The position numbers were made by a program, and so were the translations under genes. This document shows, one piece after another, positions 1 to 54,199 of a stretch of DNA of 54,199 nt. Origin of the DNA: Pirellulales bacterium (GTDB lineage: Bacteria; Planctomycetota; Planctomycetia; Pirellulales; S012-138); assembly GCA_028066245.1 (NCBI GenBank), contig JALCBR010000018.1, positions 1 to 54,199 on the forward strand. Reading direction: 5' to 3'. The stretch's first letter is position 1; the number at the start of each line of letters is the position of its first letter. A model generated the notes under the pieces. That model searched no databases and was not told where the DNA came from. It was given only the letters and a program-made list of their open reading frames with translations.

Positions 1-99
1 GGGAAGGCATCTGATCTGCTGTATGCTTGCGCGTTGCAGTCGTTCTTTGTGTGTGACAGGACTGCGTTCTGAGGAATCACGGCTTGATGGTGTTGACGC

Positions 100-135
100 A
101 AAAAGCCTGCAGACCCGAAGGTCAGCAGGCTTTTT
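100..135 (-). terminator. rho-independent terminator of the 23S-5S rRNA transcript
   Basis: Read on the minus strand, this is a GC-rich hairpin: GCCTGC, one unpaired position, GACC, a TTCG loop, GGTC, one unpaired position, GCAGGC, then a run of five T. The loop is closed as C(UUCG)G, a known extra-stable tetraloop. It lies 9 nt past the inferred 3' end of 5S rRNA, where the rRNA transcript should end. The symmetric A-run upstream means it could also act on the plus strand. Confidence 0.9.
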
Positions 136-143
136 GAAAATAA

Positions 144-250
144 CCCGGCAACACCTACTCTCGCACTTGCAGTACTACCATCGGCTCTGGAAGCTTAACG
201 GCCGTGTTCGAAAAGGGAACGGGTGTAGCCTTCCAGATATGGTCACCGGA
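144..250 (-). rRNA. rrf: 5S ribosomal RNA
   Basis: The minus strand carries the universally recognisable 5S core, including CGAACACGGCCGTTAAGC and GATGGTAGTACTGC, and the ends pair as helix I (CCGG at the 5' side with CCGG at the 3' side). The length of about 107 nt is slightly short for 5S. Ends are placed from the pairing of helix I and may be off by a few bases. It is co-oriented with the 23S gene about 130 bp upstream in transcription, and no tRNA lies between them. A terminator follows directly. Confidence 0.93.
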
Positions 251-256
251 AAGCAT

Positions 257-280
257 GTTTCAGGCGGCGAAGCCTGAAAC
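257..280 (-). other. hairpin in the 23S-5S spacer
   Basis: A perfect 9-bp stem (GTTTCAGGC with GCCTGAAAC) and a 6-nt loop lies just upstream of the 5S 5' end. There is no T-run after it on the minus strand, so it is more likely a processing signal or spacer structure than a terminator. Confidence 0.5.
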
Positions 281-380
281 ACGCGTATTGATTGTGGTCC
301 TTGTGGCTGCGAACAGCCCAAACTCTCAAGTTTACGTTGTAAGAATCATTACTTTCCCTTTGAGAGAAAGCTTTGAATCA

Positions 381-3306
<2,926 letters not shown>

Positions 3307-3961
3307 ACATTGATTCAAAGCTCTCAACTTCAATCCTCACCGAATCCCGTCACCGGTCATCGTCAAGAACCAAAGCCTGCAGCATCTCCTCAATGGAATT
3401 GCAATTTCAACGCTGATCGCTTTCACGATCAAGTTTGAGAATTTCTTGCGCTCGCAATCGGTGAGCCCTAAGCTACTGCCAGCCAGAACCTGACTCCTCT
3501 GCAAAGAGAGTCCGGTCCAACTTCCTGGCAAAGCTCGTGGCTCAACACCACAAGTACCACAACCAAATTGCCAAAGAACAATCCACACCCACAACAGCCG
3601 AACCAATGACGAACGGCTCTCGCGAAAGTGGAAGCCCATAGAGCGAAGCTATCTCCCGAACCTTGGCTGACACCAACGCAACCGCTTAACGGGAAATGAC
3701 TTCGAGCTACGGGCTCCTCCAAGATTTCAACAAAAAAATCGTTGACGCGACTGAGAACAGAGAGAACCAAAGTCGCCGACGTCAACGAGCGAGACACGGA
3801 ATATACGCGTGTCTTGGAAATGTGTCAACAAGATGAAGATCGTTTTGCACGGATTGATTTTGTGTTAAGTCCGCACGCTTGGCTTGGTGCTCACTCCGCA
3901 CAGCGCCAAACCCAAAAGGTGCTTCAAAAAGACAATCACGCAGCCAAACGGTTCGCGAAAT
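3307..3961 (-). other. gene-free leader upstream of 23S rRNA
   Basis: About 650 bp lie between the 23S 5' end and the stop of the next minus-strand gene. I see no 16S fragment, no tRNA and no convincing ORF. The part next to 23S forms the arm of the precursor processing stem, and the far part holds a strong minus-strand promoter at 3800-3828. The rest would be a leader of roughly 490 nt. Confidence 0.6.
3800..3828 (-). promoter_or_regulatory. sigma-70-type rRNA promoter
   Basis: On the minus strand there is a perfect -35 hexamer TTGACA (3823-3828) and TATATT as -10 (3800-3805) separated by exactly 17 bp. It points toward 23S and lies between the upstream gene's stop and the rRNA. This is the best promoter match I noticed in the window, as expected for an rRNA operon driven independently of 16S. 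Confidence 0.75.
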
Positions 3962-5116
3962 TCAGCCGACTTGAGACTTGATGTCCTTACCAGTCTGTCT
4001 GACGGGATTCGTTTGCCTTTCCGGTTCCGCGCCGATGGTTCCGGAATCCCCTCCCGCTACATCTGAGCTTTCTGTCTCGGACTGCTCCACCTGCTTACTT
4101 CGGCGAAACCAGCTTCCCATCTTGCGGAACATCCGCCCGAAAAACCGCCCGCTGACCACATCCTCTGTGATAGTCTCCTTCTCGCTGGAGAAGTTCGTCC
4201 ACACCGATTGGATATACGGCCCACTTGCATCACGCAGCGTTTTAAAAAGCCCTCGCTCACGAATCTCACCCAAGGCCACCTGATAGTGATCGATGACGTG
4301 GCGGTCGAACATGTTGCCGGCAACACGAATCGAAGTCAGCGCTCCCTTCCCCACGTTGGCGACCTTGTCCAGCGCGTGCATGGTCATGGTGCCGGAAACC
4401 GTTAACAAGCTTACGTCTTCCTTGCCAGCGATGTCCTTCATCTCCAGCCACATCCGCTCAAGCTCTTTCTGCGGCAGCAACTTGCGGGGATCCATTTTGG
4501 AGACTGCCGATTTCGTCTGATTGATGGTTTCCTTCAATCCATCGACAGATAGTGGCGGAGTATCAAACACACGCGAGGTTTCGCCGGACGCCTGGGCAAC
4601 AGCTTCCAGCAATTCGTCCGCGTTAGAGATCGTGGACTTTTCGTCAATGATGCCCTGCGTTTTGAGTTCATCACTCAACTCGCGTAGATAAGCCGTTGAT
4701 CCATAAGCGACGTCAGACATCACCGCCAAAATCGTCAATGGCGAGACATGAAACGTCAGCAGGCTAGCTGTCTCCACGAAGTTGCCCACCGCCTTGCGAG
4801 CGACAAAATTATCGATCTTCTGATCGCTTTCCTCCTTCCCCTCCGACGTTTCCCGCTCAACTCCACCGACATCCTCAACCAGAAAATCCAACGTCTGCTT
4901 GACCATCACCTGGTATGTGCGTGAATTCTGAAACGCCCGTGGGACCAGCAGATCTGTCGCTTCGCGCAACGTTCCACCAGCCAGGCTGACGGTGCTGCGG
5001 ACAGTGCGCTCCGGCAGGGAAAGCGTGTAGTAGAGGAACCGTGTCACGGCACCTTCATCCGGTTTCGCGCCGACTGTGGATTCTTCAGGTAAGGAAGATT
5101 CGCTTTGTTCTGTCAC
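3962..5116 (-). CDS. unrecognised 384-residue protein
   Basis: I do not recognise this family. The start is GTG at 5116, supported by GAGG about 6 nt upstream; no early ATG exists. The N-terminus is acidic and hydrophilic. The middle (about residues 108-145) is the most hydrophobic part but is too polar for a confident membrane helix. Residues 210-300 look helical and amphipathic, and the C-terminus has a basic aromatic stretch (RMFRKMGSWFRRS) followed by a low-complexity charged tail. There is no signal peptide and no catalytic motif that I can see. It follows trkH on the same strand after 150 bp and is the last gene before the rRNA promoter, so it may be cotranscribed with the potassium genes, but nothing ties it to them functionally. 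Confidence 0.75.
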   Translation of the reverse strand: MTEQSESSLPEESTVGAKPDEGAVTRFLYYTLSLPERTVRSTVSLAGGTLREATDLLVPRAFQNSRTYQVMVKQTLDFLVEDVGGVERETSEGKEESDQKIDNFVARKAVGNFVETASLLTFHVSPLTILAVMSDVAYGSTAYLRELSDELKTQGIIDEKSTISNADELLEAVAQASGETSRVFDTPPLSVDGLKETINQTKSAVSKMDPRKLLPQKELERMWLEMKDIAGKEDVSLLTVSGTMTMHALDKVANVGKGALTSIRVAGNMFDRHVIDHYQVALGEIRERGLFKTLRDASGPYIQSVWTNFSSEKETITEDVVSGRFFGRMFRKMGSWFRRSKQVEQSETESSDVAGGDSGTIGAEPERQTNPVRQTGKDIKSQVG

Positions 5117-5265
5117 GTGCTGCCTCGCTGCCGATGCGGTTCTTTGCTCGGCATTCTATTCGATTTCCAGCCGTGTGGATTGGTCATTTTCCGTGGGGAA
5201 AAATGACATTGGCGGCGAGATATATGCTCTACACGCTCCACACCAGACAAGCAGCGAATTCGTCG

Positions 5266-6870
5266 CTATCGGCTGCGCCAGAATCGAGGCAACACGAGAA
5301 CGATGATGGGAAAGAACTCCAGTCTGCCCAGCATCATCAGTGGCGTGAACAAAAACAGCTTGGTCCACCACGTAAACCTGGAGTAATTCTGCGTGGCACC
5401 GATCGCCCCCAATCCCGGCCCAATGTTGTTGAGCGTGGCAGCAATCGCCGAAGCACTGTCAATCAATTTGTTGTCCAAGCTGATTTGCTCCGCCGATGGC
5501 CCCTCAACTGGCGAAGATAGGCCCTCCGCCGGCAACAGCACCTGCCAGGTGTCATCCGGTTCAAAAGCGATCATGATCAGCCAGCACGTGACCATCAGAA
5601 AGAGCGCAATGGCGAAGTACACGAGAATGTTCTTCCGCAGATCGGGATCGTCTACCGGGTGTCCTCCCACGCGGAGCGGCCGCACCACGCTGGGATGATA
5701 AGACTGCTCCAACTCCAGTCGCAGAATCTTGAAGAACAACACATGGCGGATGACTTTGAGTCCTCCACCGGTGCTGCCGGCGCACCCGCCGATAAACATC
5801 AACAAGAACAACAACCCACGGCCAAAATTGTTCCAACCATCAAAATCATGCGTGCCGTAGCCGGTGGTGGTGACGATGGCAACCACTTGAAAGCTGCCAT
5901 AGCGAAAGGCTTCCCACCACTGTGAGAAATCTCCGTGATAGAGCCCAAAACCCATCACCAGCAAGGTGGCCAAGGCAATGATTCCCAGGTAGCTCCGCCA
6001 TTCGACATCGAACCACAACAGCCGAAACTTGCGCAACACAAGAAAGAACAACAGCGTGAAGTTGGTTCCCGCCAGCAACATGAACAGCATGACGGTCATT
6101 TCAATCCACTCTGCCTTGTATTCCTCTGGATGCAGGGCGAAGTAACCCAGGCTTTCGTTGTGCGTGCTGAACCCACCGGTGGCCATTGTTCCGAAAGCGT
6201 GGCACAACGCGTCAAATAGATCCAAACCCAAAAAAATCAACGCGAGAGCCAGAATGACGTTCAAGACCACATAGATGGCTGCGAAACGCCAAGCGGTTTG
6301 CTGCATGCGCGCAGTCGAGCCTTCTTTGGTAGGCCCCGGCATTTCCGCCCTCATCAGCGCTTTACCGGCGGAACCATGCCCAAGAATCGCCACGAACAAA
6401 ACGATGATCCCCAGGCCACCCAAAAAGTGCGTGCTGGACCTCCAAAAGAGGATGCACTTGTCAACCTTCTCCAAGTCCGTGATCACGGTAGCGCCCGTGG
6501 TGGAGAAACCGGACTGCGATTCAAACATCGCGTCGGCGAATGTCATCGCCAATCCATCTTCACGGGGCGTCTCGTTGAACAGGAAGGGCAAGCCGCCCAA
6601 GAATGTCACCATCACCCAGCTCAAGCCCACCACGGCCATGGCTTCTTTGCGGTACATTGGCAGCTTGTCATGATTCCTGCCGAGGAATCGCAAGAGATAC
6701 CAAACCGCAAAGCAAATCCCCGCAGAGTAGAGCAAGCTTAGGAAGCCGCTCTGTTCGAATTCTCTCGCCGGACCAAGCGATGGGGATGCCCAAGGCAGGC
6801 TGAAGAGCATGAATCCGCCCGTTAACAGGGCCACAAATGAAAGCGAGCGAAGCACTAACCCGTAGTTCAT
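5266..6870 (-). CDS. trkH: Trk-type potassium uptake protein, membrane subunit TrkH
   Basis: This is a polytopic inner-membrane protein of 534 residues and matches the TrkH/KtrB family, the K+-translocating subunit of the Trk system. Hydrophobic helices run along the whole length, with the family's filter-type turns visible as STTGATV (about 129-135), TMATGGFSTHN (about 230-240), TTTGYG (about 340-345) and, near the C-terminus, NNIGPGLG (about 490). The first is GFSTTGA, a typical TrkH selectivity-filter signature. Start ATG at 6870. The trkA gene lies 103 bp upstream on the same strand, so the two subunits are probably cotranscribed. The length is near the usual 480-550. Confidence 0.93.
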   Translation of the reverse strand: MNYGLVLRSLSFVALLTGGFMLFSLPWASPSLGPAREFEQSGFLSLLYSAGICFAVWYLLRFLGRNHDKLPMYRKEAMAVVGLSWVMVTFLGGLPFLFNETPREDGLAMTFADAMFESQSGFSTTGATVITDLEKVDKCILFWRSSTHFLGGLGIIVLFVAILGHGSAGKALMRAEMPGPTKEGSTARMQQTAWRFAAIYVVLNVILALALIFLGLDLFDALCHAFGTMATGGFSTHNESLGYFALHPEEYKAEWIEMTVMLFMLLAGTNFTLLFFLVLRKFRLLWFDVEWRSYLGIIALATLLVMGFGLYHGDFSQWWEAFRYGSFQVVAIVTTTGYGTHDFDGWNNFGRGLLFLLMFIGGCAGSTGGGLKVIRHVLFFKILRLELEQSYHPSVVRPLRVGGHPVDDPDLRKNILVYFAIALFLMVTCWLIMIAFEPDDTWQVLLPAEGLSSPVEGPSAEQISLDNKLIDSASAIAATLNNIGPGLGAIGATQNYSRFTWWTKLFLFTPLMMLGRLEFFPIIVLVLPRFWRSR

Positions 6871-6973
6871 GATTCATCCTGCATGACCACCATTGTCCGC
6901 GAATGCGCACCTGGCGAGCGGTCGTACCTATCTCCAAGCCCTTTGGTCTAATATCGCGAAAAATTTCGCTGGG

Positions 6974-8320
6974 TTAGCCGCCGTTTCTGCTGAAAACACG
7001 GACGGTGCCATCCATCGCGCTGTCAGCGACCATGGCGATGACGATGTCGCCCTGCGAAAGCCGGTCATCAGCGCCGGGCACACGGACAAACTCCTGATTC
7101 ACCACGGCGACAATCAGACTTTCTTGCGGTAGAGGGAGCTTGGCCAGGACATGTTCGGTCGCGGGTACATCCTCATCGACCTCGATCTCCAGCACGTTAA
7201 TCCCGCCACCGCCCATGGACCAGCGCGAGACGACTGGACCCTTGTTGAGAAATCCCAAAACTTGCCTAGCCATCACCGCGCGGGGGCTGACCACATGATC
7301 AATGCCGAGTTTGCCGACAACGTTTCCGTAATCAGGCCGACCTACGATCGCCATGATTGTCTTGGCGCCGACTTCCCGGGCTTCAACGCCAGCCATGATG
7401 TTGTCTTCGTCATCACCGGTGCAGGCGACGAATACATCGGCACTTCCCACGCGCTCTTCCTCCAGAACGTTGCGGCGCGTCGCATCGCAATGCACGACAG
7501 TTGTCTGCCTGAGTCGCTTGGAGAGAAAGTCGCAGCGATCAAGGTTGGCTTCCATCACCACCACATGGAAACGCCGGCTTTCGAGCGCGCGGGCAAGGTG
7601 AAAGCCGGTCTCGCCGCCACCGGCGATGACGACGCCTTGCTTGGGTGGGGTATCCCGTTGAAACCAATCACGGACCTTTTCCAATTCATCCTGCTGACCA
7701 ACCAAGGTGATCCGGTCGGAAATCTGTAGCCGCATCTCCGCGTTGGCCAAGGTTGTCACACCGTCCCGGTTCACCGATGCAACGCGAACCCCCTTGGGGA
7801 GCTTGAGTTCTCGCAGCGTTGTATCCACGGCAACCGTCTTGGCGGCGACGACGATCTCCTGAACTTCTAACTCGCCGCGGGCGAATTGCTCCACAGTCAC
7901 CGAACCTGGATGGCGAATGCCGTGCGCCAGTTCCATCGCGGAAAGATGCTCCAGGCTGAGCATCCGGTCTATGTCGAAATGACGCTGGTAGTCGAACGTG
8001 CTCAAGTCACGAAACACGCTGGAATAAACACGGGCGATGGTCCGCCTGGCACCCATCGATTTGCTGATGCTGGCGCCCACCATGTTGGTTTCGTCATCAC
8101 CCGTCAGCGCCAGGCACAAGTCAGCGTTCATCACGTCGGCCTGAAATAGCACGCTTGATTCCGAAGCAGAACCGGTGATGCCTCTGACGTCCAGCCGTTC
8201 ATTGAGGCGGCGAATGTTCTCCGGGTTAACATCAACCACGGTCACGTTGTGCCGGTTTCGGCACAAGAGGTCTGCGGTTGAAGTCCCGACCGTTCCCGCA
8301 CCGAGTATGACGATGTTCAT
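6974..8320 (-). CDS. trkA: Trk system potassium uptake regulator TrkA
   Basis: This is the cytoplasmic nucleotide-binding partner of TrkH, which gates K+ uptake in response to NAD(H)/ATP. The protein has the E. coli-like duplicated layout: a Rossmann RCK-N domain starting at the very N-terminus (MNIVILGAGTVG), an RCK-C domain, then a second Rossmann domain (GVVIAGGGETGFHLA, around residue 230) and a second RCK-C domain. I place the start at ATG 8320, 39 codons inside the longest frame, because the nucleotide-binding fold begins there and the upstream residues look noncoding. The length is 448 residues. It is followed by trkH in the same direction. Confidence 0.93.
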   Translation of the reverse strand: MNIVILGAGTVGTSTADLLCRNRHNVTVVDVNPENIRRLNERLDVRGITGSASESSVLFQADVMNADLCLALTGDDETNMVGASISKSMGARRTIARVYSSVFRDLSTFDYQRHFDIDRMLSLEHLSAMELAHGIRHPGSVTVEQFARGELEVQEIVVAAKTVAVDTTLRELKLPKGVRVASVNRDGVTTLANAEMRLQISDRITLVGQQDELEKVRDWFQRDTPPKQGVVIAGGGETGFHLARALESRRFHVVVMEANLDRCDFLSKRLRQTTVVHCDATRRNVLEEERVGSADVFVACTGDDEDNIMAGVEAREVGAKTIMAIVGRPDYGNVVGKLGIDHVVSPRAVMARQVLGFLNKGPVVSRWSMGGGGINVLEIEVDEDVPATEHVLAKLPLPQESLIVAVVNQEFVRVPGADDRLSQGDIVIAMVADSAMDGTVRVFSRNGG

Positions 8321-8499
8321 GACTTGTGAAATGAGAGCGACAGTTGTCAGAGCTTCGCAACTTCCGCCACGTTGGACGAGTTCTTGATTGCTACAAGCCG
8401 GCCAAACCGTTTGACGGTTCTGGGCCGTCCGCGTCAACGTAAAGGGGGCGATTGTAGAACAACGGCATGCCGACGGGAATGCTCAGGGATTTTTGCTCG

Positions 8500-10557
8500 C
8501 TAGTCGCGATCCTTGAACATCGTATCGATCTCCGCCACCCCCTGCTCGACATAGTATGCAATCAAGGATTCTCGCAGTTGACGGTCATTCACCTGACCAG
8601 CCGCATAGTTTCGCGCCAGCGCCTGATGTGGGCGGCGACTTGACTCGATGGATTCGATTTCAGCCTGAGGGACACCCCGTTGACGCAACACTTGTGCGGA
8701 TGGAGCAAGGATCGCATAAAACGCGTTCATGTAGGCCGCGCTAGCACCGTATGCCGCATCATCCAGCGCCTCCACCACGGCTGCTGTCTTGGCCGCGGCT
8801 TGCAAATCCATATCTGGATTGACATCGCCAAGTTGGGCAAGCAGCCGGGCCAGCGCTGGGTTCGTGGTCGCAGCTCCCGCCAACGAGGTGCGTAGATTCT
8901 GAAACATGTTTGGCTTTGGGGAGAGCACTTTCGTACGCAAAGAAGACGCAAAGTGATCGTAAATCGCTTCTTCAATCTCCCGCGCCGGCTCGTACATCGG
9001 AGCACGGCGACCGGCGACAGTCAACGCGGGCGAGAACAACGAACCCGTCGGCGAGATAAAGTTATCGCCAAAGGAAAGTCCAATCCGAGCCAGGTTCTCC
9101 GCTGTTTTGCCGGGTGCCATCGTCTCGGGAATCGGAAAATACTCGTCACGGTTGTTGGCCGTTTCTTGGGCCGCCAGCAGCAGCAAACCCGCGCAATACG
9201 TCTCGATCTTCTGCCCGGCCTTCGGCTGGCCTTTCAGGGCAACCACACCCGATGTACGAAATTTGAGATCGAACACCGATTCGTTCCCGATAATCTCTCT
9301 GGCGACATCGGCGGCGGCCCGAGCCGCGTTCGGGTCGCTGGGCCGCACAAACAAATAATGCCGGGTCCGCTTGATAAAGCTTTCCACGTTTGTTGCTGGA
9401 ATGTGTGTTCCGCGTTCCGGTAAATCGACTAGCACGAATCGTCGCCGACCATCGGTCCCGGTCTCGGTTGTCACGATGCCTACATGCGTGAATAATCCTG
9501 GCGCGAGGTCCGTGAACAAGTTGTAGGGGGAAGGATTTCTCATCAGCAACCAATCGCCCGCCTGCACACGGAATCCACCCAACGGAAACTCGTCTCCGGC
9601 AACGCCCTTGGTCAACCGTTCATCCAGCCACTGGATCAACTCGTTGCGGAGAGCAAGTTTCTCATCGGCGAGTTGTGAACCATTGATGCGGCTCAACAGC
9701 GCTTGCAGTTCCGCAGCGGCAATCTCCGGTTGCGTTCCGGCCGCGTCACCGGGTCGAGGATCCTGTGGAAGCCCCAGTGTTCGAATGGCGGCGGCGGCCT
9801 CAACCATCAAGGCTGGCGATTGCCCTGGCACCCGAACGAATTGAGCCAGAATCTGCAGCGTTCCCAGGTGGCCTGACTTCGCGGCGATCTCGATCAAACG
9901 CGACTTTGTCTTGGCGTCGGCCGGCTTGGCTCCGTTGGGAGAGTTCGGCGGAGGGTCCAGGAGGGCCAAAACCATGACCTCCGCGCCAATCGGATCCAGG
10001 GTTTCATCGACCGCGTCAATCAACTGACCCCTCAGCTCTGGATAAGCCGCGACGCGGTAGGCTGACTCGTATGTTCCCGCTTCGACGTGAAAACTCAGCC
10101 GTCCCGCCAAATCAAAGACGCCATTGGTGATCTCCAGGAATGCAAGCAATTTCTCACGGCGCTGGGGACCGCCTGGTTGGTCGATAAACTGCGTGCGGAC
10201 TGCCAACGTCCGGTCTGCTAAAGCGGCGACGGCCTTGCTAGCCTGCATGAGCCGCCGAGCATATCCCACCGAGTCAGCCGGGCTAACCTGGTCGTGAATC
10301 TCTGCCACGGCGGCGGCGTGGAGATCAATCGCTCTGGCGGCTTCCGCGCATTGGATCGCCTGCTGGGAACTGCAATCATTTGCGGTTGCCGGCAGACGTT
10401 GCTTGTACGCTTCAATCCAGCGTTCAAGGTCGTCATTGACCGCTGGCGGAGGCAATGCTTGACCGCCTCGCTGGTTGGAACGCTGAGCTGCGGCCGCCCC
10501 TTCGATAGCACCACAGATCAACAAGAACAGGGATAACAAAGCAACTCGTTGAACCAT
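8500..10557 (-). CDS. secreted protein with YiiX-like permuted papain fold domain
   Basis: The start at ATG 10557 gives an N-terminal signal peptide (VQRVALLSLFLLICGAIEG, cleavage near AAA-AQ); an ATG 15 codons upstream is possible. Residues of about 30-320 are helical with no family I recognise. From about residue 335 there is a permuted NlpC/P60 papain-like domain of the YiiX/YaeF type (C92): GDWLL, the histidine of FTHVGIV (about 358) and the cysteine of TYCAGLLL (about 455), in the permuted His-before-Cys order. Such enzymes are thought to be amidases or acylhydrolases acting on lipids or peptide bonds; the substrate here is unknown. The C-terminal 150 residues are helical. At 685 residues it is much longer than a bare YiiX (about 200). 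It stands alone, divergent from the lplT-aas gene. Confidence 0.8.
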   Translation of the reverse strand: MVQRVALLSLFLLICGAIEGAAAAQRSNQRGGQALPPPAVNDDLERWIEAYKQRLPATANDCSSQQAIQCAEAARAIDLHAAAVAEIHDQVSPADSVGYARRLMQASKAVAALADRTLAVRTQFIDQPGGPQRREKLLAFLEITNGVFDLAGRLSFHVEAGTYESAYRVAAYPELRGQLIDAVDETLDPIGAEVMVLALLDPPPNSPNGAKPADAKTKSRLIEIAAKSGHLGTLQILAQFVRVPGQSPALMVEAAAAIRTLGLPQDPRPGDAAGTQPEIAAAELQALLSRINGSQLADEKLALRNELIQWLDERLTKGVAGDEFPLGGFRVQAGDWLLMRNPSPYNLFTDLAPGLFTHVGIVTTETGTDGRRRFVLVDLPERGTHIPATNVESFIKRTRHYLFVRPSDPNAARAAADVAREIIGNESVFDLKFRTSGVVALKGQPKAGQKIETYCAGLLLLAAQETANNRDEYFPIPETMAPGKTAENLARIGLSFGDNFISPTGSLFSPALTVAGRRAPMYEPAREIEEAIYDHFASSLRTKVLSPKPNMFQNLRTSLAGAATTNPALARLLAQLGDVNPDMDLQAAAKTAAVVEALDDAAYGASAAYMNAFYAILAPSAQVLRQRGVPQAEIESIESSRRPHQALARNYAAGQVNDRQLRESLIAYYVEQGVAEIDTMFKDRD

Positions 10558-10935
10558 GGCGACGATCAAGACTCGTGAATGGCGGACAAGAAGGCAGTTC
10601 ATGACAGTTGGATGGGGGCATGTTTGGTGCAGCCGTCCATGCAGGGATTCCGCCAGTCATCCAGATCGCGGGTGATTTGATTGTGCGGAAGGGACTAGGG
10701 TGACCTGTCCGTTCCGGAAAGCAACAACGTCTCGTATAACTTCTCGGCCGTCCATGGGCCAGCAATCCGCTGCTTTTTGGCTCGCAGGCAACGGTTGGAG
10801 CCACGGCGGTCGTACGTTCCGACCGACCCTCCGAATACCGATGGGCGTAGCCGTCAATTCACGCAACACGATTATAATCCGTCTGACCAAACGCCTAGAC
10901 TCGTATTGCGACCTCCGCCCCTTAACAAGCCTGCG
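10558..10935. other. divergent intergenic region, 378 bp
   Basis: This lies between two divergently transcribed genes and must contain both promoters. I see no RNA gene, strong hairpin or convincing -10/-35 pair. The plus-strand frame is open from 10777, but residues before the chosen start at 10936 look noncoding. Confidence 0.5.
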
Positions 10936-13900
10936 ATGCCATCCAATCCTCAGGAGACAAAGACACCCTCCCACAGAGCTGGTGAATTGCGATCCCGGTC
11001 TTTCCTGGGTTTGTTGCTTACACAATTGTTGGGAGCAATCAACGACAACGCGTTCCGGATGCTGGCCGTGGGTATTTGCACGGCCAAAGTTTCCCCCGAG
11101 CATTCTTCGCTCGTGCTCTCCGGGGGGCTGGCCTGCTTCACGCTACCCTATCTACTTCTGGCCGCGCCTGCCGGCTACGTCGCCGACCGATTCAGTAAGC
11201 GGCGAGTGATCGTTTCCTGCAAGGCGGCGGAGATTGCCATCATGTCCACGGCAGTTTTCGCGATTTGGCAGGGAAACCTCGCGGCAATCTTCCTGGTATT
11301 GGCCATGATGGGTGCTCAAAGCGCGCTGTTTGGTCCCGCCAAACTTGGATCGATTCCGGAAATGGTTCGCGCCGAGAAACTCTCGGCCGCCAATGGCTTC
11401 ATGGGCCTGGTCACCATCGTCGCTTCCGTGTTGGGATTTGTCGTCGGTAACTTCCTGTTCGGACTGACAGGTCCAGACGGCCGAACAAATCTGTGGATCT
11501 CAACAGGTATGCTGATCGGGTTGGCCAGTGTCGGCACTTGTTGCAGTTTGCTGATTGCGCACCTGGCTCCGGCGAATCCACTCAAACCGTTTCCGCGCCA
11601 CGCCATTCGCGAGACCATCGGCGACCTGCGGTTGCTGATCTCCAACAAAGCGCTGCTCCGGGTGGCGTTGGGAATAGCGTTCTTCTGGTCGTTGGGAGCG
11701 TTGGCGCAATCGAACATCCTTGAGTATGGCGCGGAACACGGACTGCGACAGGAAGAAACCAGTCCGCTTCTGGTCGCGCTTGTGCTGGGAGTTGGGTCCG
11801 GGTGCGTATTAGCTGGTCTCTGGTCAGGCAGTAAGGTCGAGCTGGGAATTCTCCCGTTGGGCGCTGGCATCATGGTGCTGGCGTCCACCGGGGTGTTTGG
11901 AGTCTCGGGTGAACTGACATCACCGCACGCAACGTGGACCGCCGGCAAGGTCTGGGCTTGCCTGTGGCTGTGGGCTTTGGGAATGGGCGCTGGAATGTTC
12001 AGCGTTCCCTTGGAAGCTTATCTCCAGCACCACAGCCCTAAGTCATCTCGCGGAGCCATCCTGGCGGCCAGCAATTTTATTACGTTTGCCGGCATCCTAG
12101 CATCAGCAGGGGCGTACTATGTCTTGCGGCTACCGGTGGGTGATCCATCTGCGTATGCGCCTCCGGCGTTGAGCAACCTTTCTCAGCAGGATCAGGACAT
12201 GATCGCTGCTTTCCGCGAACAGCTCATTCACGACTGGAGCTCGTTCAGCGCAAACCATATCGAAGGTAGAAGCGAGATTTCGTGGGACGAAAACTTCCCT
12301 CAATTGGCGCCTCGTGTTGCGGAACTACGAGAAGCTGAAGTGAGAGCAGCGGCGATTGGGGAACTCATCCGCGTCGATCAACACGAGCGGACGGAAATCC
12401 TGAAAACAAACCTCGGCGTGCGCGACTATCGCCACGAATTCACGCGCGAGGCCGACCTCAACGTGATTCGTTTCGTCCTGAACGAACCGACGCCATTGTT
12501 CTCGGCGCAGGCGATCTTCTTAGTGGTGGGTATGCTGACCATTCCCATCCTCGTGTACATCGTCATCCTGATTCCGGATTCAACGGTGCGGTTCCTCGTC
12601 TGGCTGGCCAGCAAGTCGATGTATCGAATCAGAGTTCATGGCCATCAGAACCTACCGGAAACAGGTGGAGCTTTGTTAGTGGCAAACCACGTTACCTGGC
12701 TCGATGGCGTCTTTCTGCTCGTGAGCACTTCGCGGAGAGTGCGATTGCTGGTCGATCAGCGGCTTTTGGCGCGGCGTTGGGCAAAGCTGCTGGTAAAGAT
12801 GTCCTCGGCCATCCCATTTAACCCGACTCAGAAGTCATCTGTGGCTGCGGCAATCAACCGAGCCCGGGCGGCCATTCGTGCCGGCGACTTGGTCTGCATC
12901 TTCCCCGAAGGTGACATAACGCGCAGCGGAGCCCTGGGACGATTCAAACGAAGTGCTGTGCGAATTGCCGCAGACACGGCAACGCCTGTCCTCCCTGTCT
13001 ATCTGGATGAGCTATGGGGGAGTATCTTTAGCTATCGCGGTGGTCGGCTGTTGTGGAAAGTTCCCAAGAGTTGGCCCTATCCGGTCTCAATCTACTATGG
13101 CTCTGCAATCCAAGATCGGAGCAGCACCGCCGAGTTGAAATATGCGGTTTCACGTTTGCGAGAGGATGCCCTGGAGCGTCGCATGCATGAGCAACTGACT
13201 CCCCCCCGATTGTTCTTGCGCAACTGCCGGCGCAACCGTCGCCGAACGCAGGTGGCTGATTCATTGGGCGAAGAGTTGACGGGCGGGCAACTCTTACTGC
13301 GAACATTAATTTTGCGGCGTCTGCTGTTGAAACATGTCTTGCAGGAAGACGAGAAGTACGTAGGCGTATTGATTCCACCTTCGGCCGGGTCCGTCGTGGT
13401 GAACGCGGCCATCCCTTTGACAGGACGGATCGCCGTCAACTTGAACTACACGCTTGCGAGGGCTGAGCTAGACCATTGCATCCACGAGTGCGGTATCAAA
13501 CGGGTCCTCACCACGCGCAAGGTTCTTGACAAGCTCAAGCTGGAATTTGACGCGGAGCCGTTCTTCCTGGAGGACTTGCGAGAGAAGCTGACGCTAGCGG
13601 ACAAGTTGGCCGGCGCATGGAGCGCGTTTGTCACGCCCATGCCCTGGTTGGAGAAACAGCTGGGAGTCCGTTGGTCCGCCCCAGATGATGTGCTGACAAT
13701 CATCTTCACCTCAGGCACAACCAACATGCCTAAGGGCGTGATGCTGACCAATCGGAATGTTGGCTCGCAAGTCACGTCAATCAACGAAGTTATTCAACTT
13801 CGCGATGAAGATATCCTGATGTGTATCTTGCCGTTCTTTCATTCCATGGGCTACACGGTGACGATCTGGACCGTCCTCACTTTGAACCTCAAGGGCATCT

Positions 13901-14790
13901 ACCACGTCAGCCCGTTAGATGCCAAGGTCATCGGGCGGCTATGCAAAACGCACCAGGCAAGCATCCTCATCGGAACGCCAACATTCCTAAGGAGCTACCT
14001 CAAGCGATGCGAGCCGGAAGAACTGACGTCGTTGGATGTTGTCGTCACCGGTGCGGAGCAATTGCCTGTCGATGTTAGCAACGCTTTTGAGAAGAAATTC
14101 GGCGTTCGCCCCGTAGAAGGTTACGGAGCTACGGAACTTTCGCCGCTTGTCTCCGTCAATGTTCCAGGACACCGCTCGCCCGCTGGCGAACCTGCCGTGC
14201 GAGAAGGCAGTGTAGGACGGCCCATTCCCGGCGTTCGCGTAGAAATCCGTGATCCGGACTCTGGAGAAAAACTCTCAACGGGCGAGAACGGAATGTTATG
14301 GACAACCGGACCGAACGTCATGCGTGGCTATCTCGGTCATCCAGAGAAGACCGCCGAGGTCATTCAAGATGGCTGGTACAAGACCGGTGATATCGCCCGG
14401 CTCGACGAGGATGGGTTCGTACACATCACCGGACGACTGAGCCGGTTTTCCAAGATTGGCGGTGAGATGGTGCCGCACGTCAAGCTGGAAGAAGCGCTTT
14501 CCAGTATCATGGGGACGGATGAAGATCAACTCCTCGTCGCAGTGACAGCCGTTCCAGATGAGCGTAAAGGGGAGCGGCTGGTGGTTGTCCATACCAAGCA
14601 TGACAAGTCCGCCGGCGACATCTGCCGTGAACTTTCTTCCTCTGGACTTCCACGCGTCTTCATCCCCTCGCCCGATAGTTTTATCGAAGTCGAGGTAATC
14701 CCTGTGCTGGGTACCGGCAAGCTGGATATGCGATCGCTGCGCAAGATCGCCATGGACCGATTGGGACCGGGCGACGATGGTAGCTCATAA
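10936..14790 (+). CDS. LplT-Aas fusion: lysophospholipid transporter, acyltransferase and acyl-ACP/CoA ligase
   Basis: Three modules lie in one chain of 1,284 residues. Residues of about 20-430 are an MFS transporter resembling LplT (LLLTQLLGAINDNAFR, then repeated membrane helices), which flips lysophospholipids inward. A soluble segment of roughly 105 residues (about 415-520) interrupts the last helices, followed by one more helix near 530. Residues of about 565-760 are a PlsC-type acyltransferase with the HxxxxD motif (NHVTWLD, about 583) and FPEG-TRSG. Residues of about 790-1283 are an AMP-forming acyl ligase with the P-loop TSGTTNMPKG (about 925) and YGATELSPLV (about 1062). In E. coli lplT and aas are adjacent separate genes; here they are fused in that order. 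The start at ATG 10936 leads straight into the first domain. The stop is 1 bp from the convergent fliA stop. Confidence 0.9.
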   Translation: MPSNPQETKTPSHRAGELRSRSFLGLLLTQLLGAINDNAFRMLAVGICTAKVSPEHSSLVLSGGLACFTLPYLLLAAPAGYVADRFSKRRVIVSCKAAEIAIMSTAVFAIWQGNLAAIFLVLAMMGAQSALFGPAKLGSIPEMVRAEKLSAANGFMGLVTIVASVLGFVVGNFLFGLTGPDGRTNLWISTGMLIGLASVGTCCSLLIAHLAPANPLKPFPRHAIRETIGDLRLLISNKALLRVALGIAFFWSLGALAQSNILEYGAEHGLRQEETSPLLVALVLGVGSGCVLAGLWSGSKVELGILPLGAGIMVLASTGVFGVSGELTSPHATWTAGKVWACLWLWALGMGAGMFSVPLEAYLQHHSPKSSRGAILAASNFITFAGILASAGAYYVLRLPVGDPSAYAPPALSNLSQQDQDMIAAFREQLIHDWSSFSANHIEGRSEISWDENFPQLAPRVAELREAEVRAAAIGELIRVDQHERTEILKTNLGVRDYRHEFTREADLNVIRFVLNEPTPLFSAQAIFLVVGMLTIPILVYIVILIPDSTVRFLVWLASKSMYRIRVHGHQNLPETGGALLVANHVTWLDGVFLLVSTSRRVRLLVDQRLLARRWAKLLVKMSSAIPFNPTQKSSVAAAINRARAAIRAGDLVCIFPEGDITRSGALGRFKRSAVRIAADTATPVLPVYLDELWGSIFSYRGGRLLWKVPKSWPYPVSIYYGSAIQDRSSTAELKYAVSRLREDALERRMHEQLTPPRLFLRNCRRNRRRTQVADSLGEELTGGQLLLRTLILRRLLLKHVLQEDEKYVGVLIPPSAGSVVVNAAIPLTGRIAVNLNYTLARAELDHCIHECGIKRVLTTRKVLDKLKLEFDAEPFFLEDLREKLTLADKLAGAWSAFVTPMPWLEKQLGVRWSAPDDVLTIIFTSGTTNMPKGVMLTNRNVGSQVTSINEVIQLRDEDILMCILPFFHSMGYTVTIWTVLTLNLKGIYHVSPLDAKVIGRLCKTHQASILIGTPTFLRSYLKRCEPEELTSLDVVVTGAEQLPVDVSNAFEKKFGVRPVEGYGATELSPLVSVNVPGHRSPAGEPAVREGSVGRPIPGVRVEIRDPDSGEKLSTGENGMLWTTGPNVMRGYLGHPEKTAEVIQDGWYKTGDIARLDEDGFVHITGRLSRFSKIGGEMVPHVKLEEALSSIMGTDEDQLLVAVTAVPDERKGERLVVVHTKHDKSAGDICRELSSSGLPRVFIPSPDSFIEVEVIPVLGTGKLDMRSLRKIAMDRLGPGDDGSS

Positions 14791-14791
14791 C

Positions 14792-15598
14792 CTACTTAGC
14801 GATTCCACCGCCGTTGAACTCCGGGCGGCGCTGACGAAGTTGGCCCTGTAAACGCTGCACAATCGAGCTGTGCATCTGGCTGACGCGACTTTCGGAAAGA
14901 TCGAGCGTCGCACCGATCTCTTTCATCGTCAGCTCTTCATAGTAGTAGAGAATGATGATCAACCGCTCGTTCCGGTTGAGCCCTTTTGTCACCAGCCGCA
15001 TGAGGTCATTCTTTTGGATGCGGCGAGTCGGGTCTTCACCCTTCTTATCTTCCAGGATATCAATCTCACGAACATCCTTGTAGCTGTCCGTCTCGTACCA
15101 TTTCTTGTTAAGGCTAATCAGATTGACGGCATTCGCCTCGACGATCATTTTCTCCAGCTCAGGAACGGTTAATTCCAGGTCCGCGGCAAGTTCCTGTTCC
15201 GTCGGTTGGCGACCAAACTTAGCCTCCAAGCGTTTCAACGCCTCGTTCAGTTTGCTGGCTTTGCTACGCACCAGACGCGGCACCCAATCCATCGTTCGCA
15301 ACTCGTCGAGCATCGCTCCACGAATGCGCGGCACGCAGTATGTCTCAAATTTGACGCCCCGCGTGAGATCGAAAGCGTCAATCGCGTCCATGAGCCCGAA
15401 AACGCCTGCGGAGATCAGGTCATCTAGGTCCACCCCGTCCGGCAGCCGAGCCCAGATGCGTTCGCCGTTATATCGGACCAACGGCAGGTATTGCTCCACG
15501 AGCCGGTTTCGCAGCTCGCGATTGCTCATATCTGCCTTATAGCGATTCCAAAGCTCGGCGATGGGAATTTCTAGCGGGGGCGCAGTCGTGACAGCCAT
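14792..15598 (-). CDS. fliA: flagellar/motility sigma factor FliA (sigma-28 family)
   Basis: This is an RNA polymerase sigma factor of the FliA/WhiG group, 268 residues, which directs transcription of late flagellar and chemotaxis genes. Region 2 is clear (DLISAGVFGLMDAIDAFD, then FETYCVPRIRGAMLDELR, which contains the characteristic RIRGA--DELR of FliA). Region 3 follows (FGRQPTEQELAADL) and region 4 ends with the helix-turn-helix (LTMKEIGATLDLSESRVSQMHSS). ATG 15598 has GGAGG about 6 nt upstream, an unusually good ribosome-binding site for this window. It is the last gene of the flhA-flhF-flhG block, as in many bacteria. No anti-sigma FlgM gene is visible nearby. Confidence 0.94.
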   Translation of the reverse strand: MAVTTAPPLEIPIAELWNRYKADMSNRELRNRLVEQYLPLVRYNGERIWARLPDGVDLDDLISAGVFGLMDAIDAFDLTRGVKFETYCVPRIRGAMLDELRTMDWVPRLVRSKASKLNEALKRLEAKFGRQPTEQELAADLELTVPELEKMIVEANAVNLISLNKKWYETDSYKDVREIDILEDKKGEDPTRRIQKNDLMRLVTKGLNRNERLIIILYYYEELTMKEIGATLDLSESRVSQMHSSIVQRLQGQLRQRRPEFNGGGIAK

Positions 15599-15826
15599 TC
15601 ATTCCTCCGTGATTCTGCCCGCCTGTTGCGAAGCATGCGTTCATACATCGCGCTTGCGGGGCGGCCCGTCCTTGGCCGGCTTTCCTTCTGTGTCGTACGG
15701 TGTCCTAGGGGGTGTGACCAAGCTCACCTGGCCTATGAAATCTGACAGCAAAGCACTTCTTGTGCGACGCTACCAATCTGGCATTGCCGACCAGTGAAGT
15801 GATTTCCGGGGCGATCCCGGCTCATC

Positions 15827-16069
15827 TCATAACATGCCGGTTGTTCCACCACGCTTCTTCCCGCGAGGCTGATCGGTAAACGCTTCGATAACCATTCGTT
15901 CGGCAATCCATCCGATCAAACCACCGACAACGGCAAACACCGCCAATGCAATCAGTGAGTTCGCAAGAATGTTGCTCGTGGTCTGTCCAGAACCAGCCCC
16001 TCGGCACAGAGTGACGAGAAAGGCCAGCACGGCAAGAACTCCGGCATAGCTGCGACCCGTAGATACCAT
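15827..16069 (-). CDS. small two-helix membrane protein between flhG and fliA
   Basis: I do not recognise it. The start at ATG 16069 gives 80 residues with two hydrophobic segments (YAGVLAVLAFLVTLC and SLIALAVFAVVGGLIGWIAE) and a basic, glycine-rich C-terminus (RGKKRGGTTGML). The open frame continues 30 codons further upstream with unlikely composition. It is in the same orientation as, and about 120 bp downstream of, flhG and 230 bp upstream of fliA, so it is embedded in the flagellar block. A role in flagellar assembly is only suggested by position. Confidence 0.6.
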   Translation of the reverse strand: MVSTGRSYAGVLAVLAFLVTLCRGAGSGQTTSNILANSLIALAVFAVVGGLIGWIAERMVIEAFTDQPRGKKRGGTTGML

Positions 16070-16191
16070 CTGCGTGCTTGAGAAGCGATCGGTGAAGGTT
16101 GGGAACAAGACGTTGGAACATGGCGCGGCTTGGTACTGTGAGATTATCGGCGAGAGCAACTTCAGTTCTTAATCAAACAATCGCATTAGGG

Positions 16192-17052
16192 TCATTCGGT
16201 CGACTTTTTCGATTGGGCCAACTCGGCGCTGCGTGCGATCGAGGCACCGACAGCACGCTCCGAATCGTCCAAATCACTGACGATGCGGCGCAAGCAAAGC
16301 CGCGCTGTGGCATCATTCTCCAACACAGGCGACACCCCTTCGTTTGACGCCCCTTCAACGGCCAATGGCAGGTAGCCGGCAAAACGGAGTGTCAGTCCCA
16401 AGAACCTCTTCGCCGCTGCGGCAATCTTACCCCACACCTGCTCGGCAGATCCTCGAGAGTCAACAGCATTGACCAAAACACGAATGTCGGGACAACTGGT
16501 CGGCACGTTGCCTTTGATCGCGGCGTAGGCGCCCATCACGCTTTCGTCCGTCGCATTGGTGACAACCACAACACTCTTGGCGTCATTCCACAGCTTGCGC
16601 CAACCACCTGTGTGACTGTTGCCACGATCAACGATCACACTTTCAAATCCTGCACTTAATTGACCGAGAACGTCCGGAACAGATTTGGCAATCTCCTGCA
16701 ATTGCTCAGCAGGCAAGCCTTCGGGCAAAGGATGGTTTGGCAGGAAGAACGCCTTGCCAGGGCCAGCTTGAATTGCGGCAGCCGCCAAGCTGAGATCTTC
16801 AACCACATCAGGAAGCGCCAGCGAGGCGTTGGCACCAAGAGCCGCTGTGGCACCTGCGTTGCCAGCCACGTCCACGAACAGTGTTTGATGTCCCTGGTCA
16901 GCCTGAGTTGCTGCGATGGCACGAGCCACGGTCGTCGACCCGACTCCAGGAAGCCCTCCAACGACGACCACGAAGTCGCCCTCACAGCCCGAGGAGTCTC
17001 CCGAGTTCCGCTTGACAAGTTCTCGCAAGGCAAATGCCTGGTCACTGGACAT
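16192..17052 (-). CDS. flhG: FlhG/FleN-like MinD-family protein with degenerate P-loop
   Basis: FlhG controls flagellar number and place and stimulates the GTPase FlhF. The start at ATG 17052 gives 286 residues beginning MSSDQAFALREL, which matches the DQAxxLR motif by which FlhG is known to activate FlhF. A TTG six codons upstream is also possible. The body follows the MinD fold (LFVDVAGNAGAT, FESVIVDRG, VVVVTNATDESVMGAYAAIK). However, the deviant Walker A, normally KGGVGKTT, reads GGLPGVGSTT at residues 32-41: the signature lysine is Leu34 and the catalytic lysine is Ser39. ATP hydrolysis is therefore doubtful. It lies directly downstream of flhF. Confidence 0.85.
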   Translation of the reverse strand: MSSDQAFALRELVKRNSGDSSGCEGDFVVVVGGLPGVGSTTVARAIAATQADQGHQTLFVDVAGNAGATAALGANASLALPDVVEDLSLAAAAIQAGPGKAFFLPNHPLPEGLPAEQLQEIAKSVPDVLGQLSAGFESVIVDRGNSHTGGWRKLWNDAKSVVVVTNATDESVMGAYAAIKGNVPTSCPDIRVLVNAVDSRGSAEQVWGKIAAAAKRFLGLTLRFAGYLPLAVEGASNEGVSPVLENDATARLCLRRIVSDLDDSERAVGASIARSAELAQSKKSTE

Positions 17053-17194
17053 GGCCGTGATTCCATTCAAGCGTTGCAGCGGCGTTGTTACAGTTGCGTA
17101 TCAAGTCGCCCCAGAATCGGTCCCACACTTGCTTGGCAGCCGTTGGCGTGGCAACCTCGCATCTTTTTCGGAAGAACATCCACAGACCGCACGG

Positions 17195-18427
17195 TTAACT
17201 CCACTGCCGTAGTGGCGATGGCGTTGTCTCTTCCGTGTCCAACATCTGATTGGTCAGTCGATGGGCTTCCGCGGCTTCAATGTCATCAGGCACATTCTGG
17301 CCGTTGGTTACATAGCGCAACGGAAAATCGCCACTCCGTAACAAAGGCAGCAGGTTCCCCATCGCGGTGGCTTCATCCAATTTTGTGAGAATCAGTCCGC
17401 CCGCACCCACAATCTTGAAGCGTTCTGCCGTGCGGACGAGCGTGTTGGCGCCTGTCACAGCGCTCAGGACGAGGTGAACGTCAGTCGCTTGGGCTTCATC
17501 AAGAAACGCCTTGAGCTCGTGAATCTTCACTTCATCGCGTGGGCTTCTCCCGGCTGTGTCCATCAGGATTAAGTCCATGCCAGACATCCGTCCGGCCGCT
17601 TCCCGCATTTCGCGCGGACTAGAAACAACCTGCATGGGCAGATCGATAATGTCTGCATACGTCCGCAGTTGCTCAACAGCGGCGATACGATAGGTGTCAA
17701 CCGTTATCAGTCCAACTTTGCGCTTGTCCCGCAGCCGAAAGTTGGCCGCCAGTTTGGCAATGGTCGTCGTCTTTCCAACACCCGTCGGTCCGACAAGCGC
17801 GACGATGCGCCGCCTGCCCGGCTCCAGTTTAATCGGACCGTGAACGCAAAGCTCGCTCTCGACAATCCGGCCAACGTGCGCTTTAACCATTAGCGGATCG
17901 GCCAATTCCTCTGGCGTGGCCGTGGCGCGAATCCGCTCCACATACTGACGGGCCAACTCCTCGGGAATCTCGGATTCAATCAAATCGGCATAGAGCTGGA
18001 AGAGTTCTTGCGGAACGTCCTGTCGTCCCGACGCCGCGGACTGCTGGCACAAGTCATTGACCATCGATTGCAGATCGCTAATTCGCTGCTGCAAGTCACC
18101 TTGCAGTTCACTGCCCGAGCGCGAGCCATCCTTAACAATGTCGGCAAGATTGGCTGCTTGTCCATCAACCGTTTGATCTCCAGAGAAATCAGTGGCCGAG
18201 GCACCTTTCAATGTTGATGGTTCTTCCGTAGCAAAACGGCTGGGCACATTGACGTTGACGGACGCGGTCACTTCAACCCGATATCCTCCCGGAACCCAGC
18301 CCAGGATTCCGCGACGGCGTCTGGTTTGTAAGATCGCTGCGTCCGGACCAAGTTCCCGCCGGACCATAGCCAACGCTTCACTCATGGAGGCTGCGCGATA
18401 CGTCCGAATCTGCTCGTTCTGATTCAC
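17195..18427 (-). CDS. flhF: flagellar SRP-like GTPase FlhF
   Basis: FlhF is an SRP-type GTPase that sets the site of flagellar assembly. The N-terminus is typical (QIRTYRAASMSEALAMVRRELGPDA), followed by a low-complexity linker (about 60-130), a helical N domain, and the G domain: P-loop GPTGVGKTT (about 213-221), TVDTYRIAAVEQL (G2), MDTAGRS (G3), TKLDEA (G4). All GTPase motifs are intact, unlike the partner FlhG. I choose GTG 18427 (410 residues), which has GGAG 9 nt upstream and places the family's conserved N-terminus at residue 6; a TTG five codons upstream is the alternative. It follows flhA by 77 bp. Confidence 0.92.
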   Translation of the reverse strand: MNQNEQIRTYRAASMSEALAMVRRELGPDAAILQTRRRRGILGWVPGGYRVEVTASVNVNVPSRFATEEPSTLKGASATDFSGDQTVDGQAANLADIVKDGSRSGSELQGDLQQRISDLQSMVNDLCQQSAASGRQDVPQELFQLYADLIESEIPEELARQYVERIRATATPEELADPLMVKAHVGRIVESELCVHGPIKLEPGRRRIVALVGPTGVGKTTTIAKLAANFRLRDKRKVGLITVDTYRIAAVEQLRTYADIIDLPMQVVSSPREMREAAGRMSGMDLILMDTAGRSPRDEVKIHELKAFLDEAQATDVHLVLSAVTGANTLVRTAERFKIVGAGGLILTKLDEATAMGNLLPLLRSGDFPLRYVTNGQNVPDDIEAAEAHRLTNQMLDTEETTPSPLRQWS

Positions 18428-18504
18428 AGGCCAGGTCTCCAATTTGGAAGTCCCGAGTTCACTTTGCGTCTTGTTCGATTGCTCGATGCGTTTTTTTGAG
18501 ACGG

Positions 18505-20610
18505 TTATTCCGGCTGCGGAGCGTCAACCGCATCCGTGACCATGCCGACGGATTCGATCACCGTGTCCCGCGTAATTTCGTTGTAGCTGAGCACGACGAG
18601 CCCAGGCAGTTGCGTCTGTGTGAGTTGCTTCAACCCGGCGCGGATTTGCGGGCTAACCAACACGACAGGCGCCAGTCCTCGACCGGCCAGCGCGTTAAGC
18701 TCTTTGCTGATCCGTTCACAGGTCACCTGCACCGCCGGTGGTGACATCCGGACAAATAACCCCCGCTCGCTGTGCTCGATGCCGGCGCGAATCCGGTCTT
18801 CCAATGCCGGGTCCAACGTCACCACGTGTAAGCGGTTTTCCTGATCGCGGTAACGACTGCAGATTGTGCGGGCAAGACGATTACGTACATGCTCAGTCAG
18901 CAAAACCGGGTCTTTTCCGACACGTTCCACACTGTCGCCCAGGGCTTCGAGGATTGTGCTCAATTGTCGGATGGAGACACTTTCTCGCAACAGCGTCTGG
19001 AGAATCTGTTGAACCTCGGCAACGGTCATTTGTTTGGGAATCAACTCGTCAACCACAGCCGGTGTGGTTGCCTTGAGTTCGTCAAGCAGATGTTTCGTGG
19101 CGTCTCGCGTGAGGACCTCATCCGCGTGCCGGCGAACAATCTCCGTCACGTGTGTGGCTAAAACGCTGGTCGGCTCGACAACCGTATAGCCCTTCATCTT
19201 GGCGTCATCAACTTGCCCCGCATCAATCCAGATAGCATCTGTGCCGAAAGCTGGATCCTTGGTGGCTTGGCCCTGGACTTCACCGGTCGTTGCTCCAGAG
19301 TCTAGTGCGAGGAACATGCCAGCCATGAGTTGTCCGTTTGCCACGGCAACATCCGCAATTTTGATCTGATAGCCCATCTGGTCCAGGCGGAAGTTATCGC
19401 GAATTCGCACCTTGGGCATGATGATTCCCAGGTCCGCAGCCACTTGCTGACGAACGCCGTGAATTCGCTGCAAAAGGTCCCCCCCGCGATTCGGATCCGC
19501 CAGGCGGATCAACCCGACGCCAACCTCAACTTCCATGGGATCGACGAGCAGATAATCCTCAATTCGCTCTTCTGTCTCCTTGGGCTTCTCGGTTGCCTTC
19601 TTCGATTGCTCCTCGGCGAGAGCCTTGTTCTTGCGGACCAGCATGACTGCTAGCACGCCGCAGCAACTGGCAATCAAAAACAACGGTGCCGCGGGCAACT
19701 CCGTGAAGACAAGGATCCCTAAAAAGCCTGCCGCAACGGCCATCGCTTCCGGGCGAGAAAAAAGCTGTTGGATGAATTCGGAAGGCAGGTTGGTGCGGTC
19801 CGTGCTGCGGGTAATCAATAGCGCCGCAGCCACGGAAACCAAAAACGCGGGAACCTGGCTGACCAACCCATCGCCGATAGTCAACAAGGTGAACAGGGAG
19901 GCGGCATCCGAAAGGTTCATGCCGGCCTCCAACGTCCCCACCAGCAACCCGCCAACAATATTGACGAGCGTGATCATGATGCCCGCGATGGCATCTCCGC
20001 GCACGAACTTGCTGGCACCGTCCATGGCACCAAAGAAGTCGGCCTGGCTGGTAATCTCCGAGCGACGACGCTGGGCTTCATGTTCGTCAATAATGCCTGC
20101 ATTCAAATCGGCATCAATCGCCATCTGCCGCCCCGGCATTCCGTCCAGAGCAAACCGGGCAGCCACTTCACTGATTCGCGTGGCACCCTTGGTGATCACC
20201 ACGAACTGAATCAGCACGATGATGATAAAGATGATCAGCCCGACGACAACTTTATCGCCCGCCACGAACTGTCCAAAGCTACGGATCACCTCCCCGGCGG
20301 CGGAAAGCCCAGCATCGCTGGCGCGCGTCAAAATCAAACGCGTCGTGGCAATGTTGAGCACCAAACGGCCGAGCGTCGACGCCAGCAGCAATGTCGGAAA
20401 GATGGAGAACTCAAGTGGGGTGCGGACGTAGATGGTTGTCAGCAACATGATGACCGCCAGCGTAATATTGGCGGCCAACATCAAGTCCATCAACAATGGC
20501 GGCAAAGGAACGAGGATCACCAGCACGCTGGCAATCAAGCCAACGGGCAGGATCAAATCGCGTCCGCGCGAGAGCAGCGGGCGCGCGGAGTTTCCGCCAA
20601 CAGGCGCCAT
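18505..20610 (-). CDS. flhA: flagellar export apparatus protein FlhA
   Basis: FlhA is the large export-gate component of the flagellar type III secretion apparatus. The 701-residue length is usual. The N-terminal half is membrane-embedded, starting near residue 20 (DLILPVGLIASVLVILVPLP). The cytoplasmic FHIPEP-family signature region is recognisable (LTRASDAGLSAAGEVIRSFGQFV, ARFALDGMPGRQMAID, with GKQMAID-type motif), followed by the soluble C-terminal domain from about 330 (LLVDPMEVEVGVGLI, LILASHVTEIVRRHADEVLTRD-like segment and the final LSYNEI). I chose ATG 20610 over the TTG seven codons upstream. It is the first gene of the minus-strand flagellar run. Confidence 0.95.
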   Translation of the reverse strand: MAPVGGNSARPLLSRGRDLILPVGLIASVLVILVPLPPLLMDLMLAANITLAVIMLLTTIYVRTPLEFSIFPTLLLASTLGRLVLNIATTRLILTRASDAGLSAAGEVIRSFGQFVAGDKVVVGLIIFIIIVLIQFVVITKGATRISEVAARFALDGMPGRQMAIDADLNAGIIDEHEAQRRRSEITSQADFFGAMDGASKFVRGDAIAGIMITLVNIVGGLLVGTLEAGMNLSDAASLFTLLTIGDGLVSQVPAFLVSVAAALLITRSTDRTNLPSEFIQQLFSRPEAMAVAAGFLGILVFTELPAAPLFLIASCCGVLAVMLVRKNKALAEEQSKKATEKPKETEERIEDYLLVDPMEVEVGVGLIRLADPNRGGDLLQRIHGVRQQVAADLGIIMPKVRIRDNFRLDQMGYQIKIADVAVANGQLMAGMFLALDSGATTGEVQGQATKDPAFGTDAIWIDAGQVDDAKMKGYTVVEPTSVLATHVTEIVRRHADEVLTRDATKHLLDELKATTPAVVDELIPKQMTVAEVQQILQTLLRESVSIRQLSTILEALGDSVERVGKDPVLLTEHVRNRLARTICSRYRDQENRLHVVTLDPALEDRIRAGIEHSERGLFVRMSPPAVQVTCERISKELNALAGRGLAPVVLVSPQIRAGLKQLTQTQLPGLVVLSYNEITRDTVIESVGMVTDAVDAPQPE

Positions 20611-20834
20611 CCGCGTCCTCAATAGGGCCAAGGAAGGTTCTTGTCATGAAGGAAAAGTGGGGCGGGACGATACTGAAACGCCTTAACAATGTCCAGGGCG
20701 ATACGTCCTCGTGGAATTGTGAACGCAAAGAAAAAGCGGCATCGGCAAAACGGTTATCACTGACTCCGTCAGTGCTTCCGTGACGTCGAGTTCTGATGTT
20801 GCGTGCCAGCTATCGTCCCACTGCGGAACACGAG

Positions 20835-22076
20835 TCAGAGAGTATTCGCATCGTCCGCTTGCAAGCCAGCAATCGATTCAGGCAGATCGCTCCCCTCGGC
20901 AAACAAGCTCCAAAGCTGGCCTGGAACATCGGCAAAGGCAATCTTGAAACGGTCTGCATCCCGCATCAGCCCGGCGAGGTTTCGGATGTAAATCGCCGCA
21001 ACTTGCCGGGGATGCTGGCGAGCGATTGTGCCGTAGACCTCTGGATCCTGCTCCCCGGCATCTCCCACAAGCACAAACCGCCGGCGGGGAAAATCACGCA
21101 GGATTTCAGAGATCGCTTGAGTCTTGTGTTTGGTCTGGTCGCGAAACAGATCAAACATTGTTCGATCCTTCAGCCGGAACAGCTTCATGTGCATGGTTCC
21201 AGCGGGAAAGCCTTCATCTCGCAAGAAATCGTTCAGTGGATCAAAGAGTTGCCACGGCGAAGCTGTCACATAATGCACGGCAAACGTCTCCGGCGACTCG
21301 TTCCGCCAAGCTCGATAGCGTTCCGCCATGCCAGGAATGGCCGTGAAGGGTCGCAGGAATGTGTTGCGCAGCAGTTCTTTCTGGTTGCTGACGTTGCTGT
21401 CTTTGATGGTGTCATCGATGTCCGAGATCACGGACAATCCCTCGGGCGAGATCAAATCGATGTCGCCAGAGAAGGAACGCTGATCGCCAGGGCGAACAAC
21501 GGCACGAAAGCTGACTTTGCTGGCAGTGTTTGCCTGGCCGCTGAGGATCTGGCCCTTGGAAATAGCAACGCGATCAAAGAAGTGACCATTGGCGGCGGAT
21601 TTGTCCAGGACCACTTGTTCTGGCTCGGTGTCGAGATCAAAGATCACCGGAATTGCCTTGCCCCGCTCATTGTCAACGGCGAAGGGGCGTGCCCGCCGCT
21701 GGAAGATCTCATCCGCCACCTGATCTTCCGACAAGTCCAAACTGACCCGCAATGCGGACAGAACCAAGCTGCCGCGCAGCGAGGTCTCGAAAATCCAGCC
21801 ATGCACTCGCGCGTGCCACATCGCGGCAGCATCATCCAACGTGGCATATGTCGGAAAGAAGGTGACCGTCTCGTCAGATTTGATCGGAGATTGGCTCACG
21901 GCGACTGCGGAATCGAATCGCCCGTCATCCGGGCGCAGGATGCAACTTGAGTTGTTGACGCAACGACCATGCTCAATTCGTTGCGGTGCAAGTTCATGAT
22001 ACGCAGCGCCGCAGCACGACGCCAATTGGGGATGGCTCTCCACGTTGAGACTCGTGCCAATCGGAGAGACTACCAA
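20835..22076 (-). CDS. App1-type phosphatase (DUF2183), DxDxT catalytic motif
   Basis: The C-terminal half matches the App1 phosphatidate phosphatase domain: SVISDIDDTIKDSNV carries the HAD-type DxDxT motif (Asp219, Asp221, Thr223), and a later FVLVGDAGEQDPEVY matches the conserved GDSGxxDPExY block. In yeast App1 dephosphorylates phosphatidic acid; the bacterial substrate is not established. An N-terminal beta-rich domain (about 80-200) precedes it, also usual for the family. The longest frame starts at TTG 22076, only 10 bp after the stop of the LRR gene, which suggests cotranscription. No ATG occurs before residue 86, so the true start is uncertain and may be a GTG or TTG within the first 40 codons. 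Confidence 0.85.
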   Translation of the reverse strand: MVVSPIGTSLNVESHPQLASCCGAAYHELAPQRIEHGRCVNNSSCILRPDDGRFDSAVAVSQSPIKSDETVTFFPTYATLDDAAAMWHARVHGWIFETSLRGSLVLSALRVSLDLSEDQVADEIFQRRARPFAVDNERGKAIPVIFDLDTEPEQVVLDKSAANGHFFDRVAISKGQILSGQANTASKVSFRAVVRPGDQRSFSGDIDLISPEGLSVISDIDDTIKDSNVSNQKELLRNTFLRPFTAIPGMAERYRAWRNESPETFAVHYVTASPWQLFDPLNDFLRDEGFPAGTMHMKLFRLKDRTMFDLFRDQTKHKTQAISEILRDFPRRRFVLVGDAGEQDPEVYGTIARQHPRQVAAIYIRNLAGLMRDADRFKIAFADVPGQLWSLFAEGSDLPESIAGLQADDANTL

Positions 22077-22086
22077 AACGAAATAG

Positions 22087-23208
22087 CTACTGGATCACCT
22101 CAACATCCGGCCGAACTTTGCGGAAATCCACGACAGCGTCATTGTCATAGACGCACCCGTGCAGGCTCAAATGTTTCAGGTTTCGCATCGACTCAAGCGG
22201 CTCAAGAACTGAGTCACCCACAAGCCGCCAGTAACAGAATTCGAGATGTGTAATGGACGTCGAGATGGCGAAGGCTTGAGTATGCACTTCCGATCCAAGG
22301 CGCGGCGGTGGGCCAAGTCTGAATAAGAACGGAGCACGCTTCAGAGTCGAGTCCAAACGCAAGACGCGCAGTGATGGCAAGTTGGCAATTTCATGGCATA
22401 CGTCTTCGGAAAGTCCCTCAGGATTCAATCGGAGTTCATGCAAAGATCTCATTGCGCGAATCGATTCGGGCATGATCGTTTTGCTCCAACCATGTATCTC
22501 TAGTAACTCTAGATCAGGCAACTCGTTCAGCCGCGTTGCACTCTTGGCCGTGAACTGAGAAGCTCTCAACCTGAGGGTATGCAGACCAGGGATCAAAGGC
22601 ATCTCGGCCAGCGCATCACCTTGAATGCAGTCGTCCCCGAAGACGTCCAATTGTTCCACTCTCCGCAAATCTTGCAGTAAACGCATCGTATCGCAGTCCT
22701 CTTCGACAAGCCCTTCGCACCGCAGTTCATAAATCGAGTCGAAGAAATGTTCGCCCAGGCACTGCTCCTTCACCCACAGCGGAATGGGCCAACCGTTGTC
22801 CGTATAGAACCACTTGCCGTCGACTTTGCCGGACTCGCGATAGACAACGCTGCCGCCGGATTCCAGGAACTGGGCAATAGCTGCTGCTTCTCGCCGAGCT
22901 GCATCGATCTTGCGGCCAACAAAGGCACAAACAATGCCCACAATCGATGTGATGATCAACAGCGTGCGGATTGAAACGCGAAACCTGCGCCGGGCGAGTT
23001 GACCAAAGATCAACACCAACACAAACGCCAGCCCGGCTGCCGTTGTGAACTCGCCTTTGGCGTTGTCTTGCCCCAGCAACGAGAGAAAACCAACACAAAT
23101 GCCAGCGGACAAGGCCGCACCGATGGGTAAACTCCACCAGGAAAACAACGCCCCAACCTGGCTGTTACGCTTATTGGCCGCTCGCTTTGATTTGGCCTCA
23201 TCGGTCAT
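22087..23208 (-). CDS. membrane-anchored leucine-rich-repeat protein
   Basis: Start ATG 23208 (373 residues). Three hydrophobic helices lie in the first 100 residues, the third preceded by RRRFRVSIRTLL, an arrangement I associate with many planctomycete membrane proteins. From about residue 150 onward there are irregular leucine-rich repeats, for example LHTLRLRASQF, LELLEIHGWSK, LHELRLNPEGLS, LRVLRLDST and LKHLSLHGCVYDN, giving a solenoid probably outside the cytoplasmic membrane. No enzymatic motif is seen. Function unknown; protein binding is the usual inference. It precedes the App1 phosphatase with a 10-bp gap. Confidence 0.8.
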   Translation of the reverse strand: MTDEAKSKRAANKRNSQVGALFSWWSLPIGAALSAGICVGFLSLLGQDNAKGEFTTAAGLAFVLVLIFGQLARRRFRVSIRTLLIITSIVGIVCAFVGRKIDAARREAAAIAQFLESGGSVVYRESGKVDGKWFYTDNGWPIPLWVKEQCLGEHFFDSIYELRCEGLVEEDCDTMRLLQDLRRVEQLDVFGDDCIQGDALAEMPLIPGLHTLRLRASQFTAKSATRLNELPDLELLEIHGWSKTIMPESIRAMRSLHELRLNPEGLSEDVCHEIANLPSLRVLRLDSTLKRAPFLFRLGPPPRLGSEVHTQAFAISTSITHLEFCYWRLVGDSVLEPLESMRNLKHLSLHGCVYDNDAVVDFRKVRPDVEVIQ

Positions 23209-23288
23209 TGTGGGATGCGCATCTGCTTCGCAATGCACCAGCCGCACTCTCGCCTACATCCTCCGTGGCTCATCCTAACCCGAGCGGA

Positions 23289-24359
23289 TTATCCCTGCGC
23301 GCGTACAGCTCGCAGATCATCGATCAGTGCCAGCAACTTCTTTTGCGGATCGGCGAATTTCTTGATGCCTTCGTCCATGAGCGTCTGTTCCAAGTGCTGG
23401 AAATTGACGTGCTCGTCAATTTCAGCCAACGTGCTGGCGACAGGAAGTTGATCGACCTGCCGCGCGTAAGTCTTGCCCAGCTGCTGCACGGCGGCGTTGG
23501 TGGCCGGTGGATTGGTTTCGATATCACTGCCGGCGAACGCGGACACGTATTTATCGGCTGGATCACTGGCTTTCTTGGTCCCCGTGCTGGCAAAGACAAT
23601 CTCTTGCCGCAAAGGCAAGTTCTTATCATTCCAAAATTGGTCATTGGCTTGCCAGATCCGCTTGGCGTTGGCGATGCCGACCTCGCCTTGGGCCGCATCG
23701 GAAAGCTGCGGCACATGCTTCTCTGTGTACACGTCAATCCGTGAGACGAAGATGCTATACACGCTCTTGAATTTCGCCAGTGAATCTCTTCGCTGCGCTC
23801 CGCGCCACACGGCTTCGCGAGCGGCTTCATACTGCCGCATTGTGAAGATCAGCGTCACGTTGAGCGGAACTCCGGCTGCCGAAAGTTCTTCTAACGCCTC
23901 CAAGCCTGCTGGCGTGGCAGGCACTTTGATCATCCGGTTACTGTGACCGGCGTTCCATTGTTTGCCGCCCGCGATGTACGCCGCCACTCGTTCCACGTGC
24001 GGCGGCGCGGAATCCGGATCTTCCAAGAGCGGATCAAGCTCAAAGCTAACGTACCCGTCATCGCCGGATGTCCCATCCCAGACAGGTTTGAACACCTGTT
24101 GAGCACCACGAACGAGTTGATCGGTCATTGCCCAAGCGATTTCTTCGTTCGATTTCCCAGCGGCCACAAGCGCATCAAGCTGTTCATCAAAACGCCCGCT
24201 AGCCAGCAGGTCCGCCACGATAATGGGATTGGACGTGGCGCCGGTGGCGCCCAGAGTTCGGTTCTCTGCAACCAGATCCGGGTCAATAGAATCAAGCCAG
24301 AGCCGAGTACCGCATTGGATGAGAGACTCCAGCGGAGAAGGCGTTGATTCGGAAGACAT
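23289..24359 (-). CDS. tal: transaldolase
   Basis: Transaldolase transfers a dihydroxyacetone unit between sugar phosphates in the pentose phosphate pathway, in the cytoplasm. Motifs are [35 protein letters not shown] with the Schiff-base lysine (Lys145), [13 protein letters not shown] and [12 protein letters not shown]. The start at ATG 24359 (356 residues) was chosen because the 25 upstream codons look noncoding. The length fits the TalAB type with a C-terminal extension. It has no obvious pathway partner nearby; the LRR gene follows 80 bp downstream. Confidence 0.94.
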
Positions 24360-24644
24360 GGGGCGCGCTCGTTCCGTAAACGGGAGGTGCAAGAGAGTTC
24401 GATTTTCACACCGTAGCAAGCTTTGAACAGTCAACCACTCGCCAACGGCGGATGTTGGAATTCTCCGCCTTCATACCATGCCTGACAAGATGCCAAAGCA
24501 TGGCATCGCACGCGGATATAAGAAACAAGCGAGGCGACTTCGATCAACTGCCACAAGCCGCGCCAATGTGATCATTCGCGCATCCGCACTCGGTCGGGAG
24601 TTGGAACACCCGCTCCGGGAAACCTATACGATCAGAACGTACCG

Positions 24645-25034
24645 CTATCCTCTGCCTAACGGTTGCCAGAGGCCAATGATGTTGTCTTCCGTGTCTTTGA
24701 CCTGGGCGTAGATGCCCATATCGCCCACCTGGTGAGGGCCCATCACATTGGCGCCGCCTGCAGCTTCAACATCACGGATCCGCTGCTCACACGATTCCAC
24801 TTCGATGACAATCAGCGGGGAGGTTGCACCCTGTTCGCCACGAGCATAAGAGCCACCGTTGATGCCGCCGGGCTCCTTGGGCATGTGTTGCTCGTTAACT
24901 TCCGTCGTGATCAGAAACGTGTACGGCACATCCCCAGGCGCAGGCATGGCTTGCCAACCAAAGACACCGCTATAGAACTTTTCCATGCGATCTTTGTCGG
25001 AATATGGGACTTCAAAGTGGCAGACGCGATCCAT
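24645..25034 (-). CDS. VOC-family (glyoxalase/bleomycin-resistance fold) protein
   Basis: This is a small, complete 129-residue protein starting at ATG 25034. It has the beta-alpha-beta-beta-beta pattern of the vicinal oxygen chelate fold: VCHFEVPYSDKDRMEKFYSGVFGW at the N-terminus (the FY--VFGW signature), PLIVIEVESCEQRIRDVEAAGG in the middle, and GIYAQVKDTEDNIIGLWQP at the end. Candidate metal ligands are the N-terminal His6 and Glu8 and a later acidic residue. The reaction cannot be told from sequence. It is divergent from the zinc-ribbon gene. Confidence 0.9.
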   Translation of the reverse strand: MDRVCHFEVPYSDKDRMEKFYSGVFGWQAMPAPGDVPYTFLITTEVNEQHMPKEPGGINGGSYARGEQGATSPLIVIEVESCEQRIRDVEAAGGANVMGPHQVGDMGIYAQVKDTEDNIIGLWQPLGRG

Positions 25035-25387
25035 GATGGCTCCTTGGGTGTCGTGGGTGTCTCTTCGGTCTTGACCGATTTCTTACGGTGACATTGCTAC
25101 CTTCAATGGTAGCGCTTCGGGCTGCTAGGTGTCTTGAACAAGTCCAGCCAAGATCCCCAGTGCACGCGTTCCGAAGCGCGGACATTAGCGTAGCCCGTCA
25201 GTGCCCCAAGGTCAAAACCCCGCGAGAAGCAGATCACGCAGTTGGCAAAATCTTCACGAAAACCACTCGGGCGAGATACACTTGAAGAACAGGACGGTCT
25301 CCGTTCGCAGCGATTTGTTCTTCCGTGACGACGAGGGTTTCACCTTGGTTACGGATCTGTCATACGCTTTGATTGTTAGCGTTTATT
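25035..25387. other. divergent intergenic region, 353 bp
   Basis: This separates the VOC-family gene (minus) from the zinc-ribbon gene (plus). I found no RNA gene, no repeat and no promoter good enough to call. Confidence 0.5.
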
Positions 25388-26242
25388 ATGACCATCCGCT
25401 TCCTCTGCCCCAACGGCCACGGCTTAAGCTCTTCGGCAGAGAAGTCAGGCGGCTACGGCAGGTGCCCGACATGTGACATTTTGTTTCAAGTTCCATTTGC
25501 GGAAACCGAAGGCAAGGAGATTCGTCGCGCCGAAGCAGTCATCAGCTTTGCTTGTCCAGTGGGTCACGTTATTCGCGTACCGGGGAGAATGGCTGGCCAA
25601 TTGGGCAAATGCCCCACATGTGAACGAACCGTCCGCGCTCCCGCCGGCCAGGGTTTAAACCCAAACACTTCATCACAAACCAGCCCATCACAGCCCGCCG
25701 CTGAACTTGTGTCAAAACTCGACGAGTCGCAAGCAGCAGCCAAACATGACGAACCTGTCAGCAAGGGCATTATGATTGATCCAAAGGCAAATGACGCCGG
25801 CGTGCCAAACAGTGGGCAGCAAAGCCAGGGCTTGCACCCTCAGGCAACAACCAAAGAACGGAGACAGACTGTCGGACACTATCCTCACCCACCTGCCATG
25901 GAGAGTGCCGCGGAACACTCTCCACTTCCCCCGCCGCCGCCAAGCGGAGCCAACCTGGACGGACAATCGCCTGAGAGCCCAGATTCGCCCCACCCCATGA
26001 CCGCGTTGTTCGAGGCCTTATGGGACGGAACGCAGCGCGACGCCATCGTGGACATTTACTACGGCGACAACCAGCGAATCTCGCCTCAGCATTACGCACA
26101 TGAACTCTCGCGTGGGCAGCATGCCATTTTTGCCGTGCTCGAACAAAATGAGACGCAAACGCTTTACTTGATCCCCTGGTCAAGAATCCATCGCGTGGCC
26201 GTCCGAGAGATCACGGAGCTACCACCTGGAATGTTTGATTGA
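25388..26242 (+). CDS. protein with duplicated CxxGH zinc-ribbon motifs
   Basis: Start ATG 25388 (284 residues; a TTG five codons upstream is less likely). Two copies of a short metal-binding motif lie at the N-terminus: CPNGH followed after 14 residues by RCPTC (about 7-30), and CPVGH followed likewise by KCPTC (about 56-80), so each is a CxxGH-x(n)-CxxC ribbon. A proline/glutamine/serine-rich disordered linker of about 110 residues follows. The C-terminal 80 residues form a compact predicted domain (MTALFEALWDGTQRDAIVDI ... YLIPWSRIHRVAVREI). I do not recognise that domain. The architecture resembles zinc-ribbon proteins repeated in planctomycete genomes; function unknown. Confidence 0.8.
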   Translation: MTIRFLCPNGHGLSSSAEKSGGYGRCPTCDILFQVPFAETEGKEIRRAEAVISFACPVGHVIRVPGRMAGQLGKCPTCERTVRAPAGQGLNPNTSSQTSPSQPAAELVSKLDESQAAAKHDEPVSKGIMIDPKANDAGVPNSGQQSQGLHPQATTKERRQTVGHYPHPPAMESAAEHSPLPPPPPSGANLDGQSPESPDSPHPMTALFEALWDGTQRDAIVDIYYGDNQRISPQHYAHELSRGQHAIFAVLEQNETQTLYLIPWSRIHRVAVREITELPPGMFD

Positions 26243-26695
26243 TCAGCCGATCATTGAACATTGATTTCGTCGCTTTGTTACATCTTGATCGGCATGACTG
26301 CGCTAACGTTTTGGAAGTCCATACCTCGGCAGAGCGTTTTTGGCTGACTCGCCCGCTTCACGCCAAGCATGGGTGACTGACATAGAGGAAAGCTGTCCCG
26401 AGTGCGGAGCTTGGGCCGCCCCCGGAAACTCGAATGCCTCTGATGAGGGTGGATAACAGGCTTCCGGCAAGAGCATAGCCCCCATGCGTTCGATGCTCTG
26501 GGGGGTGTTTGCGCTTCTCGGTTCGCCAGCTAAGATGACGGACCGCTCTGGTCGGCCATTCCGCAGGTCTCCCATCCTGCTTCGTCCGCGCCGACAGAGG
26601 CGATCACGTGCTAGATCCTAGCGATCGACTCGGCTCGCAGTTGTGTCTTGCGCTCGGAGCCATCGATTCAACCTCTTCTCATTCTCGCCAGTTTC
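26243..26695. other. gene-free 450 bp before lpd
   Basis: No plus-strand gene is evident. The minus strand has a 90-codon open frame (26303-26575) that I do not accept firmly. A G/C-rich hairpin (CCCCC near 26480-26485 pairing with GGGGG near 26501-26506) is followed by a short T-run on the plus strand and could be a weak terminator. Promoters for lpd should lie at the right end. Confidence 0.4.
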
Positions 26696-28102
26696 ATGCA
26701 TTCACAACTTGTCGTTCTTGGAGGTGGCCCGGGCGGATACGCGGCCGCGTTTTTGGCTGCCGACCATGGCATGGACGTGACGATTGTCGAGGCGGAGCAA
26801 CGGCTGGGCGGCACGTGCCTGCTCCGTGGCTGTATTCCCTCCAAGGCATTGCTGCATGTCGCCCGAGTGGTCTCGGAATGCCAGGAAATGGACGAGTGGG
26901 GCGTGGCCTTCTCTCAGCCCAAAATCGAAATCGACAAGCTCCGTGAGCGAAAAGAGAAAGTGATCTCAACACTTTCCGGCGGACTCTCAAATCTCGCCAA
27001 GCAGCGCAAAGTTAACGTCATCAACGCGCGCGGAACCTTCGTTGACTCTGGCAAGCTCAAGCTTGAAGGCAGCGAACACAGCGAATTGACTTTCGATCAT
27101 TGCATTATTGCCACAGGCTCTCTGCCAACAAAGATCCCCGCGTTTGACATCGGGTCTGATCGCGTGATGGACTCCACCGGAGCCTTGGAACTCAAGGATG
27201 CTCCTGAATCGATGCTCGTCATCGGCGGTGGGTATATCGGCTTGGAAATGGCGACCGTCTACGCCTCGCTGGGGACCAGCGTCAGCGTGGTGGAATTGAC
27301 TCCCGGCTTATTGCCAGGTGCAGACCGTGATCTTGTCAGACCGCTGCAAAAGCGACTGGAAAAGGGCATTCTCAGCGAAATTCATTTGGAAACCAAGGTC
27401 GTCAGCCTGGCGGAGTCCGGAGACAAGATTGACGTTCGGATGGAAGGTCCTAACGGTGAATTCAATCGACAATTTGATCGAGTGCTTGTTTCCGTCGGAC
27501 GCCGTCCGAACACGACTGGGCTCGGCTTGGAAAACACCAAAGTCAAAGTCTCTGAACGTGGGTTCATTGAACACGATGATCAAATGCGGACGGCCGATGA
27601 AAAGCTGCTAGTCATTGGCGACGCCGCTGGCGAGCCCATGTTGGCTCATAAGGCCACCCATGAAGGCAAGGTGGCGGCGGAGGCTCTGCTCGGACAGCCT
27701 GCCGCATTCGACAAGATGGCCATTCCAGCTGTCGTCTTTACCGACCCGGAGATCGCCTGGACGGGAATCACAGAGGAAGAAGCCAAACAGCAAGGGCGTA
27801 CTGTTGAGGTCAATCGATACCCCTGGCTGGCAAGCGGGCGGGCGCTTTCTCTTGGTCGAACCGAAGGGCTGACCAAGGTGATTGTCGACCCCGACACGGA
27901 CCGCGTCCTCGGCGTGGGCATCGTGGGAACCAACGCGGGAGACCTGATCTCCGAGGCAACTTTGGCTATCGAAATGGGCTGCACCACGCGAGACATCGCC
28001 GAAACCATCCACCCGCACCCGACACTCTCTGAAACAATCGGGAACGTGGCCGAGGTGTTCTTGGGGACCGCGACGGAAATCTACCGCCCGCGGCGAAAAT
28101 GA
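26696..28102 (+). CDS. lpdA: dihydrolipoyl dehydrogenase (E3)
   Basis: This flavoenzyme re-oxidises the dihydrolipoyl group of 2-oxoacid dehydrogenase complexes with NAD+. It has an N-terminal FAD fold (LVVLGGGPGGYAAA), the redox-active disulfide GGTCLLRGCIPSK (Cys41 and Cys46), the NAD fold (MLVIGGGYIGLEMA), a second FAD segment (LLVIGDAAGEPMLAH) and the C-terminal dimer-interface motif HPHPTLSE with the catalytic His-Glu. The start at ATG 26696 gives 468 residues, the usual length; the 16 upstream codons precede the fold. It is the first gene of an E3-E1-E2 group. Confidence 0.95.
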   Translation: MHSQLVVLGGGPGGYAAAFLAADHGMDVTIVEAEQRLGGTCLLRGCIPSKALLHVARVVSECQEMDEWGVAFSQPKIEIDKLRERKEKVISTLSGGLSNLAKQRKVNVINARGTFVDSGKLKLEGSEHSELTFDHCIIATGSLPTKIPAFDIGSDRVMDSTGALELKDAPESMLVIGGGYIGLEMATVYASLGTSVSVVELTPGLLPGADRDLVRPLQKRLEKGILSEIHLETKVVSLAESGDKIDVRMEGPNGEFNRQFDRVLVSVGRRPNTTGLGLENTKVKVSERGFIEHDDQMRTADEKLLVIGDAAGEPMLAHKATHEGKVAAEALLGQPAAFDKMAIPAVVFTDPEIAWTGITEEEAKQQGRTVEVNRYPWLASGRALSLGRTEGLTKVIVDPDTDRVLGVGIVGTNAGDLISEATLAIEMGCTTRDIAETIHPHPTLSETIGNVAEVFLGTATEIYRPRRK

Positions 28103-28279
28103 GATAAGATGTTGACCTGAATTGGCTTACGCTAATCGAACGATCAAAAACTTGGACTTGGCACCACAATTGGCCAAGCTGCCGAAGATGGCCGGCGGCA
28201 AATTGCATAGGATGCTGTGAAATCTCACATCCCTTGCGTCTGCCATTGAACCCATTTCGAGACACCGATTGAGGAACCT

Positions 28280-30976
28280 ATGTCCACTGAGGCGCCCACC
28301 CAAGCTGCTCGAGGCACCGATAACGATCCTCAAGAGACTGCCGAATGGATCGACTCACTCCGGTACGTTCTGCATTCCAAAGGGGCTGATCGGGTCCGGT
28401 ACCTCCTCTCGGTGCTCAAGCAGACGGCCCATCGTGACGGCGTTGAAGTCCCCTTCACGCCAACGACTCCGTACATCAACACGATTCCGACCGAACGCCA
28501 GCCAGTTTATCCCGGCAACCGAGAACTCGAACGCCGCATTAAGAGCTTCATTCGCTGGAATGCCATGGCAATGGTCGTCCGCGGCAACCGGACGAACTCT
28601 GGCATCGGCGGGCACATTTCCACGTATGCCTCGGCGGCAACCCTGTATGAAGTTGCGTTCAACCATTTTTTTCGCGGGCGAGACGATAATTTCTCGGGCG
28701 ATCAGATTTACTTCCAAGGTCACGCCTCGCCAGGAATCTACGCTAGAGCTTTTCTCGAAGGTCGGCTGACCGAGCGAGATCTGGAGAACTTCCGCCTGGA
28801 ACTGGAGCCTGAAGGCGGGCTTTCCAGTTATCCACACCCCTGGCTGATGCCCGGCTTTTGGGAGTTTCCTACCGTTTCTATGGGGCTAGCCCCAATCATG
28901 GCCATCTATCAGGCCCGATTCAACAAGTACATCTCTGATCGAGGCATTAAAGATACCAGCGGTCAGCGCGTTTGGGCGTTTCTGGGAGACGGAGAAACAG
29001 ACGAGCCCGAGACGCTGGGCGCTATCACGCTGGCCTCGCGCGAGAAACTGGACAACCTGATCTTTGTTGTCAATTGCAACCTCCAGCGACTCGATGGACC
29101 TGTCCGCGGCAACGGAAAGATCATTCAAGAACTGGAAGGCATCTTCCGCGGCGCTGGGTGGAACGTCATCAAGGTCATTTGGGGCGGCGACTGGGACCCC
29201 TTGCTTGATCGTGATGAAAGTGGGCAACTGGCCAAACGGATGGAAGAAACGGTTGACGGTCAGTATCAAAAATATGTTGTTAGCCCAGGTTCCTATATTC
29301 GTGAGAACTTCTTTGGTAAATACCCTGAGTTGCTTGACATGGTGAGCCATCTTTCTGATGAGGCTCTCGTGCGGTTGAATCGCGGCGGACACGATCCGGA
29401 CAAAGTCTACGCAGCTTACAAAGCCGCGATCGAATCGGATCGGCCAACGGTGATCCTTGCCAAAACCATCAAAGGCTATGGGTTGGGTGAGGCTGGCGAA
29501 GGCCGCAACATCACGCACCAGCAAAAGAAGCTCAATGACGACGAGCTGCGCGAGTTTCGCACTCGATTCGGTATTCCGATTTCCGATGACGATGTCGCCG
29601 AGGCGCCCTTCTACAAGCCACAAGAAGACAGCGCAGAACTCAAGTATCTCATGGAACGCCGGGAGGAATTGGGGGGACCGGTTCCAACACGACCGGAGCA
29701 GCCGATCAAGATGGACGTTCCAACGTTCGAGGATTATGCGGACGACGCCACATTCGCGGGAAGCGATGGCAAGGAATGGTCCACCACCATGGGTTTTGTC
29801 CGCTTCTTCACCAAGCTGCTCCGTGACAAACGGATCGGCAACAATATCGTTCCCATTGTCCCGGACGAATCCCGCACCTTTGGCATGGAAGGCTTGTTCC
29901 GCCAAGTGGGAATCTACTCGCACGCCGGGCAGTTGTATGAACCGGTCGATGCACAGCAGATCGCATATTACAAAGAGGCCGAAAACGGACAATTACTGGA
30001 AGAAGGAATCACGGAAGCCGGCTCGATGTCGTCGTTCATCGCCGCCGGCACTTCATATGCCACGCACGGCATCAACATGATTCCGTTCTTCATTTATTAC
30101 TCGATGTTTGGATTCCAACGGATTGGCGACTTGATCTGGGCCGCGTGTGACGCTCGTACCAAGGGATTCATGCTGGGCGCAACAGCCGGACGAACGACAC
30201 TCAACGGCGAAGGGCTGCAACACCAGGACGGTCACAGCCACCTGATCGCGTCAGCTTTCCCCAGCGTCCGTTGCTTTGATCCGGCGTACGCCTACGAAAC
30301 AACTTTGATCATCCTCGATGGTTTGAAGAAGATGTACGTTGAGGATCAGCCGCTGATCTATTACATCACGCTGGAGAATGAAGGGTACGCCCAGCCGGCG
30401 TTGCCAGACTCAGCCGATGTTCGCGAGGGCGTCCTGCGAGGAATGTATCGGCTTAACTCCGTAGACACGGACAAGGACGCCCCGCGTGTTCAACTGCTGG
30501 GAAGCGGCGCCTTGATCCGCTCAGCGCTTGAGGCGCAGAAAACCCTCGCAAACAACTACGGCATCGCCAGCGATGTCTGGAGCGTCACTAGCTACCAACA
30601 ATTGAGGAGAGAAGCGGTGGAAGCCCGCCGTTGGAACCTCTTGCACCCGCAGGAAGAACCTCGCCAGAGCTATCTGGAAAAAGTGACCGAGGGAGTGCCA
30701 GGTCCGTTCATCGCCACCAGTGATTACGTTCGCCAAGTTCCGGAGCAGATTGCTCCCTGGCTGCCTGGTGGATTATACGCCTTGGGCACGGATGGTTTGG
30801 GCCGCAGTGACCGTCGTGATCGCCTCCGTCGCTTCTTTGAAGTCGATGCGGAAAGCGTGGTCCTGGCGTCCCTGAGTCAACTTTCCCGCAACGACCAAAT
30901 CAAGAAAGAGACCCTCAGTCAGGCAATCAAGGATTTGGACATCGATCCGGCAAAGGCCAACCCGTTGGTCAGTTAG
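28280..30976 (+). CDS. aceE: pyruvate dehydrogenase E1 component, homodimeric type
   Basis: This thiamine-diphosphate enzyme decarboxylates pyruvate and acetylates the E2 lipoyl group. At 898 residues it is the single-chain AceE type, not the alpha/beta type. Visible motifs are SGIGGHISTYASAATLYEV, the ThDP/Mg motif beginning GDGETDEPE (about 236) and ending with NCNLQRLDG (about 263), and in the second half the EAGS-type motif and GFQRIGDLIWAACDARTKGF. ATG 28280 has GAGGA a few bases upstream. A gap of 177 bp separates it from lpd and 102 bp from aceF; all three read in the same direction, as expected for one complex. Confidence 0.96.
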   Translation: MSTEAPTQAARGTDNDPQETAEWIDSLRYVLHSKGADRVRYLLSVLKQTAHRDGVEVPFTPTTPYINTIPTERQPVYPGNRELERRIKSFIRWNAMAMVVRGNRTNSGIGGHISTYASAATLYEVAFNHFFRGRDDNFSGDQIYFQGHASPGIYARAFLEGRLTERDLENFRLELEPEGGLSSYPHPWLMPGFWEFPTVSMGLAPIMAIYQARFNKYISDRGIKDTSGQRVWAFLGDGETDEPETLGAITLASREKLDNLIFVVNCNLQRLDGPVRGNGKIIQELEGIFRGAGWNVIKVIWGGDWDPLLDRDESGQLAKRMEETVDGQYQKYVVSPGSYIRENFFGKYPELLDMVSHLSDEALVRLNRGGHDPDKVYAAYKAAIESDRPTVILAKTIKGYGLGEAGEGRNITHQQKKLNDDELREFRTRFGIPISDDDVAEAPFYKPQEDSAELKYLMERREELGGPVPTRPEQPIKMDVPTFEDYADDATFAGSDGKEWSTTMGFVRFFTKLLRDKRIGNNIVPIVPDESRTFGMEGLFRQVGIYSHAGQLYEPVDAQQIAYYKEAENGQLLEEGITEAGSMSSFIAAGTSYATHGINMIPFFIYYSMFGFQRIGDLIWAACDARTKGFMLGATAGRTTLNGEGLQHQDGHSHLIASAFPSVRCFDPAYAYETTLIILDGLKKMYVEDQPLIYYITLENEGYAQPALPDSADVREGVLRGMYRLNSVDTDKDAPRVQLLGSGALIRSALEAQKTLANNYGIASDVWSVTSYQQLRREAVEARRWNLLHPQEEPRQSYLEKVTEGVPGPFIATSDYVRQVPEQIAPWLPGGLYALGTDGLGRSDRRDRLRRFFEVDAESVVLASLSQLSRNDQIKKETLSQAIKDLDIDPAKANPLVS

Positions 30977-31078
30977 CTTGTTTCACGCGTTGGGGCTGCA
31001 CTTCGTTGTTACCTACTCACCGAAAATCCCTTGCCACGGTGAGCCGTTAGAATCAAAGCATCTATAATCAAGAGTCAC

Positions 31079-32461
31079 ATGCCTACGGAATTCACACTAC
31101 CGGATCTCGGCGAAGGCATCGAATCGGGCGACGTTGTTGACGTGCTCGTCTCCGTCGGCGACACGATTGCCGTCGATCAGGATATCCTGGAAGTGGAAAC
31201 GGAAAAGGCCGTCATTCCGGTCCCCTCCAGCGTCGCCGGAGTTGTTGAGAAAATCCACGTCAACAAGGGCGACACCATCCCGATCGGCGCTGCAATCTTG
31301 TCCGTTGCCGCCGGAGGCGATCAGCCAGAGCAGCACGCCCAGGCGGAAGCACAACACACGGAGGAGCAGGAGAGCAGAGCCGCGGCCGCCACAACGCCAA
31401 GTGAATCAAGCAATGCTGCGGCAAACGGTTCTACGGTAGCAACATCGACTGCAAGCGAGCCTGTTTCCCCAAGCTCTCCGCCCGCGCAAGCCGCCGCTGA
31501 CCACAAACCGCCGACGAGCGCAGGGGATGACGATCATCCCGCTCCTGCCGGTCCGGATACACGGAGGTATGCACGCGAGCTGGGAGTCGACCTCAGCCGA
31601 ATCACCGGCACTGGTGAGGGAGGGCGAATCACTCGAGAGGATGTTCGGCGTTCCGTGCAAGAAGCGATGAGCCAAGGCAGTCCCACCACGCCGCCGGCAC
31701 GGCAAACCTCTCCCGCGGCGCAACCAGCTACAAGAGATGGCAAGGCGGACAGTGACGAATTTGGCTCTGTACACATCTCGCCGCTCCCGCGAATTCGCCA
31801 AGCGATCGCCCGCAACATGGCGCGTAGCGCTTCGGCGATTCCGCATGTTACTAACTTTGACGATGCGGACATCACAGAGCTGAACTTGATCCGTAAGAGC
31901 AGCTCCGCCGATTATGGCGACGTGAAGCTGACGATGATGCCATTTGTGATCAAAGCCTGCGCCCTGGCGCTCAAACGCCACCCGGAAATCAACGCCACAC
32001 TGGATCTGGACAACAACCAGATCATCTACAAAGACTATGTGAACATTGGCATCGCCGTGGATACACCGCGAGGATTGGTTGTCCCCGTGATGCAAGATGC
32101 CGTCTCGCAAAGCATTCCCAATCTCGCCCGCGGCTTGGCGGTCATGGCGGATTCTGCCCGTGACGGAAAGTTCTCACTGGAAGACCTCAAGGGCGGTTCC
32201 TTCACCATCAGTAACCTGGGCGCCATTGGTGGGACGTACTCCACGCCCATCATCAATTACCCAGAAGTGGCAATTCTGCTTTTGGGACGGTCACGTAAAC
32301 TACCGGTGGTCACCCGCGATGATGAAGTGGAAATTCGCTTAATGATGCCTCTCTCGCTGTCTTACGATCACCGCTTGGTCGATGGCGCCGCGGCTGCCCG
32401 TTTCCTTAACGAAGTCAAGGATTACCTGCAGAACCCTGGCCGTTTGCTGCTCGCTCCTTGA
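31079..32461 (+). CDS. aceF: dihydrolipoamide acetyltransferase (E2) of pyruvate dehydrogenase
   Basis: This is the core subunit that passes acetyl groups to CoA. A single N-terminal lipoyl domain has its lipoylated lysine in VETEKAV (Lys43). A long Ala/Pro/Ser-rich linker (about 80-155) leads to a peripheral-subunit-binding domain (ARELGVDLSRITGTGEGGRI), a second linker, and the catalytic domain ending with SYDHRLVDGAAAARF, which contains the HxxxDG active site. The length is 460 residues. E. coli AceF has three lipoyl domains; one is common in other phyla. A perfect TATAAT at 31063-31068 lies about 10 bp before ATG 31079 but lacks a clear -35, so a very short leader from an internal promoter is possible but unproven. 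Confidence 0.95.
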   Translation: MPTEFTLPDLGEGIESGDVVDVLVSVGDTIAVDQDILEVETEKAVIPVPSSVAGVVEKIHVNKGDTIPIGAAILSVAAGGDQPEQHAQAEAQHTEEQESRAAAATTPSESSNAAANGSTVATSTASEPVSPSSPPAQAAADHKPPTSAGDDDHPAPAGPDTRRYARELGVDLSRITGTGEGGRITREDVRRSVQEAMSQGSPTTPPARQTSPAAQPATRDGKADSDEFGSVHISPLPRIRQAIARNMARSASAIPHVTNFDDADITELNLIRKSSSADYGDVKLTMMPFVIKACALALKRHPEINATLDLDNNQIIYKDYVNIGIAVDTPRGLVVPVMQDAVSQSIPNLARGLAVMADSARDGKFSLEDLKGGSFTISNLGAIGGTYSTPIINYPEVAILLLGRSRKLPVVTRDDEVEIRLMMPLSLSYDHRLVDGAAAARFLNEVKDYLQNPGRLLLAP

Positions 32462-32548
32462 TCGCGCTCCGCGCTGTTGCGGCAGGCCATCGGCAGGGTT
32501 TCACCTGGAGTACACCTCTCCTCCAGTCGAACTTGGATTGAAAGAATC

Positions 32549-32929
32549 ATGTCCAGCTTCCCACCGCCAGAACCCCACCAGGTGGAGCCCACGATTCAGG
32601 ATCTCGTATATCTGGGCTTCAACTCGCGCGTGATCGCCCTGGACCGCGAAACCGGCGACATCCACTGGGAATGGAACTCGCCGAAAGGCACCTCGGACTA
32701 CGTCGCCGTGTTGCTCGATAATGATCGCCTGATTTGCAGCGTGCGGGGTTACACCTATTGCCTGGACCCTATCACCGGTGCGCAGCTCTGGAGCAACCCA
32801 CTCAAGGGCAAAGGGCATGGCATCCCCTCGTTGACGTCGCTGTACGGGAACAGCGGTACCACGGCAGCGGCGGCAATGATCGCCGCACAACAACAGGCAG
32901 CCGCCGCTGCGGCCGCAGCCGGTAGCTAG
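32549..32929 (+). CDS. short PQQ-repeat protein with polyalanine tail
   Basis: Start ATG 32549 (126 residues); the 24 upstream codons look noncoding. Two tandem PQQ-enzyme-type beta repeats are visible: RVIALDRETGDIHWEW (about 28-43) and YTYCLDPITGAQLWSN (about 71-86), each with the LD-TG---W core. A complete propeller needs six to eight such blades, so this is either a fragment or a subunit that assembles into one. No signal peptide. The end is low-complexity (AAAAMIAAQQQ then polyalanine). It lies just after aceF on the same strand and ends before a strong hairpin, so it may belong to the same transcript. Confidence 0.75.
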   Translation: MSSFPPPEPHQVEPTIQDLVYLGFNSRVIALDRETGDIHWEWNSPKGTSDYVAVLLDNDRLICSVRGYTYCLDPITGAQLWSNPLKGKGHGIPSLTSLYGNSGTTAAAAMIAAQQQAAAAAAAAGS

Positions 32930-33002
32930 GACGCTTTCTTGTTGACTGGCCAAGCACTGCCACTCCGGCACGCTATTTCTCCAACAACTGCTGATTACAA
33001 TT

Positions 33003-33037
33003 CAACAGGAGGCGAATCTCGCGATTGCCTCCTGTTG
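33003..33037 (+). terminator. strong hairpin between convergent genes, probably a bidirectional terminator
   Basis: A perfect 11-bp stem (CAACAGGAGGC with GCCTCCTGTTG) encloses a 13-nt loop that can pair further. It is followed by TTTACTTT on the plus strand. It sits between the PQQ-repeat gene and the convergent AAA ATPase gene, the right place for a terminator acting on one or both. The T-tracts are short, so efficiency is uncertain. Confidence 0.7.
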
Positions 33038-33039
33038 AT

Positions 33040-34206
33040 TTACTTTGCCGATGCGGCCGTTTGTGTCAGGGCTAACTCCACGTTCTCAGGGTGTTGTGAG
33101 AAGCCGATGGGCCGCCCTTGCTCACCTTGGTTCGCTCTGCGGAGCAGCGCCTTGGTTTCTTGCCAGTGCCATGCTCCTTCATCCAGGTAGCGAAGGATCA
33201 ACAGCTTGCGGGCTTCTTCCAGTTCCGCAAAGCTCATCCCGGCCGTGTCGGCCACCAACTCTTCAACAGACGCCACGCAGATCGCCTCCCGCGGCCACCG
33301 CTGCAACACGAACTTCCGCCGGAGGGCTTCATCCGGTGCTGGGAAGGAGAGAATCACGTCAATCCGCCCAGGTCGGCGCATCGCGGGGTCAATGTCGGTG
33401 ATCGCCATGTTGCTGGTAAACAGATAGACCGTTCCTGCCCTGTTGTTTACGCCATCCAGTTCGCTCAGGAACGTGGCCTGGTTGAACTGGTCGTGCGACC
33501 GGTCTCGCCGCGTGAGCGCCACGTCAAAATCGTCAAACAGGACCACGCCAGGACCATCGGTGGAAAACAGCGAGGAAATGGAGCGCGCGTGTCGAGCTGT
33601 CTCAAAGTCCTCCATGGAAACCGTGTTCCAATCGATCCCTCGGCGGGCACACTGATCGAACAACCAGCGGCAAGCCATGGTCTTGCCGTTTCCGGGCTCT
33701 CCCGTCAGCAGCAGTCCACGTTTCTTGGCGATCTGGTACCGTTCCAGGACTTCGTTCTCACGGAGCAAGAAGCCAACCGTGTTGTCCCACAGCTTTTGCC
33801 GTGTCTCTTCGGCCAGCAATGGCTGGGGCGTGTGGCGTTGTTTGCGCACCAGCCGCCGCGCGGCTCGATAGAAGCGGCGGCAGTCAGATTCTTTGACAGC
33901 CCAGAAGTCAGGCAGCCCGCAATGAGGAAGTTCAAAGCGCACCAGCTCGACGTCAGGCTCGCCCTCAATGGAGAAGGCACACCGCTCGGCGCCGTACGTC
34001 AAGTCCCGCCCACCACGGCCGGTGGTGATGCACAGCAGGGCCGGCTCTTGGTCCAATCCTTCGCTACGGAGCCGACGAGCCACCTTGAGAACGGCCTGCT
34101 CGACCCCCCAATCAAACTCAAGCGGCAGCGCAGGCTCGCCCAGCAGAGCCGTCGCCCGACGGATCAGTCGGGAAAATTCCGCAGTGTAGTTGTCGAGCCT
34201 GATCAT
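33040..34206 (-). CDS. AAA-family ATPase
   Basis: 388 residues from ATG 34206. The N-terminal 165 residues are a mixed domain I do not recognise. The AAA module follows: Walker A GEPGNGKT (169-176), Walker B VVLFDDFD (about 221-228, with Asp-Asp rather than Asp-Glu), sensor 1 asparagine in LFTSNMA, and an arginine-finger region AMRRPGRID, which is typical of classical AAA proteins (katanin/FtsH/p97-like) that remodel proteins. A small helical lid domain (PDEALRRKFVLQRWP ... MSFAELEEARKLLI) completes it. There is no protease, membrane segment or zinc motif. The genes around it do not reveal a client. Function unknown beyond ATP-driven remodelling. Confidence 0.88.
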   Translation of the reverse strand: MIRLDNYTAEFSRLIRRATALLGEPALPLEFDWGVEQAVLKVARRLRSEGLDQEPALLCITTGRGGRDLTYGAERCAFSIEGEPDVELVRFELPHCGLPDFWAVKESDCRRFYRAARRLVRKQRHTPQPLLAEETRQKLWDNTVGFLLRENEVLERYQIAKKRGLLLTGEPGNGKTMACRWLFDQCARRGIDWNTVSMEDFETARHARSISSLFSTDGPGVVLFDDFDVALTRRDRSHDQFNQATFLSELDGVNNRAGTVYLFTSNMAITDIDPAMRRPGRIDVILSFPAPDEALRRKFVLQRWPREAICVASVEELVADTAGMSFAELEEARKLLILRYLDEGAWHWQETKALLRRANQGEQGRPIGFSQHPENVELALTQTAASAK

Positions 34207-34448
34207 GGTTTGTCGCAGGGTGGAAGAATGAATTGCTCTGTGTGCTCTCCATGGACAAAGACGCGACCAACATGTTCGCGCTGATTCTCGTGCTGCGGTC
34301 CTCAGAGTTCACACCCAAGGTCAAAGTCCATTCAGGGCCAATCATTCCAGAGTCGATTCATCCGAGGTTAAGCTAGCCGGGTGCGGTTTCCTAGAAAACG
34401 GGATGGAACGTTCAACCACGCAATGCGGAATGTCTTTGGCAAGCCGCA

Positions 34449-35162
34449 CTACATCGTTTTCCATCGGCGGAAGGTGCGCACGTCTTCCGAAGTCAAAGCG
34501 AACCACTCACCGCGAATCCACTTGTTCGCAAAACGATTGTGCCAGTACACTTCAACTCCGAGGGGGTCGTCCGTTGGTATTGTGTGTATCAGGGACGGCT
34601 TTTCAGCCACATAGGTTGCCATGTCTCGCATTCGCCGCTCAAGGTTTGCCGTCCAGCCAATCTTGTAATCATGTCCAACTTGGATGAGATAGACACACGT
34701 GGGAAGGGGCTTGGGTCTGCCGTATCTTTTCCGAGCATGCAGCAGAGAAACGCAAGCACGCTCGACGTCATCATGTCCCGTGTTGAGCTGGCAATAGTCG
34801 ATCAGTTTGGAGAGCAGTTTGGGTTGACGTCCCAGCCGCGCAATCACGCCTCGACTGGGAAACGACGGATCCTGTTTGGAACGCAGTTGCAGTTCGGCCG
34901 ATGTGGGAAAGCGGCCAAGTTCCCCGATGACTTCGACCAGACGTTTCAACACGGTTTGGTCGCTGATCCTGGCGCTCGGCTTGTTGGGAGGGAAGCCGGC
35001 TTCCTGTAACGCCTGACTCCAGGAACTCCAATGTGTTCCGCGCCACGCGGATGAGCTGATGCCGGTGGCCCTGCCGAATTTTCGCTGGCCGGGCGGAACG
35101 CCGCCGTTGTCTGCCGCCATTTCACGAATGAAAGACAGGATGTGGTTCTTGTCGTTTTGCAT
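34449..35162 (-). CDS. GIY-YIG-superfamily (MUG113/T5orf172-type) protein with N-terminal endonuclease-associated repeats
   Basis: Start ATG 35162 (237 residues). The C-terminal 85 residues match the MUG113/T5orf172 branch of the GIY-YIG fold: VYLIQVGHDYKIGWTANLERR, then HTIPTDDPLGVEVYWHNRF and GEWFALTSEDV. The first strand reads VYLIQ and the second YKIGW, taking the place of GIY and YIG; the conserved Arg (ERRMRDM) and the His/Glu region are present. The N-terminal 110 residues resemble the short repeats found next to homing endonucleases (GGVPPGQRKFGRATGIS ... WSSWSQALQEAGFPPN, then a second copy with GRFPTSAELQLRSKQDPSFPS). A DNA-binding or nuclease role is likely by family; whether it is mobile is unknown. 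Confidence 0.82.
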   Translation of the reverse strand: MQNDKNHILSFIREMAADNGGVPPGQRKFGRATGISSSAWRGTHWSSWSQALQEAGFPPNKPSARISDQTVLKRLVEVIGELGRFPTSAELQLRSKQDPSFPSRGVIARLGRQPKLLSKLIDYCQLNTGHDDVERACVSLLHARKRYGRPKPLPTCVYLIQVGHDYKIGWTANLERRMRDMATYVAEKPSLIHTIPTDDPLGVEVYWHNRFANKWIRGEWFALTSEDVRTFRRWKTM

Positions 35163-35274
35163 GGCCTGCTGCCCCCGCTTCTCAGCGTCACCTGATGGCG
35201 ATCTCACTCAGCAAGCTGCGGCAAAGATTGACATTCGCACAGACGTTTTTTTTGAACTCGAAGAGTTCGGCGTT

Positions 35275-35358
35275 GGAACACCTCTTGGCGCCCCTGTCGA
35301 CTCGGACCCTGGCTCACCTGTTGGAGACACGGTTGGCTTGGACCCTGGCGCGCCTGTT
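35275..35358. repeat. degenerate 12-bp tandem repeat, about seven units
   Basis: Seven consecutive 12-mers share the pattern GG(c/a)---CCTGTT or GG-CCCT at fixed phase; units such as GGCGCCCCTGTC, GGCTCACCTGTT and GGCGCGCCTGTT are closest. In one plus-strand frame this gives a four-residue period (GAPV, GSPV, GDTV, GLDP, GAPV). The enclosing frame shows no other sign of being a gene, so I call only the repeat. Confidence 0.6.
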
Positions 35359-35367
35359 AGAATTCCT

Positions 35368-35400
35368 CCTAAAACCCCCTTTCAGCGGGGGCGGGATAAG
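35368..35400. repeat. short palindromic C-run/G-run element
   Basis: CCTCCTAAAACCCCC, a short TTTCA spacer, then GCGGGGGCGGG. In one minus-strand frame this reads IPPPLKGGFRR, the translated trace of a type of palindromic element that I have seen scattered in many bacterial genomes. A hairpin with five G-C pairs forms. Copy number in this genome is unknown. Confidence 0.4.
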
Positions 35401-35698
35401 TCTTGACGAGTGTCGCCAGACGCCCTCAGAATTTCGCCTGCGAGGAACAACAGCGGGACCGCAATTGTTGCCAAAAGGCATCACTTCTTGCCTGTCCTCT
35501 AATAATGGCCGCGAAAACTTCGCAGCGTAAAACACCGTGAACCCACGCGCTTAAAGAATCCTTCGGCGCGAATCCGCGTTGGGCACCTTGGCTGGCATCG
35601 CGATTGCAACCATCAAGCAGAGTCAGTTTTGGCAATCACTTCCTGTGCGACATGGTCGCGCGTGGATCGTCCAGCAGTTTTCTAGGTTCGGCATCGCT

Positions 35699-36565
35699 AT
35701 GCACATTCGATTTCTTGTGGAACTCGCGGCTCAACTTTCCAGTCATGGACCTGCCCTCATTGAGCGCAAAGAGCCGGTGCCACGCGATTGTTTGTTGCGA
35801 TATTGGACGGCTTCGCAATCTCGCGCAGGCGATTGGAGCCGGACGTTGAAACAATTCACGGACCCGGATTCTGAATTGCTGCCGGATGAAAATCCAACTC
35901 CACGGTGGGAACAGGTCCGCCGCGCCATGGAAGAGATCTTTCTGTCTGAAGTTTTGACGCGCGTGTTCGCCGCCATTGGCGCTGCGGTTGATCAAGCCCG
36001 ACAAGAAACGGAAGCCACGCCGGTCGTTCGCAGTGTTCTGATCAGTCACACGGAAGCGCGCGTTCGCGTGTTGCGCAGCTTGTTGCAAGGGCGTGGCGTG
36101 CCGGCCAATGACGCGATCGAACTCAATCGCTTGCGGAAACGGACGGAACGCTGGACGGATGTGTTGGTTGGTTCCTTGGCCTGCTATGCCGACGTCACGG
36201 AGTTTGCCGCCGAACCGGAAAGAGCACGGGACTTTGCTGAGGATTTCGGTCAGAACAAATCCCGAGAGCAGGCACAAACGGAGTGGGCGCTGGTGCTGGC
36301 CTCGTTACGCACATCACTGTCCGTGCTGTGGCGTGAATATAATTCCAGCGAAGACTGGAATGGCCGCATCGCCGAAAGCGTCATCGGCTGTTTTGATCCA
36401 GAGCTGTTTGATGAGTCAGGCGTTTTTCGTTCGCTGTGGACAACGCGACTCTTGGCCATCGCCGATGATACCCAGGCGATGCTGGACGACGCCTGGCGTA
36501 CTTCGCCCCAACACGCCATCTTTGCGGATGGAAGCTACTTGCCCAACCGACTGCGAGGTTTGTAG
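35699..36565 (+). CDS. unrecognised 288-residue protein, mostly helical
   Basis: I do not recognise the family. The start at ATG 35699 begins MHIRFLVELAAQLSSHG; the frame is open for 40 codons before it but with poor composition. The protein is largely helical, without signal peptide or membrane segment. A run of basic and acidic residues around 125-160 (SHTEARVRVLRSLLQGRGVPANDAIE) could form an amphipathic helix pair. It ends FADGSYLPNRLRGL. Neither neighbour suggests a role. Good coding character (no stops, consistent GC pattern at third positions by eye) supports it as a gene. Confidence 0.7.
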   Translation: MHIRFLVELAAQLSSHGPALIERKEPVPRDCLLRYWTASQSRAGDWSRTLKQFTDPDSELLPDENPTPRWEQVRRAMEEIFLSEVLTRVFAAIGAAVDQARQETEATPVVRSVLISHTEARVRVLRSLLQGRGVPANDAIELNRLRKRTERWTDVLVGSLACYADVTEFAAEPERARDFAEDFGQNKSREQAQTEWALVLASLRTSLSVLWREYNSSEDWNGRIAESVIGCFDPELFDESGVFRSLWTTRLLAIADDTQAMLDDAWRTSPQHAIFADGSYLPNRLRGL

Positions 36566-36741
36566 CAACACAGCGTTTGCAGCAACACCGCCAGAGCAGG
36601 TTTGCTTGAGCGTCATTCTCTCCCTCGCTTTTAGAAACGCGCACTCCGCGCGGTCGGTCGCCTTGGGTCGTGCACGTTTCTGTGGGACCGAGCAAGCTCC
36701 TCACAACGGGAGATGTCACATGCCGATGATGTCCTGGGGAC

Positions 36742-37425
36742 TTATAGCTCGATCACTCCGCCTGGTTCAATCACGATCGGCTCGGCGGACGTTTCTTGCT
36801 TGACTTGTTCCGCCCACGCGGAAGCGTCCTGTTCGATGGGCGGCCAGGTGTTGTAATGGGCCGGCGCAACGCGCTTGGGATTGAGCAGCCGGATCGCTTC
36901 CAGGGAATCTTCCGGGCCCATGGTGAAGTTGTCACCAATTGGAAGCACAGCCAGGTCCAGCCCCCTGCGGCCGATCCATTGCATGTCAGAAAAGAGCGCC
37001 GTATCACAGGCAAAGTACACGTTGCCATCCGGCAGGTTGAGCAGAAAACCGCCTGGATCACCGCCAGGCGCCCCGTCAGGCATGGTCGAACTGTGGTGCG
37101 CGATTGTCAGTTTGGCCGTACCGAAGGGATGCTTCCATGCGCCGCCCAGGTTTTGTGCATGCGTGTTTGTGACGCCGCGCTGTTCAAACCACTGACAGAT
37201 TTCGAACGTGGCAATCACGGTCGCTCCGGTTCGCTTGGCGATTGATTCGACATCAGCGACATGATCAAAGTGGCCGTGCGAAACGAGAATGAAGTCCGCT
37301 TGGACGTCCTCAGCTTTGATGGGCGCCGTAGGGTTGTCATTCAGAAACGGGTCCAGGATCAATTTGTGCGATCCCGTTTCGATGCTCCAGGTTCCGTGTC
37401 CCAGCCAGGTGAGTTTGGTCGCCAT
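36742..37425 (-). CDS. UPF0173 metal-dependent hydrolase (metallo-beta-lactamase fold)
   Basis: Start ATG 37425, with AAGGA about 5 nt upstream, giving 227 residues as usual for UPF0173. The metallo-beta-lactamase zinc motif HGHFDH lies at about residues 50-55, preceded by KLTWLGHGTWSIE and LDPFLNDNP. Later ligands are His in TIAHHSSTMPDG, Asp in YFACDTALFSDM and His in VAPAHYNTWP. The substrate is not known for the family. It follows the HExxH membrane-protein gene by 40 bp on the same strand. Confidence 0.92.
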   Translation of the reverse strand: MATKLTWLGHGTWSIETGSHKLILDPFLNDNPTAPIKAEDVQADFILVSHGHFDHVADVESIAKRTGATVIATFEICQWFEQRGVTNTHAQNLGGAWKHPFGTAKLTIAHHSSTMPDGAPGGDPGGFLLNLPDGNVYFACDTALFSDMQWIGRRGLDLAVLPIGDNFTMGPEDSLEAIRLLNPKRVAPAHYNTWPPIEQDASAWAEQVKQETSAEPIVIEPGGVIEL

Positions 37426-37464
37426 GCTTTCCTTCTTCCGTGGTTGATCGATCATCGGTAGCGA

Positions 37465-37884
37465 TCACGGTGCTTTCTCATACGCCTCGCGCTCAAACGG
37501 ATTATCTCTGTAGGGCCGTTTGCCGCGAGCCCACATCCACGCCGAAGCTAACAGATAGGCCGGTCCAAACAAGAGCCCCCAGCGTTCATATTGGCGAACG
37601 TGAACGCGCTCGTGTTCCGCGCAGAGATCCAAAGCGGTGTCCGTGCGTCCAAGGATGACATGCCCCCAAGTCATGGCCGACGCGAAGCCGGTCACCTTGG
37701 CGAGCAGCCACTCCACTCCGCCACCATGGAACTCCAAAGCGCCGTCGCGAAAGCGCACCTTTCCGCCAGAGCACATTCCCACCACGCCCACCAAGCTGCC
37801 AAACAGCGTGTAAGGCGATGCCCAGATGATCGCCAGCGCCTTCAGCGGCCAGCGGACAAGAGCAGGCAAGCGGTTCTTTCGCAT
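37465..37884 (-). CDS. small membrane protein with HExxH motif
   Basis: Start ATG 37884 (139 residues); the frame is open 59 codons further but with proline/arginine-rich, unlikely sequence that overlaps the divergent SDR upstream region. It has a hydrophobic N-terminal helix (LKALAIIWASPYTLFGSLVGVVG), a short beta segment, a second hydrophobic stretch, then CAEHERVHVRQYERWGLLFGPAYL, where HERVH fits the zinc-protease signature HExxH within a near-membrane helix. Small proteins of this kind occur in varied bacteria; I do not know a demonstrated activity. It may be cotranscribed with the UPF0173 gene downstream. Confidence 0.72.
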   Translation of the reverse strand: MRKNRLPALVRWPLKALAIIWASPYTLFGSLVGVVGMCSGGKVRFRDGALEFHGGGVEWLLAKVTGFASAMTWGHVILGRTDTALDLCAEHERVHVRQYERWGLLFGPAYLLASAWMWARGKRPYRDNPFEREAYEKAP

Positions 37885-38055
37885 GAGACGAGAAAGCGAA
37901 CGGACCAAAGCGGTGGCGGATTCTTCAGTGGATGGCCTGGGGAACTGATTGTCAAGCCAACGGTGGTTCGGACGTCGACCGCGCGCCTGTCGGCGATGCT
38001 GCGAAGTTGTGCTGGCGTGTGTGTGATTGTCCTTGCGGCGCGTTATGCTGCGTCC

Positions 38056-38775
38056 ATGCAAAACACATCAACTGACCAACGGCGCGTGTGTGCGGTCACC
38101 GGCGGTTCCGGCGGAATTGGGCTGGCTACGGCGAAGAAGTTTGCCACCCAGGGCTATTCCGTCGCCCTGTGCGGACGGAATGAAGCCAAGCTGGCGCAAG
38201 CCGCCGCGCAGATCGCGACAGACGCCGCAATGGAATGCCAAGCAATCACGATTGATCTCTCTCAGCCGCAAGCCGGGGCCACGTTTATTGCCGACGTGCT
38301 TGATCGGCTGGGACGCGTTGACGTGCTGGTCAATAACGCGGGCGCCGCCGTGATGGCGCCGCTAGAAGAGTTGGCCGCTGATGAGTTTGAGCGAATGCTC
38401 TCCGTCAACGTGGCCGCCACGTTCCATGCAACTCAGACTGCCTGGCGTGCCATGCAGCAACAAGGCTCTGGGGTCATCGTCAACGTTGCCTCGCAAGCGG
38501 CCAAAGATCCATTCCCCGGATTCGCGGTCTACGGTGCGTGCAAAGCCTGGGCTGCGTTGTTCACTCAGGCGATCGCCAAAGAGGGGAAACCAGCCGGAGT
38601 TCGCGCGTATGCGGTTTTACCAGGCGCGGTCGAGACTGCGATGCTGCGAGGCGTTCTGCCGGACTTTCCCGCTGAGCAGGCCCTTGCGCCGGCGGACGTC
38701 GCCGAGACAATCTTCGCGCTCTGCCAACCCCCATGGCGGCACGCATCCGGAAGCGTGATTGACATCATGAAGTGA
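38056..38775 (+). CDS. short-chain dehydrogenase/reductase (SDR)
   Basis: 239 residues from ATG 38056. Classical SDR motifs are present: cofactor loop TGGSGGIG (15-22), NNAG (93-96), and the catalytic triad Ser146, Tyr159 and Lys163 (in the YxxxK motif YGACK). The Arg in CGRNEAK after the second strand favours NADPH. The substrate cannot be deduced. It is divergent from the HExxH membrane-protein gene and convergent with the class V aminotransferase gene. Confidence 0.93.
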   Translation: MQNTSTDQRRVCAVTGGSGGIGLATAKKFATQGYSVALCGRNEAKLAQAAAQIATDAAMECQAITIDLSQPQAGATFIADVLDRLGRVDVLVNNAGAAVMAPLEELAADEFERMLSVNVAATFHATQTAWRAMQQQGSGVIVNVASQAAKDPFPGFAVYGACKAWAALFTQAIAKEGKPAGVRAYAVLPGAVETAMLRGVLPDFPAEQALAPADVAETIFALCQPPWRHASGSVIDIMK

Positions 38776-39128
38776 CATCGTGAAGTGACGGCAGAAGGCA
38801 CACCACTGTCACCGCGCGCGGGTGCCGCAGGCTGGGCCAGTGCTTATTCTCCTCTGTTTTGAGTTGACCGAGGTGTCGGCCTCCACATGTTAATGCGTTT
38901 CGTGATGGTTGAATCAGTGCGAAGAGAGGCTGGGTACGCTGCGCCGGGTGCCACTGCTGGCTTGTCCAGCAGTGCTCTTCTTTGGGCTGTCGTCCGTTCG
39001 CGCAACCTCCCACGAATAGCTCAGCCTCCTCTTGGAAGCTCAGTAAGGTGGGTGACCGGCTGTTGGGATGAGGTCAAACAACTCCCACGGAGAGCACTGC
39101 TGGACAAGCCAGCAGTGGCACACGTGCG
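38776..39128. other. 353 bp between convergent genes, holding an inverted repeat
   Basis: No gene is seen. The right two thirds are occupied by a 174-bp unit bounded by perfect 30-bp inverted repeats. The left 170 bp show nothing I can name. Confidence 0.5.
38948..39121. repeat. 174-bp unit with perfect 30-bp inverted ends
   Basis: Positions 38948-38977 and 39092-39121 are exact reverse complements over 30 bp. Each arm is itself nearly palindromic (CACTGCTGG, CTTGT, CCAGCAGTG). The 114 bp between them have no ORF. It sits between two convergent genes, where the folded RNA could stop transcription from both sides. The form suggests a miniature mobile element or a paired dispersed repeat; no transposase is nearby. 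Confidence 0.7.
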
Positions 39129-40331
39129 TCACCCGGCTTGCAACGCGGAGATCAAGCGGGCAACGTCTTCCTCCGTGTTGTAAGCGTGCAAGCTAATCCG
39201 CAGCCGCCCAGCTCGGCAACTGATGACCACGTCTTGCTCCAAGCAGCGTTTGCGCACCTGGACGGGATCTTGACCTGGCCAAGTGAAGGCAACGATTCCA
39301 CTGCGGCGATCCGGCGCCGTGCTGTCGGCAGGCACTTCGCGAAAGCTGACGATTTCCGCGCCTGCGGATTTCAGTTCTTCCGCGGCATGCTGTGAAATAT
39401 GCAGCACGCGAGCGCCGGTGTCCGGCTGCGGATATTCCGCTAAGAAGGCCAAGCTGGCCGCCAGCCCGACAAAGCAACCCACCGGATAGGTTCCCCCTTC
39501 GTATCGCGCGGCGGTGGGCTTGAGCTTCCAATCTTGCTGGGTGTAGTCCGAGGCGTTGACGGCGCTGTTCCAGCCAACGCCCATGGGATCAAGCAAATCC
39601 AAGTGCTCTCTTCGCAGATAGAACAGCCCGGCGCCTTCCGGGCCCAACAACCACTTGTGCCCATCAGCGGCCAGGAAATCAACCGGGATGCTTTGCACGT
39701 CCAACGGAAATACACCGAGGCCTTGGATGGCGTCCAGGAAAAAGTACGCTCCGCGCGAATGCGCCAGTTCGCAAAGTACGGCCGGATCATTTCGCCAGCC
39801 TGTCGAATAATCGACCCAACTGGCGGCGAGCATCCGTGTGCGGCCATCGAACGCGGCGGCAATGTCGTCCACTTCCACACGTCCATTCTGGCAAGGAACC
39901 AATCGCGTTTCTACGCCGCGCCGCGCCAGGTGCTGCCAGGGATAACGGTTGGAGGGGAACTCGTCCGCCGGGATCACGACGTTGTCCCCCTCGCGCCAGG
40001 GGAACCCTTCGGCAACGTAGTTGATTCCTTCCGTCGTATTACGAACCAGAGCGATCTCATCGTCTTCCGCGTTGATCAACTTCGCCGAGAGAGATCGGGC
40101 GACTTCCAGCCGTGTTGCCCATTGACTCCATTGGGCGTCGCCGCACTCGGTCATGTTTGTGGCCCAGTCAGAGACGGCATCATAAGTTGGCTGCGGAAAG
40201 GGACTGACAGCCGCATGGTCAAAGTAAGCAAACGTCCGCGCAACCGGCATCCGCTCACGGAACTCTTTCCAAGCTGGCGCAGAGGAGCGGATGTCGATGT
40301 TTGAAGATTCCGTCGAGATTTGCGTTGACAT
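39129..40331 (-). CDS. class V aminotransferase (cysteine-desulfurase-like PLP enzyme)
   Basis: 400 residues from ATG 40331. This is a pyridoxal-phosphate enzyme of fold type I, class V: YFDHAAVSPFP near the N-terminus (substrate loop), RNTTEGINYVAEG (phosphate-binding), FFLDAIQGLGVFPLD with the ring-stacking Asp200, and ADGHKWLLGPEGAGLFYLR with the Schiff-base Lys226. The conserved cysteine loop of true NifS/IscS is not obvious, so a desulfurase role is not certain; selenocysteine lyase-like and isopenicillin-epimerase-like members have the same layout. It might be of interest that the window also holds a probable selenoprotein, but I see no specific link. Confidence 0.9.
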   Translation of the reverse strand: MSTQISTESSNIDIRSSAPAWKEFRERMPVARTFAYFDHAAVSPFPQPTYDAVSDWATNMTECGDAQWSQWATRLEVARSLSAKLINAEDDEIALVRNTTEGINYVAEGFPWREGDNVVIPADEFPSNRYPWQHLARRGVETRLVPCQNGRVEVDDIAAAFDGRTRMLAASWVDYSTGWRNDPAVLCELAHSRGAYFFLDAIQGLGVFPLDVQSIPVDFLAADGHKWLLGPEGAGLFYLRREHLDLLDPMGVGWNSAVNASDYTQQDWKLKPTAARYEGGTYPVGCFVGLAASLAFLAEYPQPDTGARVLHISQHAAEELKSAGAEIVSFREVPADSTAPDRRSGIVAFTWPGQDPVQVRKRCLEQDVVISCRAGRLRISLHAYNTEEDVARLISALQAG

Positions 40332-40668
40332 ATGCGGACTTTCAGCTGGCGCTTGCGTGAGAATTGAGGGGAGCAGGAGAAGGATAAGAACAACCGAACC
40401 TGGAATCGATTATGCCAACCATCCATTCTGAGCCAGATGCAGACCCAGTCCAGCGGGCGGTCGTTCGGATTTTCAAGATTTTGCCGCTGCCTTTGCGCAG
40501 GTACCGGCAGGGCAAGAATTCGGGCGTGTAAACACTTGTGCGCCTAGGCGGCCTGGCGAATACTGGTAATTTCTGTCACCAAGTAAGTCATGGATTCTCC
40601 GTCGGTCGGAAGTAGAACGCTTTTCGGGTGACAGCCCAAAACAGCGAATTATACTTGGAAAATTCACC
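40332..40668. other. divergent intergenic region, 337 bp
   Basis: A 39-codon plus-strand frame (40412-40531) is the only open stretch and is not convincing. The right end holds a promoter for the small membrane protein. Nothing else is seen. Confidence 0.4.
40628..40655 (+). promoter_or_regulatory. candidate promoter of the small membrane protein, short leader
   Basis: GTGACA (40628-40633), 16-bp spacer and TATACT (40650-40655), each one mismatch from the consensus hexamers. The start codon follows at 40669, so the transcript leader would be about 6-8 nt. Confidence 0.45.
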
Positions 40669-40893
40669 ATGGCATCCGCATCACTAGGCAAAAAAGCTTC
40701 CTCATCGATGCCCAAAGCGTTCACATTTGTTGGGATGGCCATCGCCGCGCTGTTCTTGGTGGTCTTCGGGCTTGACCTTGCCGTTGGTATCCCATTTCAA
40801 CGACCGGCTTACGGCATCGTGAATATCGGCTTCATTTTGGGAGCCGGGATTTTGGGCTACATCAGTTGGACAACGCTTCGCAATTTGCGATAG
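40669..40893 (+). CDS. small two-helix membrane protein
   Basis: 74 residues from ATG 40669. Two hydrophobic helices (VGMAIAALFLVVFGLDLAVG and IVNIGFILGAGILGYISWTTL) are joined by a short loop containing PFQRPAYG. The N-terminus is basic and serine-rich, suggesting it faces the cytoplasm. It has its own promoter and no obvious partner. I do not recognise a named family; similar tiny proteins are common in planctomycetes. Confidence 0.72.
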   Translation: MASASLGKKASSSMPKAFTFVGMAIAALFLVVFGLDLAVGIPFQRPAYGIVNIGFILGAGILGYISWTTLRNLR

Positions 40894-40978
40894 CCGACCA
40901 AGAGCCCCTTCTGCCCCTGTGAGTCACCAGCGTTTCTCTAAGCTGGGTTTTCTCTTAGCTGGCGAAGCGCGCGAATGT

Positions 40979-41137
40979 CTAGCAGTCCGTTGAAAAACGC
41001 CATCGTGGCGTTTTCAACCCGAGCCAAGTGCGAGAGTGAATCTCACACGGCTCGCAAATCGCGGCACATTCGTACCACGATTTGGAATCCCCTCCTTGGG
41101 ATTCACGCAGCCAGTTGATAAATCAACAGGCTGCTAG
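40979..41137. repeat. MITE-like 159-bp element with imperfect terminal inverted repeats
   Basis: The ends are CTAGCAGTCCGTTGA (40979-40993) and TCAACAGGCTGCTAG (41123-41137), inverted repeats with two mismatches. The inside is highly self-complementary (AAAACGCC-ATCGT-GGCGTTTT, and GTTGATAAATCAAC near the right end) and has no ORF. The right end overlaps the final codon boundary of the MmgE/PrpD gene: that gene's TAG stop is 41134-41136. I recall very similar end sequences scattered in planctomycete and other genomes but could not check. Confidence 0.7.
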
Positions 41138-42654
41138 CGGTGCTTTAATTCAAAGTCGAAGAGCGCTGAGATCTCTTCGGCAGACTTCTTTCGCAGTCCG
41201 GTAAAGCGGCGATAGAGCGCCTCTACGTCATCCACCCCCAGTGAGGCCAGCAGCCGAAACTTGTGCGCCAACATGTCCGATAACTGTTTGGACTCGTTCC
41301 GGGCGTGTCCGAGCGGATACATGACCAACCCGCTGGAGAGATCGCCCAGTTGGGCGTGTTCAATATCCAGTGTGGTGGGGATGCCATCTGGATACCGACT
41401 GTCAAATTCTTCGCCACCGTGGCGAAAATCGATCCGTTCCATCAACTGGCGTGTGGTGGGATGAACTAGCGCGTCATCATCGTAGTCTGCGGGAAGCAGC
41501 ATGAGTTCTTTCCAGCTGCACGACTTTTGCTCAAACGCCTTCCGTAGCAACGTGGCAATGATATAGACCATGGAATGGTCAGCACTTTGCCGAGTGCGGG
41601 GGTCTCGCTTGGCTGGATCACCAATGATGCTAAAGGCCGGCTCATAAATGGTAATGCTGATCTTCTTGACCGCGTCGGCGTCTTCAACAATTGCGGGATT
41701 CTTTTCCAGCAGGTTGATCAATCCCTGGATGGCTCCGGCGGACTGGTGCTCGTAGAGCCCCAGCTTGAAGTGCATGCCCATCACAGCGAAGTCACTTCCG
41801 CAGCCGGAGAAGATCAGATCAAACGGGCTGGAATCTTTTTCCGCCGGGGGTTCAAACAAGCAGAAAATTGCCTGCGGGTTACGGAAGATATCCGCAGGCC
41901 CGATGAACCCACGCATCGCCCGCTGCATGGCAATGACGCCAGCTTCCGCGTTAATGGCAGCGGAGGCTCCCTTGGAATCGGAAAGCTGCTTTCCCGCGCG
42001 AATGGCTCGGAAGGGAATGTAATGCGCAACCAAGATCCCAATGGCCGATTCAATTTGCTCCGGCGTAGCGCCCAGCACGGCGCCATACGTGGCAGCCGAC
42101 GCGATTCCGCCATGGACGACATGATCAACCTTGTGGTCCTTAAGGGCGAAGACTTCCGCCAGCCGGCCGCGAATCTCATCCAGCAAGATCATCGCCGCTA
42201 GCGTTTGCTCGCCATTGAGCTTCCGTTGCTGGGCCGCAGCAACCGCCACGGGGTAGAAGTCATTGTGGCCAAATTCGCCCCGCGTATGGCCACGCTCAGG
42301 GTTATAGCCAAAGTTGGTGCCGTTGGAGTCCCACTCGCGCGCTGCGGAACTATTGGCCAAGACCGCTTTTTCCGGACTGACGTCTGTGGACGTTCCCAAA
42401 AGGGGAACTCCACCGTCCGCGCGACTCCGCGGATACTCGCCAGCTTCAGCTCGCAGCACGTTGGGAGCATTGGTTCCCAGGGCGATCGCCGAAACGGCGC
42501 AGGCGATGCTATCCAAGTGAAACTGTTCCACCCGCTCAAAGACATCATCAGCAGGCTGACCGAGTTTGCCGGCCATGAAATCAACGGCAAACCGCCCAAT
42601 TCCTAAAGCTTGATTCTCATTGGCGGCGAGCGTCACATACTTGGAATCGCCCAT
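41134..42654 (-). CDS. MmgE/PrpD family protein (2-methylcitrate dehydratase-like)
   Basis: 506 residues from ATG 42654. Recognisable MmgE/PrpD features are the N-terminal helical bundle (FHLDSIACAVSAIALG), SAAREWDSNGTNFG, the HNDFYPVAVAAAQ segment, GGIASAATYGAVLG, and the later C-terminal lid domain. Family members include 2-methylcitrate dehydratase (PrpD) of propionate metabolism and aconitate decarboxylase-like enzymes. No prpB/prpC neighbours are present, so the reaction is open. The gene's last residues are FDFELKHR and its stop is supplied by the end of the adjacent 159-bp repeat, so a few native C-terminal residues may have been lost. Confidence 0.88.
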   Translation of the reverse strand: MGDSKYVTLAANENQALGIGRFAVDFMAGKLGQPADDVFERVEQFHLDSIACAVSAIALGTNAPNVLRAEAGEYPRSRADGGVPLLGTSTDVSPEKAVLANSSAAREWDSNGTNFGYNPERGHTRGEFGHNDFYPVAVAAAQQRKLNGEQTLAAMILLDEIRGRLAEVFALKDHKVDHVVHGGIASAATYGAVLGATPEQIESAIGILVAHYIPFRAIRAGKQLSDSKGASAAINAEAGVIAMQRAMRGFIGPADIFRNPQAIFCLFEPPAEKDSSPFDLIFSGCGSDFAVMGMHFKLGLYEHQSAGAIQGLINLLEKNPAIVEDADAVKKISITIYEPAFSIIGDPAKRDPRTRQSADHSMVYIIATLLRKAFEQKSCSWKELMLLPADYDDDALVHPTTRQLMERIDFRHGGEEFDSRYPDGIPTTLDIEHAQLGDLSSGLVMYPLGHARNESKQLSDMLAHKFRLLASLGVDDVEALYRRFTGLRKKSAEEISALFDFELKHR

Positions 42655-42757
42655 GGCGGTCAGTCGCGGTTTTCAATGATGAACGGATTTCTTCTGATAA
42701 TCCGATGACTCAGGAGGCCACCGAACGTACGAAATCTCTACCGGCGAAACGGTCGCG

Positions 42758-45700
42758 TTAGCTGGTCGCCTCACTGGCTTGCAGCTTGCCTCCCTTGCGT
42801 CCACTCGGCTGCGATCCGCTCTCACTGGATTTGCTCAACCACAGTAACACAGGCGATGCCACAAAGATCGAGCTGTACGTACCGACAATCACGCCCACAA
42901 ACAAAGCGAACGAAAAGCCGTGCACGCCCTGGCCACCGAAGAAGTACAAGATGGCAACCACAATCAACGTGGTGCCGGACGTTAAGATTGTCCGGCTCAA
43001 GGTTTGGTTGACGCTGGTGTTGACCATGCTCTCCGTGAGATTCGGGCTCTTGCCCTTGTTCTCACGAATGCGGTCAAAGATCACGATGGTGTCATTGAGC
43101 GAATAGCCAATCAGCGTCAAAAAGGCAGCCAACATCTCCAGGTTGATTTTGAAAGCGTCAATGGTGGGGATGCCGACCAAGTACGCACTCAGCGCGATGG
43201 CTCCCAGCGTGATCAGCACGTCATGAACCAGCGCCACCACGGCGGCAAAACCATAAGAAACCTTCTGGAAGCGAATCCAGATGTAAACAACGATGAAGAA
43301 CAAGCTGGCCACCATCGCGGCGATTCCGATATTGCGCGTGTCCGCCGCGACCTGGCCGCCAATGTTATTGGTTGCCGGGAAGACGGGGTTCTTCGCGACG
43401 TTGGCCTGAACCTGATTCAGCCAACTCTCGACGTCCGCCCACGACTGGCCATCAAACTTCACGATCCAATCGTGGTATGCCTGTGTGCTGTTTTCGGTAA
43501 AGTCTGTTCCTTCACCGCCGGTCACATCCACGTTCACTTGGGGAATGACGGCTGCCAACAAGCTTTCCACGTCATTCTTGCCAATCTTGTGGGTGAAGTT
43601 CAGATCGGCGCTCACCGTAGTTGCGGTCGGGTCGGTCAACGGGGCGTTCATTCCGTCACCGACATCTTGAGTTGCTCCCGTTTCCGGGGGTGTTTGATCA
43701 TCTCCACTTTGCGCGTCCCCGGTCCCTTGATTCCCGGTGGGCGGCGCGGTGAGTGGCGGCTGGTCACCCGTTTGAGGTGGATCTTGGATCGTCAACACGG
43801 CGGCGCTCATCACCGGCCATGCCGCAAGGGAGGCCAAGCCTCCGTCAGAGTTGTCTCCTCCGCTTCCTGTTGCATCGCCATTCCCGCCATCATCCCCACC
43901 AGACGTTCCGGCGTCTGTGGCGTTGTCACCCGTTCCGCCGGTCCCCGGACCGACATTATCAGGGATCACGTCTGCTGGGTCATTGAATGCGCCGACGGGG
44001 TCATCGTTCGTACCGGCATCCGCCCGGCGGTTGAACGTGAGTTCGTTGGTTTCCAGCTCGCCTAAGAAGACACGATCCAAGACCGTCTCCACGGCCAAGA
44101 GTGATTTATTGGCGGTATTGACCACGAACTCTGGCTTGTGATCTTCGTCGTCCAGATACGTGACTTCTGAGACGGAGAGGTCCGCCAAGCTGGCCAGGTC
44201 AGGCAAACGATTGCGGAACTCGTCAGCAAGTCTTCCCTGCGCTTTCTCTTGGGCAGCTTTCTTGATCTTGGAATCGTCGTTATCTAATTCCTCGCGTTCT
44301 TCGGCCGTGTACCCGTTGCTGATCTCCGTCGTCAATCGATCCAACAAAGCGCGTTCCAGCTCCTGCGTTAAACCGGGGCTCTGCTTGTCCAGGTATGCTT
44401 GCAGATTCCCGCCGTCAGCAGCGCCGTCAACGTTGTTGTTCCATTCATCAATCTTGGTTCGCACGTAGGCCGTGTCATAAAGTTGCCCATCACGCGAGTC
44501 TTCGGCAAAGAGAATCTGAGCTTGAGAGCCGCCGGTGAAGTCAATGTCCAGGACGCCAGAACCCCGCATGATGACTGCACCCAGGCCGGCCACAATCAGC
44601 ACCACCGAAGCCGTGCCGCAGAGCATCTTCTTGCCCAGGAAGTTGAAGTCGGTGGCGGTGAACAACCGCATCATCTTGAGTTGTTTGAGCTTTCGCGTCC
44701 GTTCCGCCAGGTCAAACACCACGCGAGAGCAGAACACGGCCGAATACATGCTCATCAAGATCCCGAGGATCAAGGTCACGGCGAAGCCTTTGATCTGATC
44801 CGTGCCAATGGCGTACAGCACGACCGCGGTGATCAACGTGGTCAAGTTGGCATCGACAATCGTGGTTGTCGCTCGGCCAAATCCATTGCGAATGGCCATC
44901 CGCAATGCAGCGCCACGGCCCAACTCTTCGCGAATTCGCTCAAAGATCAGCACGTTGGCGTCCACCGCCATACCGACGGTGAGCACCAAGCCAGCCAGCC
45001 CCGGCAAAGTAAACGCTGCGTTGATGCTGATCATCACGGCCAAGATCAGGACCAGGTTGGTCACCAGCGCCATAAAAGCCACCACGCCTGCCACGCGGTA
45101 ATAGATGAGCACGAACACCAGAACGATGCTCATGGAAACCGCCATGGCCACTTGCCCACGGCTGATGGTGTCCAGTCCCAGGGTCGGCGAGATCTGCTGT
45201 TCACGCAGGGGAGTTTTGTTTAAGGCCGCCGGCAGACTTCCAGCGTTGAGGATAGCGATCAACGCGTTGACTTCGTCCTTGTTGTCAAAGCCGCCAGAGA
45301 TCTGGCCATTGTTGGAGATCGCCTCGTTGAGTTCGGGAGCTGTGTACAACTCACCGGACAATGCGATTGCCAGATTCCGCTTAAATCCATCGCTGTCTGG
45401 CTCATGCTCACTGGTCAAATCAAAGAATCGATCAGAGCCTGCAGCATTAAACGTGAAATTCACCGCGAGATCACCCGACGGAGTGCGTCCGTCGGAAATG
45501 CGGCGCAGGTACCCACCATCGACGTTGTACGGATCGAGCATGACGAGAACTTCCAGCCGAGGATCAGCATCCGGATCGGCCGTATCTGGAACTTCGCGCC
45601 TGATGAATCTCGGCGCGTTCATGCTGTCAACTCGTTCCGGCTTGCGGTTGACCGGTACCCACCGCGCAACCTCAATGCCGTTGAGAGTGACCCGCTTCTG

Positions 45701-46261
45701 ATTGAGAGCCAGATTGCGTGCGGCCATGATGGCGTCCGCATCGTCTCTTTCATTGGCCGTGATGCGGAACTCAAGCGTCCCCAAGTCCACGATCTGCCGC
45801 TTCAACTCTTCAACTTCAGCCTGGGAAACTCGGGGGACGATAATCTCCACCGAATTCCCCTGACCGTATGGCCGGATCAAAATCTGCTTGGTGCCGGTGG
45901 GGTCAACGCGCAGCCTGACGGCGGCGATCAGTTGCTCCATGTCAACGTTCTGGCCCTCCGTTCCAACGATGGTTGGATCGACTTCGTAGACCAGATTCAC
46001 ACCGCCATCGAGATCGATGCCGAACTTGGGCGGCCAGCCGAGAACGACAATCACAACGCCCGTGACAAGCGTGAACGTGATCAAGGAGATCTTCCAACCG
46101 TAGTCCGGCAACCGCGCGGAACGGCTGATGAGTCGGCCCGCCAGGTAGGCAGCCACGACACAACCGACGGTGATCAGCAGTTTCCAATAGACATTGATGC
46201 CCGCGCCAAGCGACTCGGACTCATTGGCTTGGGCCAGCGGAAGAAGCAGATTCCAAAACAT
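42758..46261 (-). CDS. secDF: SecD-SecF fusion of the Sec translocase
   Basis: This is the proton-driven accessory subunit that helps pull exported proteins through SecYEG. 1,167 residues from ATG 46261, SecD and SecF in one chain, as in several phyla. SecD: [15 protein letters not shown], a periplasmic domain (about 90-340), and helices with [26 protein letters not shown]. SecF: [14 protein letters not shown], then [15 protein letters not shown] and [15 protein letters not shown]. The SecF first periplasmic loop is expanded to about 400 residues (usually about 100), with a Gly/Asp/Ser/Thr-rich low-complexity tract in the middle. The N-terminus has an extra helix pair before SecD. yajC lies upstream on the same strand, the standard yajC-secD-secF order. 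Confidence 0.94.
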   Translation of the reverse strand: [1167 protein letters not shown]

Positions 46262-46412
46262 ATGCGTGTTCCCGTCACCGAGACCTGTTAGGTCCGCCGT
46301 GTTTCTTCAGTTGCCGCACCCGCCAAAGTCCACGTCTCCGAGTGGTTCTTCAGTAGGTTTCCAGCTCTCTCCATCAATTGACTCATTACCCGCGAAGCGT
46401 TGAGCCACCCGG

Positions 46413-46874
46413 CTACTTATCCGCGGAATCGCCCTTGGTGCCATCCTTGTTTCCACCGTCGCGCATGATCTCATGGATGGCCGCGCGCGACATTTTGATT
46501 TTTGCGCCGGTGTTTTCATCGACGCGAATCACAACCTCCTGACCATCAGACTGCAACCCGACAACCACACCGTGAATGCCGCCGATGGTGACGACTTTAT
46601 CGTTCTTCTTCAGCGATTTCAGTTTGTCTTGCTGTTCACGCCGGGCCTTGGATTGAGGCCGCATGAACATGAAATAGAAGAGGATCATGATGCCGACCAT
46701 TGCTGGCATCATGGGATTGCTGAACAAAGTCTCAAACAGCCCGACCGGCTCGCCATTGGCTGCCCCGGGATTGCCATCCGCCGCTCCGCCGTCTTTGGTT
46801 TGAGCCGCCCCACCATCCCCGTCCGCATTGTTTTGCGCGAGGAGGACGAGCGCCGAATACAGAGAGCTGAACAC
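46413..46874 (-). CDS. yajC: preprotein translocase accessory subunit YajC
   Basis: 153 residues from GTG 46874, preceded by GGGA at 6 nt spacing. YajC is a small bitopic membrane protein associated with SecDF. The family core is clear: hydrophobic helix MVGIMILFYFMFMRPQ, then RREQQDKLKSLKKNDKVVTIGGIHGVVVG. Unusually there is a second, signal-peptide-like hydrophobic N-terminus (MFSSLYSALVLLAQ) followed by a Gly/Asp/Ala-rich linker of about 30 residues before the core. secDF follows by 150 bp. Confidence 0.93.
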   Translation of the reverse strand: MFSSLYSALVLLAQNNADGDGGAAQTKDGGAADGNPGAANGEPVGLFETLFSNPMMPAMVGIMILFYFMFMRPQSKARREQQDKLKSLKKNDKVVTIGGIHGVVVGLQSDGQEVVIRVDENTGAKIKMSRAAIHEIMRDGGNKDGTKGDSADK

Positions 46875-47403
46875 TGCAATTCCCGAAAATGAGAGACGCC
46901 GACGACGATGCGTCGGCGGGAGTCAAGCCGAATCCATCTTTTGCAGACGATCCCCGAGGCGATCAGGGTCGCTCAGGTTAAGCCGCTGACGACAAACGCC
47001 GCGACCCTGCCAACCGTCAAACTCAAGGCCAGGCCAATCGGCACTCTTTTCGCCGTAACGGCCAGCTATCATATGAAGTTAGGTTCAGACCGACAAGGGG
47101 AACGCCAGCACGGCGGGGGGCGAGGTTCAGCCCCCGACCAAGCGTCGAACTCCGCCTCCGGTCTCCCGTATTCGATAGCCGGTCAAGGATGTAACTTCGA
47201 CGGAAGAATTCGGCAGAAAGAGCACCGACGGCAGGATCCCAAGACCGTCCTTATCTGGCGGATATCGGTACGTTTGCTCTGCTCGCCGCTTGTGGCAAAC
47301 CCCGCCCCGCGGCTAAGTTGGTTCATTGCGGGTTGCGGGTCTCTCCCGTCGCACGCAGCAACCATTCCATCCCAGCGATCCATCCTCACTTTGCGCTGTC
47401 CCA
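46875..47403. other. gene-free 530 bp before yajC
   Basis: Divergent region between yajC (minus) and a small membrane protein (plus). Open frames on both strands look like noncoding high-GC sequence. There is a 6-bp GGGGGC/GCCCCC hairpin at 47116-47135 with no T-run. The yajC-secDF promoter should lie at the left end. No RNA gene recognised. Confidence 0.45.
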
Positions 47404-47595
47404 ATGCGCGATAACCGCCCTTTGTTCTGGATTTCCCTGGCGGTCTTTCTCTGGGGACTCGTGCTGGCCGCTGGTGTCTGGCTGTTTGGCGCAGATGACA
47501 CAAACCGGCTGGCACGGCCGGTGATCATCATCTTGTTTGTGGACGGATTTCTCGGCCTGTGGCTGTTGGCGCTGTTTGTGCGTCGCCGCAGTTAG
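47404..47595 (+). CDS. small two-helix membrane protein
   Basis: 63 residues from ATG 47404, beginning MRDNRPLFWISLAVFLW. Two hydrophobic helices (ISLAVFLWGLVLAAGVWLFG and PVIIILFVDGFLGLWLLALFV) and a basic end (RRRS). The upstream frame is open but unlike protein. No known family; I judge it real because of the clean helix pair and charged flanks consistent with cytoplasmic ends. Confidence 0.55.
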   Translation: MRDNRPLFWISLAVFLWGLVLAAGVWLFGADDTNRLARPVIIILFVDGFLGLWLLALFVRRRS

Positions 47596-47727
47596 CAGTC
47601 TCGCGAAAGTCCGCAAGACGCCCCACATTCAATTGGCCAACACCGGCCTGATCCACCACGAGCTGGTGAACCACAGGATTGGCCAGTTTGAACCTGACCG
47701 ACCAAGAAATCACGAGTTCGCGGTGAT

Positions 47728-47988
47728 TCAGACCTTCTCCAGGTCCGCCATGCGAGGTTCGAGATAGGCCACCGTGCTCTCCATGCTGGCCAGTTCGATG
47801 TAGTCATCTTCCGGAATCTGCACGCGATACCGCTTGCGCAGGCTCATAACGATGTCCAGGAAGTCCATGCTGTCCAATTCGAGCTGTTCGCGGAAGCTCT
47901 TATCATCCTGCAAATCGCCGAGATCCTCATCGGGGGCGATTTCCTTGAGAATCTCCAAGATGACTTCCCGAATCTCGGCTTTCTTCAT
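47728..47988 (-). CDS. acyl carrier protein
   Basis: 86 residues from ATG 47988, with AGGAG 7 nt upstream. The phosphopantetheine attachment site is LDSMDFLD (Ser40), within the four-helix ACP pattern (IREVILEILKEIAPDEDL ... YIELASMESTVAYL). It differs in sequence from the classical fatty-acid AcpP (DSLDTVE) and sits just downstream, on the same strand, of a ketosynthase, so it is probably a dedicated ACP of that enzyme. Confidence 0.92.
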   Translation of the reverse strand: MKKAEIREVILEILKEIAPDEDLGDLQDDKSFREQLELDSMDFLDIVMSLRKRYRVQIPEDDYIELASMESTVAYLEPRMADLEKV

Positions 47989-48163
47989 GCCGAACTCTCC
48001 TATTGGACAACACTCAGTGAGCGAGTTTTGAGGGCATTTCCGCAAACAGACGCCATAAGATTCTTAATCTTCCGGGCGTTGGATGCGAGAAATGAGCACG
48101 GCAAGCAGGACTTTTTGCCGCTGACGGTGATTGCAGTTTCTGCCGCGCCGCCACGCAAATCGC

Positions 48164-49408
48164 CTAGACTCGCTGGATAATGACGACCGAATTGATGCCC
48201 AGCATACCGAAGGAGTTGTTCAAGATGTAGGTGGGCCGACCGATTTCTCGCGGTTCATTGAGTACCAGCCCTTCCAGATGGCAATTTGGGTCCAATTCCT
48301 CGACGTTAATGGTCGCGTGGCACACGCCGTCCTCAAACGCGGGCAGATTTCCGGCCAACTCCAGGGCTCCCGCGGCCCCCATTGCGTGCCCAATGAAGCT
48401 CTTGGTGTTGTTGATGAACGTTCGCGGGCTACCGCCGAACACGCTCCGCATGGCCTTGCATTCCTGCTCATCACCGGAAGTTGTGCCCGTCGCGTGAGTG
48501 CTGACAATGTCGATATCGTCAGCATTGAGCCCTGCCTTGCGGAGGGCCGCATGCACGCATTCCGCCTGGCGAGTGTCGTCCGGCAGGACAAAATCCTTGG
48601 CGTCACTGTTCATCGCGTAGCCAACGAGCTCACCGTAGATTTTGGCGCCGCGACGACGGGCGTCATCCAGCCGTTCTAATGTATAGAGGCAACCGCCCTC
48701 GGCCACGACAATCCCGTTGCGAGCCATATCAAAAGGTCGCGATGCGCGCGTAGCGTCATCATGGCAGGCCAAAGCTCCCTGGCTGCGAAAACTGGCGAAG
48801 ATTCCAAACGTGTGCGTGCTTTCAGAGACTCCACCACAGATAGCCAGATCGCATTCGCCCAGCCGTAGCATTTGTGAGCCCTGGATCAGGCCCGCATTCC
48901 CTGCCGCGCACGCCGCTCCGATGGTGTAGTGCGGCCCAGTGACTCCCAGGTTAAGCGAAATCTCGCCAGCAGGGTTGTTAGCCACCGTGCGAGGATTGTG
49001 ATGGTGCGACCAAAACTTGACGTCGTAGTCGTAGCCGGCAAGTTCGTAGATTTCGTTTTCAGTTTCGACGTTGCCATGCTCGGTCACGCCGACATAAATC
49101 CCTACTCGGGCGGGGTCCAAGTCGTCCAAGTGAAGGCCGGAATCCGCCATGGCCTCGGCAGCACAGTAGATCCCCACGCTTCCCGCCCTGGTCCCCCGGC
49201 GGCGATCCTTCCGCTTTTGGTGCCGAGTTTCCTCAAAGTCACACAGACCGGCGTGCGTTTGGCCGACGTAACGAATCTCGTAATCTTGCACTCCGCTTTG
49301 GCCGTCCAGCAACGCCTGGCGGTATTCGGCCAAGCTGTTCCCGTTGGGAGCCGTCAGCCCGATTCCGGTGATGACGATGCGATCTCGATCTTCAACCGTT
49401 TGGGGCAT
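48164..49408 (-). CDS. beta-ketoacyl-ACP synthase (FabF-like)
   Basis: 414 residues from ATG 49408. This is a condensing enzyme of the thiolase fold with the Cys-His-His triad: Cys167 in TIGAACAAGNAG, His305 in STHATGTTSGDEQE, His341 in SFIGHAMGAAG, plus Lys336. It elongates acyl chains by Claisen condensation with malonyl-ACP. The only partner in the neighbourhood is the ACP 175 bp downstream; no ketoreductase, dehydratase or FabD is near, so I regard it as a specialised KS/ACP pair rather than core fatty-acid synthesis. The start was moved 10 codons inward because MPQTVEDRDRIVITGIG begins the fold. Confidence 0.92.
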   Translation of the reverse strand: MPQTVEDRDRIVITGIGLTAPNGNSLAEYRQALLDGQSGVQDYEIRYVGQTHAGLCDFEETRHQKRKDRRRGTRAGSVGIYCAAEAMADSGLHLDDLDPARVGIYVGVTEHGNVETENEIYELAGYDYDVKFWSHHHNPRTVANNPAGEISLNLGVTGPHYTIGAACAAGNAGLIQGSQMLRLGECDLAICGGVSESTHTFGIFASFRSQGALACHDDATRASRPFDMARNGIVVAEGGCLYTLERLDDARRRGAKIYGELVGYAMNSDAKDFVLPDDTRQAECVHAALRKAGLNADDIDIVSTHATGTTSGDEQECKAMRSVFGGSPRTFINNTKSFIGHAMGAAGALELAGNLPAFEDGVCHATINVEELDPNCHLEGLVLNEPREIGRPTYILNNSFGMLGINSVVIIQRV

Positions 49409-49602
49409 GTTAATCCGGAGTAGGAGAGGGAGCGCCACAAACGCTCGAAATTACCTCTCCACGCGGAGATTGGCAACCTGCCATGTGGGGCGCGGAGGAA
49501 ATCCTCGCCTGCCTGGCTTCACACGAACTTACAGAAAGCGAAAATTGACTCGAAGGTGTGGCGGTGCTAGTTTCGACGCGTAGGCATTTAGGAGTAGCGC
49601 TG

Positions 49603-49839
49603 ATGGACAGTAATATTTCGCCAGACTCTTTGTTCAAGAGTGCTCTGCAGCTCTCCGAAGAGCAACGGGCAACATTGGCCGCAATGTTGATCGAGAGCTT
49701 GCAAGAAGAGACTGACGATGAGATCCAATCGGCTTGGCGGCTGGAACTTCAGAAACGCGTTCATGACCTAAGGTCAGGTGTTGTCCAAGCTGTCCCCTGG
49801 GAGAAAACTCGTGGCAAGCTTGGACTTGCCGATGAGTGA
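49603..49839 (+). CDS. putative addiction-module antitoxin (CHP02574 type)
   Basis: 78 residues from ATG 49603, with AGGAG about 9 nt upstream. It matches the small helical family annotated as putative addiction module component: ALQLSEEQRATLAAMLIESL, then WRLELQKRVHDLRSGVVQAVPWEK. Such proteins pair with RelE/ParE toxins encoded directly downstream with overlapping start and stop, as seen here (toxin ATG at 49832). The toxin partner is broken, so this is an orphan antitoxin. Confidence 0.85.
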   Translation: MDSNISPDSLFKSALQLSEEQRATLAAMLIESLQEETDDEIQSAWRLELQKRVHDLRSGVVQAVPWEKTRGKLGLADE

Positions 49840-49945
49840 GCGTAGGGTTTGGCTGCATCCGGAAGCAGACGCGGAAGCTATCGCCCGTACCGGTGGTACA
49901 TGGAGCGAAGTACACACGCCGCCCCCGATTCAGCCAGCGGCTTGA
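49832..49945 (+). pseudogene. frameshifted RelE/ParE-type toxin remnant
   Basis: The frame starts at ATG 49832, overlapping the antitoxin stop by 8 nt, with RRVWLHPEADAEA, a typical ParE-family N-terminus. It then drifts and stops after 37 codons. The neighbouring frame reads RWYMERSTHAA, matching the next conserved block (WYxERSxxAA). A small indel around 49885-49895 therefore broke the gene, and the remaining two thirds are missing: the S46 peptidase 3' end begins at 49957. Confidence 0.75.
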
Positions 49946-49956
49946 CGTTTCCACTT

Positions 49957-52050
49957 CTAATTCCCCAGCTCGTTTACCAGCTCCTTCGCTCCGTAAATCT
50001 TGGTCAGCGCCTCCTTGATGCCGGCGGAATGAACGCTGACCGCCCGGGCGACTTCATCTGTATAGGCAAAACCCAACACCAACGATTGGATGTTGCCGTC
50101 AAAGATGATGCCGACAACCTCTCCTTGGCGATTGATGACAGGACTGCCGGAGTTTCCGCCGATGATGTCCGCTGTACAGACAAAGTTGAACGGCGTATCA
50201 AGGTTGAGCTTATCCTTGTTTTCCATCCAACTCTTGGGTGGAGCAAAGGGAGCCTCGAAGTTGTGGTCGGCCGCGTGCTGATAAGTACCACCGATTTTTG
50301 TGAAAGGGGCGACCTGCTGGCCGCCAAGCTCATACCCTTTGACTTCGCCAAAAGCCAGTCGCAACGTGAATGTCGCGTCGGGATAAACGGAATCACCATA
50401 CGCGGCAAACTGCGCCTCCGCGATCTTGGCGTACGCTTGCTCCTGCGGTTCGATGACCTTTTCCTCGTACACTTTGCGGACAGCACGGGCGCGGGAATCA
50501 ACCAGCTTGGCCAGCAAAATCAGCGGATCGGTTGAGTTCTCAATCGCCTGCTTGCCCCCTTCGCGGAGGCTTCGTCGGTAGGCAACATCAAACAACCGCG
50601 TCCCGTCAATGAGCTGCGCCGCGCGATCTGTTGGCGACATACCTCCGAGAACCTCTTGGACGAAGGGATTATCGCCGCCGGCAATTTCCATCAAGTAGCT
50701 CAAGGAATCGGCCAGCTCGACCTTCTCAAGATCGGAGTAGAGAGGCGCCTCAGAAAACAACGCCTGCTCCAAGGAGGGAATCCCGGCGTCCGCGTACTCT
50801 CGCAGGCGCTGTGCGTTGGGAAGTTGACTTTCATCCGCCAGGCGCACCAGCGTACGGGCGATGTCGAACGTACGAGAGTTGAATGCGCGGCCTTGTTCAT
50901 AAAGCGTGTAGTCATCGCGAATGGTTAACAGCACGCTGAGCGTCTCTTTGATTTGAGACCAAGGGTCGCCAATCGTGGCGCTGAGTTCCGCGTTTGAGCG
51001 GACATGGCTCCTCAATGAATCTTCCGCCTCCTGCTTGGCCAACATCACGGACGGGCTTTGCAGTCCAGCCAAACCTCCCAAGCGCGCCTTGCGACTATTC
51101 TGCATGCCAAACAGGTCGTCGCGCGCCTGACGGGCGTTCTCCGCGCTTTCGTTCGAGTAGATGTTCAGCATCACCTCATACCGACGCAGCAGGTTGAGAA
51201 CATCCGGCAGAGACACATCGCGGAGATATTTCAAGTGATCGACCGTGTACATGCGGTCCGTGCTGCCCGGGTTGCCGGAGACAAAGACCAGTTCGCCCGG
51301 TTCCGCTCCGGCTTCACTCCAACTGAGGTAATGCTCAATCTTGACGGGCTTGTCGTCTTCGTAGACACGGAAAAACGCGACATCCAGGCACCAACGGGGA
51401 TACTCAAAGTTATCGGGATCACCGCCGAAGAAGGCGATGTCCTGCTCAGGCGCGAACACCAATCGCACGTCTGTGTATTTCTTGTACCGATACAGGTGGT
51501 AGCGACCGCCTTGGTACAGGGTGATCACGTCGCTCCGCAGGCCGGTCTTCTCAAGAGATTCCTGCTCGATGGTATTCATCGCGGCACGGCGAGCCTGCTG
51601 GGCCGCGGCGGCGGACATCCCCTCTTTCACGGCTGCGTTGACCTGGGCGGTCACATCCTCCGTGCTTTGCAGCACATTGAGTTCCATATCCAGGCATTTG
51701 AGTTCCTCATCACGCGTGCGCGCGTGAAATCCATCTTTGAGCAAATCGTGCTCGGCCGTGCTTAGCTTTTGCAGCGCGTCCGCGCCCACGTGATGGTTGG
51801 TCATGACCAGGCCGTTGGAAGAAACGAACGAACCTGACCCGCCGACGTTGAAACGGACGGACGCTCGTTGAACGTGCTCCAGCCATTCTTTCGTGGGCGT
51901 AAAGTTGTATTTCTCCTTGAGCAACTTGACGGGCGGGTTGGAAAACAGCCACATCCCTTCGTCAGTGGATGCCGTCACGGACGGGTTGCCGTCCAAGGCG
52001 AGAACCGACACGGCCAACAATGCGATAACCAAGATCAAGCGGCGAAACAT
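49957..52050 (-). CDS. S46 family dipeptidyl-peptidase (DPP7/DPP11-like)
   Basis: This is an exported serine exopeptidase that removes dipeptides from peptide N-termini. 697 residues from ATG 52050, preceded by GAGG at 6 nt; an ATG two codons upstream overlaps that ribosome-binding site and is less likely. The signal peptide is RRLILVIALLAVSVLALDG. S46 motifs are GMWLFSNPP, TNHHVGADALQKLS with the catalytic His (86 or 87), GGDPDNFEYPRWCLDVAFFRV with the catalytic Asp, and GGNSGSPVINRQGEVVGIIFDGN with the nucleophile Ser. The residue after IIFD is Gly, as in DPP7 (hydrophobic P1), not Arg as in DPP11. The same-strand redox selenoprotein gene lies upstream. Confidence 0.93.
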   Translation of the reverse strand: MFRRLILVIALLAVSVLALDGNPSVTASTDEGMWLFSNPPVKLLKEKYNFTPTKEWLEHVQRASVRFNVGGSGSFVSSNGLVMTNHHVGADALQKLSTAEHDLLKDGFHARTRDEELKCLDMELNVLQSTEDVTAQVNAAVKEGMSAAAAQQARRAAMNTIEQESLEKTGLRSDVITLYQGGRYHLYRYKKYTDVRLVFAPEQDIAFFGGDPDNFEYPRWCLDVAFFRVYEDDKPVKIEHYLSWSEAGAEPGELVFVSGNPGSTDRMYTVDHLKYLRDVSLPDVLNLLRRYEVMLNIYSNESAENARQARDDLFGMQNSRKARLGGLAGLQSPSVMLAKQEAEDSLRSHVRSNAELSATIGDPWSQIKETLSVLLTIRDDYTLYEQGRAFNSRTFDIARTLVRLADESQLPNAQRLREYADAGIPSLEQALFSEAPLYSDLEKVELADSLSYLMEIAGGDNPFVQEVLGGMSPTDRAAQLIDGTRLFDVAYRRSLREGGKQAIENSTDPLILLAKLVDSRARAVRKVYEEKVIEPQEQAYAKIAEAQFAAYGDSVYPDATFTLRLAFGEVKGYELGGQQVAPFTKIGGTYQHAADHNFEAPFAPPKSWMENKDKLNLDTPFNFVCTADIIGGNSGSPVINRQGEVVGIIFDGNIQSLVLGFAYTDEVARAVSVHSAGIKEALTKIYGAKELVNELGN

Positions 52051-52346
52051 AGTCATCCTCAGGCAAAAGGGGAGTGGCTCGGCAGCGCACTTCAAGCGGC
52101 ACGAGAATCCATTTGTGCGCCCGACATGATCGGCGATTTGCGGTCATTTTGGCAAGTCTCGGCGCCAAGAATCTCGCTGAGTGTTTACGAAGGAGCCGGC
52201 AACGCGACAAGCTCAGCGCGAGCGGGGCGATGTAGAGATGCACCAATGCAGCGCCACAGCGCACCATTTCGACACGCGTGGCCACATCAAGTTGAGACTT
52301 GCTTGAACGTGTTGTTCAACCGTCGCGCGGTGGTCTCAAACAACAA
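52051..52346 (-). other. spacer between selenoprotein and S46 genes
   Basis: About 300 bp with no ORF I trust. It presumably holds the S46 promoter. No clear terminator is seen after the selenoprotein gene. Confidence 0.4.
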
Positions 52347-53849
52347 TCAACGGTTGCGGTACTTAGGCGGCTTGATCTCCACGCTGACATCCTGCCGCAA
52401 GAATTGGCAGACGCCGCCGAGATCTTCGCACACATTGTAAAGCGCGAAAGCCGACAGCTTGACCGGCGCAGTGATGGGTTTGTCACTGCGAATTTCGACG
52501 CTCAACCGGCGGACTTCGTTGGTTTCCGCCGCGTCACCTTGTGGCGCTTCCAACAATTGCTGGGTCACCTTCCAGCCTTCGGGAGGATCAATCCACAGCC
52601 GCATGGGTTCCGCTTCGTTGTTCCAATGGGCTTTCAGTAACTGAGCTGGGGTAAACTTAAAATGGATTGTGGCGACAACGCCCTGACGGTCTGACGTGGA
52701 GACGACGGTCGCTTCGGTGGCAATCAAGCCGGCCGTGTCGCGCAGAATCTTCGCGTCAGGATCGGGATTCGTCGCGGAAGCCTGTTCGCCAAATTGACGG
52801 GCCGGCCGCGCAATTTCCGCAGGTGAAAGAGGAGCCCGCAGGGCAATTGGTTCTTCGCCACGAGCGGAAACGTCCGCCTGCGCCGTTTCCACCCAGTCAT
52901 AAAATGGATACGGCTTGATCAACCGCGGACCATACTGCTGAATCCTGCGCCGCCAGATATATTGGTTGGGTTCTTCCGCCAGTGCCGAATTCCAGAAATC
53001 GATCGCCTGTTGAAAGTCGCTCGACTGGCCGCGTGGTGTCTCGTAACGAGCGCGGTGCGCCACGCCGAGACGGAAGCGTGTCAACGGGCGTGGCCAGAGT
53101 TGTTCCGAAAGCTCGTACGTGGCGATCGCCTTGTCATCGACGTTTTCTTCCGACCAAAGCATGAGGCCATCGGCATAGCCCCGCGCGATGTTGGCAGCAC
53201 GCTGCTTTCCAACATCAGCGACCAGCGCGTCTGTCGCCGCTTGAGATTCAAAGTGTTTCGCGAAATCTTGCCAAGCGTCGATATCGGCAGTGAACGCCGG
53301 CTCAACCTCGGCGGTTGCGTCGTCAGCGAACTCTTTGTTCAAAAACTCATCCGCAAACGTCCGGGCGTTTGCACGTGTGGATCGAACAATGCCGTGTTCG
53401 TCGATGGCCACAAACATCGGCACAGCCGCCGTCTCGATGACATTGATGGGATCGTGCAGAATTGGCCATTGCAACTGCTGCCATTGCGCGTACAACCGCG
53501 TGCGGTCCGGGTGCTGCTCTTGCACCACACCCAACATGACCAACTGACCGGATTCAACAGCTTCCTTCATCGCAGCGTGCCAGACCGGCACGTGACGTCG
53601 GCAGCCCGCTCACCAACTGGCGAAGTGGATCAGCAGCACCTTTTTGCCGCGATAGTCCGAAAGTGAAACCGGTGTCCCGTCCGCCGTGTTGGGCAGCGTG
53701 AAGTCCGGATGTCGTTGGCCAACCCGCGGGCGATACGGACGCTTCGCGCCAACTTGTTGAGCGATGGCTTCTTCTGCAACGCTTCCTGAGGTCAACGTCG
53801 CGACCAAAATCGCCACCGTGATGGCGCACCGTGAAATGGAGGAGTTCAT
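52347..53849 (-). CDS. thioredoxin-like selenoprotein with UxxC redox motif (in-frame TGA read as selenocysteine)
   Basis: The minus strand reads as one frame of 500 residues if the TGA at 53610-53612 is decoded. Start ATG 53849 (an ATG four codons upstream is possible) gives a signal peptide (SRCAITVAILVATLTSGSVA). The redoxin fold follows: GQRHPDFTLPNTADGTPVSL, then VLLIHFASW, TGA (residue 80), AGCRRHVPVW. The TGA takes the place of the first Cys of a WCxxC motif, making Sec80-Ala-Gly-Cys83. The fold continues after the TGA in the same frame (VMLGVVQEQHP, the cis-Pro VPMFVAIDEHGIVR). A C-terminal region of about 300 residues contains a helical part and a beta-rich part ending in EIKPPKYRNR. 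A SECIS-like hairpin lies directly downstream of the TGA. A pseudogene or base error is the alternative. Confidence 0.82.
53576..53592 (-). promoter_or_regulatory. SECIS-like hairpin for selenocysteine insertion
   Basis: On the minus strand, CGTGCC, a GGTCT loop and GGCACG form a perfect 6-bp stem with a 5-nt loop. It starts 17 nt after the TGA, and the loop begins 23 nt after it. Bacterial SECIS elements lie immediately 3' of the UGA with a G(G)U-containing apical loop; the E. coli fdhF element also shows GGUCU in its loop. Extra lower-stem pairing is possible but not clear by eye. Confidence 0.7.
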
Positions 53850-54199
53850 GCAGGTTCTCATGAGTGGCAAGACGGAGACTTGAATCGAAGGCGAGCGGTG
53901 CGGGTGCATTGTAGCACGCCGGAGGAATGCTGTGCGTAATCGTCGTCACACTGGTGCCCCCCTGTGGGGGCAGGCATGAACCCGCGGCTGAGGCTGGTGC
54001 AATGATCCCAGAGACTTCGATCGTGCAAACTTGGCGTCAACGATCGAATCACGAAGTTGCGCTTGCTGGCTCCGAGACTTGATGCAGATACGGCGTCGCA
54101 TACTTACCAGGCATTAGAGCACCTGTCCGATTGCGGTTCCGTTCGCCCAGACGGACGCGGTCAAGTCATCCTGAGCTGGTGGCCCACACCCACGCTCTC
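53850..54199. other. gene-free right end of the window
   Basis: About 350 bp upstream of the selenoprotein gene. Short open frames are present but look noncoding, and no RNA or repeat is recognised. The promoter of the selenoprotein gene should be here. The window may end in the middle of an intergenic region. Confidence 0.4.

Follow-up and report, generated by a model that had tools for sequence, protein, structure and literature searches.

The Interrupted Gene

The locus considered here raises the question of whether a TGA codon at the active site of a predicted redoxin gene terminates translation or encodes selenocysteine (Sec) and, if the latter, what the resulting enzyme does. Within the window, by which is meant the whole 54,199-nucleotide stretch of DNA analysed, the minus strand carries a single 500-codon frame running from 53849 to 52347 and closed by a TGA at 52349..52347, the sole interruption of which is the TGA at 53612..53610 (residue 80, FASW-U-AGC; Table 1). 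From the ATG at 53849, 79 residues (...LIHFASW) precede this codon and 420 (AGCRRHVPVW...) follow it with no shift of frame, although the start codon is not certain because an alternative in-frame ATG lies upstream, at 53909. At the base composition of the window, an open run of 420 codons past the TGA has a chance probability of approximately 2e-7. A single AhpC-TSA/Redoxin domain (Pfam; residues 43-138, E 1.3e-14) spans the codon, and homologue pairs compared over the codons following the TGA yield dN/dS values of 0.11-0.28, indicative of purifying selection. A preliminary description of this DNA had read the upstream frame as ending at HFASW-TGA and the downstream frame as continuing AGCRRHVPVW unshifted, both halves belonging to one redoxin fold; the frame and the domain recovered here are the same. 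Immediately downstream of the gene, at 49957-52095 on the minus strand, lies a gene for a peptidase of family S46 (PF10459, 687 bits), and no gene neighbour is conserved among homologues beyond three close relatives; no conserved neighbour hints at a substrate.

Table 1. Features of the selenoprotein locus, with positions in the window
Feature	Position	Strand	Remarks
Whole selenoprotein gene	52347..53849	minus	500 residues, predicted Sec at position 80
Signal-peptide-like N-terminus	53775..53849	minus	residues ~1-25, hydrophobic ITVAILVATL; sequence prediction only
TlpA/ResA-like thioredoxin (AhpC-TSA/Redoxin) domain	53340..53723	minus	residues ~43-170
In-frame TGA	53610..53612	minus	predicted selenocysteine 80, first residue of UxxC
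Cys83	53601..53603	minus	putative resolving cysteine of UxxC; invariant, 27/27
SECIS-like hairpin	53575..53591	minus	core stem GTGCC-GGTCT-GGCAC, extended by a flanking C-G pair
Helical TPR-like linker	52860..53282	minus	residues ~190-330
C-terminal beta-sandwich domain	52350..52772	minus	residues 360-500, HWNNEA motif, weakly DsbD-alpha-like
Second invariant cysteine pair	52407..52430	minus	C474-x6-C481 (VCEDLGGVC), 27/27

Conservation of the TGA Codon

A scan of GTDB genomes returned 29 loci, 25 of which are family members covering the site in question; one further locus came from a relative (G029). In all 25 covering homologues, as well as in G029, TGA occupies exactly the equivalent of codon 80. 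These homologues derive from the Planctomycetota, Acidobacteriota, Verrucomicrobiota, Gemmatimonadota, and Armatimonadota, and in a phylogenetic tree they group by phylum beyond chance, with the window protein placed among planctomycete sequences. Their terminal stop codons vary, being TAG in 16 of 25 cases, TAA in four, and TGA in five.

A second search, of 392 genomes from the phylum of the window, employed a profile of the C-terminal half of the protein only and located the family in 42 genomes. The codon was read at 30 loci, leaving 12 genomes unread at this position, and all 30 of the fetched loci carry TGA; the locus of the window is one of these, and at least one other had been seen before (L097, apparently from the same genome as L076). 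Since only the C-terminal half served as the query, this search cannot have favored Sec over cysteine forms. A cysteine form of the family was found neither among the 25 GTDB homologues, nor in G029, nor at the 30 loci of the phylum-wide search; outside the Planctomycetota, the search for cysteine forms was confined to the peptide patterns of the GTDB scan. The expectation that close homologues would bear either TGA or cysteine at residue 80 is accordingly borne out for TGA and not for cysteine, which appears at the aligned column solely in other redoxins of the wider superfamily (27 hits). The family is thus present in at least five bacterial phyla, and by its codons every copy examined is a predicted Sec form and none a cysteine form. 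Separately, one locus (L090, on contig C166 of genome G032) holds pieces of the C-terminal half of the family in two different frames and, for that reason, is perhaps a decayed or frameshifted copy; it lies near a short gene encoding a deiodinase-like Sec protein (SYTUPPF).

Standard annotation would take the TGA at codon 80 for a true stop, whether owing to a sequencing error, to decay into a pseudogene, or to the presence of two consecutive genes, the first for a protein of 79 residues, and a GTG at 53591 could indeed start a downstream open reading frame. Such a reading is very improbable given that the TGA is kept in all covered homologues across five phyla, that both sides of the codon are under purifying selection, that one domain crosses it, and that Sec machinery is both encoded in the genome and associated with the gene (see below). 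Sequencing error, and with it an underlying TGC or TGT at 53610-53612, is rejected because each independent genome with coverage of the position has TGA there. Likewise, the pseudogene and the true stop are rejected on the basis of the conserved TGA and the purifying selection acting after it, and homologues continue past codon 80 rather than ending there.

Selenocysteine Machinery and a SECIS-Like Hairpin

The assembly to which the window belongs, as contig C14, spans 4.94 Mb and is 97.5% complete. The preliminary description had proposed a search of this genome for selA, selB, selC, and selD, and all four are present: selA (contig C97, 549 bits), selB (contig C46, 397 bits), and selD (contig C8, 293 bits) each score above the curated cut-off, and a tRNA-Sec (selC) with the anticodon tca (UCA) resides on contig C63. 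The selD match (G000:C8:131408-132358) sits in an 842-residue open frame far exceeding the length of SelD alone, which suggests a fusion. Among the 392 genomes of the phylum, 41 of the 42 that carry the gene have selB, compared with 195 of the 350 that lack it (Fisher p 5e-9, a value for which related genomes are not independent). In addition, selB was detected in 21 of the 24 genomes from which the GTDB loci derive, selA is present in 38 of 41 genomes, and in one genome (G356) the gene, selA, and selB all lie within ~6 kb of a single contig.

Known bacterial SECIS elements occupy a position matching that of a hairpin found just past the TGA of the window gene. This hairpin (CGTGCC-GGTCT-GGCACG) lies immediately downstream of the codon and has a small apical loop containing G; 23 nt separate the TGA from the loop, which starts 24 nt after it. 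Throughout the family, the 28-nt stretch at the SECIS position is more stable than synonymous-codon shuffles of itself (summed z -5.8, 0/400), a value uncorrected for relatedness and obtained with a stretch picked after a wider, 45-nt one had been tried; the folding energy of the whole 45 nt is not distinctive (mean z -0.3). All 27 members use GTG for Val87, which falls in the stem and is the most codon-biased of 171 columns. Base-pair covariation is sparse: the main stem displays no excess of it, and a single compensatory change (G-C to A-U) was seen in one planctomycete subgroup, whose stem is shifted and 7 bp long. No RNA consensus fold common to the family emerged, as two subgroups place the hairpin in different registers.

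The proposal that this gene encodes a selenoprotein is therefore sustained by the conserved TGA, the Sec machinery, the hairpin, purifying selection, and the co-occurrence of selB. Judged from sequence, the apparent stop codon is almost certainly a selenocysteine codon at the active site of a redox enzyme with a predicted export signal, and insertion of Sec at codon 80 in particular can be predicted with very high confidence. The UGA would be read as Sec by means of tRNA-Sec, SelB, and the hairpin just downstream.

A Probable Exported Thioredoxin-Fold Enzyme

Export from the cytoplasm, as suggested by the preliminary description, is highly probable for the predicted product: the window protein begins with a signal-like sequence, with possible cleavage predicted after SVA, and signal-like N-termini are seen in most homologues, 21 of 26 members passing a simple hydrophobicity cut at their predicted starts. 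In an AlphaFold2 model (mean pLDDT 86.7), the protein consists of a thioredoxin-fold domain, a helical region, and a C-terminal beta-sandwich, and the closest solved structures to the first of these are of the ResA/TlpA type. U80, C83, C474, and C481 are all invariant, a tryptophan directly precedes U80, and Ala77 stands three residues before U in all 27 members. With its thioredoxin fold, its W-C(U)-x-x-C site, and its predicted export signal, the protein would fall among the TlpA/ResA oxidoreductases.

The peroxidatic site of peroxiredoxins (AhpC/TSA) has the form PxxxT/SxxC. Since AhpC-TSA is the top Pfam match and peroxiredoxins figure among the known Sec redoxins (PMC13188914), the protein could instead be an exported seleno-peroxidase, reducing peroxide or another oxidant on an AhpC/TSA-like domain. 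This possibility is rather unlikely, however, as Ala77 takes the place of the peroxiredoxin Thr/Ser in 27 of 27 members, the site reads W-U-x-x-C as in TlpA/ResA, and peroxiredoxins rank below ResA/TlpA-type proteins among the structural matches. An exported thiol-disulfide oxidoreductase is the likeliest predicted function, and thiol-disulfide rather than peroxide chemistry is moderately favored. The grounds are the fold, the W-U-x-x-C site, and the lack of the peroxiredoxin Thr/Ser, along with the signal sequence for export. In such an enzyme Sec80 would act as the nucleophile together with Cys83, reducing disulfides or similarly oxidised substrates through a selenenylsulfide intermediate.

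The C-Terminal Extension and a Possible Electron Relay

The analysis confirms the C-terminal extension noted in the preliminary description; it contains an invariant cysteine pair of its own (C474, C481) and is one of the family's defining parts. The helical region preceding the beta-sandwich is called TPR by Pfam in 26 of 27 members and holds the invariant block NxYIWRRR...GPR..KPY.FY.W. The beta-sandwich itself finds no match among PDB sequences, and none of the NCBIfam models fits the C-terminal half. Its weak resemblance to the N-terminal domain of DsbD appears in Pfam for five of 27 members (best E 0.026, below significance), in Foldseek against nDsbD of N. meningitidis (probability 0.97 but E 7e-3), and in hhalign, where cysteine aligns with cysteine in a match that is not significant. 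Like the DsbD N-terminal domain (PF11412), it is a beta-sandwich with a close cysteine pair near its C-terminal end; unlike that domain, it has C-x6-C spacing and the HWNNEA motif, and the sequence and structure matches between the two remain below significance. HWNNEA is not known to be a feature of DsbD.

In two other genomes the same HWNN plus C-x6-C signature recurs outside the family: in G003 (L091) a deiodinase-like Sec protein (FGCLTUPPF) is followed by a domain bearing it, and in G004 (L096) the same arrangement is indicated by its C-terminal part. Recurrence of the domain behind a Sec deiodinase-like domain suggests a common function alongside Sec redox domains. Together with the invariance of C474 and C481, it underlies the proposal that this pair may relay electrons to Sec80-Cys83, in the way that the DsbD N-terminal domain supplies its partners in the periplasm; the electrons might in turn come from a membrane DsbD. 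The genome does encode a DsbD, which has its own N-terminal domains (contig C116). The relay is proposed tentatively, and a role for the cysteines as a structural disulfide, in a domain that only binds a substrate or partner and transfers no electrons, has close to an even prospect: the similarity to the DsbD N-terminal domain is weak, and the most strongly conserved block, HWNNEA, lies apart from the cysteines in sequence, whereas neither cysteine varies among the 27 members and the domain is found behind a Sec deiodinase-like domain elsewhere.

Taken as a whole, the explanation we consider likely is that of an exported Sec thiol-disulfide oxidoreductase in which the C-terminal cysteine pair would serve as a relay. 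Broader still, and less likely than not, is the idea of a Sec-only exported family carrying its own relay, built from a UxxC domain, a TPR-like arm, and a C-x6-C beta-sandwich, with this relay reused behind deiodinase-like domains.

Relationship to Known Selenoproteins

Bacterial redoxins with Sec in a UxxC site are an established class (PMC1088965, PMC2398784, PMC13188914), and selenoproteins have been reported from planctomycetes (PMC4807772). With the Sec redoxins and the peroxiredoxin-like and thiol-disulfide isomerase-like UxxC proteins (PF08534, PF00578, cd02966), the present family shares a bacterial origin, the thioredoxin fold, Sec at the first position of UxxC, and a SECIS-like hairpin after the TGA. 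It differs in that many cysteine forms of the known UxxC redoxins have been described, whereas none was found here, and in having, besides the TPR-like linker, a C-terminal domain in which a second cysteine pair is invariant. Similarly, the fold, the predicted exported location, the tryptophan before the N-terminal catalytic residue, and the xxC spacing are common to the window protein and the TlpA/ResA oxidoreductases, from which it is set apart by Sec in place of cysteine and by ~320 extra residues. The nearest NCBIfam model is NF041054 (ResA-like WAxxUGC motif-containing protein), whose members are likewise ResA-like Sec proteins in which a helical region follows the redoxin domain; the window protein, however, reaches 60 bits where 300 are required, its active site is UxxC rather than UGC, and the C-terminal parts differ.

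No description of the three-domain family was found in the literature, a search with motif strings yielded no relevant paper, and no NCBIfam model fits, though the published catch-all entry 'Redoxin UxxC' ('Redoxin family protein'), whose example sequence is HEU0032618.1, may include it. The family is clearly real, and the lack of cysteine forms and the extra cysteine-pair domain make it moderately surprising. Because TGA read as a stop splits the gene at its active site, and because no NCBIfam model fits, the family is probably mis-annotated widely. It offers a clean case in which to ask for what reason an exported enzyme retains selenium, and whether its reductant is a domain fused to it.

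Exported Sec redoxins seem to be numerous in the source genome. It has four additional redoxin genes in which an in-frame TGA falls at the active site (L093, L094, and L095, on contigs C156, C48, and C57), the sites reading WASWUGC, SASWUPYC, WGDWUPPC, and WGDWUGPC. The WASWUGC gene, on C156, is NF041054-like and continues, as judged by eye, into an in-frame DUF1080-like stretch.
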